Positions 1 through 64,000 of a DNA stretch of 64,000 nt are shown here, piece after piece. The position numbers and the translations under genes are program-made. Each line of letters starts with the position of its first letter. Positions within the stretch are counted from its first letter, which is position 1. Source of the stretch: an uncultured Opitutia bacterium (lineage in GTDB: Bacteria; Verrucomicrobiota; Verrucomicrobiia; Opitutales; Opitutaceae); assembly GCA_903902745.1 (NCBI GenBank), contig CAIUWA010000034.1:1-64000 (forward strand), written 5' to 3'. The notes beneath the pieces were generated by a model. The model searched no databases. It had not been told where the DNA came from and worked only from the letters and a program-made list of their open reading frames with translations.

Positions 1-2
1 AG

Positions 3-257
3 TCATCGCAGATCGGGGTCGTGCTGACGGACATGATGATGCCCGTCATGAACGGTGCCGCGCTGATCCAGGTGCTCACTCACATGAATCCCTCCATCAA
101 GATCATCGCGGCCAGCGGCAACGACTCCGGGGATACGGTCATCAACGCCAGCAAATCCGGCATCAAACACTTCCTGCTCAAGCCCTACACGGCGGAAACC
201 CTCTTCAAGCTGATCCGCGAAGTACTCGACAACCCCATCATCACCGCTGCGGCCTGA
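3..257 (+). CDS. Response regulator receiver domain, C-terminal part (partial at window edge)
   Basis: The frame is open from the window edge, so the N-terminus lies outside. About 84 residues remain and look like the second half of a CheY-type receiver domain. VLTDMMMPVMNG contains the phospho-acceptor Asp in its usual LTDxxMPxMNG setting. AASGNDS supplies the Ser/Thr switch position and FLLKPY the conserved Lys-Pro. The protein stops soon after the last receiver helix, so no DNA-binding output domain follows. It is either a stand-alone receiver or the receiver tail of a hybrid sensor kinase, since a C-terminal receiver would end the same way. The partner kinase is not visible. Confidence 0.85.
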   Translation, partial: SSQIGVVLTDMMMPVMNGAALIQVLTHMNPSIKIIAASGNDSGDTVINASKSGIKHFLLKPYTAETLFKLIREVLDNPIITAAA

Positions 258-480
258 ACCGACGGGTCGGGTTTTGAATCTGGAAGGGCCGGGCCGCAGT
301 TCCCCCTGATCGGCGCCGGGCGTTGCGCCGCCCAGGCTGTTCCCCATGCCACTGGCCGTGCCATTGAAAAATACGGCGGAGGCAAAGTTTTGGTTGCGTT
401 CAGGTCGGCCAATCCTATGACCTGACCCTCCTTTCCTTTACTCCTGCCTCTAATTCCGGGGTGACAGGGGGAACGAATTC

Positions 481-1290
481 ATGAAACAACAGCTCAAACT
501 CAACGTCACGCCCCGCGCCCAGACCGGCCGCAGTTCCTCGCGCCGCATGCGCAAGGCCAACCAGGTTCCCGCGATCCTTTACGGGAAGCACACGCCGCCG
601 GAGACGCTGGCCATCGACGGTCCCGAGTTCATCCGCCTCATCAAGGTGATCGCCGGCTCCGCGGCCCTCGTCGAGCTTGAGCGCAAGGACAAGCCCGAGA
701 AGGCGCTCTCCTTCCTTCAGGAGGTCCAGCGCGACCCGATCACCGACAAGTATCTCCATGTCGACTTCCGCGAGGTGAAGGCCGACGAGAAATTCGAGAT
801 CCGCGTCAAACTCCATCTGGCGGGCGAGTCGTTCGGCGTGAAAAACCAGAGCGGCGTCCTTGAGACGCCCACCTACACCCTGCGCATCCGTTGTCTGCCG
901 AAGGACCTTCCTCCGTTCATCGAGGTGGACGTCACCGCCCTCAAGGTCGGCGAGACCATCCACGTCGGTGAAATCAAGGCGATCCCGGGCGTCGAGTTCC
1001 TCGACGACAAGAGCCAGCCCGTCGTCTCGTGCGTCGAGCCCGTGGCCGAGATCGTGCAGGAAGTCGTCGCCGCCGCGCCCGTCGAGGGTGCCGCCGCCGC
1101 GCCCGCCGTGGGCGCCGATGGCAAGCCGGTCGCACCCGCCGTGGGTGCCGATGGCAAGCCGGTTGCGCCCGCCGCCGATGGCAAGGCCGCCGCTCCTGCC
1201 GCCGGCGACAAGAAGCCGGCCGGCCAGGCCGCCGCCGGCGCGAAGCCCGCGGCCGGCGCCGCGAAGCCCGCCGCGCCCGCCAAGAAGTAA
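481..1290 (+). CDS. rplY: 50S ribosomal protein L25 (CTC family) with a long Ala/Pro/Lys-rich tail
   Basis: L25 binds 5S rRNA in the large ribosomal subunit. The first 190 or so residues show the two-domain CTC-type layout: an N-terminal 5S-binding barrel (RMRKANQVPAILYG) followed by the TL5/CTC beta domain (VDVTALKVGETIHVGEI). The last 75 residues are low complexity, rich in Ala, Pro, Gly and Lys, and include two copies of an 11-residue AVGADGKPVAP unit. At 269 residues it is longer than typical CTC proteins (around 200-220). It is one of few genes here with a purine-rich stretch (AGGGGGA) before the ATG. pth follows after 60 bases, the usual rplY-pth pairing. Confidence 0.95.
   Translation: MKQQLKLNVTPRAQTGRSSSRRMRKANQVPAILYGKHTPPETLAIDGPEFIRLIKVIAGSAALVELERKDKPEKALSFLQEVQRDPITDKYLHVDFREVKADEKFEIRVKLHLAGESFGVKNQSGVLETPTYTLRIRCLPKDLPPFIEVDVTALKVGETIHVGEIKAIPGVEFLDDKSQPVVSCVEPVAEIVQEVVAAAPVEGAAAAPAVGADGKPVAPAVGADGKPVAPAADGKAAAPAAGDKKPAGQAAAGAKPAAGAAKPAAPAKK
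1102..1185 (+). repeat. Tandem 33-bp repeat in the rplY tail
   Basis: Two 33-base copies (1102-1134 and 1135-1167) differ at only a few third-codon positions. A partial third copy follows to about 1185. They encode the AVGADGKPVAP units of the L25 tail. The array keeps frame and looks like a slippage-type expansion inside the coding region. Confidence 0.85.
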
Positions 1291-1296
1291 ATTTTC

Positions 1297-1345
1297 CCGG
1301 TCCCGCCCGCCGCTTGACCGCGTCGGGCGGCACCGGTTGTTCTTT
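1297..1345 (+). terminator. Hairpin after rplY, possible weak terminator
   Basis: CCGCCCG (1303-1309) pairs with CGGGCGG (1324-1330), with an outer CCGG/CCGG pair. A T-rich stretch (TTGTTCTTT) follows, but no clean U-run. It ends just before the pth start and may only attenuate read-through. Confidence 0.4.
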
Positions 1346-1350
1346 GAGTC

Positions 1351-1950
1351 ATGTCCATCTCGCTCGTTGCCGGCTTGGGCAACCCGGGCCGCGATTACGC
1401 CGGCACCCGCCACAATCTTGGCTGGGTGGTGGTTGACGCCCTCGCCCGGCGCCAGGGACTGACCTGGCGGAAGGAGCCGCGTTTCGACGCGGACGTGGCG
1501 CGCTGGGACCATGCTCCCGGCCGCACCCGCTGGCTGGTGAAGCCGCTGACGTTCATGAATGACAGCGGCACCGTCCTCCAGTCCTTCGCGAGCTTCCATA
1601 AAGTGCCCGGGACGGCGATCCTCGCCGTCTACGACGACCTCGCGATCGACCTCGGCCGCGTCAAGGTCTCCGTCACCGGCAGTGCCGGCGGCCACAACGG
1701 TGTGGCGAGCCTCCTCGAGCACCTCGGCGATGGCTTCATCCGCTATCGCGTCGGCACCGGCCCGAAGGAACCGCCCCAGATGGACCTCAAGGATTTCGTC
1801 CTCGGAAAATTCACTCCCGCCCAACTCACCCTCATCGACCAGAATCTCGACCATTATCTCCACGGCCTCGCCCTGCTGCTCGAAAGCGGTGTTGCCCAGG
1901 CCATGAACACCCTCAATCGTAGAGACCAAAATGAACCCGACCAAACGTAA
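1351..1950 (+). CDS. pth: Peptidyl-tRNA hydrolase
   Basis: Cleaves the ester bond of peptidyl-tRNAs released from stalled ribosomes, recycling tRNA in the cytoplasm. The family signature is clear: VAGLGNPGRDYAGTRHNLGW carries the catalytic His21. FMNDSG holds the conserved Asn-Asp pair, and GHNG and YRVGTGP follow as expected. Its 199 residues match the family. The end overlaps the start of rpsF by 20 bases in another frame, so the two are probably translationally coupled. No Shine-Dalgarno sequence precedes the ATG (TTTGAGTC). Confidence 0.97.
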   Translation: MSISLVAGLGNPGRDYAGTRHNLGWVVVDALARRQGLTWRKEPRFDADVARWDHAPGRTRWLVKPLTFMNDSGTVLQSFASFHKVPGTAILAVYDDLAIDLGRVKVSVTGSAGGHNGVASLLEHLGDGFIRYRVGTGPKEPPQMDLKDFVLGKFTPAQLTLIDQNLDHYLHGLALLLESGVAQAMNTLNRRDQNEPDQT

Positions 1951-2227
1951 CTACCGCGCCACCTTCATCCTCGATAACCGCGGCAAGGAAGACACCATCG
2001 ACCAGATCATCGAGGGCGTGAAGAAAGACATCGTCGCCGTGCAGGGTGACGTCACCGCCGTCGAGAACATCGGCAAGAAGGACTTCGTCCGCGTGACGGA
2101 CAAGAAATTCAGCGGCGCGGCCTACGTGCATGTGAATTTCTCCGCGCCGGCCGAGGGCCCCGCGCAGCTCAAGGAACGCCTCCGACTCAACCACAGCGTC
2201 TATCGCACCTTCGTCGTCTCGGTCTGA
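1931..2227 (+). CDS. rpsF: 30S ribosomal protein S6
   Basis: Small-subunit protein that pairs with S18 on 16S rRNA. The 98-residue sequence fits the S6 ferredoxin-like fold, starting NYRATFILDNRG and ending in the conserved strand HVNFSAP and NHSVYRTFVV. It starts inside the 3' end of pth and is followed 28 bases later by ssb, as in many bacteria. The usual rpsR between ssb and rplI is not present here, so S18 must be encoded elsewhere. Confidence 0.93.
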   Translation: MNPTKRNYRATFILDNRGKEDTIDQIIEGVKKDIVAVQGDVTAVENIGKKDFVRVTDKKFSGAAYVHVNFSAPAEGPAQLKERLRLNHSVYRTFVVSV

Positions 2228-2254
2228 GACCGTCCCGACGGCCGCGCCAACCTC

Positions 2255-2737
2255 ATGGCCTACCTCAACAAAGTCTTCCTCATCGGCAACCTCACGCGCG
2301 ATCCGGAGCTCCGGGTCACGCCGAAGGGCACGGCCATCTGCCAGTTCGGCATCGCGGTGAACCGCCAGTTTAAGGATGAGTCGGGCGCGACGCGCGACGA
2401 GACGACCTTCGTCGACATCGAGGCGTGGGGGAAGCAGGGCGAACTCGTTTCCAAGTACCTTTCGAAAGGCAGCCTCGCCATGGTCGAGGGCCGCCTGAAG
2501 CTCGACCAGTGGGAGGACAAGACGAGCGGCCAGAAGCGCAGCAAGATCAAGGTCGTCCTCGACAACGTGCAGTTCCTTTCCTCCCGCGGCTCCGCCGGCG
2601 GCGGTGCCGCCGGTGCGGCGCCGGCTGAAGAGGGTGGCGACCCCGCCTCGCCCGAACGCCATTCCCCCCCGGCCCGCCCTCCCGCCGCCAAGCCCGGTCC
2701 GGCCGCTGGCAACGTCGACGAAGACGTGCCATTCTGA
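2255..2737 (+). CDS. ssb: Single-stranded DNA-binding protein
   Basis: Coats single-stranded DNA during replication, repair and recombination and recruits partner proteins through its C-terminal tip. The OB fold covers roughly residues 1-110 (MAYLNKVFLIGNLTRDPELR, TTFVDIEAWGKQGE, LVEGRLKLDQWEDK-type core). A disordered Gly/Ala/Pro-rich linker follows, and the protein ends in the acidic DEDVPF tip that contacts partners. At 160 residues it has normal length. It lies between rpsF and rplI in a replication/ribosome operon that continues to dnaB. Confidence 0.97.
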   Translation: MAYLNKVFLIGNLTRDPELRVTPKGTAICQFGIAVNRQFKDESGATRDETTFVDIEAWGKQGELVSKYLSKGSLAMVEGRLKLDQWEDKTSGQKRSKIKVVLDNVQFLSSRGSAGGGAAGAAPAEEGGDPASPERHSPPARPPAAKPGPAAGNVDEDVPF

Positions 2738-2848
2738 TCGCATCGCATTGCAGGTTGAAGGGCGAAGGTTGAAACCTCTCCCTGCTTCCTTTGCCGCTCA
2801 CCATTTTCTCCGCATTTAAACCGCACACCGCTCAAACCAACTCCTCCC

Positions 2849-3331
2849 ATGGCCTACAGTGAAGTTCTCCTCGTCAAACCCGTCGACGGTCTCGGCGGCG
2901 AAGGCGACCAAGTCCGAGTCCGCGCGGGATATGCGCGCAATTATCTCCTGCCCCGCAGCATCGCCGTGCCGGTCACGCACGCGAACCGCAAGCAGATCGA
3001 GGCGCTGAAAAAGCGCCGGGGCGAGCGCGAGCTCCAGGAGCTTTCGGGCGCCCAGGAGCTGGCCAAGAAACTGGCCAAGACCAGCCTGGCCTTCGCCGTG
3101 AAAACCGGGGAAGGCGGCCGGATGTTCGGCGCCATCACCGTCACGGATCTCCATGACAAGCTGGTGGCCGCCGGCCTGCCCATTGAGAAGAAGCGCATCC
3201 ATCTCCACACCCCGGTCAAGACGATCGGCAAGCACACCGTGAAGGTGAAGCTGCATCCCGACGTGAGTGTTGACCTGGACTTCGATGTCGTCTCGGAAAA
3301 CATCATTGTCGCCGCCGAGGAGAAGAAATAA
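2849..3331 (+). CDS. rplI: 50S ribosomal protein L9
   Basis: L9 binds 23S rRNA domain V through its N-terminal domain and extends a C-terminal domain outward on a long helix. The protein starts MAYSEVLLVKPVDGLGGEGD with the typical GDxVxVxxGYARNYLLP segment near residue 25. It then has the Lys/Glu-rich helix and a C-terminal domain (LHTPVKTIGKHTVKVKLHPDV). Length is 160, close to the family's 148-150 plus a short tail. The start is preceded by a pyrimidine-rich CAACTCCTCCC with no Shine-Dalgarno sequence. A strong terminator follows. Confidence 0.97.
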   Translation: MAYSEVLLVKPVDGLGGEGDQVRVRAGYARNYLLPRSIAVPVTHANRKQIEALKKRRGERELQELSGAQELAKKLAKTSLAFAVKTGEGGRMFGAITVTDLHDKLVAAGLPIEKKRIHLHTPVKTIGKHTVKVKLHPDVSVDLDFDVVSENIIVAAEEKK

Positions 3332-3352
3332 TCCCGGGAAGCAAGTTTTGCC

Positions 3353-3380
3353 AAGGCCGCGTCCTCGGACGCGGCCTTTG
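3353..3380 (+). terminator. Intrinsic terminator after rplI
   Basis: AAGGCCGCGTCC (3353-3364) and GGACGCGGCCTT (3367-3378) form a perfect 12-bp stem around a 2-base centre, followed by TTGTGTG. It separates the ribosomal operon from dnaB. Confidence 0.75.
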
Positions 3381-3509
3381 TGTGTCCAAGGTGCACGCCG
3401 CCGGGGGGTTGGCGGCCACCCGTGGAGCAACCCATCCCTGTTAGCAAAAAAGAATAACCCGGCGTTGCGTTAGTCGCCCCGGCCGGTTCGCATTTCTGTC
3501 CTCTATAGC

Positions 3510-4907
3510 ATGGCCGAAGAAGTCACCAATTTCCCGTCCTCCCGCCGTTCCGATGGCATGGCTCCCGCCTTTGCGGGGCGGATGCCCCCGCACAGCGTCG
3601 AGGCCGAGGAATATCTGCTGGCGTGCTGCCTGCTGGACGGGGCCGATGTCATTTCGCGCTGCCTGGAGGCGCGCATCCGCCCGGAGTCATTCTACGTTGC
3701 GGCCCACGGAATCATTTTCGAGCGGATGCTTGAGCTCTACAACCGCCAGGCCCCGGTGGATGTCGCGGTGCTGTCCGAAGAGCTGAAGACGGCGAAGCAG
3801 CTGGAGGCGGTTGGCGGCTACGCCTTCCTCATGCAGGTCAGCAGCCGGATCCCGACCACGGCGCAAGCGGGCTACTTCATCGACAAGGTGCGCGAGCAGC
3901 ACCTGCTGCGGGACCTAATCAAGTCGGCCACCGGCGCGGTCGAGGAATGCTATAATTTTTCCGGCGGCATTGAGGAGTTTGTCGACCAGGTCGAGCAGCG
4001 CATCTTTGCCGTCACGCAGCACCGGGTGAACGAAAGCGCGAAGCCGATGGGCGGGCCGACGCGCGAGGCGATGAATGTCATCACGAAGATGATGATGAAA
4101 AAGGGCGAGTTGACCGGGGTGAGCTCCGGCTTCAAGGACCTCGACAACCTGATGTGGGGCTTCCAGCGCCAGGAAATGATCGTGCTGGCCGCGCGGCCCT
4201 CGATGGGCAAGACCTCGCTGGCGCTGAACTTTGCCGAGGCGGCTGCCCTGCCGCGGCGCGGCGAACCGGTGTCCACGCTCATCTTCTCGCTGGAAATGAG
4301 TGCCGCGCAGCTGGCCCTGCGCATGCTCTGCTCGCGGGCGAAGGTGAACATGAAACTTTTGCGCGACGGCCTGCTCTCCAAGAACGGCTCGGAACAGGCG
4401 GAGCTCATCAAGACCGCGGACGATTTCACCAAGGCGCCCATCTTCATCGATGACTCCAGCAGCCTCTCCATCATGCAATTGCGGGCCAAGGCCCGCCGGA
4501 TCCATGCGCGCCAGCCGCTCGGGTTCATCGTGGTGGATTATCTCCAGCTGCTCAGCCCGACCGATTCCAAGATGCCCCGGGAACAGCAGGTGGCGGAGGC
4601 TTCCCGGGGATTAAAGGGGCTGGCGAAGGAACTCAACGTGCCCGTGCTTGTATTAAGTCAGCTCAACCGCTCGTCCGAAAAGGAGAACCGCAGCCCGAAA
4701 CTCGCCGATTTGCGCGAATCCGGATCGATCGAGCAAGACGCCGACGTAGTACTCATGCTGACCCGCCCCAAGGATGCCGACGAAAAGTTTCAAGTTGCCA
4801 CTGACTCCGCCGAGTTAATCGTTGCCAAGCAACGAAACGGGCCGGTAGGAGAATTGAAACTTACCTTCCTCCGCGACTTCACCCGCTTTGAAAACTACAC
4901 CCAGTAA
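3510..4907 (+). CDS. dnaB: Replicative DNA helicase DnaB
   Basis: Hexameric helicase that unwinds DNA ahead of the replication fork and recruits primase. The N-terminal domain starts around PHSVEAEEYLLACCLLDG (residues 30-130). The RecA-like ATPase domain covers roughly residues 190-460: Walker A AARPSMGKTSLALN, Walker B region GFIVVDYLQLL, and DLRESGSIEQDADVV near the end. Length is 465, typical of the family, with no intein. The last 20 bases overlap the probable start of bamA. No Shine-Dalgarno sequence is seen before the ATG. Confidence 0.97.
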   Translation: MAEEVTNFPSSRRSDGMAPAFAGRMPPHSVEAEEYLLACCLLDGADVISRCLEARIRPESFYVAAHGIIFERMLELYNRQAPVDVAVLSEELKTAKQLEAVGGYAFLMQVSSRIPTTAQAGYFIDKVREQHLLRDLIKSATGAVEECYNFSGGIEEFVDQVEQRIFAVTQHRVNESAKPMGGPTREAMNVITKMMMKKGELTGVSSGFKDLDNLMWGFQRQEMIVLAARPSMGKTSLALNFAEAAALPRRGEPVSTLIFSLEMSAAQLALRMLCSRAKVNMKLLRDGLLSKNGSEQAELIKTADDFTKAPIFIDDSSSLSIMQLRAKARRIHARQPLGFIVVDYLQLLSPTDSKMPREQQVAEASRGLKGLAKELNVPVLVLSQLNRSSEKENRSPKLADLRESGSIEQDADVVLMLTRPKDADEKFQVATDSAELIVAKQRNGPVGELKLTFLRDFTRFENYTQ

Positions 4908-7287
4908 CCCTTTACGGAGGGTCGCCCGACTCTTTTTTGCCATTTTACTGGCCCTGACTGCAGGGGGAACGGGAGGATGGGCCCAGTTGTCGCAGGGCCG
5001 GGCCCAGGCGCCGGCCAGCCCTTCGGCTCCGACCGCCCCGGTCTTCAAGGTGGGCACCATCACGGTGAAATTCGTGGGCACGGCCAATGTGAACGAGCAG
5101 ATCGTGCGGGCCAACGTCCAGATGCATGAAGGCGGTGATCTCGATGAAACGATGATCGACCGGGACATTAAGTCGCTCTACCGCACCAATCTCTTTGAAT
5201 ACGTCCAAGTAAAGCACGAGCCGGTGGTGGGCCAGAACACGATCAATCTCGTGATCGAGGTGACGCCCCTGTTTCGCGTCCTCAACATCAAGTTCGAGGG
5301 CAACGAAAAGCTGACGTCGCGCCGGCTGCTGAAGGAGACCAAGTCCAAGGTCAACCTGGCGCTCAACGAGCGGCAGGTGAAGGAAGACGCCGAGAAGCTG
5401 CGGGAATTCTACCAGAAGGAGGGCTACAACCAGGCCACGGTCACCTATGCCATTGAACGCGACCGCAGCGCCGGCCTTGGCACCATCACTTTCAAGATCA
5501 AGGAGAGCAACAAGGTCAAAATCGGCGCCATTCGCTTCACCGGAAACGGCCACATCAAGGCCGCGGCGCTCACCGCCACGATGGAGACCAAGAAGTGGTG
5601 GATGTTTTCCTGGCTCACCGGGGGCGGTCGCTTCAAGGACGACACGTTTGAAGACGACCTCGACAAGCTGCGGGATTACTATCGCGAACATGGTTACCTC
5701 GACGTGGACATCCCGCCCGAGAAAATCCAGTACGATTACCCGACCCCGACCAAACTGGTCGTCACCGTCGCCGTCGACGAAGGCCGGCAGTATCACGTGG
5801 GCGACGTTACCTTCGTGGGCAACAAGATCTACGGCACCGAACTCCTCAAGCGCGTGGTTCGGCAGCATACCGGTTACGTTTTTATCCCCTCGAAGCTGGA
5901 TAAGGACCGGGAGACGCTGGAGGACTTCCACACTAGGGGCGGCTATCTCGACACGCGGGTGAGCCTCAACCGCAAGCCCAACGTCAACACCGGCAACATC
6001 GACATCGAGTACGACATCACGGAGAGCGAGAAATTCACCGTCGAGTCGATCAACATCGACGGCAACACGAAGACCAAGAGCACGGTCATCCTGCGCGAGC
6101 TCACACTTGGCCCGGGTGATATCTTCAACACCGTGAGCATGAAGATCAGCAAGCTGACCCTGGATAACACCCGGTTCTTTGATTCGGTGGACCTGACGAA
6201 CGAGCAGACCAACCTGCCGGGACGGCGAAACCTGAAGGTTTCGGTCAAGGAAGGTCGCACCGGCAACCTGCAGTTTGGCGCCGGTTTCAGTTCGCTGGAG
6301 CAGGGGACGCTGTTCATCGAGCTCTCGCAGTCGAACTTCGACCTGTTCAACCGCAGCTCCTTCTTCCAGGGCGACGGCCAGAAATTCCGGCTCCGGCTCC
6401 AGCTCGGTTCGCGATCGAGCGAGGTCATCACCTCGTTCGAGGAGCCCTGGCTGTTCCAGAAGCGCCTGGCCCTCGGCTTCACCCTGTCCCGCACGACCTC
6501 GGATTACAGCAGTTCATTCTACCAGGAAATCCGGACCGGCGGCGAAGTTTACCTCCGCAAGATGCTCCTGCCGCAGCTCGGGATCGAGGGCCGGCTTTCC
6601 TACACCTACCAGATCGTCACCATCAACAACATCGATCCGTCGGCCTCGGCGGTCATCCAGTCGCTGGCCGGCAAAACCCACATTTCCAAGGTTGGCTTCC
6701 AGCTCCTGCGCGACACGCGCGACAAGATCATCAACACCACGAACGGCAACCGCGCGGAATTTGACACCGAGATCGCCGGTGGCGCGCTGGGTGGTGACGA
6801 GAACTACTACTCGTTTGAATTTCGCGGCTCGAATTTTCTGCCACTGTTCCAGACCCAGACGCAGGTCCTGTCTTTGATCGGGCGGCTGGGGGTCAAGCAG
6901 AGCTTCGGGGACAGCAAGACCGTGCCTTACTATGACCGTTTCTTCCTGGGCGGCCCCAACGACCTGCGCGGCTTTGAATACCGCACGGTTGGCCCCAAGG
7001 ACACGAGCAACGAGCCGATCGGCGGCAAATCCTACGGCATGTTCAGCGCCGAGTACTCGGCGGACATCGTCAGCCCCATCCGCTTCGCGGTCTTCTACGA
7101 CGCCGGATTCGTCAACCAGGGGGCCTATGATTTCAGCCCGGTGGTCTATAACGACAACTTCGGCGTTGGCCTGCGCCTGTTCGTGGCCGGCGCTCCGCTC
7201 AGCCTCGACCTCGGCATCCCCATCACCGGTGACCGGTCCAACAAAAGGGGCAACCAGTTCAATTTTTCCTTTGGCACCCGCTTCTAA
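4888..7287 (+). CDS. bamA: Outer membrane protein assembly factor BamA
   Basis: Omp85-family core of the BAM complex, which inserts beta-barrel proteins into the outer membrane. A signal peptide (positively charged start, then FFAILLALTAGG, cleavage near GGWAQ) leads to about five POTRA repeats (residues roughly 50-450). A C-terminal barrel follows with the conserved FLGGPNDLRGFEYR motif and a final aromatic residue (TRF). Length 799 fits. The proposed start is a TTG inside the end of dnaB. No in-frame ATG lies before the signal peptide, so this or a nearby rare codon must be used. skp follows, as in many Gram-negative genomes. Confidence 0.95.
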   Translation: MKTTPSNPLRRVARLFFAILLALTAGGTGGWAQLSQGRAQAPASPSAPTAPVFKVGTITVKFVGTANVNEQIVRANVQMHEGGDLDETMIDRDIKSLYRTNLFEYVQVKHEPVVGQNTINLVIEVTPLFRVLNIKFEGNEKLTSRRLLKETKSKVNLALNERQVKEDAEKLREFYQKEGYNQATVTYAIERDRSAGLGTITFKIKESNKVKIGAIRFTGNGHIKAAALTATMETKKWWMFSWLTGGGRFKDDTFEDDLDKLRDYYREHGYLDVDIPPEKIQYDYPTPTKLVVTVAVDEGRQYHVGDVTFVGNKIYGTELLKRVVRQHTGYVFIPSKLDKDRETLEDFHTRGGYLDTRVSLNRKPNVNTGNIDIEYDITESEKFTVESINIDGNTKTKSTVILRELTLGPGDIFNTVSMKISKLTLDNTRFFDSVDLTNEQTNLPGRRNLKVSVKEGRTGNLQFGAGFSSLEQGTLFIELSQSNFDLFNRSSFFQGDGQKFRLRLQLGSRSSEVITSFEEPWLFQKRLALGFTLSRTTSDYSSSFYQEIRTGGEVYLRKMLLPQLGIEGRLSYTYQIVTINNIDPSASAVIQSLAGKTHISKVGFQLLRDTRDKIINTTNGNRAEFDTEIAGGALGGDENYYSFEFRGSNFLPLFQTQTQVLSLIGRLGVKQSFGDSKTVPYYDRFFLGGPNDLRGFEYRTVGPKDTSNEPIGGKSYGMFSAEYSADIVSPIRFAVFYDAGFVNQGAYDFSPVVYNDNFGVGLRLFVAGAPLSLDLGIPITGDRSNKRGNQFNFSFGTRF

Positions 7288-7327
7288 AGCCACTTAGCTT
7301 GGCCCTTACATCACCCAACCGACCTCC

Positions 7328-8020
7328 ATGAAGTTCACCGTACAAACCCTGTTTTCCCTTGCGCTCCTTGGCGCCCTCACCCTGACCGGCCATGCCGCCC
7401 AACCGGCGCCCGTCATCCTCGTCGTCGACATGGCCAAGCTCTACGACGGCCACTGGCAGACCGAGGAGCAGAACGCCAAGTTGAGCCGCGACCAGCAGAC
7501 CGCCACCGAGCAGCTCCAGCAGCTGAACGCGGAGGGCCAGACACTCGTGGATCAGTACAAGGAGCTCGATGAGCAGGCGAAAAGCCCGACCCTGACCAAC
7601 GAGGCGCGGGCCAAGGCCCAGGCCGACGCGCAGAAGAAATATGCGGAGATCCAGAGCAAGCAGAACGACGTCAGCGCGTTTCAAACCAACACGCAGCGTT
7701 CGCTCCAGCAGCGCATCAAGACCTTCCGCGACCTCATGCTGGAGCAGATCAGCAGCGTTGCCTCGAAGATTGCCAAGGACAAGGGCGCCACGCTCCTCCT
7801 CGACAAGTCCGGTCCGACCGCCATTGGCGTGTCGAACATCATCTACTCCGATCCCGCCTATGAAATCACGGAAGAAGTGATGAAGGAGTTGAACAAGGAT
7901 CGCCCGCCCGCCTCCGCGATGGCCGCGCCGGCCAAGATGGATGCCGCTGCGCCCGCCCCCGCTGCCGGTGCCCCTGCGACCAAGTCGCCCGTGATCACCG
8001 TGCCCGGCGCGAAGAAATAA
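7328..8020 (+). CDS. skp: Periplasmic chaperone of the Skp/OmpH family
   Basis: Skp trimers hold unfolded outer membrane proteins in the periplasm on their way to BamA. A signal peptide (residues 1-22, ending GHAAQ) is followed by VILVVDMAKLYDGHW, the family's N-terminal strand. A long coiled coil forms the tentacles (residues 45-150). The C-terminal 35 residues are Ala/Pro-rich and probably disordered, which makes the protein (230 residues) longer than typical Skp (about 160-190). It sits between bamA and lpxD in the conserved order. A terminator follows. Confidence 0.9.
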   Translation: MKFTVQTLFSLALLGALTLTGHAAQPAPVILVVDMAKLYDGHWQTEEQNAKLSRDQQTATEQLQQLNAEGQTLVDQYKELDEQAKSPTLTNEARAKAQADAQKKYAEIQSKQNDVSAFQTNTQRSLQQRIKTFRDLMLEQISSVASKIAKDKGATLLLDKSGPTAIGVSNIIYSDPAYEITEEVMKELNKDRPPASAMAAPAKMDAAAPAPAAGAPATKSPVITVPGAKK

Positions 8021-8052
8021 GCGACGCGACCGCGCGCATCCCGCCTGACCAG

Positions 8053-8083
8053 GCCCCGCTCCGGACCGGAACGGGGCTTTTTG
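8053..8083 (+). terminator. Intrinsic terminator after skp
   Basis: GCCCCGCTCCGG (8053-8064) pairs with CCGGAACGGGGC (8066-8077) with a single mismatch, followed by five or six Ts. It separates bamA-skp from lpxD. Confidence 0.8.
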
Positions 8084-8123
8084 TTGGCGTTGCGCCACGC
8101 GGTGAAAACCCCACGCTGAGGCC

Positions 8124-9194
8124 ATGCAGGTTTCCTTCACCCCGGATGAGATTGCGGCGATTGTGCAGCCCCAAGCCGCGCGTGGCGCCACCACTGAGAC
8201 CATTCGCAATCTCGCCGCCTTGGAAGGTGCTGTACCCGGGGACCTGGCCTTTCTCGGGAATATGAAATATCGGGGCCAGGTTGCAGCCTCGCGGGCGTCG
8301 CTCGTGCTGGTGCCTCCTGATTTCGACGGCGAACCGGCGCCCAATCAGCTCTTTTTCGTGGTGGCCCGGCCCTCGGTGGGCTTGGCCCGACTGTGCGCCC
8401 GCATCGAGCAGGCGCTCTGGCCCAAGCCCGCCCCCGGCGTGCATCCGACGGCCTGTGTTGCCTCCGGTGCGCGGGTCGCGGCCAGCGCCACCGTCGGCCC
8501 ACTTTGCGTGGTGGAGACGGGTGCGGTCGTGGGTGAACGCTCCCATTTGCAGGCGCAGGTTTTTGTCGGCCGGGGGGCCAGCATTGGAGAGGATTGCTGG
8601 CTGATGCCCGGCGTGGTCATCGCGGCAGAATCCGTCCTGAGGAACCGTGTGCGCCTGCAGCCTGGCGTGATCATCGGCTCCGATGGTTTTGGCTACGAAT
8701 TCAGCGGGGGGCGGCACGAGAAAGTCCCGCAGGTCGGCATCATCGTGATCGAGGATGACGTCGAGATCGGATCCAACAGTACCCTAGACCGGGCGCGTTT
8801 CAGCCGCACCGTGGTGGGCGAGGGCACCAAGATCGACAATCTGGTGCAGGTGGCGCACAACGTGGTCATTGGCCGTCATTGCATTCTGTGTGCCCAGGTG
8901 GGCATCTCGGGGAGCACGACCCTCGAAGACTATGTCATCCTGGGCGGGCAGGTGGGAGTGAGCGGACATATCACCATCGGCCGCGGGGCCAAGGCGGGAG
9001 GGCAGGCGGGCATCAGCAACAACATCCCGCCGGGCGTCAACGTCACGGGAACCGTGGCCATTCCCTTCATGTTGGATCGACGGATCCAGGTGCTCAAGCA
9101 ACGCCTGCCCGATCTATTCAAGCGCGTCGAGGCATTGGAGGCCCAAATCAAGGACCAAGCCGGGGCCCAGCTAAAAAAGTCTTCCGCCCGGTGA
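8124..9194 (+). CDS. lpxD: UDP-3-O-acylglucosamine N-acyltransferase LpxD
   Basis: Third step of lipid A synthesis: transfers an (R)-3-hydroxyacyl chain from ACP to the amine of UDP-3-O-acylglucosamine. The N-terminal uridine-binding domain covers residues 1-105. It is followed by a left-handed beta helix of hexapeptide repeats (residues about 110-310), then a C-terminal helix. [10 protein letters not shown] contains the expected catalytic His (His245). [13 protein letters not shown] is also family-typical. Length 356 is normal. Its presence shows the organism makes lipid A. Confidence 0.96.
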
Positions 9195-9219
9195 CATTCT
9201 CGTCACGCTTCCGGCCCAC

Positions 9220-10167
9220 ATGAGCGAATCGCGACTGAAGATTTTTTCCGGCAATTCCAACCGTCCGCTGGCCGAGGAGATCTGCCGCTCGATCGGCGCG
9301 CCGCTCGGCGAGGCCACCGTCAACAGCTTCCCCGACGGTGAGTCGTTCGTGAAGATCAATGAGAATGTCCGCGGCCAGGACGTCTACATCATCCAGTCCA
9401 CCTGCCCGCCGACGAACCACAATCTGGTCGAACTGCTGATCATGATTGATGCCGCCCGGCGCGCCTCGGCGCAGCGCATCACCGCGGTGCTGCCGTTCTA
9501 CGGCTACGCGCGCCAGGACCGCAAGGACCAGCCGCGCGTGCCCATCACCGCCAAGCTCGTGGCCAACCTGCTCGTGGCCGCGGGAGCTACGCGCATCCTC
9601 ACCATGGACCTGCACAGCCAGCAGATCCAGGGCTTCTTCGACATCCCGGTGGATCACCTCTTTGCCTCGCCGGTTTTCTTCGATTATCTCGGGAAATTGA
9701 AGAGCGAAAACCTGGTCGTCTGCTCACCCGACGTCGGGGGCATGAAGATGGCGGCCGCCTATGCCGACGTGCTCGGTGCCGGACTCGCCCTCGTGGCCAA
9801 GAAGCGCAAGAGCGCGACCAAGGTCGAGGCGATCAACGTGGTCGGCGAAGTCGCTGGCTGCGACGTGCTTCTGGTCGATGACATCACCGAGACGGCCGGC
9901 ACACTCATCGCCGCGGCCAAGATCCTTCGCGAACATGGCGCGCGCAGCATTCGCGCCGCGGTCAGCCACTGCGTCCTCAATGAAATGGCCATCGAGCGCC
10001 TCAAGACCGGGCTGATCGACGAACTGATCACGACCAATTCCACACAGGTGGAGCCCCGCGGCCTGCCCATCACGGTGCTCAGCATCGCGAGCCTTCTCGG
10101 CCAGGCCATCGTTCGCATCAACAGCAACGAGAGCGTGACCAGTCTTTTTCGTATCAAGGGCTTCTGA
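9220..10167 (+). CDS. prs: Ribose-phosphate pyrophosphokinase (PRPP synthetase)
   Basis: Makes PRPP from ribose 5-phosphate and ATP for nucleotide, His, Trp and NAD synthesis. The class I signature is intact: FSGNSNRPLAEEI at the start, FPDGE, YGYARQDRK, the metal-binding DLHSQQIQGFFDIPVDHL, and the PRPP loop VLLVDDITETAGT. Length 315 matches. It lies 25 bases after lpxD with no terminator between. In many genomes prs precedes rplY-pth; here it lies about 8 kb downstream of them. Confidence 0.97.
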   Translation: MSESRLKIFSGNSNRPLAEEICRSIGAPLGEATVNSFPDGESFVKINENVRGQDVYIIQSTCPPTNHNLVELLIMIDAARRASAQRITAVLPFYGYARQDRKDQPRVPITAKLVANLLVAAGATRILTMDLHSQQIQGFFDIPVDHLFASPVFFDYLGKLKSENLVVCSPDVGGMKMAAAYADVLGAGLALVAKKRKSATKVEAINVVGEVAGCDVLLVDDITETAGTLIAAAKILREHGARSIRAAVSHCVLNEMAIERLKTGLIDELITTNSTQVEPRGLPITVLSIASLLGQAIVRINSNESVTSLFRIKGF

Positions 10168-10272
10168 CCGGTTGCGAGGGGGGCCACCGCCCTGCCGATC
10201 CGGTCACCTCTAATCACAGTCGCGATTGCCTCGGGGAACAATTGGGTTTACGGGTAGGTCCTTCGTAACTTC

Positions 10273-11697
10273 ATGAGAATCAAATTTCTTTCCAGCTTGG
10301 CGGTGCTGGCTTTGACGGTGGCGGGGATGGCGGCTGATTCCGCGACCAAGGAGCAGACCGCGCCGAGGAAGATGCCGGCGCTCCTGACCGACGGCACACC
10401 GGTTGGTGAGGGTTCCCTGTCAGGACGCGTGACCAGCTATGCCGACGTCATCGAACCGGTCCAGAAGGCCGTGGTTTCGGTCTACTCAACGAAGATCGTG
10501 CGCCAGCGGATGAATCCGTTTTACCGCCAGTTGTTCGGCGACCAGACTCCGCCCGATCGAGAGTCGAAGGAAAAGGGCCTGGGGTCGGGCGTGATCATTT
10601 CGCCGGATGGCTATATTCTCACCAACAACCACGTCGTGGAGGGAGCGGACGAGCTGAATGTGCTTTTGACCGACGAACGTGAACTCAAGGCCAAGGTCAT
10701 CGGGGCCGATCCCAAGACCGACATCGCTGTGATCAAGATCGAGGCGGAAAACCTGCCCGTGGCCGTCATGGCCGACAGTGACAAACTGCGCGTGGGCGAC
10801 GTGGTCTTCGCCATCGGCAATCCGCTGGAGGTTGGCCAGACCGTGACGATGGGAATCGTGTCGGCCAAAAACCGCCGGAATGTTCATATCCTTGACGAAG
10901 TCCAAGGCTACCAGGACTTCATTCAGACCGACGCCGCCATCAACATGGGCAACTCGGGCGGCGCGCTCATCGATGCCAAGGGGCGGCTGGTGGGCATCAA
11001 CAGCGCCATCCTTTCCCCGTCCAGCGGCAACATCGGTATCGGGTTCACCGTCCCAATCAACCTGGCGTCATCCATCATGCGCAGCCTGATTGAAACCGGC
11101 ACGGTTTCCCGCGGCTATCTGGGGATCAGCCCGGATCCCAGTCCCGTCACGGACGATTTGACCGAGCAGCTGGGCCTGCCGAAGGGGACCAGAGGGGTGG
11201 TCATTTCCGACGTCATCCCGGAAAGCCCGGCGGACAAGGCGGGGCTCAAGCGCACCGACTTCGTCCTCTCCATCAACGACCATGTCATTGCCTCGCCCGA
11301 GGAACTGCGCCTCATCATCGCGCAAATCCTGCCCGGTTCGGTTGCCAAAGTGAAGATCATGCGGGATGGGAAGGAAAAGCTGGTTGAGGCCACGTTGGGA
11401 AAACTGACGGAAAAGCCGAACGAGCTCTTCACCGGGGTTAACGTGGAGCCGCTCTCGGACGAAAAACGCCGGAGCCTGGGCATCAACCGCCGCATCCTCG
11501 GCCTCGTCGTGACCGAAGTGGCCGAGGATTCGCCGTTCCGCGACAACTTTTCCCCCAGCATGGTGATCATGGAGATCAACCGCCAGCCGGTTGCCGACCT
11601 CGCCTCGGCCAAAAGCCTGGTGAACCCGGGCCGCAATCTGCTGGCCGTATACGATCAGGGCAGTGCCCGCATCATTATCGTAAATGTGCAGCGCTAG
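10273..11697 (+). CDS. HtrA/DegP-family serine protease
   Basis: Periplasmic protein quality-control protease. A signal peptide (residues 1-21) is followed by a trypsin-like domain with the catalytic triad His120 (TNNHVVEGAD), Asp150 (KTDIAVIKI) and Ser228 (GNSGGAL). Two PDZ domains follow (about 275-370 and 385-470); the first has the GYLGI carboxylate-binding loop. Length 474 and two PDZ domains fit DegP, DegQ or MucD; orthology is not decided here. It has its own upstream gap of about 100 bases and is convergent with pyrE. Confidence 0.93.
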   Translation: MRIKFLSSLAVLALTVAGMAADSATKEQTAPRKMPALLTDGTPVGEGSLSGRVTSYADVIEPVQKAVVSVYSTKIVRQRMNPFYRQLFGDQTPPDRESKEKGLGSGVIISPDGYILTNNHVVEGADELNVLLTDERELKAKVIGADPKTDIAVIKIEAENLPVAVMADSDKLRVGDVVFAIGNPLEVGQTVTMGIVSAKNRRNVHILDEVQGYQDFIQTDAAINMGNSGGALIDAKGRLVGINSAILSPSSGNIGIGFTVPINLASSIMRSLIETGTVSRGYLGISPDPSPVTDDLTEQLGLPKGTRGVVISDVIPESPADKAGLKRTDFVLSINDHVIASPEELRLIIAQILPGSVAKVKIMRDGKEKLVEATLGKLTEKPNELFTGVNVEPLSDEKRRSLGINRRILGLVVTEVAEDSPFRDNFSPSMVIMEINRQPVADLASAKSLVNPGRNLLAVYDQGSARIIIVNVQR

Positions 11698-11715
11698 GAG
11701 GGCGGGAGGAATTTC

Positions 11716-12291
11716 TCAGCTGCCCGGCTTTTGCACCGGGATTTTGGCCAGCGCCTCCGGCACCGCGTCCGCCGCATAGGTCGGGAAGCTCAGTTCGAGC
11801 AGGGACACCGCCGGCACGTCGAAACGCGCCGTGCCCGTGCTGCGATCCACCAGCATGGCGACACCCGTCGGTGTGCCCCCGGCCTGGCGAATGAGGGCGA
11901 GGCATTCGTTGACCCGACCGCCGCGGGTCACGACATCCTCGACCACCAGCACGCGCTCGCCGGGTGCCAGAGTGAAACCCCGGCGCAACACGAGCACGTT
12001 GTTCTCCTTCTCCGCAAAAATGTAGCGTACCTTGGCCTGGCGCGCGACCTCCTGACCAATGACCAGCCCGCCCATGGCCGGCGCGAGCACCGTGGTGAAT
12101 ATCAGCCCCTGGGCGCCCACCTTGGCGAGCAGCAGCTCGGCCAACCGCTCCACGGCATCCATGCGCTGGCAGACCTGCGCACACTGGAAGTAGTGGCCGC
12201 TGTGCAGGCCGGAACGGAGCACAAAGTGCCCCTGCAACAGGGCCTTGGTCCGGGTGAAGATGTCGAGAACCTCCTGCTGGGTGGCGTCCAT
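11716..12291 (-). CDS. pyrE: Orotate phosphoribosyltransferase
   Basis: Joins orotate and PRPP to form OMP in pyrimidine synthesis. The PRPP-binding loop VLVVEDVVTRGGRV is clear, and TKALLQGHFVLRSGLHSG near the N-terminus is typical of the short-form OPRT group. Length 191 is normal. A longer overlapping frame (to 12331) is a shadow; the ATG at 12291 gives the correct domain. It is transcribed towards the HtrA gene and divergently from the MBL-fold gene. Confidence 0.93.
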   Translation of the reverse strand: MDATQQEVLDIFTRTKALLQGHFVLRSGLHSGHYFQCAQVCQRMDAVERLAELLLAKVGAQGLIFTTVLAPAMGGLVIGQEVARQAKVRYIFAEKENNVLVLRRGFTLAPGERVLVVEDVVTRGGRVNECLALIRQAGGTPTGVAMLVDRSTGTARFDVPAVSLLELSFPTYAADAVPEALAKIPVQKPGS

Positions 12292-12374
12292 CCCGCGACG
12301 CTGCGGGATGCCCCGAAAAAAACAAAATCATTTTTTAATTGGCGATAAGGGAAACCCGGGAGGCATGGGGAAGA

Positions 12375-12402
12375 TTGCAAGTAGCGGGCACGTGTTTATA
12401 CT
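12375..12402 (+). promoter_or_regulatory. Candidate sigma-70 promoter with a leaderless geometry
   Basis: TTGCAA (12375-12380) and TATACT (12397-12402) are separated by 16 bases. Only six bases lie between the -10 box and the ATG at 12409, so the predicted start point falls on or next to the start codon. The MBL-fold mRNA could therefore be leaderless. Confidence 0.45.
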
Positions 12403-12408
12403 CCCGGC

Positions 12409-13254
12409 ATGTTAACCACCCGCATACCGCTGGAGGATGAGCTGGGCGACGTACTCGACAAGGCGCTGCAGCATGCGGGCCTGACGGCGGACGCGGCCGC
12501 GGTGCAGGCCGGGGTGGAGGTCGCCAAGATCCGGGATGCGATCGACTACCGGTATGACCTGACTCCTGGTGAGCTGCGGCGCCTGGCCGGTGTGCTGCGG
12601 CTAAATGAAATCGGTTTCTGCGCCCTGGCGCAGGAACAATACCCGCTGCCGGAGATCGGCGCGCTGCCGTTCTGTGTCTGGCCGCTGCACATGACTCACG
12701 GCATTGGTGTGGCCAACGCCTATGTCGTCGGCGAATGCGGCGGCAGTCATGGCCTGCTTTTCGATGTGGGGCCGAGCCTGGCCGCGCTCACGGCCGTCTG
12801 GCCGCGGAGCATCAAGACGGTCGACGCGGTTTTTCTCACGCATGTCGAGGCCGAGCACACGGGCGGCCTGTGCGACGTGGTCGAGCGCTTCAATGTGGAG
12901 GCCGCCTACGTGCCTTCTGCCGGCCAGGCGCCCTGTGGACGTCCGCTGGGTGAGGGGGAGACCCGGACCATCGGGGACTATGAAGTGACGGCCTTCAGCA
13001 CGCCGGGACACTCGGCGGCGCATAACTGTTACCTTGTTCGCGCTTCTGCTGCGGGTGCGGGCAGCCCACTGCTGATTTCGGGCGACCTGATTTTTGCGGG
13101 CTCGGCGGGCGGAGGGTATTTCTGTCAGCGGCAGCTCCGCGTCCATCTGCGGCGTGTGCTGGAGTCAGTTCCGGCCAATACGGTGATCGCACCGGGCCAC
13201 GGGCCGCTGACCACGGTGGAAAACGAGCTGCGGTACAACCCCTTCGTCGCTTGA
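12409..13254 (+). CDS. HTH-fused metallo-beta-lactamase-fold protein with an HxExEH metal motif
   Basis: Two parts. Residues 10-75 resemble a Cro/XRE helix-turn-helix (AAAVQAGVEVAKIRDAI, then DLTPGELRRLAGVLRLN). Residues 85-281 form an MBL-fold hydrolase domain with later ligands His201 (TPGHSAAH), Asp226 (SGDLIF) and His264 (PGHGP). The first metal motif is His145-x-Glu147-x-Glu149-His150 instead of the usual HxHxDH. A Glu at the second position recalls the diiron site of flavodiiron proteins, but no flavodoxin domain follows. Substrate and role are unknown. The HTH assignment is by eye; the MBL fold is firm. Confidence 0.8.
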   Translation: MLTTRIPLEDELGDVLDKALQHAGLTADAAAVQAGVEVAKIRDAIDYRYDLTPGELRRLAGVLRLNEIGFCALAQEQYPLPEIGALPFCVWPLHMTHGIGVANAYVVGECGGSHGLLFDVGPSLAALTAVWPRSIKTVDAVFLTHVEAEHTGGLCDVVERFNVEAAYVPSAGQAPCGRPLGEGETRTIGDYEVTAFSTPGHSAAHNCYLVRASAAGAGSPLLISGDLIFAGSAGGGYFCQRQLRVHLRRVLESVPANTVIAPGHGPLTTVENELRYNPFVA

Positions 13255-13298
13255 GTGTTCAAGCCGCCAAAGTGACGTGCAAACGCGGGATACTCGAT

Positions 13299-13375
<77 letters not shown>

Positions 13376-13502
13376 ATTCCCTAACGAGCAGGTCAGAAAG
13401 CGGCACGCTCCTCTGTTCCGCAAGCAGAAAATCCGGCGGTGAATGGCGGCGGCATTTCACCATCGCTGATGGTGGCAAACGGAACCGGGTCCCATTGAAA
13501 GC

Positions 13503-14522
13503 TCAGTCCGGCACTTCGATCATCGCCTTGAGCACGGCGGGATTGCCGGCGATGGACGCGGGGAAGACCACGGGCGTTTCAGCCAGAGCGAAGCGATGGG
13601 TGATCCAGGGCCGGGTGTTCACCCGGCCGCTTTCAACGAGTCGGATGATGTCGCGGAACGTGTCGGGCGGGGCGTTGCGGCTGGCGCACAGGGTGAGTTC
13701 ACGCCGGTGGAAATTAGGGTCGTTGAAGGTGACGTCGCCTTGAAAAAGACCGACGAAGACAATCCGGCCACCATGTGCCACCGACTCGAAGGTTCCGGCC
13801 ATCGATTTGGCATTGCCGGTGGCATCGATCACGATGGTCGGCAGGTCGCCACCGCCCGTGGCCTTGAGTTGCGCCGGTGCATCCGGGCCTGGGGCAAGGG
13901 TGTGCCCGACGCCAAGCTGCGAGCGGCAAAAGGCCAGGCGTGATTCACTGACGTCCATGACGGCCAGGGTGGCGCCGGTCACGAGGACAAACTGGATCAC
14001 GCTCAGGCCGATGGGGCCGGCGCCGATCACGAGGACAAAATCGTTCTTTTTCACCTCGGCTCGCTCCACGGCGTGTGCGCCGATGCCAAGCGTTTCGATG
14101 AGTGCCAGCTGATCATAGTCGAGGGTGGCGGACCGGTGCAACTTGCGGGCGGGCACGCGTAGGAACGGGCGCATGCCGCCGTCGACGTGGACGCCCAGCA
14201 CCTTGAGCTCCGTGCAGCAGTTCGGCTTGCCGCGGCGGCAGGCAATGCACCGGCCGCAGTTGAGATAGGGCTCGACGGAGCAACGGTCGCCGCGCTGAAG
14301 GCCATGAGGATCGTCGCCGGGGTCAATCACCTCCACGCCCAGCTCATGGCCCAGGATGCGCGGATAGCTGAAAAACGGCTGCTTGCCGGCAAAGGCATGA
14401 AGGTCGGTGCCACAAACGCCGATGCGATGAACGCGAACCAGGGCATGGCCGGGCAAGGATGCCGGTTCGGCGCCTTCCCCGGCGCTGAACTGACCCGGTT
14501 GATCGAGGGTGATTTGGAGCAT
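13503..14522 (-). CDS. Zinc-dependent alcohol dehydrogenase (MDR), sugar-acid type
   Basis: Medium-chain dehydrogenase. The catalytic zinc residues lie in GVCGTDLH and LGHELG. The structural zinc lobe keeps its four Cys (CGRCIACRRGKPNCC). The Rossmann dinucleotide site is VLVIGAGPIGLSVIQ. Length 339 fits L-threonine/sorbitol/L-galactonate dehydrogenase relatives. It lies 12 bases downstream of an aldo/keto reductase resembling L-galactose dehydrogenase. A role as L-galactonate 5-dehydrogenase or a related polyol/sugar-acid enzyme is therefore plausible, but this is an inference from context. Confidence 0.85.
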   Translation of the reverse strand: MLQITLDQPGQFSAGEGAEPASLPGHALVRVHRIGVCGTDLHAFAGKQPFFSYPRILGHELGVEVIDPGDDPHGLQRGDRCSVEPYLNCGRCIACRRGKPNCCTELKVLGVHVDGGMRPFLRVPARKLHRSATLDYDQLALIETLGIGAHAVERAEVKKNDFVLVIGAGPIGLSVIQFVLVTGATLAVMDVSESRLAFCRSQLGVGHTLAPGPDAPAQLKATGGGDLPTIVIDATGNAKSMAGTFESVAHGGRIVFVGLFQGDVTFNDPNFHRRELTLCASRNAPPDTFRDIIRLVESGRVNTRPWITHRFALAETPVVFPASIAGNPAVLKAMIEVPD

Positions 14523-14534
14523 GGCAGGAGAGGG

Positions 14535-15488
14535 TCAGGCGACGAGGGGATCGTGGTTTTCGGGCCGGCCTCGGGTGAAGTTATGATTGTGGATCGGGCG
14601 GAGAATCTCGAGGACGCGACCCAGGAGCTCCCGGTCTATGTCTTGCGCGGCGTAGGCGACGTTCTTCCGAATGTTATCCGGGCTGGCGGTGCCGACGAGT
14701 GTGGTCGCGATGCCGGGGTGGCTGGTCGCGAATTGAATCGCGAGCTTGACGAGGTCGGCTCCGATCGACCGGCAATATTCGACGGCCTTGCGGCTGCCCT
14801 CGACCATGGCCTTTGTGGCGGGATGCCACCCCGGGACGCCGCGCTCGGTGAGCAGGCCCATGCCGGTCGGCGAGGCATTGATCACGCCCACGCCCTTTTT
14901 CTGGAAATAAGGCAGCAGGGTTTCAAGCGCGGTATCGTTAAGCTCATAGCGGCAGAAGGACAGGATGGTCTCAACGATCCCGGATCCAACCCGGTCGACG
15001 ACCGACGGAAAGACCTTGATGGGCAGTCCCGTGATTCCGATGTGCCCAATGCGACCTGCTTGGCGCAATTTGACGAGGGCCGGTAGGGTTTCGTCCACGA
15101 TCTGGTTCAGATCGGCGAACTCGATGTCGTGGCATTGCAGCAGGTCTATGTAGTCGACGCCGAGACGGGCGCAGCTCTCGTCGAGGCTTCGCGTCACGCG
15201 CGCGGCGGAGAAGTCGAACTGGCCGTCGTCGTACTGGCCAACTTTGGTGGCGAGAATGTAGCGGTCGCGGGCGATGCCGCGCAGGGCCCGGCCGAGCACC
15301 GTCTCGGCCTTGGTGGCGCCATAGTAGGGCGAAACGTCGATGAAATTGATGCCGAGATCCAGCGCGGTGTGCACGGTGCGGATGCCCTCCTGGTCGTCGG
15401 TGTTGCGAAATACCCCACCTAGCGGGGATGCCCCGTAGCTCAGGATGGAGACGTTGAGGCCGGTTTGGCCGAGCGGGCGGTATTGCAT
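14535..15488 (-). CDS. Aldo/keto reductase, L-galactose dehydrogenase-like
   Basis: NAD(P)-dependent oxidoreductase with a TIM barrel. The sequence closely follows the plant L-galactose dehydrogenase pattern: YRPLGQTGLNVS, GASPLGGVF, the catalytic Asp/Tyr segment FIDVSPYYG, the Lys in ILATKVGQY, LLQCHDIEF, IGITGLPI, and GVGVINASPTGMGLLT. Length 317 is normal. In bacteria this group oxidises L-galactose, L-fucose or D-arabinose at C1. It is the first gene of a two-gene minus-strand unit with the zinc dehydrogenase. The exact sugar cannot be read from sequence. Confidence 0.88.
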   Translation of the reverse strand: MQYRPLGQTGLNVSILSYGASPLGGVFRNTDDQEGIRTVHTALDLGINFIDVSPYYGATKAETVLGRALRGIARDRYILATKVGQYDDGQFDFSAARVTRSLDESCARLGVDYIDLLQCHDIEFADLNQIVDETLPALVKLRQAGRIGHIGITGLPIKVFPSVVDRVGSGIVETILSFCRYELNDTALETLLPYFQKKGVGVINASPTGMGLLTERGVPGWHPATKAMVEGSRKAVEYCRSIGADLVKLAIQFATSHPGIATTLVGTASPDNIRKNVAYAAQDIDRELLGRVLEILRPIHNHNFTRGRPENHDPLVA

Positions 15489-15674
15489 GAGTGGCAGTCA
15501 GGGAAGGCCAAGGGCGGGGGATTGGGGTTTAAACTCCAAAGGATGCTGTTCGCCAAGCACCGAGGTGGAAGGGCGCGGTTGGCAGTTGGCTTTATCGTCC
15601 GCCTGAATCCGGGAAAACAAGCCGGGATCACTCCAAGCATTGATTTGCACGAGGTGGCCAGACCGCGAAATCAT

Positions 15675-15710
15675 AAAAAAGGCGGCCTGGTCCGAAGACC
15701 AGAGCCGCCT
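15675..15710 (-). terminator. Strong intrinsic terminator of the exbB-tonB operon
   Basis: AGGCGGCCTGGTC (15680-15692) pairs with GACCAG plus GCCGCCT (15697-15710, one bulged A) around a CGAA tetraloop. On the minus strand the stem is followed by six Us (AAAAAA at 15675-15680). It lies 34 bases after the last gene. Confidence 0.9.
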
Positions 15711-15743
15711 GAAATATCAGGGTGCAAGGCGCGTGAACGTGGC

Positions 15744-16286
15744 TCAGCGAGCGGGTGCCACCGGAGCAACGGGGGGAGGCATTCTGGTGAGTGAGCTGTC
15801 AGCCGCCCGATCGGCGATCATCTTTGTCATCCGCTGAATATCGAGCTCGGCGGTGCGCCGGTCGATCTTGGTGAGTTCCACCGACTTGATGAGATCGAGA
15901 TATTCGCGGTTAGCCTGATCCCGCTGGTTGCGGAGTCGGGTCGACTCATCCTCGAGTTCGGCGATTTTCTTCGCCGAGGCGGCCGCCTCGGCCTTGGCCT
16001 TGTCGGTCTGCTCCTGGATCCGGTCGCCGTCGGCCTTCCATTTCGCAGCCTTGTCGGCCTCCTTCTTTAGGCGCTCGTCCTCGCGCTCCTTGGCCTTTTT
16101 GGCCGCGCTTTCACTGGCCTCCTTCTGCAGGCGGGCCTTCCGGTCATCATCGGCCTTTTTCTCCTCGATGAGCTTGGCCGCATGGACGCGCTCCTTTTCC
16201 TCCATTTTGTTCACTTCCGCAAAATAGAGGAAGAGAAACAGAATCAGCCCGCCGCCGGGGAAAATGACATACATCCACTTTTTCAT
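15744..16286 (-). CDS. Membrane-anchored coiled-coil protein, last gene of the ExbB/TonB operon
   Basis: 180 residues. A short charged start (MKKWMY) and one hydrophobic segment (about residues 6-23) precede an almost continuous charged helix to residue 160, rich in Lys, Glu, Asp, Ala and Arg. A Pro/Ala tail (MPPPVAPVAPAR) ends the protein. The segment fits an uncleaved inner-membrane anchor with a long coiled coil, probably in the periplasm. No enzyme motif or known family is recognised. It shares architecture with the gene just upstream (17-base gap), suggesting paired or duplicated structural subunits. Position after a TonB-type protein and a TPR protein suggests a scaffold of the motor complex. 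Confidence 0.8.
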   Translation of the reverse strand: MKKWMYVIFPGGGLILFLFLYFAEVNKMEEKERVHAAKLIEEKKADDDRKARLQKEASESAAKKAKEREDERLKKEADKAAKWKADGDRIQEQTDKAKAEAAASAKKIAELEDESTRLRNQRDQANREYLDLIKSVELTKIDRRTAELDIQRMTKMIADRAADSSLTRMPPPVAPVAPAR

Positions 16287-16303
16287 GTTAAAATCAAATT
16301 GGG

Positions 16304-16858
16304 TTATTTCTTGGCCTTGGCGGCGGCGGCGGCGGCCTCGGCCGCTGCTTTGACCGCGGCCTCGTCGGCTTCCTTGATCTTCTGCAACACGGATTGCAGG
16401 CCGGCGACATTGTCCTGGGCCTGCTTCACATAGGTACGAAGAAACTCCTGTTCCTTGGCAGCCTTCTTTTTGTCCTCTTCAATGCTGGCGAATTCCTTCT
16501 TGGTTGCATCCACCTCTTTGCTCAGCCGGTCGATTTTCTGGGTGAGGGCGGAGGCGTCGCGAACCGCCTTGTCCCGCTGCTCAATGGCCAAGTCACGGGC
16601 CTCAACTTGCTCAGCATCGTGCTTTTCCTTGGCTTCCTTCTCTTTCTTGCGGAGGGCGGAAGCGGTCATGGCGTCGTCAAAGGCCTTTTTCGTGTCCCGG
16701 TTCCTGGCCTCAAGCTTCTCCTTTTTAGCCTTTTGATCCAACTCGGCTTTTTGGGCCAGGTTCTGCTCATAATTGGAACTAAAGTTCCAGTAGAGCGCCC
16801 CGAAGATGACGAGTCCGATCAGGGGAACGAGGAAGTAAATGGTGTTCTTCTTCTTCAT
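16304..16858 (-). CDS. Membrane-anchored coiled-coil protein, sixth gene of the ExbB/TonB operon
   Basis: 184 residues. MKKKNTIYFLVPLIGLVIFGALYW gives one N-terminal membrane segment. From about residue 28 to the end the chain is a charged helix with coiled-coil character (Lys/Glu/Ala/Asp-rich, with KIDRLSKEVDATKKEFASIEEDK in the middle) and a poly-Ala/Lys end. It lacks Cys, a catalytic motif or any family I recognise. Gaps of 16 and 17 bases to its neighbours place it firmly in the operon. It resembles the next gene in layout (anchor plus rod) although residue identity is low by eye. Confidence 0.8.
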   Translation of the reverse strand: MKKKNTIYFLVPLIGLVIFGALYWNFSSNYEQNLAQKAELDQKAKKEKLEARNRDTKKAFDDAMTASALRKKEKEAKEKHDAEQVEARDLAIEQRDKAVRDASALTQKIDRLSKEVDATKKEFASIEEDKKKAAKEQEFLRTYVKQAQDNVAGLQSVLQKIKEADEAAVKAAAEAAAAAAKAKK

Positions 16859-16874
16859 GATTAAAGTGGCTGGA

Positions 16875-18308
16875 TTATAGCTTCTGCTTGGCCTTCAGGG
16901 CCTCAATCTGGGCATTGTGCTCCTTGATGGCCTTTTCGACGAAATCTTTGAGGCCGGGCAATTGGTGATCCTTCTTGGATTCGGGAAAACTCAAGGCCTT
17001 GGTCACCGCCTCAAGCGCCTCATCATATTGCCGGAGTTCATACGCGGTATACGCCACGAGGGACCAAGCCAGCCAAGTTTTGTCCCCGAGACCCTTGGTG
17101 GCGGCCAAACTGGCCTGCTGGAGGGCTTCCGGAAATTTCTCCAAGGCGTAATAGTTTTGTGCGGCCATGAAGTCGAAATCGCCGGAATTGGGAAAGTGCT
17201 TCGCAGCTTCCTTGAGGACCTCGATCGCCTTCAACTCCTGGTTGATCTGCTGATACCACTGGGCAAGAAAGGTCCAGTACTTCTGTTCGGACTCAATGGA
17301 GCCGTTCTTCAGGTCGGCTTCCAGCAACCGCGCGGCGTGCTCGGTCTGACCAATGTTAAAATAGGTGCTGACCAGCGCGAAGTTATCCTTGGGTGTCTTT
17401 AGATGGCCGGCGGCTTGGGCCCGTTCATAGGTCACGATGGCCCTGATATTGTAATCCAAGGCCTTTTGCTTGTCCGTGGCGTCAGTGCCGAGGGTGAGAT
17501 AAATGGCGCTGAGCTGCGTCCAATTGTCCTTATTGGTCGGATCCTTCTTTAGCATCAGCTCAATGACCTCGGCTGCTGCGGGATAATCATTCTGCATCAC
17601 GAGGATGCTTTGCAGGAGCTGGTAGAACTGACGCGGAGGTGTGATCGCCAAAAGCAGCCCTTCCTCGGAAACTTTTCGCGCCTCGGTGAGTAGGGCCTGA
17701 TCGGGCTTTTCAGCGTTGGCTTGGGCACGCTGCAACAGCAGGTAGGCATAGAGTAGAAAATCGTCCGTATTGAGCGCGTGATTTTCACGCTCATTCAAGA
17801 TCAGCCGCTTGAGGTAGTCCCCGGCCTTGATGTAATCCTGCTGCTGCTCGGCAGGGGGGACACCCTTGGCGGATCCCTGGGCATTGTAGATCTGCGCGAG
17901 ATACTTGAGCAATCTGCGCTCGTCCTTGTCCGAAAGGAAATTGTGGCGGTCAGAAACGGCCAGGGCTTTCTCCAGCGGATCGATGGCCTTGGGAAACTGG
18001 TCAATCTGGATGAAGACCTGCCCCTTGACGTAATCGACGGTGAATTCCTCAAACGAATCGGGTTTGGCGATCTTCTGCAGTTCGGTGAGCTGGGCCACCG
18101 CGTTGTCCCAGTCCTTGGCCTCTTGGAATGCGACGTATTTGGCCATCCCGTCGCGCACCTTTTCAGAGAGCTCCTTTTTGTCCTTGTCCTGCGCGGAGTC
18201 GGTCTGGGCCAGGACGGCGGAGGGCAGGGTGAGGGCCGCGAGCAGGGCCAAGACGCCAAAGGCGGGGCGAAGCGAACGGATGGAGGGGAAGAGGGGAATG
18301 GCGGTCAC
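16875..18308 (-). CDS. Exported TPR-repeat protein of the ExbB/TonB operon
   Basis: 477 residues starting at a GTG six bases after the tonB stop. A signal peptide (residues about 15-35, ending AVLAQ) directs it to the periplasm. The rest is helical with tetratricopeptide-like units: PLEKALAVSDRHNFL, AAAEVIELMLKKDPTNKDNWTQLSAIYLTLG, YWTFLAQWYQQINQELKAIEVLKEAAKHFPNSGDFDFMAAQNYYALEKF in short segments, and YTAYELRQYDEALEAVTKAL. TPR arrays mediate protein-protein contacts, so it probably links the TonB-like protein or the coiled-coil proteins to a client. No catalytic domain is seen. Confidence 0.87.
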   Translation of the reverse strand: MTAIPLFPSIRSLRPAFGVLALLAALTLPSAVLAQTDSAQDKDKKELSEKVRDGMAKYVAFQEAKDWDNAVAQLTELQKIAKPDSFEEFTVDYVKGQVFIQIDQFPKAIDPLEKALAVSDRHNFLSDKDERRLLKYLAQIYNAQGSAKGVPPAEQQQDYIKAGDYLKRLILNERENHALNTDDFLLYAYLLLQRAQANAEKPDQALLTEARKVSEEGLLLAITPPRQFYQLLQSILVMQNDYPAAAEVIELMLKKDPTNKDNWTQLSAIYLTLGTDATDKQKALDYNIRAIVTYERAQAAGHLKTPKDNFALVSTYFNIGQTEHAARLLEADLKNGSIESEQKYWTFLAQWYQQINQELKAIEVLKEAAKHFPNSGDFDFMAAQNYYALEKFPEALQQASLAATKGLGDKTWLAWSLVAYTAYELRQYDEALEAVTKALSFPESKKDHQLPGLKDFVEKAIKEHNAQIEALKAKQKL

Positions 18309-18314
18309 GGCGGA

Positions 18315-18965
18315 TTACTCGTCATTAAGGCTGAACACGATGGGCACGCGCATGCGGGTGGGCACGGCGGCGCCGCCCTTTTTGCCGGGCTTGAATCTCC
18401 ACTTCATCACGGCCTTCACGGCCTCGGCCTCAAATTCACGCTGGGTGGAGGGAAGGGCGAAGGCGTCACGCACCAAGCCCGTTTTATCAACGATGAATTC
18501 CACGACGACCGTGCCTGTAATGCCGGCCCGCCGCATTTCGAACGGGTAGAGCGGCTTGCTCTGAACGGTGGGGACAGGTTGCTGGTCGAGCTGGGAAAGG
18601 TCGAAAATCTGGCCAAGGCCGGCACCCGCGACCAACTGACCCTGCGGGATGTTGATCACGCCGGTGACGGGCTGCAGACCCTCGGGCGGCGGGGGCTGCA
18701 ATTGCTGGACGAACGAATCGACCTGGATGACCTGTGGCGTGTCGAGCTGCATCGGGGCGAAATCGAGCTGGGGCGTGGGCGTATCCTCTACCTCCTTGGG
18801 ATCCGGCTCATCGGGCTCGATCGGAGGCAACTTCAAGGCGATCACGTGCTCCTCCTCCTGCTTAACGACCTTCTGGGCCCCCGGCTTGATCAACTCTCCG
18901 ATCCAGGCGGTTCCGCCCAGGGTCACGAAGGCGATAATGATACCGATGATTAAATCGCGACGCAT
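18315..18965 (-). CDS. TonB-family energy transducer
   Basis: 216 residues from the ATG at 18965; a longer frame starting at 19082 overlaps exbD and is unlikely. MRRDLIIGIIIAFVTLGGTAWIG is a single N-terminal membrane anchor. A Pro/Glu-rich periplasmic spacer follows (residues 40-135: LPPIEPDEPDPKEVEDTP). The C-terminal TonB domain is about residues 140-214: PLYPFEMRRAGITGTVVVEF, VDKTGLVRDA, AVMKWRFKPGKK. TonB proteins pass proton-motive-force energy from ExbB/ExbD to outer-membrane partners. Ten bases separate it from exbD2. Confidence 0.92.
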   Translation of the reverse strand: MRRDLIIGIIIAFVTLGGTAWIGELIKPGAQKVVKQEEEHVIALKLPPIEPDEPDPKEVEDTPTPQLDFAPMQLDTPQVIQVDSFVQQLQPPPPEGLQPVTGVINIPQGQLVAGAGLGQIFDLSQLDQQPVPTVQSKPLYPFEMRRAGITGTVVVEFIVDKTGLVRDAFALPSTQREFEAEAVKAVMKWRFKPGKKGGAAVPTRMRVPIVFSLNDE

Positions 18966-18975
18966 GGTGAAGGGG

Positions 18976-19410
18976 TTATTTGCCGGTGGCGCGGAAGCGC
19001 GTTTCAACGGAGACTTGGGTGATCCCGGACTTGCGCACCAGATCCAGCACCCGCACGGCGGCACCGAATCGGGCCCGGTCATCGCCGGCGATCAGAATGC
19101 GCGGCTCGGCGACCTCGCCCTTGTATTGTTTGATGCGCGCCTCGACCTCGTCCATGTTGATCAGTTCCTTGTTCCAATAAAGGGTGTTCTGGTCGGAAAC
19201 CTGCAGCGTCACGTCGTCGTTTTTCTCTTGTTGTTCCTGCGAAGGCGAGGGGACGGGCAGGGTGATTGGCAGCGACTGGATTTTGTCCAGCGAGAGCGTG
19301 AACAGGACGAAGGTTGCGAGCAGGAAGAAGATGACGTCAATGAGAGGAATGATCTCAATGCGCGCCTTCTTCTTGCCCTCACCTGTTTGTCTGGATCCGC
19401 CACCGGCCAT
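18976..19410 (-). CDS. ExbD/TolR-family motor protein, second copy
   Basis: 144 residues. After a short basic N-terminus the single membrane segment IEIIPLIDVIFFLLATFVLF carries the conserved proton-path Asp. A periplasmic domain follows (VTLQVSDQNTLYWNKELI, ILIAGDDRARFG). Together with ExbB it forms the proton-driven stator that energises TonB. It lies 57 bases after the first exbD copy and 10 before tonB. The two ExbD copies are clearly homologous but not recent duplicates, which suggests two different roles. Confidence 0.93.
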   Translation of the reverse strand: MAGGGSRQTGEGKKKARIEIIPLIDVIFFLLATFVLFTLSLDKIQSLPITLPVPSPSQEQQEKNDDVTLQVSDQNTLYWNKELINMDEVEARIKQYKGEVAEPRILIAGDDRARFGAAVRVLDLVRKSGITQVSVETRFRATGK

Positions 19411-19467
19411 AGGGAATTATAGTTGATTGATTAAAGGTTGCAAATCGCGCCGCGCCCCGGCGCTGAC

Positions 19468-19908
19468 TCAGGAAGTTGTCGGCGGGTGTACGCGGGTTTC
19501 AACGAGCACCTTGCCGAAACCGGCCTTGCGCACTTCGTCGACCACGTATCCGAAAACCTGGGTGAAATAGGCGTTCTCGTCGCCGTTGATCAGAATGCGG
19601 CCATCGGGGTTGGCGATTTTGTAAGCCTGGAGATGAGTGATGAACTCTCCTGTCGGGATGAGATCATGATCCCAGGCAATGCCGCCCTCGGAAGTGATGC
19701 TGATCGTGACTGTCCCCGCCGGATCGCGGACCTCGGCGGTCTCGGACGATGGGAGATCCACCCTGATGCCACCCGATTTATTCAGAGAGAGCGTATAGAG
19801 CACGAACGTCGCGAGCAGGAAGAAAATGACGTCAATGAGGGGAATGACCTCAATGCGCGCTTTCTTGATGCCGCCGCTGGTGGGTAAGATGGAGGGGCCG
19901 CCGGCCAT
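19468..19908 (-). CDS. ExbD/TolR-family motor protein, first copy
   Basis: 146 residues with the same plan as the next gene: basic N-terminus (SGGIKKARIEVIPLID), one membrane helix with the conserved Asp (PLIDVIFFLLATFVLYTL), and a periplasmic ExbD domain (TVTISITSEGGIAWDHDLIP, ILINGDENAYFTQV). A pair of ExbD-type subunits behind one ExbB also occurs in myxobacterial gliding motors (AglR with AglQ and AglS) and in some TonB systems. The gap to exbB is 48 bases. Confidence 0.93.
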   Translation of the reverse strand: MAGGPSILPTSGGIKKARIEVIPLIDVIFFLLATFVLYTLSLNKSGGIRVDLPSSETAEVRDPAGTVTISITSEGGIAWDHDLIPTGEFITHLQAYKIANPDGRILINGDENAYFTQVFGYVVDEVRKAGFGKVLVETRVHPPTTS

Positions 19909-19956
19909 GGTAGAATGAGTGGTGTCTAGAAGGGTAACGATGCAACCGCCGTTTTC

Positions 19957-20694
19957 TTAGTGGCGGGGAGCAAACGGGGGCATCGTCTCAGACTTCTTGA
20001 CCAGGATCTCGAGCGCGTTGAACGCGTCGGCCACCTCATGCTTGGCCTCTTCCGTGCGGGCATTGAGATAGTTGAAGGGGACCAGCGCGGTGGCCGCGAT
20101 GAAGATACCGCACATGGTGGCGATAAGGGCCTCAGCCACGCCGTTGGTGATCGTGCCCATGCCCGCGGTGAGGTCGCCGGTGCCCAGCGCGCCGAAGGTG
20201 GCCATCATGCCGGTCACGGTGCCGAGCAACCCGAGGAGAGGGGAGATCGTGATGACGGTATCGAGGGTTGCCATGCCTTGCCCGTAACGGGCGAGCTCCT
20301 GGCCGGATGAGCGAATGAACGCGTTGGTCAGGGAGTATTCCTTGTTGGTCAGGGTGTAGACGAGAATACGGGCCAGGAAGTCGGGGCTTTTCTTGCCGGC
20401 CGCCAGTGCGCCGTCGATATCGCGGCGCTCAACACACTCGAGCATCTTCTGCACGACCTCGGGCTGGCGGTTCTTGTTTTCGCGCATGATGAAGAGCAGG
20501 CGCTCGACCACCACGGTGATGCCCACAAAGGCGACCACGAGGATGGGCCACATGACATAGCGTCCCTTTTTGAACAGCTCCATCGGGGTCGCATCACCCA
20601 GGATGAATCCCAGGGAGAGATGCGGACTGACGAGATGGTGGTTGGATGCGATATCGCCGAGCATGAGCGCGAGCGGGAGGTTCGGAGTAATCAT
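19957..20694 (-). CDS. ExbB/TolQ/MotA-family proton channel
   Basis: 245 residues, first gene of the operon. An N-terminal membrane segment (YVMWPILVVAFVGITVVVERLLF) is followed by a cytoplasmic loop. Two further helices then carry the family's signature (TLDTVITISPLLGLLGTVTGMMATF and GVAEALIATMCGIFIAATALVPFNYL). It would form the pentameric channel that uses proton flow to drive ExbD and TonB. The sequence before residue 35 is hydrophobic but poorly conserved, so a start at the internal Met37 is possible. Confidence 0.94.
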   Translation of the reverse strand: MITPNLPLALMLGDIASNHHLVSPHLSLGFILGDATPMELFKKGRYVMWPILVVAFVGITVVVERLLFIMRENKNRQPEVVQKMLECVERRDIDGALAAGKKSPDFLARILVYTLTNKEYSLTNAFIRSSGQELARYGQGMATLDTVITISPLLGLLGTVTGMMATFGALGTGDLTAGMGTITNGVAEALIATMCGIFIAATALVPFNYLNARTEEAKHEVADAFNALEILVKKSETMPPFAPRH

Positions 20695-20931
20695 AGGGAG
20701 GAAGGTTGTCTGCGATTGGTCAGTTGGTAAGAAAGGAGAGTGAAGGTGGCGTGGTAAACGTAAGGATGATAGATGTCACTTACTTCGCCGGACAACCATC
20801 AGCAGGCTCGCGGGACGGCTGGCTAAATTGCAGGAATCATTCCCAAGCCGGATGAAAAAAATCGATGGTAGCGCGGAAAATGAATCAGCATGTCGCTTCA
20901 AAACGGGGGTAAAAGAAAAGTGAGAAAGTGA

Positions 20932-20960
20932 ATTAGTGTTAAATGAAAGTGGGGTGTCAA
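20932..20960 (-). promoter_or_regulatory. Candidate promoter of the exbB-tonB operon
   Basis: On the minus strand a perfect -35 box TTGACA (20955-20960) is followed after 17 bases by ACTAAT (20932-20937), matching four of six -10 positions. The -35 lies in a GTGGG/CCCAC palindrome, which could be an operator. The leader would be about 230 bases. Confidence 0.45.
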
Positions 20961-21084
20961 CCCACATTCCGGGCGAGTCGGGAAATTAGGTTCCCATCCT
21001 CCGTCATTAGAAAATCAACGCGGTTCCGTCGGACTCAAACACGATTCAAACGATCACGGTCTGTCGCGAGAAAACCCCGGATCG

Positions 21085-21102
21085 CCGCCGGTTTGCCGGC
21101 GG
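21085..21102 (-). terminator. Hairpin downstream of tRNA-Gln
   Basis: CCGCCGG and CCGGCGG form a 7-bp GC stem around TTTG about 97 bases after the tRNA-Gln 3' end. There is no adjacent U-run, only TTTT a dozen bases further on, so termination is uncertain. Confidence 0.35.
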
Positions 21103-21198
21103 AATGTCCGCAACTTTACTTGCCTCACTTCAGGAAAATCGGTCGTGGGCGCCGGCCACTGATCAATATCGAATGTGCCGGCTTTAAATCGAGTCAAT

Positions 21199-21272
21199 TG
21201 GCTGCCCGACTAGGAGTCGAACCTAGACAAAACGAGTCAGAGTCGTTTGTGCTACCATTACACCATCGGGCA
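21199..21272 (-). tRNA. tRNA-Gln (anticodon CTG)
   Basis: The acceptor TGCCCGA pairs with TCGGGCA, discriminator G, and CCA is encoded (21199-21201). The anticodon arm AACGA/TCGTT holds loop CTCTGAC, anticodon CTG (reads CAG). 74 nt. Confidence 0.95.
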
Positions 21273-21332
21273 GTGAAAAATTATTCGGCGGGAAACGCGT
21301 GGGCCGGCCCTACACCGTCAAGGCTAGGGCGG

Positions 21333-21386
21333 GCCTGCTTCGCTTCACGCAACAAGCTCTTCGCTTGGTTGGCGTCTCGCGAAGGC
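21333..21386. repeat. Imperfect inverted repeat between tRNA-Gln and tRNA-Thr
   Basis: The arm 21333-21357 and the reverse complement of 21363-21386 align with few gaps (shared GCCT, TTCGC, ACGC and CAAGC blocks) around a 5-base loop. It lies between the two tRNA genes and may be a repeat remnant. Confidence 0.5.
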
Positions 21387-21394
21387 TGGCGGTG

Positions 21395-21423
21395 CCATGC
21401 ATAGCTCGGAGAGCGAAGCATGG
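21395..21423. repeat. 29-base hairpin fused to the 3' end of tRNA-Thr
   Basis: Starts CCATGC and ends GCATGG, with inner pairing around CTCGGAGAG. Its last three bases (TGG, 21421-21423) are the encoded CCA of the tRNA. A related 29-base hairpin at 21663-21691 has the same length, position and paired substitutions in the stem. Confidence 0.8.
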
Positions 21424-21495
21424 AGCCGGCGATGGGATTCGAACCCGCAACCGCCTGTTTACAAAACAGGTGCTCTACCGTTGAGCTACGCCGGC
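21421..21495 (-). tRNA. tRNA-Thr (anticodon TGT)
   Basis: The acceptor GCCGGCG pairs with CGCCGGC, discriminator T, and CCA is encoded (21421-21423). The anticodon arm CCTGT/ACAGG holds loop TTTGTAA, anticodon TGT. 75 nt. Confidence 0.95.
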
Positions 21496-21662
21496 ACAAG
21501 CGCTGCGGCGCTGGCCGAGAAGATTTGGAAAAATGGAAAAGAACGGTGGCCGGAGGCAAATCCGGTCAAGAGAGAAGCGAGTCGATTACACTCTGGTTTT
21601 GTGACGAACCTGTCGAATCAAACAACTGCACTGGTGGATCAAGGCACTCAAATCTGGCGGCG

Positions 21663-21691
21663 CCATCCGTAGCCCGAGGGACGAAGGATGG
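21663..21691. repeat. 29-base hairpin fused to the 3' end of tRNA-Lys
   Basis: Starts CCATCC and ends GGATGG; the last three bases (21689-21691) are the encoded CCA of tRNA-Lys. Compared with 21395-21423 the stem shows a matched pair change (CCATGC/GCATGG to CCATCC/GGATGG). The pairing is kept while the sequence changed. Confidence 0.8.
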
Positions 21692-21763
21692 TGGCTCCCC
21701 GGGGACTCGAACCCCGAACCTACTGATTAAGAGTCAGCTGCTCTACCATTGAGCTAGGAAGCC
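21689..21763 (-). tRNA. tRNA-Lys (anticodon CTT)
   Basis: The acceptor GGCTTCC pairs with GGGAGCC (one G-T pair), discriminator A, and CCA is encoded (21689-21691). The anticodon arm GCTGA/TCAGT has loop CTCTTAA, anticodon CTT. 75 nt. Confidence 0.94.
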
Positions 21764-22085
21764 AAAAACACAGAGGTAAAAAAACTCATCAGGCCGTCCG
21801 GGTTGTCAACAGTGATTTCGGTTGCGTGGTGAATTCTGCGCCCGGCTGGGGATGATTTTCGGGTGGAAACACGGTGGTCGGCCACGGATTTCACAAATAA
21901 CCACAGATACTGCAGGCGATCATTTGTGCCGTCTGTAATCGGTGGCTAAATTCCGACCGGTTCACACGGGTGGATCGGTGATCCATCCTAACACCAGGCA
22001 GTTTTGGGCGAAATTAGGACACGGGCTGTCAGAGGGCTGGGTTGACTCTATGGGCTGGACACGGAAAGTCGCGAGTCCTGCGCCC
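21764..22085. other. Gene-free interval before folP
   Basis: About 320 bases between tRNA-Lys and the chosen folP start. It contains the inverted repeat at 21876-21958. No promoter stands out. In-frame extensions of folP to 21942 (GTG) or 22050 (ATG) are possible, but the first starts inside the repeat. Confidence 0.5.
21876..21958. repeat. Inverted repeat upstream of folP
   Basis: Arm ends GGTCGG (21876) and CCGACC (to 21958) flank further matches: a CCACGGATT...CACAAAT segment against its complement ATTTGTG...AATCGGTGG. It has the same style as the intergenic repeats before pheT and ureG. Confidence 0.55.
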
Positions 22086-22943
22086 ATGACCGTCACGACG
22101 TCCGATCCCAGCTATTTGCCGGCCAACGCCGCGGCCCTGCCGCCGCGGGTGTGGGGTCGTCGAACCTGGATCATGGGAATCCTGAACGTAACTCCGGATT
22201 CATTTTTCGACGGCGGCCGGCATGATTCGCCGGAAAATGCAGAGACTCAGGCGCGCCGGATGGAGGCGGAAGGCGCCGATTGGATCGACATCGGTGCGGA
22301 GTCCAGCCGGCCGGGTGCGCTGCCGGTGGCTGAGGACGAGGAACTGCGGCGGTTGCTGCCCATCATCGAGCGCGTGCGACGGGTCTGCCAGCGGCCGATC
22401 TCAGTGGACACGGCCAAGGCGTCCGTGGCGCGCGCCGCGCTCGCGGCCGGCGCCAGCTGGGTGAACGACATCTGGGGACTGCAAGGGGATGCGGCGATGG
22501 CCGGAGTGGTGGCCGGGGCCGGGGCCTCGGTCGTCATCATGCACAATCAGCGCGGCACCGAATATCCCGACGGGATGGTGGCGGGCATTAATCGTTTCTT
22601 TGAGTCTTCACTGGCGATCGCCGCCCGAGCTGGCATTGCTCGAGAGAGGGTGATGCTCGATCCCGGCATCGGCTTTGGCAAAACTCCCGCGCAAAACCTG
22701 ATTGTACTGCGGGAACTGGGAGCGTTCCGGCACTTCGGCGTGCCGTTGCTGGTCGGCGCCTCACGCAAATCCGTGATCGGCCATGTACTGAACCTGCCGC
22801 CGGCTGAACGGCTCGAAGGATCATTGGCGGCCACGGTCGTGGCGGTGGCCGCGGGGGTCGATGCCGTACGCGTGCACGATGTCCTGGCCCAGGTGCGGGT
22901 CGCGCGCATGGCCGACGCCATTTACCGGGATACCCATGGATAA
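22086..22943 (+). CDS. folP: Dihydropteroate synthase
   Basis: Condenses 6-hydroxymethyl-dihydropterin pyrophosphate with para-aminobenzoate to form dihydropteroate (the sulfonamide target). The signature begins TWIMGILNVTPDSFFDGG, then GADWIDIGAESSRPGA, PISVDTAKASVA, WVNDIWG, VIMHNQRG, DPGIGFGKT and LLVGASRKSVIG. The frame is open back to 21942, but that GTG lies within a repeat. The ATG at 22086 gives 285 residues, close to the family's 270-280. It overlaps folB by 8 bases at its end. Confidence 0.95.
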   Translation: MTVTTSDPSYLPANAAALPPRVWGRRTWIMGILNVTPDSFFDGGRHDSPENAETQARRMEAEGADWIDIGAESSRPGALPVAEDEELRRLLPIIERVRRVCQRPISVDTAKASVARAALAAGASWVNDIWGLQGDAAMAGVVAGAGASVVIMHNQRGTEYPDGMVAGINRFFESSLAIAARAGIARERVMLDPGIGFGKTPAQNLIVLRELGAFRHFGVPLLVGASRKSVIGHVLNLPPAERLEGSLAATVVAVAAGVDAVRVHDVLAQVRVARMADAIYRDTHG

Positions 22944-23301
22944 AGTCTTTATCGAGGGTCTTACCGTCTTCGCCCGGCATGGCGTCCATCCCGAGGAGGC
23001 AGTGCTCGGGCAGCGTTTCATTTTTGATGTCGAGCTGCAGCTCGATTTGGCCCCGGCGGGGCAATCGGACCATCTGACCGACACGGTGGACTATGGCGCC
23101 GTGATGTCGCGGATCACCCAGGTGGCCGAAAAACGGCACTGCCGGCTGCTGGAGTCACTGGCCGAGTCCATCGTGCAGGATCTGCTGGCGGCGTTTCCCC
23201 GGGTCACCGCAGTGCGGCTGCGCATCCACAAACCCGCGGCGCCGGTGCCGGGCACGTTTTCCTCGCTCGGCATCGAGGTGGTGCGCGAGCGGTCACGATG
23301 A
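22936..23301 (+). CDS. folB: Dihydroneopterin aldolase
   Basis: Converts 7,8-dihydroneopterin to 6-hydroxymethyl-dihydropterin and glycolaldehyde. MDKVFIEGLTVFARHGVHPEE, QRFIFDVELQLD, TDTVDYGAV, and the C-terminal RLRIHKPAAPVPG match the family. The ATG at 22936 gives 121 residues, the normal size; a longer frame to 22861 lies inside folP. Overlaps with folP (8 bases) and folK (4 bases) indicate translational coupling. Confidence 0.94.
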   Translation: MDKVFIEGLTVFARHGVHPEEAVLGQRFIFDVELQLDLAPAGQSDHLTDTVDYGAVMSRITQVAEKRHCRLLESLAESIVQDLLAAFPRVTAVRLRIHKPAAPVPGTFSSLGIEVVRERSR

Positions 23302-23774
23302 CACGCGGTTTCCTCGGGCTCGGCAGCAATCTCGGCGACCGGCGGGCGCAGCTCGAGGCGGCGCTCACCGCCTTGCCCCGCGGGCTTGCGCTGGAAGTGC
23401 GCCGCGTGGCGGGTTACTACCGCACCGCGCCGTTGGGGCCGGTCAAGCAGGACTGGTTCTTAAATACGGTGGCCGAGATCGCGACGGACCTGACGCCACG
23501 CGCCTTGCTGGAAAGGTGCCAGGCGATCGAGCATGCGCTGGGCCGGGTGCGTCACGAGCACTGGGGGCCGCGGACGATCGACATCGATGTGCTCTGGTTG
23601 GATAGCGGCGGCGTGACCGAGCCCGACTTGACGCTGCCTCATCCCGGGATGCATCTGCGCAGTTTTGTGCTGGCACCGTTGAGCGAACTGGCGCCGGAGC
23701 TGCAGCTGCTTGGGCATTCGCTGGAATATTGGCTGCAACAAGCCGACCCCCTCGGGCTGGTGGAGGTGCCGTGA
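23298..23774 (+). CDS. folK: 6-hydroxymethyl-7,8-dihydropterin pyrophosphokinase
   Basis: Transfers pyrophosphate from ATP to hydroxymethyl-dihydropterin, making the FolP substrate. FLGLGSNLGDRRAQLE at the N-terminus and HWGPRTIDIDVLWL in the middle are the HPPK signatures; LPHPGMHLRSFVL completes the pattern. Length 158 is typical. Its ATG overlaps the folB stop (ATGA). Confidence 0.96.
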   Translation: MTRGFLGLGSNLGDRRAQLEAALTALPRGLALEVRRVAGYYRTAPLGPVKQDWFLNTVAEIATDLTPRALLERCQAIEHALGRVRHEHWGPRTIDIDVLWLDSGGVTEPDLTLPHPGMHLRSFVLAPLSELAPELQLLGHSLEYWLQQADPLGLVEVP

Positions 23775-25171
23775 ACATGCGGGCGTTCGCTTTGCCCCAT
23801 GCGGCCGGTGCGCCGGCAGAAGCCTTCCGGCGCCTCGCGCACCATCGCGGGGTCTTCTGGCTCGACAGTAGTCTACCTCGCCAGGGCGATGGACGGTTTT
23901 CGATCATGGGCTGCGAACCCCGGTCGGTTTTTATCGCACGCGGCGGGGAATGGCGAATCGAGCGAGCCGGTGAAGTCGTCGAGCGCGGCTCCGGCCGGGC
24001 GCTGAACAAATTGGAAGAGCTCGTGGCGGTACACCAAGTGTCGCCGGACGCCGGAGTGGAGCTGCCATTCTGGGGCGGAGCCGTCGGATGGTTTTCCTAC
24101 GATCTCGGCCGTCAGTTCGAAAAGTTTGCAGGCACCGCGGAGGAGGATCTCCCCGTGCCGGACATCAGGCTGGCGTGGCATGACGCGGCGATCGTGTGGG
24201 ATCACCATGCCGGGCGCAGCTGGCTGGTGGGCGCGGGATGGGAACGACCGCCGGAGGATGCCATCAGGGAACTGGCCGGCTGGCTGCAAGCCCCGCCGAT
24301 AGATCCGGTGGAGGGCCGGGCGCCTGATCCCGGAAGTTTCTTGAGCGATGTCCGGCGCGAGGAATATCTGGCCCGCGTCGAGGAAGCGCGCGCGTGCATT
24401 GCCCGCGGGGAGATCTACCAGGTGAACCTCGTGCAGCGTTTTGAATGCGCCCATCGGGAGCCACCGGCGATGACATACCTGCGGTTGCGCGAGTTGAACC
24501 CGGCTCCGTTTGCCCTTTACCAGGAGGCGGACGGGCTGACCGTGCTCGGGAGTTCGCCGGAACGGTTCATTGAGTTGAATCCGGCGGGGCATATCCGGGC
24601 ATGCCCGATCAAGGGCACGCGGCCAAGAGGAAGTACCTCGGCCGATGACGCCGCGCAAACGTGCGCCCTGCTTGAGAGCGAAAAGGAGCGGGCGGAGCTC
24701 CTGATGATTGTCGACCTGATGCGCAACGACCTGGGCCGGGTGTGCGAATTTGGGAGCGTGCGGGCCGTCCGGCTGCATGCGCTGGAGAGCTTCGCGACGG
24801 TCCATCATCTGGTCGGAGAGGTTGAAGGGCAGCTAAGGCCGGAGGTGAAACTGGGCGAATTGCTGCGCGCCGTGTTTCCGGGCGGCTCGATCACAGGGGC
24901 GCCGAAGGTCAGTGCCCTCGGCATCATCGACCGGCTCGAGCGGCACCGCCGTGGGATTTTCATGGGTGCGACCGGTTATCTGAGCGCGCATGGCCGGATC
25001 GATCTCAACATCGCCATTCGTACAATCATTTGTCGCGGTGAACGCGCCTATTTCCAAGTGGGAGCCGGCATTGTCTGGGATTCGGATGCCGCCGCTGAGT
25101 ATGAGGAGACGCTGGCGAAAGGCCGGGCGCTGTTTGCCGCCCTTGGGGCACGGGAGGGGACGTACCCATGA
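23771..25171 (+). CDS. pabB: Aminodeoxychorismate synthase component I
   Basis: Converts chorismate and ammonia to 4-amino-4-deoxychorismate for folate. The chorismate-binding domain is intact: LGSSPERFIELN, ACPIKGTRPRG, ELLMIVDLMRNDLGRVC, FPGGSITGAPKV, and GAGIVWDSDAAAEYEETL. The GTG at 23771 overlaps the folK stop (GTGA) and gives 466 residues; ATG 23777 is an alternative. Anthranilate synthase component I (TrpE) is a relative, but the fol/pabC context supports PabB. The amidotransferase partner PabA is not encoded here. Confidence 0.9.
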   Translation: MNMRAFALPHAAGAPAEAFRRLAHHRGVFWLDSSLPRQGDGRFSIMGCEPRSVFIARGGEWRIERAGEVVERGSGRALNKLEELVAVHQVSPDAGVELPFWGGAVGWFSYDLGRQFEKFAGTAEEDLPVPDIRLAWHDAAIVWDHHAGRSWLVGAGWERPPEDAIRELAGWLQAPPIDPVEGRAPDPGSFLSDVRREEYLARVEEARACIARGEIYQVNLVQRFECAHREPPAMTYLRLRELNPAPFALYQEADGLTVLGSSPERFIELNPAGHIRACPIKGTRPRGSTSADDAAQTCALLESEKERAELLMIVDLMRNDLGRVCEFGSVRAVRLHALESFATVHHLVGEVEGQLRPEVKLGELLRAVFPGGSITGAPKVSALGIIDRLERHRRGIFMGATGYLSAHGRIDLNIAIRTIICRGERAYFQVGAGIVWDSDAAAEYEETLAKGRALFAALGAREGTYP

Positions 25172-25983
25172 AAATGGCGGTCAATGGGGTGGTGGGCATG
25201 GCGCCCTCCGATGCGATGATTGAATTGCCGGCGGCGCCGGGAGTATTCGAGACGCTGCTGATACAGGCGGGTGCGCCGGTGTTTTTTGAAGATCATTGGG
25301 TGCGATTCACCGCTGGCTGCAAATGGTACGGGCTTGATCTGCCGGTGACGCCGGAGGGAATGAGCCGTTTGGCCGCAATGCTCGCCACGGAGAACGCGGT
25401 GCGCACCGGTGTGTTGCGGTTTGCAGCGTGGCGTGGCGACAAGGGAGTGGAATGGCGGGTGGAAGCTGGCCCCCCGCGGCCGCACATGGCGCGAAGCGAC
25501 TTCCGGGTTGGATTGGGTGCGACCTTGCCCCCGGTGTCGGCGGACCGGACTTTCAAGCATCTGAATCGCGGGCCGTGGCTGCAGGCGCTGCGTGCTGCCC
25601 GCTCTGCGGGCTGGGATGAGGCCATCCTGCCCGATCAAACGGGGCGGATCGTGGAGGGATGTGTATCGAACGTCTTTTTTGTGCGCGACGGCATCTTGCA
25701 CACACCCTCCGTGGAAACGGGGCTTTTGCCGGGGATCATGCGGGGCCGGGTGCTGGCGCTGGCGCGGGCGATGGATTGGGTCGTGCGGGAGGAGAGTTAC
25801 GACCTTGAAGCTCTCGCCCAAGCTTCGGAGCTGTGGCTTTCGAATTCATTGATCGGCCTGCGGCCTGCCGTTTCCCTCGCTGGCCGTCCACTGGAAGAGG
25901 CGCTGCCGGTGCTGCAGCAATTCCGCGCGGTTTGGAGGAAGGAATATGGCTGGGATCCGGTGATGGTGGCGCCCCCGACGTGA
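25168..25983 (+). CDS. pabC: Aminodeoxychorismate lyase (class IV aminotransferase fold)
   Basis: PLP enzyme releasing pyruvate from aminodeoxychorismate to give para-aminobenzoate. The PLP Lys is in FKHLNRGPWLQAL, and GWDEAILPDQTGRIVEGCVSNVFFV is the fold-type IV core. GLLPGIMRG and ELWLSNSLIGLRPA complete the pattern. Length 271 fits. The ATG overlaps the pabB stop. A branched-chain or D-amino-acid aminotransferase has the same fold; the operon makes PabC much more likely. Confidence 0.88.
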   Translation: MKMAVNGVVGMAPSDAMIELPAAPGVFETLLIQAGAPVFFEDHWVRFTAGCKWYGLDLPVTPEGMSRLAAMLATENAVRTGVLRFAAWRGDKGVEWRVEAGPPRPHMARSDFRVGLGATLPPVSADRTFKHLNRGPWLQALRAARSAGWDEAILPDQTGRIVEGCVSNVFFVRDGILHTPSVETGLLPGIMRGRVLALARAMDWVVREESYDLEALAQASELWLSNSLIGLRPAVSLAGRPLEEALPVLQQFRAVWRKEYGWDPVMVAPPT

Positions 25984-26043
25984 ATCAGGCAACTTTCCCC
26001 TTGCCAATCCCGTCTCCGACCTCTGTTTTCGACCGCTCTCTCC

Positions 26044-26238
26044 ATGCAAAAGACCAAAAAATCTGTCGCCAAGCGCTTCAAGCTGTCCGGTACGGGCAAG
26101 CTGATCCGCCGCACGCCTGGCTTTCGTCACCTGCTGGCCGCGAAGAGCACGAAGTCCAAACGCCGTGCCTCCCGCGACAAGCTAGTGGCCGAGGGCCATG
26201 CCAAGCCCCTCAAGCGCTGTCTGCCGTTCGGTCTCTGA
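26044..26238 (+). CDS. rpmI: 50S ribosomal protein L35
   Basis: 64 residues, very basic: MQKTKKSVAKRFKLSGTGK, then HLLAAKSTKSKRR and the C-terminal KRCLPFG. It belongs with rplT 88 bases downstream. Initiation factor gene infC, which usually precedes rpmI, is absent; the folate gene pabC is the upstream neighbour. Confidence 0.95.
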   Translation: MQKTKKSVAKRFKLSGTGKLIRRTPGFRHLLAAKSTKSKRRASRDKLVAEGHAKPLKRCLPFGL

Positions 26239-26262
26239 CCGACGCGCGCTCCACCTTAACTC

Positions 26263-26300
26263 CGCCAGGCGGGTGAAAATCCAAAGCCGACCCGCCGGCG
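26263..26300 (+). promoter_or_regulatory. Hairpin between rpmI and rplT, possible L20 operator
   Basis: CGCC-A-GGCGGGT (26263-26274) pairs with ACCCGCC-GGCG (26290-26300) over a 15-base loop. In other bacteria L20 represses its operon by binding a structured mRNA site. The position fits, but no detailed match to known sites was made. Confidence 0.35.
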
Positions 26301-26325
26301 ACCAACCTTAAAGGAATAATCCAAC

Positions 26326-26703
26326 ATGGCTCGTGCAACAAACTCCCCCGCGTCGCGCAAGCGACACAAGAAAGTACTGAAATACGCCCGGGGCTATTTC
26401 GGCAACAAATCCAAGCTCTTCCGCTACGCGAAAGAAGCTGTCCAGCACGCCTGGCAATACGCCTACGCTGCGCGCAAGAAGAAGAAGGCTGATCGCCGCG
26501 GTCTCTGGATCGTGCGGCTCAACGCCGCCTGCCGGAACGCCGGCATCACCTACAGCCGCTTCATCGAGGGTCTGAAAGCCGCGAACATCCTGCTCGATCG
26601 CAAGATCCTGTCGGATATCGCGATTCGCGACGAGGTGGCCTTCAACGGCCTGGTCAAGAAAGCCCAGGCCGCGTTGAAGTCCAAGGCCGGCGCCAAGGCC
26701 TGA
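26326..26703 (+). CDS. rplT: 50S ribosomal protein L20
   Basis: Early-binding 23S rRNA protein. The pattern RKRHKKVLKYARGYFGNKSKLFRYAKEAV, RRGLWIVRLNAACR and YSRFIEGLKAANILLDRK is read in overlapping short stretches and is typical. Length 125 is a little longer than usual because of an Ala/Lys tail. It has one of the few clear Shine-Dalgarno sites (AAAGGA, about 10 bases before ATG). Confidence 0.96.
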   Translation: MARATNSPASRKRHKKVLKYARGYFGNKSKLFRYAKEAVQHAWQYAYAARKKKKADRRGLWIVRLNAACRNAGITYSRFIEGLKAANILLDRKILSDIAIRDEVAFNGLVKKAQAALKSKAGAKA

Positions 26704-26752
26704 GCCGGAGGAACGCGAGCCGGGCCCAGCCCGTCTCCCGGTCGGATTCCCG

Positions 26753-26793
26753 GAGGACGGGCCTCAGCCGAGGCGCCGTCCTCTTTGTTTTTT
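26753..26793 (+). terminator. Intrinsic terminator after rplT
   Basis: GAGGACGG (26753-26760) pairs with CCGTCCTC (26776-26783), with an inner GCCTC/GAGGC pairing, followed by TTTGTTTTTT. The overlapping upstream segment could form an alternative stem with 26731-26742, leaving room for attenuation ahead of pheS. Confidence 0.75.
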
Positions 26794-26796
26794 AAC

Positions 26797-26877
26797 ATCG
26801 TTCTCGTTCCTCGTTCTCTTAATCGTTCCCTTCTGAACACTCCGAGAATGAGGAACGATTAAAAGAACGAGAACGAT
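26797..26877. repeat. Long inverted repeat just upstream of pheS
   Basis: The left arm 26797-26829 and right arm 26852-26877 match over their ends (ATCGTTCTCGTTC / GAACGAGAACGAT and TTAATCGTTCC / GGAACGATTAA). The left arm carries an extra 7-base unit. The loop is 22 bases. The right arm ends 15 bases before the pheS ATG. Confidence 0.8.
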
Positions 26878-26892
26878 CCGAACCCCTTTCAC

Positions 26893-27936
26893 ATGCAAGC
26901 CACCCTGACCGCCCTCGTCACCAAGGCGCAAGCCGATCTCGCCGCGCTGAGGACGCGCCCGGAGTTCGAGGCCGCCAAGGCCCGGCTGGTCGGCCCGAAC
27001 GGCGAATTGACTGCACTTATGAAGCAGATGGGCACGGTGCCGAAGGAGGAGCGCCCGGCGATGGGCAAGCTCATCAACGAGACCAAGACGAGACTCCAGG
27101 CGCTGCTCGACACCGCCCTGCAGCAGATCGAGGCCGGCGAACTGGCGCGCCAACTGGGCCCGGCGGTTGACCCCACGCTGCCTTCGCCCGACACCGGTCC
27201 CGGCACCTATCATCCGCTCACGCTCGTGCGGGAGGAAATGTGCCGCATCCTCCGCAAGGTCGGCTTCACCGTCGCCGACGGACCGGAGGTCGAGACCGAG
27301 TTCTACTGCTTCGATGCGCTCAACACGCCCGCCGATCATCCGGCCCGCGATGCGCAGGACACATTTTATTTTCCTGAGTCCGCGCGCTTCGGCAACGTCG
27401 CGAAGAAAAATCCCGGCGAGAAATACCTCCTCCGCACGCACACCTCGTCGGTGCAGATTCGCACGATGCTGCAGGGGTCGCCGCCCATCCGCATCGTCTC
27501 GCCCGGCCGGGTTTACCGTCGAGACACGACCGATGCCTCGCACAGCGCGAATTTTCACCAGCTCGAATGCCTCTACGTGGACAAGAACGTCACGGTGCGC
27601 GACCTAAAGGCGCTGCTGGACTACATCTTCGAGTCCCTGCTGGGCGCCGGGACTAAAACCCGTTTCCGACCGCATTATTTCGGCTACACCGAGCCGAGCT
27701 TCGAGGTGGATCTCAGCGCGAAGCACCTACCCAAGGTGAACAAGGAATGGATCGAGATCGGCGGCTGCGGCATGGTCGACCCAAGCGTATTTGAAACCGT
27801 GGGCTACGACTCCACGGTCTGGAGCGGCTATGCGTTCGGCATGGGCCTCGAGCGTCTCGCCATGACGCTCTACGGGATCGATGACATCCGCTATTTCTAC
27901 CAAAACGACCTGCGCTTCCTGAAACAATTCGCCTGA
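26893..27936 (+). CDS. pheS: Phenylalanine-tRNA ligase alpha subunit
   Basis: Catalytic subunit of the heterotetrameric PheRS. The N-terminal coiled coil covers residues 1-90. The class II catalytic core shows GFTVADGPEVETEFYCFDALN (motif region), LLRTHTSSVQIRTM, RVYRRDTTDASHSANFHQLE (motif 2) and GMGLERLAMTLYGIDDIR (motif 3). Length 347 is normal. pheT follows after 86 bases that contain an inverted repeat. No Shine-Dalgarno sequence precedes the ATG. Confidence 0.97.
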   Translation: MQATLTALVTKAQADLAALRTRPEFEAAKARLVGPNGELTALMKQMGTVPKEERPAMGKLINETKTRLQALLDTALQQIEAGELARQLGPAVDPTLPSPDTGPGTYHPLTLVREEMCRILRKVGFTVADGPEVETEFYCFDALNTPADHPARDAQDTFYFPESARFGNVAKKNPGEKYLLRTHTSSVQIRTMLQGSPPIRIVSPGRVYRRDTTDASHSANFHQLECLYVDKNVTVRDLKALLDYIFESLLGAGTKTRFRPHYFGYTEPSFEVDLSAKHLPKVNKEWIEIGGCGMVDPSVFETVGYDSTVWSGYAFGMGLERLAMTLYGIDDIRYFYQNDLRFLKQFA

Positions 27937-27941
27937 ACTAG

Positions 27942-28022
27942 ATGAAGCCACAGAGGCACGGAGGACACGGAGAAATCCAGTCCGCTCCTCAGTGAACTTT
28001 GTGCCTCTGTGGCTAAAACTTC
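27942..28022. repeat. Inverted repeat between pheS and pheT, copy of a dispersed element
   Basis: GCCACAGAGGCAC (27947-27959) is exactly complementary to GTGCCTCTGTGGC (28001-28013), and outer ATGAAG/CTTCAT ends extend the match to the pheT ATG. The 30 bases 27947-27976 match the reverse complement of 45222-45251 (before ureG) at 28 positions. Confidence 0.85.
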
Positions 28023-30479
28023 ATGAAAATCTCCCTCAACTGGCTCAAAGACTACGTCGCCCTCGATGCTTCGGCGGAGGATATTTCGCGCGCGGTCACG
28101 TTTCTCGGCTTTGAGGTCGAGCAGGTCATCCGGACGGGCGCGCCCAGACTGGAGCAGGTGGTCGTCGGGGAAATTCTCACGCGGGTGAAGCATCCCAACG
28201 CCGACAAGCTTTCGGTCTGCACGGTGGACGTCGGCCCGGCGGGCGGCGTGAAGACCATCGTATGCGGCGCCGCCAACTGTGACGCCGGCCACCGGGTGCC
28301 CGTCGCGCTGCCCGGGGCCGTGCTGCCGGGCAATTTCGTGATCAAGCAGTCGAAGATCCGCGGCCAGCTTTCCGACGGCATGATGTGCGCGCCCGACGAA
28401 CTTGGCATGGGGGTTGACCACGCGGGGTTGCTCATCCTCCAGGGCAAACCCGCCCTCGGCACTCCGATCAACGACGTGCTGCCGGCGGGCGACACCGTGT
28501 TCGACATCGAGATCACGCCAAACCGGCCGGACTGCCTCTCGCACCTCGGCATCGCCCGCGAACTGGCCGCCTGGTTCCGGCTGCCGCTGGTTTATCCGCA
28601 GGAGAAATTCCGCGGTGAGGTCGACGATACCCCGCGGCCGGACTTGCTCGGCACCGTGCGCGTCGATGCCTCCGAGGATTGTCCGCTTTATACGGCGCAC
28701 ATTATCACCGGGATCAAAATCGGCCCCAGCCCGGCCTGGTTGCAGGAGCGCCTGCGCGCGGTGGGAGTGCGCCCGATCAACAATGTCGTCGATGTCGGCA
28801 ACTATGTGATGCTGGAAACCGGGCAGCCCCTGCACGCCTTCGATGCGCGCAAGCTGGGCGGCGGCCAGATCATCGTCCGCCGCGCGGCGGACGGGGAAAA
28901 AATTGTCACGCTCGACGGCAAGGAGCGCGCGCTCAGCAGCCGCATGCTCGTCATCGCCGACGCGGTGCGGCCGGTGGTTGTCGCGGGGATCATGGGCGGA
29001 GAGAATTCCGGGGTGGCCGATGACACGACCAGTCTGGTGCTCGAGTGCGCGCTCTTCCGGCGCCAGTCCGTTCGCTGGACCTCCAAGCGCCTCGGGCTCG
29101 CCTCTGATTCGTCCTACCGCTACGAGCGCGGCGTCGATCCGCACTCGACGCTCGAGGCGGCCTGGCGGGCCGTGGACCTGATCATTGCGACTGCCGGCGG
29201 CCAGGTCGTGGGACCGGTTTACCAGGTCGGCGGTGATGTGCCCTGGAAACGCGAGATCGTGGTCACGCACGATTTCATCTGTGAACGGCTCGGCTTCGAC
29301 ATCCCGGCTGCGGACATGAAGGCGTCTTTTGAGTCGCTGGAGCTGCATGTCGTGCGCGAGGAGCCCACGCCGCAGCGAGGCATTGCCTGGACAATTTCCA
29401 TTCCCAGTTGGCGCGATGATCTCGACCGGCCGATCGACCTGGTGGAGGAGGTGTTGCGCTTGTACGGCACGGAGAAGATTCCCGCGTCGGTGGTGTCGAT
29501 GCCCGGACTCGTCGGTGACGACGCGCCCATCGTGCGCTTCAATCGCCGGGTGACGGATTACCTTGTCGGGCATGATTTTCACGAATGCGTGAATTATACG
29601 CTGCGACCGGCCAAGGAGCTTGCCACCTGGGTTTCACAGACCGCCGCGGTTGAGCTGGCGCTCGCGAATCCCTTTGTCGAAGACCAGTCGCACCTGCGGC
29701 CGACCCTGGTCATGGGATTGCTGGAATCGCTCAAACTCAACCAGTCCCGTGGCGTGGTCGTGTCGCGCCTGTGCGAGACGGGTCGGATTTTCATCGAGAG
29801 CAACGGCCAAAACCTCGAGTGCGCCGCGGTTGCACTTATCATGGCCGATCCCATCGGCGAACGAGCCTGGCGCACACGGGCGCCGGTGGATTTCTATACC
29901 GTGAAGCATCATGTCACCGCGCTCGCCGCCGCCGCTGGCGTCGATCTTGCACTCCAGCCCTTGGTGCCTGTTTCCGGCTCCTTCTATGGCTGGCAGGAAG
30001 GCCAGTCGGCGGCCGCGGGAGAAATGGCCGCGGGCTGGACGGCGCGCTTCGGCCTGCTGAACCTGGCGATGGTCAAATCGCTGGGCATCGAGGGCAGGGT
30101 CTACGGTGGCATCTTTGCCATCCTACCGGAAAAATTTGCGGCCGGGACGCTGCGCCGCCGCTATGCGGACTTCAGCCTTTTCCCCTCCGCGTTGCGCGAT
30201 CTGGCCTTGGTGGTCGATGCCGCTACCCCGGCGGAAGAGGTGCGTGAGACGCTGGCGAAGACGACTCGGGCCGCGCTGGGCGGCGCCTTTGTCCTCGAGA
30301 GTGTCGACGTGTTCGATGTTTATCAGGGCTCGGGCTTGCCGGAAGGGAAGAAAAGCCTGGCCTTCTCCCTCGTCTTCCGGGCCACCGACCGCACGCTCAC
30401 CGATGATGAGGTGAATGGGGTCTCCGCGAAGATTCAGGACGAACTCGTTAAAACCACGCCCTACCAGATCAGAAAGTAG
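28023..30479 (+). CDS. pheT: Phenylalanine-tRNA ligase beta subunit
   Basis: Non-catalytic and editing subunit of PheRS. Domain order is typical: N-terminal B1, tRNA-binding OB domain (VVVGEILTRVKHPNADKLSVC, residues 38-150), B3/B4 editing domain (about 210-400), B5 (residues 405-480), catalytic-like domain (490-700), and a C-terminal ferredoxin-fold anticodon-binding domain (FSLFPSALRDLALVVD to the end). Length 818 is in range. The ATG coincides with the end of the upstream repeat. Confidence 0.96.
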   Translation: MKISLNWLKDYVALDASAEDISRAVTFLGFEVEQVIRTGAPRLEQVVVGEILTRVKHPNADKLSVCTVDVGPAGGVKTIVCGAANCDAGHRVPVALPGAVLPGNFVIKQSKIRGQLSDGMMCAPDELGMGVDHAGLLILQGKPALGTPINDVLPAGDTVFDIEITPNRPDCLSHLGIARELAAWFRLPLVYPQEKFRGEVDDTPRPDLLGTVRVDASEDCPLYTAHIITGIKIGPSPAWLQERLRAVGVRPINNVVDVGNYVMLETGQPLHAFDARKLGGGQIIVRRAADGEKIVTLDGKERALSSRMLVIADAVRPVVVAGIMGGENSGVADDTTSLVLECALFRRQSVRWTSKRLGLASDSSYRYERGVDPHSTLEAAWRAVDLIIATAGGQVVGPVYQVGGDVPWKREIVVTHDFICERLGFDIPAADMKASFESLELHVVREEPTPQRGIAWTISIPSWRDDLDRPIDLVEEVLRLYGTEKIPASVVSMPGLVGDDAPIVRFNRRVTDYLVGHDFHECVNYTLRPAKELATWVSQTAAVELALANPFVEDQSHLRPTLVMGLLESLKLNQSRGVVVSRLCETGRIFIESNGQNLECAAVALIMADPIGERAWRTRAPVDFYTVKHHVTALAAAAGVDLALQPLVPVSGSFYGWQEGQSAAAGEMAAGWTARFGLLNLAMVKSLGIEGRVYGGIFAILPEKFAAGTLRRRYADFSLFPSALRDLALVVDAATPAEEVRETLAKTTRAALGGAFVLESVDVFDVYQGSGLPEGKKSLAFSLVFRATDRTLTDDEVNGVSAKIQDELVKTTPYQIRK

Positions 30480-30559
30480 CAGCGTGTGAATGGCGGACGG
30501 CACGCATGTTGCCGCCGACTTTCTACTCGCTACTCACCACCTACTACTCGCTACTTTCT
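30471..30559. repeat. Inverted repeat spanning the pheT stop and the gatC leader
   Basis: AGAAAGTAGC (30471-30480) and GCTACTTTCT (30550-30559) are perfectly complementary. The right half also contains repeated TACTCGCTACT units (about 30523 and 30546). The right arm ends 4 bases before the gatC ATG and the left arm includes the pheT stop codon. Confidence 0.65.
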
Positions 30560-30563
30560 CCCC

Positions 30564-30854
30564 ATGTCCGCTCCTGCCGACCTCAACATCGATCACGTCG
30601 CCAATCTCGCGCGCATCGCGCTGACGCCCGAGGAAAAGGCGAAATTCGCCCGGCAGCTCGGCGAAGTGCTCCACCATATCGAGCAGTTGCGCAAGGTTGA
30701 CGTCACGGGGGTCGAGCCCACGGCCCATGCGTTTCCGGTTTACAATGTGTGGGGCGAGGACGTCGCCCGCCCGGGCCTGGCGGTCGAGGCCGCGTTGCAA
30801 AATGCGCCGGCACAGCGGGACAACATGATCGTGGTCCCGAAGGTCGTGGAGTGA
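30564..30854 (+). CDS. gatC: Asp/Glu-tRNA amidotransferase subunit C
   Basis: Small subunit that stabilises the GatCAB amidotransferase. 96 residues from the ATG at 30564; the frame is open upstream to 30486, but that part lies in the repeat. [26 protein letters not shown] and the C-terminal [28 protein letters not shown] fit the family in short blocks. gatA starts 7 bases after the stop. Confidence 0.94.
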
Positions 30855-30861
30855 GCCGCCC

Positions 30862-32325
30862 ATGTCCGACGAACTTTATTTCAAGCCGCTCACCGAGCTG
30901 GCCGCACTGCTCGACACCAAGAAAATCTCCTCGGTCGAGCTGACCCGGTCGGTCATCGCCCGCACCAAGGCGGTCGATGCGCGGGTCAGGGCCTTCAACT
31001 CATACGATGAGGCCGATGCTCTGGCGCAGGCGGATGAGTCGGATCGACGGCGCGCGGCTGGGAAGGCGAGGGGACCGCTCGATGGTATTCCCGTCGGGTT
31101 CAAGGATGTCATTGCCGTTGCCGGCCAGCCGCTCACGGCGTCGAGCAAGATGCTCGCGAATTTTGTTTCGCCCTATGATGCGACGGTCACGCAAAAGCTG
31201 AAGCACGCGGGTGCGGTGGTCTGGGGCCGGCTCAACCTCGATGAGTTCGCGATGGGCTCGTCCACGGAGAATTCCGCCTTCAGGGCGACCTGCAACCCGT
31301 GGGATCTCGCACGCGTGCCCGGTGGTTCTTCCGGCGGCAGCGCGGCGTCCCTGGCGGCGGGCGAGGCCATTGCCACGCTCGGGTCCGACACGGGCGGATC
31401 GATCCGCCAGCCGGCGGCGCTTTGCGGCGTGGTCGGCTTGAAGCCGACCTACGGGCTGGTGTCGCGGTATGGGCTGATTGCATTCGCCTCGTCGCTCGAC
31501 CAGATCGGGCCGTTTACGCGGACGGTCGAGGATGCCGCGGTCATGCTGGGCGGGATCGCGGGACATGACCCGCTGGACTCGACCTCGTACGAGACGAAAA
31601 TTCCCGACTATCGCGGTGAACTCAAAAAACGGAAGGGCCCGTGGCGGCTGGGCATTCCGAAGGAATATTTCGGCGAGGGCCTCGATCCTGAGGTGGGCGC
31701 GGCGGTCGAAAACGCCATCGCCTTCTACCGGGAGCGGGGTTGTGAGATCAAGGAGGTCTCGCTGCCTCATACCGATTACGGGGTGGGGGTTTATTACATC
31801 ATCGCCACGGCCGAGTGCTCCTCCAACTTGGCGCGTTACGATGGTATCCGCTATGGCCACCGGTCGAAGGAGGCCAGGGACATCATCGACCTTTATTTCA
31901 AATCGCGCGCAGAGGGCTTCGGGGCCGAGGTGAAGCGGCGCATTATTCTCGGCACCTATGTGCTCTCCAGCGGGTACTATGACGCCTTCTACCTGCGCGC
32001 ACAGAAAGTCCGCACCCTCATCCGCCAGGACTTTCTGAACGCGTACCGGGAAGTTGACGCCATCCTCACGCCCACCTCGCCGACCCCGGCGTTCAAGCAG
32101 GGGGAAAAGAGCGATCCGCTCGCGATGTACCTTTGCGATGTTTACACCATCGGCGTGAATCTCGCCGGCCTGCCCGGCATCAGCGTGCCCTGCGGTTTTT
32201 CCTCCGGCGGCCTGCCCATCGGCCTGCAGCTGATCGGCCAGCCGTTCCAGGAAGCCGAACTGCTGGCTATCGCGCATGCTTACGAACAAGGGCATGATTG
32301 GGGTGAAAGGCATCCGAAGCTCTGA
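30862..32325 (+). CDS. gatA: Asp/Glu-tRNA amidotransferase subunit A
   Basis: Amidase subunit that frees ammonia from glutamine for conversion of Glu-tRNA(Gln) or Asp-tRNA(Asn). The amidase triad is visible: Lys81 (GFKDVI), cis-Ser156 (GGSSGGS) and Ser180 ([12 protein letters not shown]). Length 487 is normal. GatCAB implies that charging of Gln-tRNA and/or Asn-tRNA goes through the indirect route, although tRNA-Gln(CTG) is the only substrate tRNA in this window. Confidence 0.97.
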
Positions 32326-32418
32326 AGGAATTGGGAATTAGTGATTAACCAAAACTTCCTGGCGGATCCCTGCGAGCCGAGTTCCACGACCAAATACAAT
32401 TTTCCTTCCTTTCCACCC

Positions 32419-33870
32419 ATGAACTACGAAGCCGTCATCGGCCTTGAGGTCCACGTGCAGATCAAGACAGCGTCCAAGATGTTCACGCGCGTGGCTGCGG
32501 GCTACGGCCACGAGCCGAACACCCTGACGGATCCGGTGGTGCTGGCGCTGCCCGGCGTGCTGCCGGTGATGAACAAGGCGGCGCTCGACGCCGTCATCAA
32601 GGCGGGCCTGATGCTGGGCTGCGAGATCGCACCGCTGTGCAAGTGGGATCGCAAAAACTATTTTTATCCCGACTCGCCGAAGAACTACCAGATTTCGCAG
32701 TACGACCAGCCAATCTGTCTCGGCGGTTCGGTCGAGATCGAGCTGCCTGGCGCCGCGCGCAACGTCATGGGCGAGCACAAGCGCATTCCCCTGACGCGCA
32801 TCCACCTCGAGGAGGATGTGGGCAAGCTCAACCACGGCGCGAGCGATTCACTCGTGGATTACAACCGCGCGGGCACACCGCTGATGGAGATCGTCTCGGA
32901 GCCGGCGATGCACGCCGCCGAGGAGGCGTTCGCCTATCTGACCTCCCTGCGCGCCACGATGATCTACGGCGGCATTTCGGACTGCGACATGGAGAAGGGC
33001 CAGCTGCGCTGCGATGCAAACATTTCCCTCCGCCCGGTCGGAGAGACCAAACTCGGGATCAAAGTTGAGTTGAAGAACCTGAACTCCATCTCGTTTGTTC
33101 GCGATGGCATCGCCCACGAAATCAGGCGCCAGCACGCCCTTTTGGAAAGCGGCGGCACCATCGTGCAGGAGACGCGGGACTACGACGGCCAGACCGGAGC
33201 TTCCCAATCGCTCCGTTCCAAGGAAATGGCCCACGATTACCGATATTTTCCGGATCCCGACCTTATGCCGGTCAAGGTGGACGAAGTCTGGAAAAGCCGG
33301 CTCAAGGCGGAGTGTCCCGAGCTGCCGTTTGACAAACAGCGCCGGTTCCTCGGCCAATACGAGATTCCCTATACCATCACCTCCGTGCTCGTGTGGGACC
33401 GGGAATTGAGCGACTATTTCGAGGAAGCCGCGAAACTTTCAGGTAAGCCGCAGGCGACCGGTAATTGGATCGTCAACGACTTGCTGCGCGAAGTCAGCGT
33501 CGCCCGTATCGATCTCGCCCAGTCTAAAGTGCGGCCCGCGCATATCGCGGAGCTCGTGAAGCTGATCGAGGCCGGTACATTGATGAACAACGTGGCGCGG
33601 GAGGTTTTTGCCGAGATGTTTACCTCGGGCGAGATGCCCGGAATCATCGTGGAGAAAAAGGGTCTCAAGGCCGCGCCCACCGACCTTGGCGATCTCGAGC
33701 AGTGGTGCCGGGAAGCAATTGCCGCCAGTCCGAAGGCGCTGGCAGAGTTCAAGGCGGGGAAGGACAGCGCGATCAATGCCTTCAAGGGACCGGTGATGAA
33801 AGCCGCCAAGGGCAAGGCTAACCCAAAACTCGTCGACGAGACTCTGCGTAAACTGCTGACCGTACTTTGA
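32419..33870 (+). CDS. gatB: Asp/Glu-tRNA amidotransferase subunit B
   Basis: Kinase/transamidase subunit of GatCAB: phosphorylates the misacylated amino acid and adds ammonia. MNYEAVIGLEVHVQIKTASKMF starts the domain, YFYPDSPKNYQISQYDQPI and LEEDVGKLNHG follow, and the C-terminal YqeY-like tail (KAAKGKANPKLVDETLRKLL) is present. The ATG at 32419 (483 residues) matches the family start; the frame runs back to 32341 without a likely start. About 90 bases separate it from gatA. Confidence 0.96.
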   Translation: MNYEAVIGLEVHVQIKTASKMFTRVAAGYGHEPNTLTDPVVLALPGVLPVMNKAALDAVIKAGLMLGCEIAPLCKWDRKNYFYPDSPKNYQISQYDQPICLGGSVEIELPGAARNVMGEHKRIPLTRIHLEEDVGKLNHGASDSLVDYNRAGTPLMEIVSEPAMHAAEEAFAYLTSLRATMIYGGISDCDMEKGQLRCDANISLRPVGETKLGIKVELKNLNSISFVRDGIAHEIRRQHALLESGGTIVQETRDYDGQTGASQSLRSKEMAHDYRYFPDPDLMPVKVDEVWKSRLKAECPELPFDKQRRFLGQYEIPYTITSVLVWDRELSDYFEEAAKLSGKPQATGNWIVNDLLREVSVARIDLAQSKVRPAHIAELVKLIEAGTLMNNVAREVFAEMFTSGEMPGIIVEKKGLKAAPTDLGDLEQWCREAIAASPKALAEFKAGKDSAINAFKGPVMKAAKGKANPKLVDETLRKLLTVL

Positions 33871-33992
33871 GTTAGCGGAGCTTTCCCGAGGGATAGGGGC
33901 CGGCCTATCCATTCAAACAGCTTCTTTTGGGTTTGCATGGAATAAGCATATCTTGCGTTCGACCCCACCGAAAAAAGTCGCCACGCGCTTGT

Positions 33993-34009
33993 TTGGCAAG
34001 CAACCTGCT
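33993..34009 (+). promoter_or_regulatory. Candidate sigma-54 (RpoN) promoter of the urea operon
   Basis: TTGGCAAGCAACCTGCT has the invariant GG (33995-33996) and GC (34007-34008) with exactly ten bases between, and most other consensus positions of YTGGCACG-N4-TTGCW. The predicted start point is near 34020. A sigma-54 promoter suits NtrC-controlled nitrogen genes. A clear NtrC box upstream was not found; TGCATGGAATAAGCA near 33936 is only a weak candidate. Confidence 0.6.
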
Positions 34010-34018
34010 GAAGTAACC

Positions 34019-34051
34019 CGGATTCTACCGCACCCCTAGCGGGAGAATCCG
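34019..34051 (+). promoter_or_regulatory. Hairpin at the predicted 5' end of the urea operon mRNA
   Basis: CGGATTCT (34019-34026) pairs with AGAATCCG (34044-34051), with an inner CCGC/GCGG stem. It begins at the start point predicted from the sigma-54 site. It could stabilise the mRNA or regulate porin translation; no T-run follows. Confidence 0.5.
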
Positions 34052-34091
34052 ATAGCGTATAAACAAACTGCAGGCCTATCAGAAACCTACT

Positions 34092-35069
34092 ATGACTAAA
34101 CATGCCATCAAGCTCGCGGGATCAGCCGCGCTGCTCCTGGGTCTCGCGACCCAATCGTTTGCCGAAGTGAAACTGAACGACAGTTTCTCGGTGAGCGGTT
34201 ATGTCGAGGGCTCTTATCAATTCACAGATCCCGATCCGGGCCCGGCCACCGATAAGTTTGGCGTGGACTCGGCGCAATTGCTCTTCACGGGCTCCTTCAA
34301 GCCGGTCACTGCCGTCGCGAGCCTGTTCTACGTGCCGAACGCGGTCCAAGAGACCACGTTGCTGGACGCTTATGTGACCTATGACGCGGGTGGCGGTTTC
34401 TCCATCACCGGCGGCAAGTTCCTGAGCTATCTCGGCTACGAGTCGTTCTTCAACGTGAACAATCCGGAAATCACGTTCGCCAATGGCGATTTCCTGGCTG
34501 CCATTCCCGGTTATCATGACGGCGTGCGGCTCGATTATTCCGACAAGGACATCGGCTTTGGTCTGGCGCTGCTGGACTCCGTTGGTTCGCCATTCTACCT
34601 GAAGGGTGACGGCGAGCTGAAGAACAATGCCGGGTTTGAAGGTTACCTTGCCTACAAGGGCGTGACTGATCTCACCCTGTGGGCTGGTGCCGCTTTCGAC
34701 ACGAAGGGCAACGGTCTGACCCACTCGAATACGGTGCTTGATCTCTGGGCGCAGTACCAGATGGACAAGAAAACCATGGTCGCGGCTGAAATCGCAAATC
34801 GTGACGGTGGCGCCGGTGCCAAGGGCTATAACTGGCTCGGCCTGGTGACTTATGCCTTCACGGACAAGGTCTCCACGGCTTTCCGTCTCAGCGGCGAAAA
34901 GATGAGTGGCAGCAGCGGCGGCGCTGGCTTCATCAGGTACACCATCGCCCCCAGCGTGGCCGTCACCGACAAGCTCACCGTTCGCGCCGAGTTTACCTAC
35001 ACCGACTTCTCCAAGACCGCGGCCAACAATGCCGTGTTCGCCGGGTTGCAGGCGTTCGTCAAATTCTAA
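34092..35069 (+). CDS. Outer membrane beta-barrel porin, probably for urea or amides
   Basis: 325 residues. A signal peptide (residues 1-24, ending QSFAE) is followed by alternating polar/aromatic strands typical of a beta-barrel ([44 protein letters not shown]). The chain ends with Phe (QAFVKF), the outer-membrane insertion signal. It opens the urea operon just after the sigma-54 site, so it probably lets urea or short amides cross the outer membrane. Substrate is inferred from position only; the family could not be named precisely. Confidence 0.82.
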
Positions 35070-35092
35070 GTCGCTCAGCGACTCGTCAGATC

Positions 35093-35127
35093 GCGCAGGC
35101 GGCCCCTCCAAAGCCGCCTGCGCTTCT
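35093..35127 (+). terminator. Hairpin between the porin gene and urtA
   Basis: GCGCAGGCGGC (35093-35103) and GCCGCCTGCGC (35113-35123) form a perfect 11-bp stem with a 9-base loop. Only TTCT follows, so it may protect mRNA ends or partly terminate rather than stop all transcription. Confidence 0.55.
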
Positions 35128-35241
35128 CCGCCCCGCGCATTATCTGCGGGGGCTTCCTTCCTAGCTTCAACATTCTCCGGTCGGGTTACGTGGGCTACTG
35201 CCTGCCCTTGTGGTCCGGCCTTGTCCAAACATCACACAGTT

Positions 35242-36504
35242 ATGATTACGAAATTAACAAAAATGCTCGGCGTCGCGGCTTTTGCCTCGGTCGCCTTACT
35301 CAGTTCCGCCCGTGCGGCGGACATGGCTACAGTCAAGGTTGGTGTCCTTCACGACCTTTCAGGAACGATGGCGATCAGCGAAACATCGCTGCGCGACATT
35401 CTCCTTTTCACTTTCGACGAGATCAACGCCAAGGGTGGCGTGCTCGGGAAGAAAATCGTCCCCGTGATCGTCGATCCCGGTTCCGACTGGCCCACCTTTG
35501 CCGTGAAATCCAAGCAGTTGCTGGAAGTCGACAAGGTCGCCGTCGTTTTCGGCTGCTGGACGTCGGTGAGCCGCAAGTCGGCCCTTCCCGTCTTCGAGAA
35601 GGACAACGGCCTGCTCTTCTACCCCGTGCAATATGAGGGCGAAGAGGAGAGCCAGAACGTCGCCTACACCGCCGAGGCCGTCAACCAGCAGGCCATCCCT
35701 GCGGTGGATTACTTCATCGCCCAGGGCAAAAAGAAGTTCTACCTGATCGGCACGGACTATGTTTATCCCCAGACCACCAATCTCGTGCTGCTGGAGTATC
35801 TCCTCAGCAAGAAGGTCCCGCTGGCGAACATCGGTGGCGGCTTCGTCAAGGATAGCTCTGGTAAGATCACCAACGCCGGCAAATACACGCCCTTCGGTCA
35901 CAAGGATTACCAGCAGATTATTGCCGAAATCAAAGATTTCGCCGCGAGCGGTGACGCTTGCGTGATCAGCACCCTCAACGGCGACACCAATCCGCCGTTC
36001 TTCAAGGAATACGCCGCCGCCGGCCTCACCGCCGACACCTGCCCGGTTGTTTCCTACTCGATCGCCGAGGACGAGTTCCGCAGTCTGCCCGCCAAGGATC
36101 TGGTCGGCCAGATCGGCTGCTGGACCTACTTCCAGTCGATTGACACCCCGGCCAACAAGAAATTCCTCGCGGACTTTCAGGCCTGGCTCAAGACCACGAA
36201 CGCGGAAGGTGTCGTCAAGGAAGGTCGCGTGGTCGATTCTCCCATGGTGCTCAGCTACGACGGCGTTTACCTCTGGAAAGCCTGCGTGGAGAAAGCCGGC
36301 AGCTTCGATGTGGACAAGGTCCGCGCAGCTTGGAAATCCGGTGTTTCCTTCATGGGCCCGGGCGGCAAGGTCACGACCCAGCCCAACATGCACCTGACCA
36401 AGACGGTCTATATCGGTGAGAGCAAGGCGGACGGGCAGTTCAAGATCCTCAAGACCTTCCCCGACGTTTTCGGCGAGCCGCACCTTAAGGGTACGTTCAA
36501 ATAA
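35242..36504 (+). CDS. urtA: Urea ABC transporter, substrate-binding protein
   Basis: Periplasmic receptor that delivers urea (or short amides) to UrtBCDE. A signal peptide ([19 protein letters not shown]) is followed by a Leu/Ile/Val-binding-protein fold: [72 protein letters not shown], and [10 protein letters not shown] are characteristic of UrtA/FmdD. The ATG at 35242 gives 420 residues; a longer frame back to 34906 overlaps the porin gene. Hairpins flank the gene on both sides. Confidence 0.95.
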
Positions 36505-36516
36505 TGGCTCCGACCG

Positions 36517-36537
36517 GGTGCCCACGAATTGGGCACC
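36517..36537 (+). promoter_or_regulatory. First hairpin after urtA
   Basis: GGTGCCC (36517-36523) and GGGCACC (36531-36537) form a 7-bp stem 12 bases after the urtA stop. It has no T-run and may act with the terminator at 36557-36590 to protect the urtA 3' end. Confidence 0.5.
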
Positions 36538-36556
36538 ACGGTTCCATTCATTCTGG

Positions 36557-36590
36557 GGGGCGGTTCCTATCGGGGCCGCCCCTCTTTTTT
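36557..36590 (+). terminator. Intrinsic terminator after urtA
   Basis: GGGGCGG (36557-36563) pairs with CCGCCCC (36576-36582), followed by TCTTTTTT. It is a convincing terminator inside the urea operon, so urtA should be more abundant than urtBCDE. A new promoter before urtB is possible but not evident. Confidence 0.75.
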
Positions 36591-36686
36591 AGGGAAGTGT
36601 TTCGATGTTCGGTTTGAAAACTCGAGTCGGCATTCCGACTGCTAGGTAAATGGCGGTCACCGCTGTCGGGCCGCTTACAATCAATC

Positions 36687-38423
36687 ATGGCTTGGAAATC
36701 GTTTCTCCGTTCGTTGCCCTGGGTCATTATCGCCACCGTCGGCTGTCTGACCGGGCCCCGCGCCAAGGCGGCCCAGGAAACCGCCCGGGCGACCATCGTC
36801 CGCGCGATCCTCGCCCCGGATGCCGCGCAGAAGCTGGAGATCATCAGCTCGTTGGCCGGCCAGGGAGATGAGGCGATCCGCGAGCTCTTCACGGCTTGGC
36901 GCCAGGATGGCCTTTTCCTGTATGCGCCCGCCGATGGGGCCAAGATTCCCGTTGAGCTCACGGGCGACAAGGATGCACAGGGGGCCCAGACGGCGGTGCG
37001 CGCGGACAATGGCGAGGTCCTTAAAACGGCCGCCGGCCAGCCACTGCGCCTGGTCGGCAGCGAATTGGTCGCGGTGGAGCATGACGCGAGGCTGCGGCTC
37101 GCGATGAGAAATGTCGTCGATTTGCTGGACCTCGGTTCGCCGCTTCTCGCCAAGCGGCTTCGGGCGATTCAGACGCTCGGCGCCGCCCAAAAGCCTGACA
37201 AGCTGCCGGTATTGCTGGCCCGGGCGCAGGTGGAAACGGAGGCCGACGCCAAGCTCGCGTTGCGCCAGGCCATCGCGCTGATCGAGCTGGCCGATCCCAG
37301 TGACGAGCTGAAGCTGAAGGGTCTGGCCGAATTGCGCTTGCTGCATTCCTCCGCCAGCTACGACCTGATCAAGGCGGCTCGGGCCAAGGCGCAGGCCGAC
37401 GGGAAATCCGGGATCGCAAAGGCCGCGGATCTCGCGATGGGGGCGATCGAGCAGCATAGGTCCGTCGTCAATTTTTTCGGCACACTTTTTCGCGGCCTGA
37501 GTGCCGGCAGTATTTTACTCGTCGTGGCCCTGGGGCTTGCGATCACGTTTGGTTTGATGGGCGTCATCAACATGGCCCACGGCGAAATGATCACGGTCGG
37601 CGCCTATGCCACCTATCTCACCCAGAAGGTCTTTGGCGATGGGGTGAATTTCACGCTGCCCTTCATCAAATTCGCGATCCATCTGCCGGGCCTGCATCTC
37701 ACCGGTTGGGCTTACCAATGCTATTTTGTAGTGGCGATCCCGGTTGGCTTCCTGGGCGCGGCCCTGGTGGGCATCGCCCTGGAACGGAGCGTCATTCGTT
37801 TTCTTTACCGCCGTCCGCTTGAGAGCTTGTTGGCGACCTTCGGCGTGTCGTTGATCCTGCAGCAGATGTTCAAGCTGACGTTTGGCTCGAACAACGTGAA
37901 CGTGGACAGCCCGGTTTACCTGAGCAGCAACTGGACGATTTTCGATATCACCTTTGCCTGGAATCGGGTTTTCGTTATCGGCTTTGCCGCGGTGATTGTG
38001 TTCGGCGTGTGGCTGGCGCTGACCAAGACACCGCTTGGCCTGCTGATCCGTTGCGTGATGCAAAACCGCATGATGGCTGCATGCATGGGCGTGCGGACGG
38101 AACGCGTGAACATGCTTACCTTCGCCCTCGGCAGCGGCCTGGCTGGTCTCGCGGGCGTGTTTGTGACCCAACTCGGCACGGTGGGGCCGTCAATGGGGCA
38201 GGAGTATATCGTGGACAGTTTCATGACCGTGGTCGTCGGTGGCGTGGGCAGCATTTTTGGCACGGTGGTGAGCGCCCTCGGCATCGGCCTGGCCGACCAG
38301 TCGCTGCAGCAAATTCTCCTTAATCCCGTCTTGGGGAAGATTCTCGTGCTGGTGTCGATCATCCTATTCCTGCAATGGCGTCCCACGGGCTTGTTTGCGG
38401 CCCGAAGCCGCAGCCTCGACTGA
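36687..38423 (+). CDS. urtB: Urea ABC transporter, permease UrtB
   Basis: Inner-membrane permease of the branched-chain amino-acid (LivH) type. A signal-like N-terminus precedes an extra helical domain (residues about 30-265, resembling HEAT-type repeats) that is typical of UrtB but absent from LivH. The membrane part (about 270-570) holds [55 protein letters not shown] and [17 protein letters not shown]. Length 578 is slightly long. It lies after the terminator that follows urtA. Confidence 0.94.
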
Positions 38424-38454
38424 TGCCACGTTTCCTCCTCTTCGCTGCCGCCGC

Positions 38455-39627
38455 ATGAGCCCACCTTCCGCCAGCCTTTCTTTTTTCCGCTCCCGCCATC
38501 TGGAATTTGCGACCGTCGCCGTCTGCCTCGTGCTGCTGACCGTGATTTTTCCGCTGCTCAATGCCCGCGGCCTGCTGAGCGATTACACGATCACCCTTTG
38601 GGGCGAATATCTCTGTTACGCGCTGCTCGCCCTTTCGGTGGACTTGTTGTGGGGCTACACGGGATTGCTCAGCCTCGGGCAGGCGCTGTTCTTCAGTTTG
38701 GGCGGATATATGTTCGGCATGTATCTCATGCTGCAGATCGGCATGCTGGGCAGTTATGCCAAGGCCGGGCAGAATCCGGCCGGCCTGCCGGATTTCATGG
38801 TCTTTCTGGGGCACACCTTTCTGCCACCGTTCTGGCGACCGTTCCAGTCGTTTGGATTCGCGGTGGCCATGGTCTTCCTCTTGCCTGGTTTTTTGGCGCT
38901 GGTCTTCGGGTTTCTCGCATTTCGTTCCCGCATCAAGGGCGTCTATTTCTCCATTCTGACCCAGGCCCTGACTTACGGGGCGGCGCTGATGTTTTTCCGG
39001 AATGATTTCACGATGGGCGGCAACAACGGCTTTACGGACTTCAAGTTCATCCTCGGGCATTCGCTCGTCGACAAGGGGGTGGGGTCGGCCACGATGCGCG
39101 GGCTTTTTATCGCGAGCGCCTTGGTCCTGCTGCTGGTTTCCCTGGGGTGTTACTGGCTTAACGGCACCAAATTCGGCTTGGTGCGGCAGGCGATCCGGGA
39201 CGGTGAGAATCGCGTCCTTTTCAGTGGCTATGCCACCGCCCACTACAAGCTGTTTGTCTTCGTGGTGGCCGCGATGATCGCCGGTGTGGGTGGCGCTTTG
39301 TTCGTTCCCCAGGCAGGCATCATCAATCCCGACCAGATGACGCCGGCCAAATCGATCGAGGCCGTGGTCTGGGTTGCCGTGGGCGGCCGCGGCACCCTCA
39401 TCGGCCCGATCATCGGGGCGATCAGTATCAATGCCCTCCGGAGCTGGGCGACCCAGGCTTATCCGGACTCGTGGCTCATCATCCTCGGGATAATTTTCCT
39501 CGTGGTCGTGCTGTTCCTACCGGGTGGCATTGTCAGCTTGCCGGCGAAGATTATGGCGTGGCGGAGCCGCCGCCAGCCTCCCGCTCCGCCGCTCGAGGCG
39601 GCCAAACCCGTGCCCGACCGCCCATGA
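38455..39627 (+). CDS. urtC: Urea ABC transporter, permease UrtC
   Basis: Second permease, LivM type. 390 residues from the ATG at 38455; a longer frame starts inside urtB. Membrane segments include the first helix after [17 protein letters not shown]. The LivM-type motifs [20 protein letters not shown] and RFGL-like [20 protein letters not shown] are present, as is [20 protein letters not shown]. It ends four bases into urtD (ATGA overlap). Confidence 0.94.
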
Positions 39628-40397
39628 GCCACCCCCTTCTCACCGTCGAGGACGTCTCGAAGACCTATGATGGCTTCAAGGCGATCACGGACCTCACGTT
39701 CTACCTCTTTCCGGGGGAGCTCCGCACGGTCATCGGACCGAATGGCGCCGGCAAGTCCACTTTCTTCGATCTCATTACCGGCCGCGCGCGCCCCGACAAG
39801 GGCAAGATCGAGTTCGGCATTAATCCGGTCAATCGCGACCTCACTCACCTCAACGAATACGAGATCAACCGCCTCGGGATCGGGCGCAAATTCCAGACGC
39901 CGAGCGTCTACGTCGAGCATACGGTTTGGGACAATCTCGTGCTCTCGCTCAAGGGGCCGCGCGGGGTTTTCGCCTCCCTTTTCAAGCGCCTTTCCTCCAC
40001 CGAGCGCGATCGCATCGCCGACCTCCTCAAGCTGGTCCGGCTCGACGGCAAGCGCGACTGGAAGGCCGGCTTGCTGGCACACGGGGAAAAGCAGTGGCTG
40101 GAGATCGGCATGCTGCTGGCGCAGGAGCCCCAGGTTTTGCTCGTGGACGAGCCCGCCGCCGGAATGTCTGACGAAGAGACGCATCGCACGGGCGAGTTGC
40201 TGATCAGCCTGGCGGGCAAACACAGCATCATCGTCATCGAGCACGACATGACCTTTGTGAAGCAGATCGCCCGCGACAATCCCGTCACGGTCCTCCACCA
40301 GGGCCATGTGCTCTGCGAGGGGAAGTTCGAGGAAGTGCAGGCCAATCCCAAGGTCCGCGAGGTCTATCTCGGCCGCGGCAAACATGGCACCCGATGA
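39624..40397 (+). CDS. urtD: Urea ABC transporter, ATP-binding protein UrtD
   Basis: LivG-type ATPase. Walker [11 protein letters not shown]-loop FQTPSVY, a signature region ([16 protein letters not shown], the variant LxHGExQWLEIGM typical of UrtD), Walker [12 protein letters not shown] and the switch His in [11 protein letters not shown] are all present. Length 257 is standard. The ATG overlaps the urtC stop. A longer frame starting at 39471 lies in urtC and is rejected. Confidence 0.95.
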
Positions 40398-41191
40398 GCG
40401 CCCTGCTCCAGCTTTCCGCAGTGGAAACCGACATCGGTGGCTCGCGCATTCTGCGCGGCGTTACGCTCGAAGTTAACTCCGGCGAGGTCGTCGCCCTCAT
40501 GGGCCGCAACGGCGTGGGCAAAACGACCACCTTGAAATCCATTACGGGCGTGCTGCCGGTGCGCGCCGGCTCGATCACTTTTGCCGGCCAGCGCATCGAT
40601 CAACTTCCCTCCGATGTGCGCGCCCGGGCGGGCATTGGCTATGTGCCCCAAGGCCGCGACATCTTTCCCCACATGACGATTGAGGAGAATCTCCATGTCG
40701 GTCTCGTGGTGCACGGTCGTCGTGGCCCGGAGGCGCGCCGCATGCTTGATCGCGTTTACGCGCTGTTCCCGGTGCTCAAGGAGATGCTTTCGCGCAAGGG
40801 CGGGGTGCTCTCCGGCGGACAGCAACAGCAGCTGGCCATCGGCCGGGCCCTTCTCACCAACCCCAAGCTCCTCATCCTCGATGAGCCGACCGAGGGTATC
40901 CAACCCTCCATCATTGAGCAGATCGGCGATACGCTGAAGAAACTAAAAATCAGCAATATTTCAGAGGAGGAGGCAACCGCCCAGTCCCGGCAGGAGGCCG
41001 CGAAGATCATGAGTGCCGTCCAGGAGCTCAAGCGCGAGGGAGCCCTCGCCATTTTGCTGGTCGAACAGTACGTTGATTTTTGCCGCGAGGTGGCCGACCG
41101 CTTTTATGCCATGGATCGCGGTACCGTCACCATCTCTGGCCCCATCGCCACGCTCACCGACGAGGTGGTGAAAAAACATCTGCAGGTATGA
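40394..41191 (+). CDS. urtE: Urea ABC transporter, ATP-binding protein UrtE, with an insertion
   Basis: LivF-type ATPase: Walker A GRNGVGKTT, YVPQGRDIFPHMT, signature LSGGQQQQLAIGRAL, Walker B LLILDEPTEGIQPS and ILLVEQYVDF. At 265 residues it is some 30 longer than usual UrtE (about 230). The extra part (residues about 180-213, ending before KREGALAILLVEQ) is charged and helical. The DNA there (40935-40980) is visibly richer in A and T than its surroundings. It may be a lineage-specific insertion facing the partner subunit. Confidence 0.93.
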   Translation: MSALLQLSAVETDIGGSRILRGVTLEVNSGEVVALMGRNGVGKTTTLKSITGVLPVRAGSITFAGQRIDQLPSDVRARAGIGYVPQGRDIFPHMTIEENLHVGLVVHGRRGPEARRMLDRVYALFPVLKEMLSRKGGVLSGGQQQQLAIGRALLTNPKLLILDEPTEGIQPSIIEQIGDTLKKLKISNISEEEATAQSRQEAAKIMSAVQELKREGALAILLVEQYVDFCREVADRFYAMDRGTVTISGPIATLTDEVVKKHLQV

Positions 41192-41197
41192 ACTGCA

Positions 41198-41284
41198 CAG
41201 GAGTAAGTCGACAGGATGACCGGAGACAGTATGCAATTGTCTGCATCCGATCCCTGTCTCCCGTTGCCTGACCCCTGTCTCCTG
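41198..41284. repeat. Inverted repeat between urtE and ureA
   Basis: The arm 41198-41229 and the arm 41254-41284 share CAGGAG...CGGAGACAG against CTGTCTCCCG...CTGTCTCCTG with a few mismatches. The centre adds ATGCA/TGCAT and AGACA/TGTCT pairings. The right arm ends 11 bases before the ureA ATG. Confidence 0.6.
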
Positions 41285-41295
41285 ATTCATCCGCC

Positions 41296-41598
41296 ATGCA
41301 TCTCACCCCGCGTGAACGCGAAAAACTCCTGATTGTCACCGCTGCCGACCTCGCCCGGCGCCGCCAGGCCCGCGGCGTGAAGCTCAATTACCCCGAGTCG
41401 ATCGCGATCATCACCTACGAGATCATCGAGGGCGCCCGTGACGGGAAGTCCGTCGCCGAGCTCATGAGCTATGGCACCACGATCCTCAAGGTGGCCGACG
41501 TCATGGAGGGCATCGCCGAGATGATCCACGAGGTCCAGGTCGAGGCCACGTTTCCCGACGGCACGAAGCTGGTGACGGTGCACCATCCGATCCGCTGA
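41296..41598 (+). CDS. ureA: Urease gamma subunit
   Basis: Structural subunit of the nickel urease trimer. 100 residues: [78 protein letters not shown] read in short blocks are the family signature. It is a separate gene, not fused to ureB as in Helicobacter. The gap to ureB is 90 bases and contains an inverted repeat. Confidence 0.97.
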
Positions 41599-41599
41599 A

Positions 41600-41686
41600 A
41601 AGGCAAAAAGGGTGAAGTAAGAATTAAGAACCCAATCCGGCTCGGCTTCCATTTCTTCCCTCATCCTTCTGCCTTCTTACTTCCCC
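41600..41686. repeat. Inverted repeat between ureA and ureB
   Basis: GAAGTAAGAA (41614-41623) is complementary to TTCTTACTTC (41674-41683). A second alignment pairs AAGGCAAAAAGGGTGAAG from 41600 with the complement of 41651-41677. The right arm ends within 6 bases of the ureB ATG. Confidence 0.6.
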
Positions 41687-41688
41687 TC

Positions 41689-42036
41689 ATGATCCCCGGC
41701 GAAATTATCGTGGCTTCCGATGCCGCTCCTCTTCCGGCCAACCTGGGGCTGGCTACCAAAGCACTGGCTGTGGCCAACACCGGCGACCGTCCGATCCAGG
41801 TCGGCTCGCATTATCATTTCTTCGAGACGAACGAGGCCCTCCATTTTGATCGTCCCGCCGCCCGCGGTTTCCGGCTTAACATTCCGGCCGGCACCGCCGT
41901 CCGCTTTGAGGCCGGCGATACGAAACAAGTCGAACTCGTCGCCTTCGCCGGCACCCGTGAGGTCTACGGCCTTCAAGCCAGGATCAACGGCAAGCTCGAC
42001 TCCAGGCCGAAGGCCAAACCCGCCAAACGGAGATAA
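41689..42036 (+). CDS. ureB: Urease beta subunit
   Basis: Structural subunit. [64 protein letters not shown] and [11 protein letters not shown] match the family. 115 residues, with a short Lys/Pro tail. It ends five bases before ureC. The start is preceded by a pyrimidine stretch (TTACTTCCCCTC) and no Shine-Dalgarno sequence. Confidence 0.97.
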
Positions 42037-42041
42037 CCGCC

Positions 42042-43811
42042 ATGCCGCTCAAACTTACCCGCCGCCAATATGCCGAGATGTTTGGCCCCACCGTCGGTGA
42101 CCGCGTGCGCCTCGCCGACACCGAGCTGTTTGTCCAGGTCGAGCGCGACCTCATTGCGGAAGGCGGCGGCTACGGGAACGAGATCAAATTCGGTGGCGGC
42201 AAGGTCATCCGCGACGGCATGGGCCAGTCGCCCACGGCGCTGGACGCGGAGTCGCTCGACTTGGTCATCACCAACGCGCTGATTCTCGATCCCATCCTCG
42301 GCATCATCAAGGCGGACGTCGGGATCAAGCACGGCCTCATCGTCGGCATCGGGCACGCCGGCAATCCCGGTATCCAGAGCGGCCTCGGCTCCATTTATCC
42401 TGATCCGCGGACCAAGAAAAAAAATCCGATGATCGTCGGCGCGGCCACGGAGGTCCTCGCGGGCGAGGGCTGCATTATCACCGCCGGCGGGATCGACACG
42501 CACATCCACTTCATCTGCCCGCAGCAAATCGACGAGGCCATCAGCGCCGGCATCACCACCATGCTGGGCGGCGGCACCGGACCGGCCACGGGTACATTTG
42601 CCACGACCTGCACCCCCGGTGCCTGGAACATGCATCGCATGCTCGAGGCCGCCGAGGCCTACCCAATGAACCTCGGCTTCCTCGGCAAGGGCAACTGCGG
42701 CACCGCCGCCCCGCTCCGTGAGCAGGTGCTGGCCGGCGCGATCGGCCTGAAACTGCATGAGGACTGGGGGACCACGCCCGCGGCGATCGATGTGTGTCTC
42801 GGTGTGGCGGACGAACTCGATGTGCAGGTCGCCATCCACACCGACACCCTGAACGAATCGGGCTACGTCGATGACACCATCCGCGCCTTCAGGGGCCGCA
42901 CGATTCACACCTTCCACTCCGAGGGCGCCGGTGGTGGCCACGCCCCCGACATCATCCGGGTCTGCGGCGAGGACAATGTGCTGCCGTCGTCCACGAATCC
43001 CACGCGGCCCTTCACGGTCAACACCATCGATGAGCATCTCGATATGCTCATGGTCTGCCACCATCTCGACTCGAAGATTCCCGAGGACGTGGCCTTCGCC
43101 GAGTCTCGCATCCGTCCCGAGACCATCGCTGCCGAGGATTGCCTGCACGATCTCGGGGCGATCTCGATGATGTCGTCCGATTCGCAGGCCATGGGTCGCA
43201 TCGGCGAAGTGATCATCCGCACCTGGCAGACGGCGCACAAGATGAAGACGCAGTTCGGCGTGATCTCGAGCAAGAGCCATCCTGCCGCCGATAATTTCCG
43301 TGCCCTCCGCTATCTCGCGAAATACACGATCAATCCCGCGATTGCGCACGGCATCAGCCACATCGTCGGTTCGCTCGAGGTGGGGAAGCTGGCCGACATC
43401 GTGGTCTTCAAGCCCGCGCTTTTCGGGGTGAAGCCGGAGCTGGTCATCAAGGGCGGCTTCATCGCCTGGGCGAACATGGGCGACCCGAATGCCTCCATCC
43501 CGACACCGCAGCCGACCTTTTACCGCCCGCAATTCGGGGCCGCCGGAAAGGCACTCGGCAGTACCTGCCTCACTTTTGTCAGCCAGGCGTCGCTGCGGAG
43601 CAAAAACGGCCCCAGGAGCCTCGATCTTTCGCGCCGGCTCGAGCCCGTGAAGCACTGTCGCAACATCGGGAAAAAGGACATGGTGCTGAACGACGCGTTG
43701 CCCAAAATCGAGGTGGATCCCGAGACCTATACAGTCAAGGCGGACGGCCGCATTCTCACCTGCGAGCCGGCGAAAGTTCTCCCCATGGCTCAAAGGTATT
43801 TCCTCTTTTGA
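42042..43811 (+). CDS. ureC: Urease alpha (catalytic) subunit
   Basis: Hydrolyses urea to ammonia and carbamate at a dinickel centre. Key parts are intact: [14 protein letters not shown] (Ni-binding His pair), GLKLHEDWG with Lys237 as the site of carbamylation, [16 protein letters not shown], and the flap MVCHHLD with Cys339-His340. [13 protein letters not shown] holds the conserved Asp. Length 589 is slightly above the usual 567-572. It is preceded by GGAGAT, one of few plausible Shine-Dalgarno sites. Confidence 0.98.
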
Positions 43812-43923
43812 TCACGGCTCCTCCATCGTTTATCCTGCCCACCCGCCCGCCAAAGCTTCAGCGGCGGCGGATGGCGCAGCGCTACTTCTTGTTTTGAGCC
43901 GCGCGGCCTGCTTCGCTCCGATC

Positions 43924-44385
43924 ATGCAGCTTGTCTCCGGTCCCGTGGTGTCGCCCGATCCGGCGCTCCCTGAAATTGTGCTCCCCGCCGAGCGCCTCAC
44001 CTTGGTCAAACGACTCTGGCGCGGAACGGCTGGGGATGGGCAGGAGTTTGGTTTTGAACTCGCCGCTCCGCTCCAGCACGGCGCCACCTTCTGGCAGACG
44101 GCGGGCGCCCGCTATGTCGTGCAGCAGCGGCCGGAAGCGGTGGTCGAGATTCCGCTCGATGTGGCGCCTTCGGCCGCCGCCGGCATCGGCTGGGCCATCG
44201 GCAACCTCCATCTTGAGTTGTCGGCCGAGCCCACCCGGCTGTTGGCACCGGATGAGCCGGCGATCCGTCAGTTGCTGGAACGGCTCAAGGTGCCCTTCCA
44301 GCCCGTCACCGCGATCTTCCGCCCGGGTCGTTTTGCCCGCGGCAAACTGTCCACGCATGAACTCGGCCCGAGCCACCAGCACTAA
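43924..44385 (+). CDS. ureE: Urease accessory protein UreE (nickel chaperone)
   Basis: Delivers nickel to the UreG/UreF/UreD complex. About 153 residues from the ATG at 43924 (an upstream TTG at 43894 is possible). The N-terminal peptide-binding domain includes LTLVKRLWRGTAGDGQEFGFEL. The C-terminal metal domain has WAIGNLHLELS, with the central His of the dimer site, and FRPGRFARGK. There is no long His tail; the chain ends GPSHQH. Confidence 0.88.
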   Translation: MQLVSGPVVSPDPALPEIVLPAERLTLVKRLWRGTAGDGQEFGFELAAPLQHGATFWQTAGARYVVQQRPEAVVEIPLDVAPSAAAGIGWAIGNLHLELSAEPTRLLAPDEPAIRQLLERLKVPFQPVTAIFRPGRFARGKLSTHELGPSHQH

Positions 44386-45166
44386 GCGGCGCGTTGCAGG
44401 CAAGGTGAAGCGCGTTGTCCCCAACGAGCTTGGCGCACCCGCAGCATCTCGGGAGCAAGCCGATCCACCTCTGGTCAGGGAGGCGGCCTGGATTTGCGGA
44501 CTGCTACAGGCAGGCGATTCTTTTTATCCCACGGGTAGCTACGCGCATTCCTTCGGGCTGGAAACGCTGGTGCATGAGGGGGTCGTACATGACCGCCCGA
44601 CGCTACGTGAGTTCATCCTTCTTTCGACGCTGCCCGCCTTGCGGCATGTCGAGTTGCCGCTGGCCGCCCATGCCTGGCGGGCTTTGGCTGCGCCGGACTG
44701 GCCGCGCCTCGGGGAAATCTGCCGACTCTCGTCCGCACTCAAGACCGCGCGGGAGGCTCGGCAGGCCGCGGAAAACATCGGCCGCCAGCGCGCCGAGCTC
44801 ATGGCCGGTCTGCGGGCGAATTCGCTGGCACGGGAATTTCTGGCCCGGGCCGCCGCCGGCAACTGGCCATGTTCCCCCGCGGTTTCCGCCGCGCTGGAGG
44901 GCCGGGCGTTGGGGGCACCCTTGCCGGCGATCATGGCGGGCATCACCTATGCGACGATTTCCTCGCTGCTCGCGGCGGCGATGAAGCTGCTGCGCCTCGG
45001 CCAGAATGCAAGCCAGTCGCTCCTCACGGAGGCGCTGGCCGCCGCCCCCGGCCTGATCGCGTCGGCCGAAGCCACGCCGCTCGGGGAAATCGGCTGGTTC
45101 AACCCGTGGCTCGACATCGCCGCGGCCCGGCATGAAGCCGCCGATGCCCGCATGTTCATTTCCTGA
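44357..45166 (+). CDS. ureF: Urease accessory protein UreF
   Basis: Part of the UreD-UreF-UreG complex that inserts nickel into urease. The family pattern appears from residue 45: LLQAGDSFYPTGSYAHSFGLETLV, then a helical body and the C-terminal AEATPLGEIGWFNPWLDIAAARHE. The ATG at 44357 overlaps the end of ureE by 29 bases (269 residues). A GTG at 44405 after GGCAAG is an alternative giving 253. The longer frame from 43931 is a shadow of ureE. Confidence 0.88.
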   Translation: MNSARATSTKRRVAGKVKRVVPNELGAPAASREQADPPLVREAAWICGLLQAGDSFYPTGSYAHSFGLETLVHEGVVHDRPTLREFILLSTLPALRHVELPLAAHAWRALAAPDWPRLGEICRLSSALKTAREARQAAENIGRQRAELMAGLRANSLAREFLARAAAGNWPCSPAVSAALEGRALGAPLPAIMAGITYATISSLLAAAMKLLRLGQNASQSLLTEALAAAPGLIASAEATPLGEIGWFNPWLDIAAARHEAADARMFIS

Positions 45167-45171
45167 GAATG

Positions 45172-45264
45172 TTTTAGCCGCAAAGTCACGGAGAGTACTG
45201 AGCACAGAATTAGCTAAATGAATTTCTCCGTGTGCTCCGTGCCTCCGTGGCAAATACTTCATTT
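45172..45264. repeat. Inverted repeat between ureF and ureG, copy of the dispersed element
   Basis: Left arm 45172-45207 and right arm 45216-45251 are imperfectly complementary (GCCGCAAAGTCACGGAG against CTCCGTGCCTCCGTGGC). 45222-45251 read on the minus strand matches the pheS-pheT element (27947-27976) at 28 of 30 bases. A further shared ACTTCAT follows next to the ureG ATG. Confidence 0.85.
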
Positions 45265-45885
45265 ATGACTCGTCCCCCTCGCATCGGCATCGGCGGCCCG
45301 GTTGGTTCCGGCAAGACGATGCTTTGCCTCAAGCTCTGCCAACGGCTGCGCGACCGCTACTCGATGGCCGTCGTGACCAACGATATTTACTGTTCGGAGG
45401 ATGCCCAGTTTCTGATCAAGCACAGCGCCCTGCCGGCGGAACGCATCGCCGGCGTCGAGACTGGCGGCTGCCCGCACACCGCGATTCGCGATGACACGAC
45501 GATGAACGAACAGGCGTGCCGTGCCCTCGAGACGAAGTTGCCCGGCCTGCAGTTGCTCCTTGTGGAAAGCGGTGGCGACAACCTGACCGCGACTTTCTCG
45601 CCCGAGCTGGTGGATGCGTTCATCTACGTGATCGACGTTGCCGAGGGGGACAAGATCCCGCGAAAGGGTGGGCCCGCCATCCGCTTCAGCGATCTGCTCA
45701 TCATCAACAAAATCGACCTCGCCCCGCTCGTGGGCGCCGACCTGGGAGTGATGGAACGCGATTCAAAGGCCCAACGCGGAGCCCGGCCGTTCCTCTTTTG
45801 TGATCTGAAACGCGAACACAACTTGGATGCGGTCATCGCCTGGATCGAGCGCGAGGTCTTGTTTGGCCGGAAACCGCAATCCTGA
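45265..45885 (+). CDS. ureG: Urease accessory GTPase UreG
   Basis: GTPase that powers nickel insertion into urease. P-loop GGPVGSGKT (residues 10-18), the nickel-binding Cys-Pro-His motif in [23 protein letters not shown], and the base-specificity motif INKIDLAP are all present. 206 residues from the ATG at 45265; the frame is open to 45232 but that stretch lies in the repeat. Confidence 0.97.
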
Positions 45886-45887
45886 GT

Positions 45888-45971
45888 GGCCAAGAAAAGG
45901 TACGAAATGACACAAAAATGAAGCAGCCAATCCGGGATATTTATTTGTGTCATTTTGGGCCTTCTCGTGCC
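45888..45971. repeat. Inverted repeat between ureG and ureD
   Basis: The left arm 45888-45916 and right arm 45944-45971 are complementary over most of their length, with a perfect AAATGACACAAA/TTTGTGTCATTT core. It begins 3 bases after the ureG stop and ends 18 before the ureD ATG. Confidence 0.8.
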
Positions 45972-45989
45972 CCAAATTCCGGTTCCTAG

Positions 45990-46814
45990 ATGGCCGAATT
46001 CTCCGGACATCTCTCGCTGCGGGCCGCGGCCCGCGCCGGCGGCCGCACGGTGCTCGCCGGGCAGTCGTTCCGCGCGCCCTACCACATCAGCAAGCCCTAC
46101 TGGGATGCGGAGGCCGGGGTGTTGCTGGTGCAGGTCGTCAATCCCACGGCCGGAATACTTTCCGGGGACCGGTTGGAATCATCCATTGCGGTGGAGCCGG
46201 GCGCGGCCGTCCTCGTGACGACCCCGAGCGCGAGCCGGATATTCCAGATGAAGTCAGGGGTGGCCGAGAGCCGGCAGCATTTTACCGTGGCGGCGGGTGG
46301 CTGGCTGGAGGTCATGCCCGAGCCGCTCGTGCCGCATCGTGGCTGCAGCTACCGCCAGGTCACGCGCATCGATGTTGAGGAGGGCGGGGAACTATTCTTC
46401 GCCGATTTGCTGATGCCCGGCCGGGTCGCGCACGGCGAAGCGTGGGAGTGGAAGCGACTATGCCTCGAGAGCGAAGTGCGGCTCGGCGGCGAGCTGATCC
46501 TGCGGGAACGTTTTGAGCAGACAGGAGCGGATTTGCATGAGCTGGCCCAACTGGCGGGCTCTGGCTCCGGCGCCTGTTTTGGCAATGCGGTGCTGGTCAC
46601 CGCACCGGCCGAAGGCGAGGCGGGCTGGCGCGAAGCGGTGTCCGCACTGCATGGCGGCGGGCTGTGGATCGGCGTGAGTCCGCTGCGCCGCAGCGGTTGG
46701 AGCATCAAGCTGGTGGCCGCTGACAGCGTGAAGCTGCGCCAAGGCTTGCGCGATGTGCGCAGGATTCTGACCGCGCATTTGCCGCGGCTGGCCTGCGATC
46801 CCCGCAAACTCTGA
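45990..46814 (+). CDS. ureD: Urease accessory protein UreD (UreH)
   Basis: Scaffold that binds apo-urease and recruits UreF/UreG. LLVQVVNPTAGILSGDRLESSIAVEPGA, VTTPSASRIFQM, LEVMPEPLVPHRGCSYRQ and FADLLMPGRVAHGEAWEW are family features in short blocks. 274 residues. In most clusters ureD precedes ureA; here it is the last gene, set off by its own inverted repeat. Confidence 0.93.
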   Translation: MAEFSGHLSLRAAARAGGRTVLAGQSFRAPYHISKPYWDAEAGVLLVQVVNPTAGILSGDRLESSIAVEPGAAVLVTTPSASRIFQMKSGVAESRQHFTVAAGGWLEVMPEPLVPHRGCSYRQVTRIDVEEGGELFFADLLMPGRVAHGEAWEWKRLCLESEVRLGGELILRERFEQTGADLHELAQLAGSGSGACFGNAVLVTAPAEGEAGWREAVSALHGGGLWIGVSPLRRSGWSIKLVAADSVKLRQGLRDVRRILTAHLPRLACDPRKL

Positions 46815-46829
46815 GCGCGCTGGGCGAGC

Positions 46830-47084
46830 TCAGGGCTTTTCGCGGGTCTGGTCTTGCGTCCGGACGTCTTGGGTAATCAGCCCGCCCCATCGGGCGATTT
46901 GGCGCGCAACCCATGCTCCGGCACCCAGCACGGCCAAGCATCCCAACGTGGCGAGCGGATGAACGGCTAGATGGTGGAAGTCCCACGTCAGCTCGTGCCC
47001 GTCGTGCCCGGGATGCGCCTGGACCAGCGCGGGAAACAGGAGCAGCAGGCCCGCAATTTGGACGAGTCGACGGTGACGGATCAT
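46830..47084 (-). CDS. Small His-rich exported membrane protein beside the urease cluster
   Basis: 84 residues from the ATG at 47084 (the frame is open to 47132). A signal sequence (VQIAGLLLLFPALVQA) is followed directly by HPGHDGHELTWDFHHLAVHP. That is seven His in about 20 residues of the predicted mature N-terminus, then one membrane helix (LATLGCLAVLGAGAWVA) and a polar tail. It is convergent with ureD (16-base gap). The His-rich start recalls the N-terminus of HupE/UreJ nickel transporters, but the protein is far too short to be one. A metal-binding role is a guess from composition and place. Confidence 0.65.
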   Translation of the reverse strand: MIRHRRLVQIAGLLLLFPALVQAHPGHDGHELTWDFHHLAVHPLATLGCLAVLGAGAWVARQIARWGGLITQDVRTQDQTREKP

Positions 47085-47141
47085 AGGCAACAATTTAGCA
47101 GGATTTGCGCCAGTGCCAGCCGTTTTTTCCACGAGGGAGGC

Positions 47142-47909
47142 TTATGGCGAACACAACTTCACGGCGGCGCGCAGCGAGGCGAGGGGATCGCGGGTGGGAA
47201 TGAACTCTTGTCCCACGAAGCCGGTGAAGCCCGTCGCCCGGATGGCGTGCATGATGGCGGGATAGTGCAGTTCCTGGGTTTCATTGATCTCGTGCCGGCC
47301 AGGCACTCCGCCGGTATGGTAGTGGCCGATGCAGGCGCAGTTGTCGTGGATCGTGCGGATCACGTCGCCCTCCATGATCTGCATGTGGTAAATGTCGTAG
47401 AGCAGCTTGAAGCGCTCCGAGCCGACGCGCTGGCAAAGCTCCACGCCCCACGCCGTGTGGTCGCACATGTAGTCGAGGTGGTCCACCTTGCTGTTGAGGA
47501 GTTCCATGCAGACGGTCACGCCGGCCTTTTCGGCCGCGCCGATGATCTGCCTGAGGCCCGTGGCGCAGTTCGCGAGGCCCGCCTCGTCGGCGAGGCCGGC
47601 GCGGTTGCCGGAAAAACAAATGACGTTCGGCAAGCCGGCGGCCGCGCAGGCCTTGATGCGCTCAATCATTGTCGGAACCTGCCTCGCATGATTCTCGAGG
47701 CGATTGAGGCCGTCCTGGATGGTCATGGTGCCGTTGGCCATCGCGCAGGTGAGGCCGTATTTCGCGAGGACCGGCCAGTCAGGAGGATCGAGGAGCTCAA
47801 TGGAGTCCAAGCCGAGCCCACTTGCGGCTTGGGCCAGCTTCTCGAGCGGGAGGTCCGGATAGCACCACCTGCAGACGGAGTGGCGGAACGATCCTGATTG
47901 GGCGGGCAT
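47142..47909 (-). CDS. TIM-barrel sugar isomerase, hydroxypyruvate isomerase family
   Basis: 255 residues from the ATG at 47907-47909; the frame extends to 47990. AP-endonuclease-2-type TIM barrel: FRHSVCRWCYPDLPLEKLAQAA, LGLDSIELLDPPDW, NVICFSGNRAG, VCMELLNSKVDH (metal Glu), LLYDIYHMQIMEGD (metal Asp and His), IGHYHTGGVPGRHEI (metal His), and FVGQEFIPT (metal Glu). This set of Glu-Asp-His-Glu ligands is that of hydroxypyruvate isomerase and relatives. The actual substrate is not determined; no partner gene lies nearby. Confidence 0.88.
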   Translation of the reverse strand: MPAQSGSFRHSVCRWCYPDLPLEKLAQAASGLGLDSIELLDPPDWPVLAKYGLTCAMANGTMTIQDGLNRLENHARQVPTMIERIKACAAAGLPNVICFSGNRAGLADEAGLANCATGLRQIIGAAEKAGVTVCMELLNSKVDHLDYMCDHTAWGVELCQRVGSERFKLLYDIYHMQIMEGDVIRTIHDNCACIGHYHTGGVPGRHEINETQELHYPAIMHAIRATGFTGFVGQEFIPTRDPLASLRAAVKLCSP

Positions 47910-48036
47910 GAGTGAAATTTCCTGGTCGGGGAAGGAGGCCTTTGAGCCAAAACGCTCGTTAACCCGGATAGGCTTGGCAAGCGCTTGCATGGTAAGGCGC
48001 GGAGTGGAGGCTCCTCACCGGCCCAAGAATGTTCCC

Positions 48037-48058
48037 GGCGGCGAGCGGAGTCGCCGCC
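48037..48058. repeat. Short palindrome upstream of the ABC fusion gene
   Basis: GGCGGCGA (48037-48044) and TCGCCGCC (48051-48058) form an 8-bp stem with a 6-base loop. It is REP-like in style. Only one copy occurs in the window. Confidence 0.6.
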
Positions 48059-48155
48059 CTACCGGATTGCGCTATCGCGGCCAGCGGCTCCCTCAGAGCG
48101 AAAGAGCGTTGCTATGGGTCGCGGCGAGCCTTGTTTTTGCTGACCCCTCGCGCGT

Positions 48156-51100
48156 GTGAACAAACGACTTCTGCTTCCCCTCGGCGGTTTCGCGGCCGCG
48201 GTGCTTGGATTTACGGCGCTGTTGTATGTTTGCGGCGCCTGGGTCCGGCCGGACGTGGTGACGCTGCCGGCGCCACCGCCGGCCGCCGAGCTGGCCGCCG
48301 TCCAGACCTCCCGGAAAAACGCCGAGATCATCGACACGGCCCATCCGCCGGTCATCACCCGCGAGGTCAATTATGCCGACGGCCCGCAGGCCGCCTGGTG
48401 GCCGCATGGCGAGGCTCCGCTCCTGGCCGAATTGGTGAAGGAGGGCCGGTTGCCGGCCCTGGCTGAGCGCACCGGGCCGGAGCCGCTCGTGATGGAAGGG
48501 GTGGACGGCATCGGCCGCTACGGCGGCACCTGGTACCGTCTCGTTAACGCAAACTTCGACTTCGGCACGATCTACTGGCGCCTGTCGGCCGCCAATCTCG
48601 TGCGCTGGTCGCCGCAGGGTTACCCATTGGTACCGCACATCGCCAAGTCATGGGAGATATCGCCGGATTACCGGACCTACACCTTCACGCTGCGTCGCGG
48701 CATGTGCTGGTCCGACGGCCACCCCTTCACCAGCGAGGATATCTCCTACTGGTACGAGAATGAGGTGAAGTATTTCAACATCCAGCCGCCATTCCTGCGC
48801 GCCGGCAGCACCCTCGGCCGCGTGGAAAAAATCGATGACCAGCATGTCCGATTCGTGTTCAGCGAACCCAACCCGCTATTTCTCGAGCGGCTGGCCTCCA
48901 CCGGCCAGAACTACGACGACTACACGGAGTACATCGTACCGGCGCATTACCTGCGCCAGTATCATCCCGTCCTCGGCAACCAGGAACTCATCCGCAAGAC
49001 GATGGATTCGCTCAGGCTCTCCAGCCCCGTCGCGCTGTACAAGCGGATGAAGCATTATCTCAACCCGGAGCACCCGCGCCTGTGGCCGTGGGTTTACCAC
49101 ACCTACCAGCCGACGACCCCACAGACCTTCGTGCGGAATCCCTATTACTTCGTCGTCGACTCTCGCGGCAACCAGCTGCCTTACCTCGACCGGCTGGTGC
49201 TGGACATCAAGAGCAGCAACCTCATCGCCGTCTCCGCCTCCAACGGCGAGCCCTCGATGCAGGACCGCCATATCCGCTATGAGGACCAGATCCTCCTCCT
49301 CGGCAGCGCGGCGCGCAACGGCTACGAGGTTTATCACTGGAAGTCTGCGGCGCAGTCGCTCTTCACCATCTTCCCCAATTTGAACCGGCGGGTCGACCCC
49401 GCCCGGCCCGAGACGAAATGGAAGCACGCACTGCTCAACGAAAGCCGCTTCCGCCAGGCGCTGTCCCTCGCGATCAACCGCCGGGATATCATCGACGCCG
49501 AATTCAACGGCCAGACCATCCCCGCGCAGCTCGATCCCGGGGTGGATTCGCCTTATCACAACGCCCACCTCTTCAGCGCCTACACGAGTCACGATCCCGC
49601 CCGGGCCAACGCCCTGCTCGATGAGATCGGGCTGACCCGGCGCGACGCCGAGGGCTATCGCACCTTTCCCGACGGCACCCGGATGAGCTTTGTGCTGAAC
49701 CTGACCGATTTTGCCCCGGTCAGCCCCGCCCAGTTCATTGTCGACGACTGGGCCCAGGTCGGAGTCCGGCTCATACCGCATTTGCGGGCGCGCAAGTTGT
49801 TCGACCAGGAAAAACTCGCCTACGAGCATGACTTCACCGTGTGGACGGGGGAGAGCGAATTCTACCCGCTCGTGGAGCCGCGGAATTTTGTGCCAACCTA
49901 TGGTGAGTCCTACTTTGCCCCGGGGTTTGGCGAGTGGTACCGGAATGGCGGCCTTTATGGCGACCCGGCGGCCCGCCGGCCCAACACCGTCGAGCCGCCG
50001 CCAAGCCATCCCTTGCGCCGGGCCATGGAGATTCTCCAGGAAGTGAACACACTCCCCAGTGAATCGGCCCGGCGGGCCCGGTTTGACGACGTCCTCGAAA
50101 TTGCCGCGGAAAACTTGTGGAGCATCAGCATCTCCACGGCTCCGCCCCAGCTGGTTGTGGTGAAAAACGGTTTCCGCAACGTGCCCCGCACTGCTCTGTT
50201 CGGCGGCAAATACCAGACGCCGGGCAATACGGGTATCGAGACCTATTTTTGGGACCATTCCACCGACGAGCCCTCCGTTGTCGCGCAGACCAAGCGGGAA
50301 ATCGTCACTATCACTCCGCCGCCCAACACGGTGGCGGTCGACGAAGCCGCAACCGATGCTCCCGGCAGCGACACGACGGGCCGCATGATTCGCATCCTGC
50401 TGCTCTCCGGGCTGGCGGTCGGGCTGGTCCTGGTGGGCGTGCGGCATCCTTTCATCGGCCGCCGCCTGCTGCTGATGATTCCCACCATGCTGGCCGTGTC
50501 GGTGATCGTATTTGCGCTGGTCCAGCTTCCGCCCGGGGACTTCGCCGATACCCGGATCGCGCAGCTCCAAATGCAGGGCACCAGCGGCAACGACCAGCTG
50601 GCTGCCGACCTGCGCAAAAATTTCCACCTCGATGAGTCGATGACGAAGCAGTACGCCCGCTGGGTTGGACTGATGTGGTTCACCAGTTTCCGGGCCAGTG
50701 ACACTGGTTTGCTGCAAGGGAACCTCGGACTATCGATGGAGCACGAGAAACCGGTCAACGAAGTGATCGGCGACCGGATTGGCCTGACCATTTTGGTTTC
50801 GCTGGCGACGGTGCTCTTTACCTGGGCGGTCGCGCTGCCGACGGGCATTTATTCCGCAGTGCGCCAATACTCGGCCGGCGACTACGGGCTCACGCTGCTG
50901 GGGTTTCTCGGCATGTCGGTACCGTCGTTTCTGCTGGCGCTGATCCTGATGTATCTGGCGAAGCGCTGGTTTGGCGTGAACATCGACGGACTGTTTTCCC
51001 CCGAATTTGCAACCATGCCCGGCTGGAACTGGGCCAAGGCGATGGATCTACTGAAACATATCTGGCTCCCAGTCATCGTACTCGGGTTTGGCGGCACGGC

Positions 51101-51476
51101 GGGCATGATCCGGGTGATGCGGGCCAACCTGTTGGATGAACTGAAGAAACCCTATGTCACGACCGCGCGGGCCAAGGGGGTGCGCCCGCTTCGGCTGTTG
51201 CTGAAATATCCCGTGCGCCTCGCGCTCAATCCGTTTGTCTCCGGGCTCGGCGGACTGTTTCCCCAGCTGGTCTCCGGAGGCGCCATTGTCGCCATGGTAC
51301 TCAGCCTGCCCATGATCGGGCCGACCATGCTCGATGCGCTGCTGGTCGAGGACATTTACCTCGCGGGCTCGATGCTGATGGTGCTCAGCCTGCTCGGCGT
51401 CGTGGGTACGCTGGTGAGTGACCTGCTGCTCCTTTGGCTCGACCCGCGCATCCGCCTCGGTGCCGGGACGCGCTGA
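48156..51476 (+). CDS. Fused ABC transporter: peptide-type substrate-binding domain plus permease
   Basis: A single 1106-residue frame starting at GTG. An N-terminal hydrophobic segment (residues 5-27) is followed by a family-5 (oligopeptide/nickel type) binding domain, about residues 60-720: YGGTWYRLVNANFDFG, VPHIAKSWEISPDYRTYTFTLRRGMCWSDGHPFTSEDISY, RQALSLAINRRDI. A linker then leads to membrane helices (from 746) and a DppB-type permease (about 771-1106) with the cytoplasmic loop YVTTARAKGVRPLRLL. These parts are normally two proteins. The second permease and ATPases (DppC, DppD, DppF) are not adjacent. Substrate unknown. Confidence 0.9.
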   Translation: MNKRLLLPLGGFAAAVLGFTALLYVCGAWVRPDVVTLPAPPPAAELAAVQTSRKNAEIIDTAHPPVITREVNYADGPQAAWWPHGEAPLLAELVKEGRLPALAERTGPEPLVMEGVDGIGRYGGTWYRLVNANFDFGTIYWRLSAANLVRWSPQGYPLVPHIAKSWEISPDYRTYTFTLRRGMCWSDGHPFTSEDISYWYENEVKYFNIQPPFLRAGSTLGRVEKIDDQHVRFVFSEPNPLFLERLASTGQNYDDYTEYIVPAHYLRQYHPVLGNQELIRKTMDSLRLSSPVALYKRMKHYLNPEHPRLWPWVYHTYQPTTPQTFVRNPYYFVVDSRGNQLPYLDRLVLDIKSSNLIAVSASNGEPSMQDRHIRYEDQILLLGSAARNGYEVYHWKSAAQSLFTIFPNLNRRVDPARPETKWKHALLNESRFRQALSLAINRRDIIDAEFNGQTIPAQLDPGVDSPYHNAHLFSAYTSHDPARANALLDEIGLTRRDAEGYRTFPDGTRMSFVLNLTDFAPVSPAQFIVDDWAQVGVRLIPHLRARKLFDQEKLAYEHDFTVWTGESEFYPLVEPRNFVPTYGESYFAPGFGEWYRNGGLYGDPAARRPNTVEPPPSHPLRRAMEILQEVNTLPSESARRARFDDVLEIAAENLWSISISTAPPQLVVVKNGFRNVPRTALFGGKYQTPGNTGIETYFWDHSTDEPSVVAQTKREIVTITPPPNTVAVDEAATDAPGSDTTGRMIRILLLSGLAVGLVLVGVRHPFIGRRLLLMIPTMLAVSVIVFALVQLPPGDFADTRIAQLQMQGTSGNDQLAADLRKNFHLDESMTKQYARWVGLMWFTSFRASDTGLLQGNLGLSMEHEKPVNEVIGDRIGLTILVSLATVLFTWAVALPTGIYSAVRQYSAGDYGLTLLGFLGMSVPSFLLALILMYLAKRWFGVNIDGLFSPEFATMPGWNWAKAMDLLKHIWLPVIVLGFGGTAGMIRVMRANLLDELKKPYVTTARAKGVRPLRLLLKYPVRLALNPFVSGLGGLFPQLVSGGAIVAMVLSLPMIGPTMLDALLVEDIYLAGSMLMVLSLLGVVGTLVSDLLLLWLDPRIRLGAGTR

Positions 51477-51516
51477 CGGCACTTGCCCTCGATCTGCCGG
51501 TCGGTAGTTTTCACTT

Positions 51517-52257
<741 letters not shown>

Positions 52258-52338
52258 TCTAGGAATGGAGTGAGGACGGTTCCGCCTCCTCATTCATGGT
52301 GTTGGCGCAGCAGAGCATCCTTCGCCCAAAACCATGGG

Positions 52339-52374
52339 ACAAAAAAAGCGCGGACTAGAAGTCCGCGCTTAAAG
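52339..52374 (-). terminator. Terminator after the Fur-family gene, possibly bidirectional
   Basis: AAGCGCGGAC (52346-52355) pairs with GTCCGCGCTT (52361-52370) around TAGAA. On the minus strand the stem runs into seven Us; on the plus strand only TTTT comes a little later. It serves the fur-like gene and perhaps sodA. Confidence 0.8.
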
Positions 52375-52394
52375 TTTTCTGGCTTTCGCAAGCT

Positions 52395-52949
52395 TCAGCG
52401 TGTGGGGGTGGGGAAGGGAGGAGGAGTCAGTTCGGCAGCACTGCGGATCACCTGCGGCGACACGCCGAAGAATTCCACCATGTGCGAGACATCGGTGAAA
52501 CCGCGAGCCTTGAGCGTCTCCTCAATCTTGAGCACGGCGCTACGCAGCTCAGAGATGGTCTCGGCGTCGATTTCCTCGACCCGGTTACTTGCCTTGCAGA
52601 TCACGTGATAGCGGTTGGTCCCCGCCAGGTTGATCTCGTAGAGGCTGGTGCCGTTATGGAAGAAGGATCGGCGAACCAGTCCGAGTTCCTCAAACACGGC
52701 GAGGCAGCGATAAACCGTCACGAGATCGCAGGAGTCCGCTGAAAGTTCACTGTGGATCCGCTCGATGCTCGCCGGCTGGCCGAAGGCAATCATGGCCTCG
52801 AGGATGGCGATGCGTGGTTGCGTGATACGCAAACCGGCGGCCTTAAGGCGAGCCGTAGCCGTCTCAATCTGCCTGGGGGCATTCACAATGCCGCCTGTGC
52901 CGATCGGACCCCCAGTTATGGGGTGATTTGTCTGGGTTGAGGCAATCAT
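52395..52949 (-). CDS. Fur-family transcriptional regulator
   Basis: 184 residues with an extra 25-residue N-terminus. The winged helix is RLKAAGLRITQPRIAILEAMIAFGQPASIERIH, with recognition part CDLVTVYRCLAVFEELGLVRR. The dimerisation half has RYHVICKASNRVEEID. The first Cys of the usual CxxC structural-zinc pair is present but the second is Ser and the following Gly is Asn, so the zinc site is changed. A Pro-rich tail ends the protein. It could sense iron, manganese, zinc or peroxide; proximity to a Mn-type superoxide dismutase suggests metal or oxidative stress control. Confidence 0.9.
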   Translation of the reverse strand: MIASTQTNHPITGGPIGTGGIVNAPRQIETATARLKAAGLRITQPRIAILEAMIAFGQPASIERIHSELSADSCDLVTVYRCLAVFEELGLVRRSFFHNGTSLYEINLAGTNRYHVICKASNRVEEIDAETISELRSAVLKIEETLKARGFTDVSHMVEFFGVSPQVIRSAAELTPPPFPTPTR

Positions 52950-53099
52950 GGGCTTTCTTGTCTAAATAGAACAATTTGCGACAGGCATGCGAGGATTATT
53001 GTTTCATGTTCGCAACAAAATTGAGACGGACCGCGGTTTTCCAAATAGTTGAGGGATTGCGCGGTGCACAAGGGTGTGCTACTTCTCGGGCAGAAATCC

Positions 53100-53546
53100 A
53101 TGCAAGATCTCGATTTTTCTGAAGTCGTCGCCCTCATCCGCAAGGAGGATTCTCGGTTTGACCGGAAAGCCTATGATTTTGTCCGTCACGGTCTCGACCA
53201 TACGGTCAAGGAATTGAAAAAGAAAGACGCCGCCCGGGCCAGCCGTGCCACCCATGTTACCGGCCCGGAACTGTTGGATGGGCTCCGGACCTATGCGCTC
53301 GACCAATATGGACCTCTGACCAAGACGGTACTCAATGCCTGGGGGGTGAAGCGCTGCACCGACTTTGGGGATATCGTGTTTAACCTCATTGAATACGAGG
53401 TATTTAGTAAAACTGAAAACGACCGTCGCGAGGACTTCTCCGACCTCTACAGCTTTGACGAGGCTTTTGTAAAACCATTCCTACCGGCCAAGCCGCGCTC
53501 GGCCGGCCCTTCGGCCTCAGCACCTGATCCGGTGGGCTCTGTCTGA
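53100..53546 (+). CDS. Minf_1886-family protein of unknown function
   Basis: 148 residues from the ATG at 53100; the frame is open to 53049. MQDLDFSEVVALIRKEDSRFDRKAYDFVRHGLDHTVK, THVTGPELLDGLRTYALDQYGPLTKTVLNAWGV, DFGDIVFNLIE and DFSDLYSFDEAFVKPF are the hallmarks of a small cytoplasmic family named after a Methylacidiphilum gene and common in the PVC group. No catalytic residues are known to me. It is divergent from the Fur-type gene and 57 bases before the M16 protease. Confidence 0.85.
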   Translation: MQDLDFSEVVALIRKEDSRFDRKAYDFVRHGLDHTVKELKKKDAARASRATHVTGPELLDGLRTYALDQYGPLTKTVLNAWGVKRCTDFGDIVFNLIEYEVFSKTENDRREDFSDLYSFDEAFVKPFLPAKPRSAGPSASAPDPVGSV

Positions 53547-53603
53547 CAATTTCAACGGCAGGCTGGCGTCCGGGAGATCGTTGCACTGACTGTCAGCACT
53601 TAC

Positions 53604-56165
53604 ATGGCCAAAACCGTTCCCTCTTCCGCGGATTTCAGTCTTTTGGAGACATTCTGGCGGGAGCCGGTTGAGCGTACGGTCCTGCCCAATGGCCTCACGG
53701 TAATTCTGAAGCCCGACCATTCTGCCGCGATCGCATCGGTTCAGATCTGGGTCAAGACCGGCAGCCAGCACGAGGGGGCCAGCCTAGGAGCCGGTCTCTC
53801 GCATTACCTCGAGCACATGCTTTTCAAGGGCACGGCCCGCCGGGCTGGTCGCGAGATCTCTGCGACTGTCCAGGCGCATGGCGGCAACATCAATGCGTAC
53901 ACGACTTTCGACCGCACGGTCTATTACATTGATCTGCCCAGCGAGCACACTGCCGTGGCCATTGATGTTCTGGCCGATGCCGTGCTCAGTTCCACCCTGC
54001 CTGCGGGTGAAGTGGACAAGGAGCGCGACGTCATTCTCCGGGAAATTGCGATGACGCGCGACGATCCGGACAACCGCCTCTGGGAATCGCTCTTTGCCAC
54101 GGCTTTTCGCGAGCATCCTTATCGCTTTCCCATCATCGGCCATCGCGATGTCTTTTCCGCGGTCACGCGCGACGAACTGCTCGGTTATTACCGCGCCCGC
54201 TATGTGCCCAACAATCTCGTGGTCGTGGTGGTTGGTGACATCGATGTCGCCGCGACACGTGCGGAAATCGAAAAGCATTTCGGCGCGGTCCCGCGGTCCC
54301 GCCTTGCGCCCGTGCTGGTGCCGGCGGAGACGCCGCCGCTCGCCCGCCGCGAGCTGCATCACTTCGAGGACGTCGAGCTTTCTCGGGCGGGCCTGGCCTG
54401 GCAGATTCCCGGCCTGACTCATCCCGATGCGCCCGTGCTGGATTTGCTCGCCACGGTGCTGGGCGCGGGGGACAGCTCCGTGCTCTGGCAGGAGATCCGG
54501 GAAAAAGCCCGGCTGGTCCACACCATCGATGCCCAGAGCTGGAATCCCGGCAGCGTCGGGCTTTTCTGCCTCTCATTTACGTGTGACGCCGCGAAACGGG
54601 AAGCCGCCGCCGCTGCCATCGAGCGGGCGCTGGCCCGTTGTGCGGCCCGCGGCTTCACCGCCGCGCAGCTCCGCAAGGCCGTGCGCCAGCTCGTCGTGGG
54701 CGAGATCAACACACGCAAGACCATGGCCGGCCAGGCCTCGCGTCTCGGCGCGGCCGAGGTGGTGGTGGGCGACCTTGATTACGGCCGCAATTATTTCTCC
54801 CGGCTCGCCGCGGCCAAGCCGGCCGATTTGCGCCGAGTGCTGCGGCACTACCTGCTCGACGGGCAGGCGACGAGTGTCTCGCTCAACCCAAAGGGCGCCG
54901 CCCCCGTGGCGGCGGGTTCCGGTTTGCGGGTTTCCGCCCGCCCGGAGTTTGAGGAGATCAGATTGCCGAACGGCGCGCGTCTGCTGCTGCAGCCCGATTC
55001 CCGCCTCCCCAATCTCCATCTCCGGCTGCTCTGCCTGGGCGGCCCGCTGCAGGAGCCGGCTGGCCGGCGCGGCGCCTCGGCGCTGCTCGCCACGATGTTG
55101 ACGAAGGACACCCGCCGGCGCAGCGCCGCCGAGGTCGCGCGCCACATCGAGGAGGTGGGCGGCACCTTCTATCCTTTCTCGGGCAACAACAGCCTTGGCC
55201 TCGCCGCCGAGGTGCTGCCTCCCGATACTGATCGCGCCCTGGGTCTTCTGGCCGATGCCGTGCACACCCCGGCTTTCAAGCCCTCGACGTTTGCCATCGA
55301 GCGCGACGCCCAGCTGGCCGAGCTCCAGCAGGATGATGACGACGTGGTCACCCTCGGCCGAAAGCTCGTGCGCCAGAAATTCTTCGGGGCTCACCCGCTC
55401 GCCCTCGATGCGTCGGGCGACCAGGCCGGCGTGAAGGCCCTGACGCCGGGTGATCTCGCGGCGCTCCACCGGCGGCTTCTGGTCGCTCCGAATGTCGTCC
55501 TTGCCGTGGCTGGTGATTTCAAGCCCCGGGTGTTGGGGCCAAAGTTGAAGGCCTTCCTGGCCAGGCTTCCCGCTGGGGCGGCGCCACTGGCATCGGCGAA
55601 TTTCTCCGGCCCGGCGGCGGCGGGTGACTTCAATGAAAAGCAGCCGCGGGAGCAGGCGGTCGTGTTCCAGGCGTTTCCGGCCCCGGTGCTTCGCGCCCCG
55701 GATTTCTACGTCGGCGAGGTGGCGGATGAACTTTTCAGCGGCATGGCCTCCCGGCTCTTTGAGCGGGTGCGCGAGGAAAAGGGGCTGGCCTATTTCGTGC
55801 GCTCGGCGCGCGTCACCGGGCTGGATGCGGCGATGTTCTATTTCTTCGCCGGTACCGCCCCGCAGCATGCGGGCGAGGTGCTCGCGGAGATCGATGCGGA
55901 AATTGCCCGGGTGCAAAACGGCGGGGTGGAGCAGGTGGAGTTGGAGCGCTGCCAGGCGCGGCTGACGGCCGCGCGCCGGCAGAGCCTGCAGACCAACGGC
56001 TCCCGCGCCATGCAGGCCGGCCTCAATGCGCTTTACGGCCTGCCGGTGAATGACTGGAAAAACTACGACGCCCACATTCAGGCCATCACCCGGGACGACC
56101 TGGAGCGCTTTGCCCGGCGGTATTTCCAGCGCAGCCTGCGGACGCAGCTCGTGGTGCAGCCGTGA
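53604..56165 (+). CDS. M16-family zinc metallopeptidase, two-domain
   Basis: 853 residues made of two M16 halves. The first has the inverted zinc motif His67-Tyr-Leu-Glu70-His71 (SHYLEHMLFKG) and the downstream Glu region ERDVILREIAMTRDDPDNRLW. FALARCAA-type helices and the first C-domain follow (to about 430). The second half (about 450-853) lacks HxxEH and would be the non-catalytic partner, including FSGMASRLFERVREEKGLAYFVRS. No signal peptide is evident, so a cytoplasmic peptidase is likely. It is similar in layout to PqqL/YmxG-type pairs fused in one chain. Confidence 0.93.
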   Translation: MAKTVPSSADFSLLETFWREPVERTVLPNGLTVILKPDHSAAIASVQIWVKTGSQHEGASLGAGLSHYLEHMLFKGTARRAGREISATVQAHGGNINAYTTFDRTVYYIDLPSEHTAVAIDVLADAVLSSTLPAGEVDKERDVILREIAMTRDDPDNRLWESLFATAFREHPYRFPIIGHRDVFSAVTRDELLGYYRARYVPNNLVVVVVGDIDVAATRAEIEKHFGAVPRSRLAPVLVPAETPPLARRELHHFEDVELSRAGLAWQIPGLTHPDAPVLDLLATVLGAGDSSVLWQEIREKARLVHTIDAQSWNPGSVGLFCLSFTCDAAKREAAAAAIERALARCAARGFTAAQLRKAVRQLVVGEINTRKTMAGQASRLGAAEVVVGDLDYGRNYFSRLAAAKPADLRRVLRHYLLDGQATSVSLNPKGAAPVAAGSGLRVSARPEFEEIRLPNGARLLLQPDSRLPNLHLRLLCLGGPLQEPAGRRGASALLATMLTKDTRRRSAAEVARHIEEVGGTFYPFSGNNSLGLAAEVLPPDTDRALGLLADAVHTPAFKPSTFAIERDAQLAELQQDDDDVVTLGRKLVRQKFFGAHPLALDASGDQAGVKALTPGDLAALHRRLLVAPNVVLAVAGDFKPRVLGPKLKAFLARLPAGAAPLASANFSGPAAAGDFNEKQPREQAVVFQAFPAPVLRAPDFYVGEVADELFSGMASRLFERVREEKGLAYFVRSARVTGLDAAMFYFFAGTAPQHAGEVLAEIDAEIARVQNGGVEQVELERCQARLTAARRQSLQTNGSRAMQAGLNALYGLPVNDWKNYDAHIQAITRDDLERFARRYFQRSLRTQLVVQP

Positions 56166-56233
56166 CGTTTTTCATGGAATAGGCGGAAATTTTTGAAAGA
56201 TAGGGCCGGGCTCCCGCGTTTCATACGGGTGCC

Positions 56234-56584
56234 ATGAAAATCAAACGTTTCATTCAGCTCTGCACGACGCTGGCGGCCCTCGCGGCCGTCGCGGTCGTTT
56301 TGGTCCCAGCAACCCAAGCGGCGGAATCAGCCGCCGTGAAAAAGGCCCGGCTCGACCAGGAGAACCTCGAAAAGTACGACCGGAACAAGGACGGCAAACT
56401 GGACGATGAGGAGAAGGCCGTGATGAAAGCCGACCAAGAAAAGGCCGTGGCCGCGAAAAAGGAGGCGGCGGCCGAAAAGAAAGCCGCCGCGGCCGAGAAG
56501 AAGGAAATGGCGGCGGAAAAGAAGGCGGCCGCGGCCGAAGCCAGGATGGAAAAAGCCGCCGCCAAAAAAGCCGCTGACAAATAA
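56234..56584 (+). CDS. Small exported EF-hand protein with an Ala/Lys/Glu helix
   Basis: 116 residues. A signal peptide (residues 1-30, ending ATQAA) is followed by one EF-hand loop at residues 49-60 (DRNKDGKLDDEE, with Asp/Asn/Asp at 1, 3, 5, Asp at 9 and Glu at 12). A long Ala/Lys/Glu helix follows with repeated AAEKK units. It probably binds calcium in the periplasm or outside; partner unknown. Such small EF-hand proteins are common in Verrucomicrobiota and Planctomycetota. Stand-alone gene. Confidence 0.8.
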   Translation: MKIKRFIQLCTTLAALAAVAVVLVPATQAAESAAVKKARLDQENLEKYDRNKDGKLDDEEKAVMKADQEKAVAAKKEAAAEKKAAAAEKKEMAAEKKAAAAEARMEKAAAKKAADK

Positions 56585-56678
56585 GGCGGCTTCACGGATT
56601 GGTTGCGCAAAACAGCCCCGGCCCCCGCCGGGGCCTGTTGTGCTCACCACGGCAGCTACTTGATCCGCCTGACTCGGT

Positions 56679-57521
56679 TCAGGTCCGCTTGTCGACCAAA
56701 CCGCCGCTCCACTTGAGCTTGGTGCGCACGACGGAAAAGTGCGAGTAGTCCACGCGTTGGGCGAGCGGCAGCTTGAGGGCCGAGATGGAGATTTCCACGG
56801 GTGAACCCGCGCACACCACCAGGTTGCGCTGGCCATCCATCGCGACCAGGAGGTTTGAATTTTCCCCGAGATTGTAGATGCGCAGCCGGACGTTGTCGCG
56901 AAAGATGATGGAGCGGTTGCTCAGCGTGTGCGGGCAGATCGGCGTCATCGCAATCACTCCGGCATCGGGGTGGATGATGGGGCCGCCGGCGGAGAGGTTG
57001 TAGGCGGTGGAGCCGGTGGGCGTGGAGAAGATGAGACCGTCGCACGTGTAGTCGGTGACGAGCTCATTGTCGGCGACGACCTCCAGGCGCACGAGGCGGG
57101 AATTGACCTCCTCCTTGATCAGCACGTCGTTGAGCGCGAAGTCATGCGAGCCGGCCCCAGTCGAGCAATCGAGCATCGAACGCTGCGCGATCTGATAGGA
57201 CCCGCCCAGCAGCCCGCCGAAATGGGCGCGGGCCTCGTCCGCGGAAAAAGTCGTGAGGAACCCGAGGCTGCCGCGATTCACCCCGATGATGGGCACCTGC
57301 TCGCGCACGGCCTCGCGGGCGACTCCCAGCAACGTACCGTCGCCGCCGATCACGCAGCACGCGTCCTGGCCCTTGAGATAACCGGTTGCCACCGGAAACG
57401 TGGTGGTCTGTTTCACCGCCACACCCGCTTGCTCTGCGATGCCGATGAGGGTCCGCGCGAGTTCGGGCGCGCCGTCTTTCTCGGCGTTGACGACGAAGGC
57501 GAGTTTGCGAATGGGCGGCAT
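56679..57521 (-). CDS. nadK: NAD kinase
   Basis: Phosphorylates NAD to NADP. The GGDGTLLG motif and the NTGSTAYNLSAGGP-like STPTGSTAYNLSAGGPI motif are intact; VNRGSLGFLTTF is also typical. Length 280 is normal. It is the last gene of a minus-strand run, 130 bases after tlyA. Confidence 0.96.
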   Translation of the reverse strand: MPPIRKLAFVVNAEKDGAPELARTLIGIAEQAGVAVKQTTTFPVATGYLKGQDACCVIGGDGTLLGVAREAVREQVPIIGVNRGSLGFLTTFSADEARAHFGGLLGGSYQIAQRSMLDCSTGAGSHDFALNDVLIKEEVNSRLVRLEVVADNELVTDYTCDGLIFSTPTGSTAYNLSAGGPIIHPDAGVIAMTPICPHTLSNRSIIFRDNVRLRIYNLGENSNLLVAMDGQRNLVVCAGSPVEISISALKLPLAQRVDYSHFSVVRTKLKWSGGLVDKRT

Positions 57522-57651
57522 GGTGGAGCCGGCAGATTACACCGAGGCTGGTGTGGGTGGAAACATTTTTAAACTCCCCGGCAAAGCGCACCAGTCGGGC
57601 TGCGCCTTCCCCTGAGCGGGAATTTCATGGGATCTATGCGACCCATATTAC

Positions 57652-58404
57652 CTATCCCGATCGTCTCAGCCCCAGCAGGAACTCGCGATTGCCATCCGTA
57701 CCCGTGATCGGCGAATCCATCGAACCGACGAGCGTGGCACCCGGCAGCTGGCCGAGGGCAAAGGCGGTCACTTCCGCCAGCACGGCGTCCTGCACTGCAC
57801 GGTCACGGATGACGCCGCGCCCCTTGTCGACCTCGGCCTTGCCTGCTTCAAACTGCGGCTTCACGAGGGCAACGAGCGTGCTGCCCGCTCGCACGAACGG
57901 CCACACCGCCGGCAACACGCTTTTCAGCGAAATAAAGGACAGATCCATCACCACGAGGTCGAACTCTGCCCGGGGCAAATCACCGGGCCGAAGATGGCGG
58001 GCGTTGATTTTTTCGAGGTTGGTGACCCGCGGATCCGCCCGCAGCCGGGCGTGGAGCTGGGCGCGGCCGACGTCGACGCAGACCACATCCGCCGCGCCGG
58101 CCTGCAGCGCACAATCGGTGAATCCTCCGGTCGATGCGCCCACATCGAGGACATGCGCCCCGCGGAGATCCAAGGCGTACTGCGCGATGAACCCCGCGAG
58201 CTTTTCGCCACCGCGGCTCACAAAGCGCGGTGGTTGCTCGACGGTGAGTTCGGTGTCGCCGGGAAATTCCTTGCCCGGCTTGTCGAGCCGTTCCGTGCCC
58301 CGGAGCACACGGCCGCTCATGATGAGCGCCTTGGCCTGCGCCCGGCTTTCCGCCAGGCCGCGGGCCACCAGCAGTTCGTCGAGGCGGAGCTTGGCGGCGG
58401 ACAT
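57652..58404 (-). CDS. tlyA: TlyA-family S4-domain RNA methyltransferase
   Basis: 250 residues from the ATG at 58402-58404; the frame extends to 58512 within mutM. The S4 RNA-binding domain ([32 protein letters not shown]) precedes a FtsJ-like SAM methyltransferase fold ([40 protein letters not shown]). TlyA 2'-O-methylates rRNA in mycobacteria; in other lineages the target is unproven. The start sits 2 bases from the mutM stop. Confidence 0.9.
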
Positions 58405-58406
58405 GG

Positions 58407-59234
58407 TCAGCGGAGTTTCTGCCGGGCCGGCGACCAGCAGGTCGTGCGGCCGCCGATTTCCTCGCGGACGAGTGGCTTTTTCGTCTTGGGACAGCGGCCG
58501 CCCTTTTCCCATCGGTGATTGAAAAGCCAGGAGTCGGGGATGTGCACGTTGAGATCGGGCGGCAGGTACCGGCCCTTGCCGGCAATGGTGTCAAGGGCGA
58601 GCCGGCACACGTGGCGGCACTCGCGCCAGAGACGGCTGACTTCCGCCTGCCGCAGCGAACCGGCCAGCCGACGGGGATGGATCGCGGCCCGCCAGAGGAT
58701 TTCATCGGCCATCCAGTTCCCGATGCCGGGAAACCGTTCCTGCATCAGCAGCACGGCCTTGATCGGGGCGCGACCGCGGCGCCGGAGAAATGTCGCGACG
58801 GCTTCCACGGTGAAGGCCGGTGAAAGGACGGGCGGTGCGATCCTCGTCCACCATGCCGGAGCCTTGGTCCCGGCGTGGAACTGGACGCGGCCGAACATGC
58901 GCGGATCCGTGAACACGAGCATGGCCCCCGCAGTCGCCAGCACCAGGTGGTCGTGCTTTCCGGGCACATACACTGGGGGCTCGACCCGCAGCTCGCCACT
59001 CATGCCGAGGTGAAGGCCGAGCCAGCCGCCACCGCTGAACCGGAAGAGCATTTGCTTGGCCGACGCGGCCGAGGACTGAAACCGGGCACCCGTGAGCGCC
59101 CGGGTCAGGGCGGCGGGGCGGGCCCCGCGAAAAACCTTGGCGTGCCCGTGCAGCAGGACCTGTCGGACGGTTTTACCGGCGGCCGCCTGCTGCCAGCGCT
59201 TGCGATAGAATTCCGCCTCGGCGAGTTCCGGCAT
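58407..59234 (-). CDS. mutM: Formamidopyrimidine-DNA glycosylase family protein with a degenerate zinc finger
   Basis: Base-excision repair of oxidised purines. The N-terminal catalytic Pro2-Glu3 (MPELAEAEF), the Lys in [19 protein letters not shown] and [20 protein letters not shown] (helix-two-turn-helix) are present. The C-terminal finger is degenerate: [12 protein letters not shown] keeps only the first Cys of CxxC, and TTCWSPARQ has Ser and Arg where the last two Cys should be. The finger Arg (GGRTT) is kept. This suggests a zincless Fpg/Nei relative. 275 residues; the ATG at 59234 is fixed by the required N-terminal Pro. Confidence 0.88.
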
Positions 59235-59244
59235 GGGGTAGGGC

Positions 59245-59775
59245 CTAGGCCAGGGTCGCGGCAAACTCCCCGATGGTTTCAAACACCGGCACTTTGTGCG
59301 CCGCCACCTCGGGCAGGGTCTGCGGGTCAACTTTGCCGGTACGGACGGCTGCCACCCGGATATTCGCCGCCAGGCCGGCGTTGATGTCGGCGGCCGAGTC
59401 GCCGACCATCCAGCACTGGGCCGGATCGAGCGCGTGCTGGGCGATCATTTCGAGGATGAACCGCGGCGACGGTTTGCGATACACCACCGGCTGGTCGGGC
59501 GCCTCGGGCGCGATGCAGATGCCGGCGAACACGGGACGGGGCAGCCCGATGAGCTCCTCCATGCGGGCGTTCACACGCAGAGTGTCTTCCATCGTGTGGA
59601 GGCCGCGGCCGATACCCGACTGGTTGGTAAAGAGGAACAGGCGGTAGCCGCGCGTGCGGGCGAGCGTGAGGCCGTCCGCGGCGCCGGGCAGGAGTTCCAC
59701 CCCCGCCGGATCGGCAAGGTAGACTTTGTCGAGAATGAGCGTGCCGTCGCGATCGAGGAACAGGGCCTTGCTCAT
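59245..59775 (-). CDS. gmhB: D-glycero-D-manno-heptose-1,7-bisphosphate 7-phosphatase
   Basis: HAD phosphatase in ADP-heptose synthesis for lipopolysaccharide. ALFLDRDGTLILDKVYL holds nucleophile Asp8 and Asp10; FLFTNQSGIGRG and YRKPSPRFILEM follow, then MVGDSAADI. 176 residues. The Cys/His zinc loop seen in E. coli GmhB is missing: its place reads IAPEAPDQPVVYRKP. It overlaps hldA by four bases, supporting the heptose role. A HisB-like histidinol phosphatase is the main alternative. Confidence 0.88.
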   Translation of the reverse strand: MSKALFLDRDGTLILDKVYLADPAGVELLPGAADGLTLARTRGYRLFLFTNQSGIGRGLHTMEDTLRVNARMEELIGLPRPVFAGICIAPEAPDQPVVYRKPSPRFILEMIAQHALDPAQCWMVGDSAADINAGLAANIRVAAVRTGKVDPQTLPEVAAHKVPVFETIGEFAATLA

Positions 59776-60761
59776 GGCGCGTGGCCGACGTAGGCGATGA
59801 GCTCCGCCGGGGTGACGGTGGCCGTGCCGATTTTTCCGACCACGACGCCGGCGGCAGCATTCGCAAAGTGGGCGGCGGTCTCCAAGTCGGCCCCGGCGGA
59901 CAGCGCCAGCACCAAGCCGGCTAGGGACGTGTCGCCCGCACCGGAAACATCGAACACCTCGCGCGCCGCGGTCGGAATGGTTTTCAGGATCTCCCCGCCG
60001 GAACTGAGCAGCATGCCCTCCTCACCCAGCGTGATGACAAGATTCTTGGTCCCGTAGAGCTGATGCAGTTTGGCGCAGACTTCCCTTTTGGGAAAGGGTG
60101 CGTGCGGGGCGGGCTCGATGCCCGCCAGCTGCAACGCCTCCCGCTTGTTCGGCGTGATGAGGTCAAGGCCGGCAAAGGCGAGTGGCCGCTTGGGCTTGGG
60201 ATCGAGGGCGATGAATTTCCCGGCGGCGCGCGCAAGCAGGGTCAATCGTGCAACCAGGGCGTCGCTGAAAAGTCCCTTCGCATAGTCGGACAATATGATC
60301 GCATCCGCGGCCTTGATGGCGGCGGAGAATAGTTTGTCGATCGCAGCCGGATTGATGCCGTAGGCGACCGGATTTGATTCGCGGTCGAGGCGGCACAATT
60401 GCTGGTGCTGCACCAGCACCCGGGTCTTCACGATCGTCGCGCCGGTTCCGGGCGTGGGCAGGGTGGTGATCTTGTGGCGCTGGAGAATTTGCGCGAGCCG
60501 GGTCCCGGCCTCGTCCCTGCCGATGAAGCCCGCGACCGTGCACTTGGCCTCGAGGGACGCGATGTTCAGGGCAACGTTGCCCGCGCCGCCGGCGGTGTAG
60601 GTGTCGCGCTGGATGTCCACCACGGGCACGGGCGCCTCGGGCGAGATGCGGGTGGCGTCGCCCCAGATGTAATGGTCAAGCATCACGTCGCCGATGACGA
60701 GGATGCGCCGGCCGGCGATTTTCTTCAGTAGTGCCCGGGTTTTGGCAGGAGTGATGGCCAT
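59772..60761 (-). CDS. hldA: D-glycero-beta-D-manno-heptose-7-phosphate kinase (HldA/RfaE domain I)
   Basis: PfkB-family sugar kinase. RRILVIGDVMLDHYIWGDATRISPEAPVPVV is the heptose-kinase N-terminus, with GGAGNVALNIASL, and FDVSGAGDTSLAGLVLAL gives the ATP/catalytic Asp motif. Length 329 covers only the kinase; the cytidylyl(adenylyl)transferase half found in bifunctional HldE is absent and must be elsewhere. It is translationally coupled with gmhB (ATGA). Confidence 0.92.
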   Translation of the reverse strand: MAITPAKTRALLKKIAGRRILVIGDVMLDHYIWGDATRISPEAPVPVVDIQRDTYTAGGAGNVALNIASLEAKCTVAGFIGRDEAGTRLAQILQRHKITTLPTPGTGATIVKTRVLVQHQQLCRLDRESNPVAYGINPAAIDKLFSAAIKAADAIILSDYAKGLFSDALVARLTLLARAAGKFIALDPKPKRPLAFAGLDLITPNKREALQLAGIEPAPHAPFPKREVCAKLHQLYGTKNLVITLGEEGMLLSSGGEILKTIPTAAREVFDVSGAGDTSLAGLVLALSAGADLETAAHFANAAAGVVVGKIGTATVTPAELIAYVGHAP

Positions 60762-60765
60762 GGTG

Positions 60766-61905
60766 TCAGCGAAGTTCCCAATCGTAGTGAAAACGTGAAA
60801 GGAGCGCGGGCTTGGTCGCGGTGACCTGGACGACGTCCTCGATGCGGCAGCCGCCCAGTCCGGGATAATAGAGGCCGGGTTCGACCGTGATGACGGATCC
60901 CTTTTTCAGGACATAGTCCACGCTGCTCACGCGGGGCGGCTCGTGCACGGCGAGGCCCAGGCCGTGGCCCGTGCCGTGGAAAAACCCCACCGAGCCGCGG
61001 GAGGTGCGCTTGGTTTCAAAACCGCGCGCGGTGAACACTTCGACGACCTTGCCATGAACCTCGCGGCCATTGACGCCGGCGCGGATCGTGCGGAGCGCGG
61101 CGAGCTGGGCCGCACGCACGGCGGCGACCAGCGCCCGCTGGGCCTCGCTGGCGCGGCCGCGGAGAAAGGTGCGCGTCATGTCGCCGTGATAGCCGGTGGC
61201 CGTCACGCGGGGAAAGACATCCACGATGATGAGTTCGTTGGCCCGCAGCGGACCGGTGCCGCGGTGATGCGGATCGCACGCCTGGTCGCCGCCGGCGGCG
61301 ATGGTGTTGAGCGAGACGGCCCCGGCCTCAAGGCAGGCGACCTCGATGGCAAACTTCAGGCGCTCACTCGTGAGCGGCCGGCCCTGATAAATGAGGCGGC
61401 TTCCCTTGATCCGGCTTGCCCGCAGCACGTGCTCGGCGGCGGCGATGCCCCGGGCGCTGCCGCGGTTGCCCTCGCGGAGGGCGGCGGCCTCGGCGGCGGT
61501 TTTGATTTCGCGCTCGGGAAAGAGCGGCCCCTCGGCCACCGTGAGGTCGAGGCCCAGCTTGCGCAGCCGGCCATAAAGCCCCGCGGGAAAATCCTCCGCG
61601 ACGGTGAACCGTGTCAGCTTCAATTCGGCGGCCAGCAGGCGGATCACCTCGGCGACGCCCACCTTGCGACGGGGCCACCGGGCCCGGGCCCGGGCCGCGC
61701 AGGCTTCCAGTGCGAGCACGGTGTCAAAAGCGGATTCCTTGCGCACGCGCCCGAATTCCAGCGCGCTGACCACCGCGAATTTCCGGCCGCGCGCGCCAAA
61801 GGCGATAAATGGGTCAGGGACATCGATCCGGCCGAAGTAGAGCGCGTCGGCGCTGCGCTCGGTGTCGGCGTAAAGCAGGGGCGGGGGGGTCCGGGAATTG
61901 GCCAC
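60766..61905 (-). CDS. M24-family peptidase (Xaa-Pro aminopeptidase/creatinase fold)
   Basis: 379 residues. The N-terminal creatinase-like domain (about 1-150) is followed by the pita-bread catalytic domain. Metal ligands are seen in IIVDVFPRVTATGYHGDMTRTF (two Asp), HGTGHGLGLAVHEPP (His), VITVEPGLYYPG (Glu) and GGCRIEDVV (Glu). It is the first gene of the minus-strand run and lies 4 bases before hldA. Whether it is a true Xaa-Pro aminopeptidase or a broader aminopeptidase cannot be told. Confidence 0.9.
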   Translation of the reverse strand: MANSRTPPPLLYADTERSADALYFGRIDVPDPFIAFGARGRKFAVVSALEFGRVRKESAFDTVLALEACAARARARWPRRKVGVAEVIRLLAAELKLTRFTVAEDFPAGLYGRLRKLGLDLTVAEGPLFPEREIKTAAEAAALREGNRGSARGIAAAEHVLRASRIKGSRLIYQGRPLTSERLKFAIEVACLEAGAVSLNTIAAGGDQACDPHHRGTGPLRANELIIVDVFPRVTATGYHGDMTRTFLRGRASEAQRALVAAVRAAQLAALRTIRAGVNGREVHGKVVEVFTARGFETKRTSRGSVGFFHGTGHGLGLAVHEPPRVSSVDYVLKKGSVITVEPGLYYPGLGGCRIEDVVQVTATKPALLSRFHYDWELR

Positions 61906-62022
61906 GACAGGCGGAAATTAGTTTTTGGGAGCGAGGGAATCATTACCCACGGACTCCTGGAAAAACGCAAATCCGGTTTCACCGCCACCGGATCCTCGTT
62001 CGTCCGCCCGATGGCAAAAAAT

Positions 62023-62910
62023 TCACTTCGGACTCAGCTGCACCTCGAACAGCTTGGGCCAGTTTTTCCCGGTGACGAACAGCCGGTCGCCGGCGGCATC
62101 ATAGGCGATGCCGTTCAGAACGTCGGTGCCGCGGGCATAGTCGGCGGCGGCGAGCAGGCCGGAGAAATCGATGATCCCCAGCACGCGTCCGTTCGCGGGA
62201 TCAATCCGCGCCACCAGCTGGGTTTGCCAGAGGTTCGCGAAGATCTCGCCTTTGACATACTCCAGCTCGTTCAGCTGCTTGAGCGGCTGGCCGTGCCGGA
62301 CCACCCGGATGGTCCGGATCACGCGGAACGTGGCCGGGTCGAGAAAGCGGATCTGCTCCGTGCCGTCGCTCATGATCAGGGACTGGCCGTCGGTCGTGAG
62401 TCCCCAGCCCTCGCCGGTATAGGAAAATTCCCCTTGGGGCGCAAAGGTCCCGAGGTCGTACACGAATCCCTTTTGGTTCTGCCACGTCAGCTGGAAAATT
62501 TTTCCGCCCAGTTCGGTCATGCCTTCCGCGAAATATTGCGCGGGGACCGTCACCTGCTGCAGAACCCGCCCGGTTTGCGGCTCCACCCGCCGCAGGGTGG
62601 ACTGGCCGTTTAGGCCGGTGCTCTCGAAGAACACGCCTTTGAGGTAAATCAATCCCTGCGTGAAAGCGCCGCGGTCATGCGGCCAGGTATTCACGACCCG
62701 GTAGGTGTAGGTGGGAGGTTCCGGCTCGGCGGAGCCGCTCGGCGGCACCACTGCTGCGGGCTGGGCCGCGGGTGCGGAAACCGCGGCCGACGACTGATGG
62801 CCGTCGCAGGCACCCAGGAAAACCAGGCCGAATCCGAGGAGGAGACCGGCCATGCCCGGGCTCGCAGGCTTTCGGAGCGGGGTACTGGCAGGGCGGCGGA
62901 ACTGGTTCAT
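62023..62910 (-). CDS. Glutaminyl-peptide cyclotransferase, lipoprotein
   Basis: 295 residues from the ATG at 62910 (the frame extends to 62955). GLLLGFGLVFLGAC is a lipoprotein signal with lipobox LGAC, so the protein is anchored in a membrane facing the periplasm. The Pro/Ala linker leads to a five-bladed propeller domain: YRVVNTWPHDRGAFTQGLIYL, FFESTGLNGQSTLRRVE, ELGGKIFQLTWQNQKGF, GEGWGLTTDGQSLIMSDGT, NELEYVKGEIFANLWQT. These are the plant/bacterial glutamine cyclotransferase hallmarks. It would form pyroglutamate at N-terminal Gln of exported proteins. Confidence 0.9.
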   Translation of the reverse strand: MNQFRRPASTPLRKPASPGMAGLLLGFGLVFLGACDGHQSSAAVSAPAAQPAAVVPPSGSAEPEPPTYTYRVVNTWPHDRGAFTQGLIYLKGVFFESTGLNGQSTLRRVEPQTGRVLQQVTVPAQYFAEGMTELGGKIFQLTWQNQKGFVYDLGTFAPQGEFSYTGEGWGLTTDGQSLIMSDGTEQIRFLDPATFRVIRTIRVVRHGQPLKQLNELEYVKGEIFANLWQTQLVARIDPANGRVLGIIDFSGLLAAADYARGTDVLNGIAYDAAGDRLFVTGKNWPKLFEVQLSPK

Positions 62911-62970
62911 CACGTTTCCTTCCTGAATGATCGCCGCCCGTCCTTCAATCGCCAAGCCAGCGGGCCGGCT

Positions 62971-63408
62971 TCACTCCTTGGGGATTTCGTTGTCCGTCTT
63001 GATCACCAGCACCGGCGTCTTGGTTTTCACCCAGACGTCGGCTTCCTTGAAGAATTTGCCCGGCACATTTTCGATGGCCTCGCCGACGGTCTTCACCGGC
63101 ATCATCTGGCCCTTCTTCGTCATGTTGAAATCATAGGAGCTGCGGAAAAGCCGGTCGCGGGTCGTGGCCGGGCTTTCGCTTTCCGGGATTTGCAGCACCC
63201 AGCCGACGAAATCGTTCTTGGGCAGGCGGCCCTCCGGATCGCTCACGAGGATGACAAACTGCTTTTTCACCGCTGGCGGCTTTTCCTCCTCGCCGGGGTC
63301 GGGCTGGACCGCGAGGTTCATTTCCTCGATCACCCGCCGGAGCAGGGCGGGATCGATCTGGTTTTTCTTTAAAATCTCGGCGACTTTGCTGACGTCAATT
63401 TTGGCCAT
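62971..63408 (-). CDS. Hypothetical protein, 145 residues
   Basis: The ATG at 63406-63408 starts MAKIDVSKVAEILKKN; a longer frame to 63849 overlaps the Nudix gene and is rejected. It has a helical N-terminus (ILKKNQIDPALLRRVIEEMN) and an acidic-Pro linker (PDPGEEEKPPA). A mixed alpha/beta body follows (KKQFVILVSDPEGRLPKNDFVGWVLQIPE, FRSSYDFNMTKKG). There is no signal peptide, Cys or catalytic motif. I do not recognise the family. It is divergent from the Nudix gene. Confidence 0.75.
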   Translation of the reverse strand: MAKIDVSKVAEILKKNQIDPALLRRVIEEMNLAVQPDPGEEEKPPAVKKQFVILVSDPEGRLPKNDFVGWVLQIPESESPATTRDRLFRSSYDFNMTKKGQMMPVKTVGEAIENVPGKFFKEADVWVKTKTPVLVIKTDNEIPKE

Positions 63409-63471
63409 GGAATACTTTCTATTGGAATCACGACAGGACACGAACCGCCGGCAAAGTAAAGGCCTCCCGTC

Positions 63472-63978
63472 ATGAGCGAGGAATTCTTTGACGTGGTGAA
63501 CGAGTGCGACGAGGTGACCGGCCGGGCGCCGCGGCGCGAGGTGCATGCCCGCGGGCTCTGGCACCGGGCGATCCACGTGCTCGTGTTTGATGCGGCGGGC
63601 CGGGTGTTTTTGCAAAAACGCTCGATGAGCAAGGATTCCTCCCCGGGACTGTGGGACTCCTCCTGTTCCGGGCACGTCGACTCGGGCGAGGACTACGATA
63701 CCGCCGCACAGCGGGAGCTGGGCGAGGAGATCGGCCTGCTCCTTGCGGCGCCGCCCGCGCGCTGGTTTCGCATCGCGGCGTGCGCCCAGACGGGATGGGA
63801 ATTTGTCTGGGTCTACCGCCTGCAACATGCCGGCCCGTTCACGCTGCATCCCGAGGAAATCGAGCGCGGCGACTGGTTTGCGCCGGAGGAACTCGCCCGG
63901 CTTCTCGCGACTGAGCCGGCGATTTTCGCCGTGCCCTTTCGGCTGATCTGGTCGCAGGCGGCTAACAAGACGAATTAA
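63472..63978 (+). CDS. Nudix hydrolase, YfcD / isopentenyl-diphosphate isomerase-like
   Basis: 168 residues. FFDVVNECDEVTGRAPRREVHARGLWHRAIHVLVFD is the start typical of YfcD and IDI-type Nudix proteins. The Nudix box is GHVDSGEDYDTAAQRELGEEIGL (GX5EX7REXXEEXGX with the expected Glu residues) and WDSSCSGHV precedes it. Without the IDI catalytic Cys context being certain, either an IDI-like enzyme or a general nucleotide-sugar/diphosphate hydrolase is possible. Confidence 0.88.
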   Translation: MSEEFFDVVNECDEVTGRAPRREVHARGLWHRAIHVLVFDAAGRVFLQKRSMSKDSSPGLWDSSCSGHVDSGEDYDTAAQRELGEEIGLLLAAPPARWFRIAACAQTGWEFVWVYRLQHAGPFTLHPEEIERGDWFAPEELARLLATEPAIFAVPFRLIWSQAANKTN

Positions 63979-64000
63979 CTAGGGGCGTCCCTTGTGGACG

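Follow-up and report, generated by a model that had tools for sequence, protein, structure and literature searches.

A conserved seven-gene operon of Opitutaceae probably encodes a Ton energizer with added TPR and rod proteins

Results

The window, that is, the whole stretch of 64,000 nucleotides analysed here from an uncultured Opitutia bacterium, carries on its minus strand one operon of seven genes in the order exbB-exbD-exbD-tonB-TPR-CC1-CC2 (20694-15744), with intergenic gaps of 6 to 57 nt when the corrected TonB start is used. The open reading frame (ORF) positions bore out the seven minus-strand genes that an earlier note on this DNA had placed here. ExbB, the proton-channel subunit (19957..20694), matches MotA_ExbB (2e-23, above cut-off); its start is uncertain because it counts 245 aa in the window against a median of 222 aa in relatives. 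ExbD1 (19468..19908) and a diverged ExbD2 (18976..19410) both match ExbD above cut-off (2e-21 and 4e-27, respectively), each with the membrane aspartate in the motif PLIDVIF. TonB (18315..18965) carries TonB_C (3e-17, above cut-off), and its alignment with relatives indicates a membrane helix and a proline-rich linker; its ORF starts at 19082, within exbD2, and the most likely start is 18965 (MRRDLIIG...), which aligns with those of relatives. The TtpD-like TPR protein (16875..18308, GTG start) matches several TPR models of Pfam above cut-off. The last two genes, CC1 (16304..16858) and CC2 (15744..16286), are each predicted to encode an N-terminal membrane helix followed by a charged, coiled-coil-like rod. 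An intrinsic terminator, made of a hairpin with a run of T behind it (15680..15710, minus strand; -25.9 kcal/mol, z -6.0), closes the operon, in keeping with the strong terminator of the earlier note. The candidate TTGACA promoter given alongside is present as a hexamer (20960-20955) but is weak, and the promoter scan, which gave 4 sites between 14500 and 22000 versus 2.3 (sd 1.4) by chance, lists none there.

The gene order, whose conservation the earlier note had itself chosen as the test of its proposal, was intact in 31 of 36 loci retrieved via the TPR protein and in 70 of 80 retrieved via TonB, the remaining 5 and 10 being truncated by contig ends. None of the seven genes was missing from any of these loci seen to its full extent, which supports the proposed conserved proton-driven unit with periplasmic parts. 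A plain TonB set with chance neighbours was rejected, the TPR protein and the rods being present in every fully seen locus. In locus L068, the CC2 match lies within an overlong frame. Across a phylum sample of 288 genomes, counted without correction for kinship, strong TPR and strong CC2 matches fell in the same 25, of which 24 belong to the family of the window, apparently Opitutaceae; 15 further genomes gave only weak matches to the CC2 profile (E 1e-3 to 1e-6), over short stretches and mostly in much longer frames. Copies of the operon at other genomic places carry the whole seven-gene unit. Among the papers listed by whole-text search of open PMC, none was recognisable from title, start of abstract or passages as an account of this set.

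The channel residues of the motor are conserved. Thr159, Glu188, and Thr193 of the window's ExbB align with Thr148, Glu176, and Thr181 of Escherichia coli; the equivalents of Thr148 and Glu176 were found in all 99 ExbBs and that of Thr181 in 97. In the ExbBs of the seven-gene set, I, V, or L usually stands in place of E. coli Trp38. The membrane aspartate motif is kept by 76/78 ExbD1 and 78/78 ExbD2 proteins, including both of those in the window. Two ExbDs occur in every locus seen whole, and in the ExbD tree ExbD1 falls on one side of a branch with support 97/85 and ExbD2 on one side of a branch with support of only 83/68; by their sequences, ExbD1 and ExbD2 are two long-diverged ExbDs.

The coupling between TonB and ExbB showed more variation. 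Window TonB has Ala12 and Leu16 where most relatives have Ser12 and His16, the Ser-x3-His of an SHLS motif in which the histidine is kept in 73 and the serine in 75 of 81 TonBs; both residues are absent from the window and from L153 and L154, the two relatives in its genus. At ExbB position 55, equivalent to E. coli Ser34, the window has alanine, and a TonB-ExbB contact at these positions is known from the E. coli structure as given in passages of PMC12215075. Of the systems with a residue at the contact position of ExbB, the 85 that bear the TonB histidine all had serine at that position, whereas 8 of the 9 without the histidine did not, the Ser34 equivalent being the ExbB column most strongly associated with the TonB histidine (Fisher 6e-8 with gaps as non-Ser and 8e-11 with gaps left out, both ignoring kinship). 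Of the 99 rows, the 5 that are gapped at the ExbB position were omitted; on the tree of the remaining 94, parsimony gave 6 changes for the histidine and 5 for the serine. Well-supported branches held 4 independent pairs that changed together, 0 that changed in opposite directions, and 1 unchanged, for which the sign test is underpowered (p 0.125). These reconstructions suggest that the TonB histidine and its ExbB serine partner were lost together about five times by parsimony; the genus of the window is one that has lost the histidine along with its serine partner.

The TPR protein has an N terminus that resembles a signal peptide, and its AlphaFold2 model is a TPR superhelix (pLDDT 92.5). Top matches in the PDB were ordinary TPR superhelices such as O-GlcNAc transferase and LGN (Z about 20-23, rmsd 12-14), with no functional hint among the matches listed. 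Against a profile of TonB2-type TPR proteins, it matched at 99.7%, versus 5% for a control profile holding two sequences only. With the TPR HMM, TPR proteins were recovered from three gammaproteobacterial records (111-116 bits), two of which are annotated as DUF3450-TolQ-ExbB-ExbD-TonB-TPR operons with a TonB-dependent receptor (TBDR) in the vicinity. A specificity test applied the TPR profile to 251 loci (4,702 ORFs, each 150 aa or longer); hits above 20 and below 200 bits comprised nine TonB2-type TPR proteins and one exception, another TPR protein in L100 (46 bits). The same profile did not match the 916- and 921-aa TPR proteins of the window's own genome; it missed the TonB2-type TPR proteins of L143 and L250, both of which a similar profile found. 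The TonB2-type loci had been picked via DUF3450 and TPR hits and are hence a biased sample. General TPR resemblance as the cause of the TtpD match is disfavoured, since mid-score hits were nearly all TonB2-type TPR proteins. Profile comparison identifies the TPR protein as a homologue of its counterpart in TonB2-type operons. DUF3450 itself scored above cut-off in 6 of the 7 family genomes without the seven-gene set versus 5 of the 30 with it (Fisher p 0.0012, kinship ignored), G013 being counted among the latter for carrying the start of the operon. One genome, G011, lacks both the seven-gene set and a TonB2-type system; it is 98% complete and gives 13 Plug matches.

Neither CC1 nor CC2 matched a Pfam family above cut-off. 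Their profiles match each other at 99.1%, part of which composition may account for, and the two are probably paralogous. CC2 was modelled by AlphaFold2 as a single helix (residues 4-163, mean pLDDT 89.4). This predictor tends to render charged sequences as single helices, so any rod length is an estimate. Kinship of CC1 and CC2 with TtpB and TtpC was considered and is unsupported (profile match 2-13%).

The absence of a nearby receptor asserted in the earlier note holds for the window, as none of the 17 Plug matches of its genome lies on its contig, C34, but not for some copies in other genomes. A TBDR follows the operon after 54 nt in genome G006, 0.3 kb in G007, and about 90 nt in G055, and lies 0.26 kb upstream, divergently, in locus L193. 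In G055, a single Plug match follows the seven-gene operon and the only other one follows a TonB2-type operon; the two receptors (36% identity over 983 aa) belong to paralogous receptor cassettes. In G006, a terminator-like hairpin separates CC2 from the first receptor. No TBDR-like ORF was found in the 18 loci with the usual neighbours, the chromosomal setting of the window included, nor in 10 of the 16 with other neighbours; of the four copies of G007, two are among these 10. Altogether, 12 of 118 loci (38 + 80, overlapping sets) held such an ORF, most of them far from the operon; the TBDR profile was built from eight TBDRs, seven of which were drawn from the neighbourhood of Ton operons analysed here, and it finds those seven by construction. 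Plug matches range from 2 to more than 60 per genome in the 37 sampled genomes of the family, with scoring limited to about 67 candidates per genome. The window's genome also has one more ExbB-ExbD-TonB-like set, on contig C36, with a TonB_2 domain, so the seven-gene operon may not be its only Ton motor.

Discussion

Textbook accounts give Ton systems three proteins, yet TonB2-type systems need three more. With the E. coli TonB-ExbB-ExbD motor, the seven-gene set shares the ExbB channel residues, the ExbD aspartate, TonB_C, and, in most relatives, the TonB Ser and His; it differs by a second ExbD, the TPR protein, and two rods, by the usual replacement of Trp38, and, in the window's genus, by the lack of the TonB His and of ExbB Ser34. 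The TonB2 system of Vibrio and relatives, which PMC6957404 gives as TtpB-TtpC-ExbB2-ExbD2-TonB2-TtpD2, resembles the window's operon in its Ton motor, in a homologous TPR protein encoded right behind TonB, and in a pair of related coiled coils; in the TonB2-type loci from the window's taxonomic order, TtpB and TtpC match each other at 93.9%, compared with 99.1% for CC1 and CC2. Unlike it, the seven-gene set has no TtpB, PF11932 (DUF3450) being unmatched up to E 1 in all seven proteins; the single DUF3450 match of the window's genome is weak, below cut-off, and outside the operon. It also lacks TtpC, a long TolQ-like protein extended at its N terminus (the single ExbB of the window has at most 245 aa, versus 451-523 aa for the TolQ-like proteins of TonB2-type loci), has two ExbDs, and carries its coiled coils as separate membrane-anchored rods, placed last. 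These comparisons mark the seven-gene set as a variant of the Ton motor with a predicted scaffold and two anchored rods beyond the textbook three parts.

We consider it likely that the operon encodes a Ton energizer driving TBDRs, and outer-membrane import is much the best reading of its job, favoured because of the TonB2-type kinship of the TPR protein and the TBDR-linked copies. The same observations leave unsupported the earlier statement that the job fits no family that could be named. The receptor-less copies and the hairpin of G006 lower our confidence in this reading. Further observations against it are the window TonB without its histidine, the Ton-like set on C36, and G011 with neither system. 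We propose a model in which an ExbB pentamer would enclose one ExbD1/ExbD2 heterodimer and proton flow would work the pore, while TonB would dock outside ExbB at its first membrane helix and transmit force to the receptor. CC1 and CC2 would together form a rod that is fixed in the inner membrane and could span the periplasm, with about 140 residues past the membrane, or about 21 nm if modelled as a helix. The exported TPR protein would bind the rods as well as either TonB or the receptor, keeping TonB correctly placed. Rods and TPR protein would thus do the job of TtpB, TtpC, and TtpD in TonB2-type systems.

Other readings of the operon were weighed against this one. A dedicated AglRQS-type motor for surface motility or the envelope, in which rods and TPR protein would serve as a trans-envelope track or clutch, appears very unlikely. 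The comparison with the Myxococcus gliding motor drawn in the earlier note comes down to one TolQ-like and two TolR-like subunits, to which extra periplasmic parts may be added, and leaves gliding unsupported. To our knowledge AglRQS has no TonB and no TBDR link, whereas here a TonB with TonB_C is present, some copies adjoin TBDRs, and the TPR protein groups with TonB2-type systems; moreover, the GltJ model was unmatched in the genome, although it also gives hits in four unrelated control genomes. Clusters of the same superphylum (PVC), which PMC12204202 presents as combining a TPR, one TolQ-like, and two TolR-like genes with a vWA transducer, possibly for gliding, offer a further likeness, but the transducer of the window ends in TonB_C, no vWA match arose up to E 1 in the seven proteins, and two rods are added.

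The ending of the transducer in TonB_C and the TBDR linkage of some copies likewise make a Tol-like system for outer-membrane stability highly improbable. ExbB and the ExbDs do score slightly higher with TolQ/TolR than with ExbB/ExbD models, all below cut-off, and as the genome has no TolB_N match a substitute is conceivable; yet the seven proteins gave neither a TolB nor a Pal domain match, and nor did the two neighbours downstream of the operon. Finally, the operon could hold a plain ExbB-ExbD-TonB set, the TPR protein and rods being co-transcribed but serving a separate envelope function. The E. coli Ton system functions without them, and any contact of TPR protein or rods with the motor is a prediction. 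We nevertheless find this quite unlikely, as every fully seen locus has all seven genes, copies elsewhere carry the whole unit, and the corresponding TPR protein of the Vibrio TonB2 operon is essential for iron uptake according to PMC6957404.

The TonB histidine is held essential in E. coli, and the His20-Ser34 contact is considered necessary in Ton and Tol motors. A speculative and, on balance, rather unlikely idea concerns the window's genus, where rods and TPR protein together would make up a fixed mast. Part of the coupling between motor and TonB would have passed to this mast, letting TonB work in the absence of the His20-Ser34 contact.

Our study names a likely motor behind uptake in the family of the window. 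As this family keeps a TPR subunit and has another coiled-coil pair, its comparison with TonB2-type systems would show which accessory features Ton motors may need. Natural Ton motors without the His/Ser pair make the role of this contact directly testable, and, if the idea of the mast is true, the family would show how a Ton motor can shift its coupling from a contact in the membrane to a scaffold in the periplasm.

Operon layout and conservation

On the minus strand of the window, seven open frames run in the same direction from 20694 to 15744 with intergenic gaps of 6 to 57 nt, in the order ExbB, ExbD1, ExbD2, TonB, TPR protein, CC1, and CC2, the last two being coiled-coil-like, membrane-anchored rods. 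The first five each score above the Pfam cut-off, which with the frames bears out the seven-gene operon proposed in the earlier note, and a Pfam search of CC1 and CC2 gave no family above cut-off. The terminator after the operon is strong, as had been claimed; the candidate promoter is weak, since a promoter scan lists none at that site. Upstream are three tRNA genes (Gln, Thr, and Lys, minus strand); the downstream neighbors encode an aldo/keto reductase and a zinc alcohol dehydrogenase. Judging from sequence comparisons, the operon most likely encodes a Ton energizer whose TPR subunit is TtpD-like, whose two ExbDs have diverged, and which includes two rods anchored in the membrane. This seven-gene energizer occurs mainly in the window's family.

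The gene order is conserved in relatives. A search with the TPR protein matched 32 of 57 relatives, and 38 loci were fetched with their flanks; 36 are of the seven-gene type, which leaves L073 and L074 as TonB2-type operons, i.e., Vibrio-like TtpB (DUF3450)-TtpC (long TolQ)-ExbB-ExbD-TonB-TtpD (TPR) systems. All seven genes stand in the same order at 31 of the 36 loci, the remaining five ending at a contig edge where genes are missing. A second search with a TonB alignment against named genomes, partially overlapping the first set, recovered the full order in 70 of the best 80 of 183 relatives (mostly titled Opitutaceae, Opitutae, Opitutus, or Verrucomicrobia), the other 10 being cut by contig ends. 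Across a 288-genome phylum sample, the TPR profile matched strongly in 25 genomes and weakly in 1 more, and the strong CC2 profile matches (E below 1e-50) fall in those same 25 genomes, with weak ones in 15 more. The window's family holds 24 of these 25 genomes; the last, G055, comes from a different family within that order and has two congeners without a match, so it may have gained the operon horizontally. Locus L063 (genome G004) has a third CC-like match inside the operon, and L155 has two CC1 matches.

Relation to TonB2-type systems

The TPR protein is confidently modeled as a TPR superhelix (pLDDT 92.5), and because a lipobox searched for in the first 45 residues was absent in 79 of 80 relatives, the protein is probably exported and soluble. 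Its profile matches the TPR proteins of same-order TonB2-type operons at 99.7% and retrieves TPR proteins at 111-116 bits from Alteromonas, Pseudoalteromonas, and Aeromonas records. The annotated order DUF3450, TolQ-like, ExbB, ExbD, TonB, TPR, with a TonB-dependent receptor (TBDR) close, was read from the Alteromonas and Pseudoalteromonas records only, the Aeromonas region being unannotated. According to PMC6957404, siderophore uptake in Vibrio vulnificus needs both TtpD2 and TtpB2, which occupy corresponding positions.

The CC1 and CC2 profiles match each other at 99.1%, the CC2 profile picks up CC1 genes too, and the two appear to be paralogues. The predicted structure of CC2 is a single helix (residues 4-163). 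Taking a helix rise of 0.15 nm per residue and ~20 residues within the membrane, the ~140 residues beyond it would reach ~21 nm, enough to span the width of the periplasm. Profile comparison of CC1/CC2 with TtpB/TtpC gave no detectable relation, and TtpB and TtpC in TonB2-type loci resemble each other (93.9%). Given the likeness within each pair and the related TPR proteins, both systems join a Ton motor to a TPR protein of shared descent and to two mutually similar coiled-coil elements, although these elements differ between the systems.

DUF3450 scored above cut-off in 6 of the 7 genomes of the family without the seven-gene set versus 5 of the 30 with it (p 0.0012, kinship ignored). Twelve DUF3450-type loci of a larger match set were inspected (L073, L074, L141-L149, and L250), and in 11 the neighbors include a long TolQ-like protein together with ExbD and either TonB or TPR; TonB was unmatched in L143 and L144, and the contig start truncates L148. 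Neither system was found in genome G011. A weak DUF3450-like match below cut-off (E 2.7e-4) lies at 7457-7732 on the plus strand of the window, and G017, G024, G028, and G032 have comparable ones several kb away from the operon.

The window's genome (G000) carries an additional ExbB-ExbD-TonB_2 set on contig C36, and a TolB_N search of it gave no match. Two similar TPR-ExbB-ExbD sets (C18, L135:7700-10450; C45, L136:1103-5790; TPR of 916 and 921 aa) both adjoin a tuf-like gene, the set in L136 being followed by a protein of 240 aa that has a membrane helix and a proline-rich stretch but no Pfam match. On C13 (L138:5278-6597) and C30 (L139:2653-5892), TonB_C shares a frame with other domains, in one case sigma-70 regions and in the other an M16 peptidase.

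The motor subunits

In a tree of 74 ExbD sequences, 31 ExbD1 group on one side (97/85), 31 ExbD2 stand apart at a weaker 83/68, and 10 TonB2-type ExbDs are separate from both (99/86). The duplication therefore seems older than the sampled family. With this apparently early duplication and the membrane aspartate kept in both copies, the ExbB pentamer would enclose an ExbD1/ExbD2 heterodimer. Some TonB2-type loci (L074, L143, L144, and L250) also have two ExbDs, which form their own clade.

According to PMC12215075, TonB Ser16 and His20 contact ExbB Ser34 and Trp38 in the Escherichia coli structure, and His20 is described as essential; the title of Swayne and Postle 2011, cited by PMC8928145, indicates that Asn can replace the His. 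In alignments to E. coli, Ser occupies the Ser34 position in every one of the 85 systems that bear the His and have a residue there, and Ser is missing in 8 of the 9 systems lacking the TonB His, L067 having lost His and kept Ser. Among all ExbB columns, this one is the most strongly associated with the TonB His, which supports the usual docking of TonB on ExbB in most of the family. A tree built without the TonB and ExbB proteins requires 6 changes of the His and 5 of the Ser, and an independent-pairs test of co-loss gave 4 to 0 (p 0.125), too few events. The window's genus (window, L153, and L154) has lost both residues and retained the remaining motor; joint loss occurs in several lineages (window TonB at 18315-18965 and ExbB at 19957-20694, L153, L154, L192, L197, L198, L199, and L063).

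Link to TonB-dependent receptors

Excluding two short fragments, 18 of the 36 seven-gene loci have the usual flank genes and 16 lie among other genes. Profile search found a TBDR-like ORF at 0 of the 18 usual-flank loci and at 5 of the 16 others (L057, L058, L060, L062, and L046, in the last 3.7 kb away). In a sixth case, L053 (G035), it lies ~6 kb on, beyond asparaginases and amidases; the other ten, which include two (L054 and L067) of the G007 genome's four operon copies, have none. The argument rests mainly on the close cases: in G006, two TBDRs begin 54 nt past CC2, with a terminator-like hairpin in between and amidases further on; in G007, a TBDR 0.3 kb past CC2 is followed by an amidase; in G055, a TBDR lies ~90 nt past CC2; and at the named locus L193, a divergently oriented TBDR sits 0.26 kb upstream.

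The G055 genome has two Plug matches (the Plug being a TBDR Pfam domain) in total, the second behind its TonB2-type operon. The two cassettes are paralogous, with receptors 36% identical over 983 aa and next proteins 45-48%; therefore, the seven-gene and TonB2-type energizers of this genome precede the same kind of receptor. Both cassettes (L060, L250, and L251) hold a TBDR with surface-type proteins and, by eye, C-terminal PEP-motif proteins, and genes for FecR and an ECF sigma factor lie further downstream of one TBDR cassette. The off-site operon copies in G035 (L053/L151), G006 (L058/L152), and G007 (L057) share a neighborhood of TBDRs and amidases, with asparaginases in G035, suggesting an island dedicated to the uptake of amide compounds.
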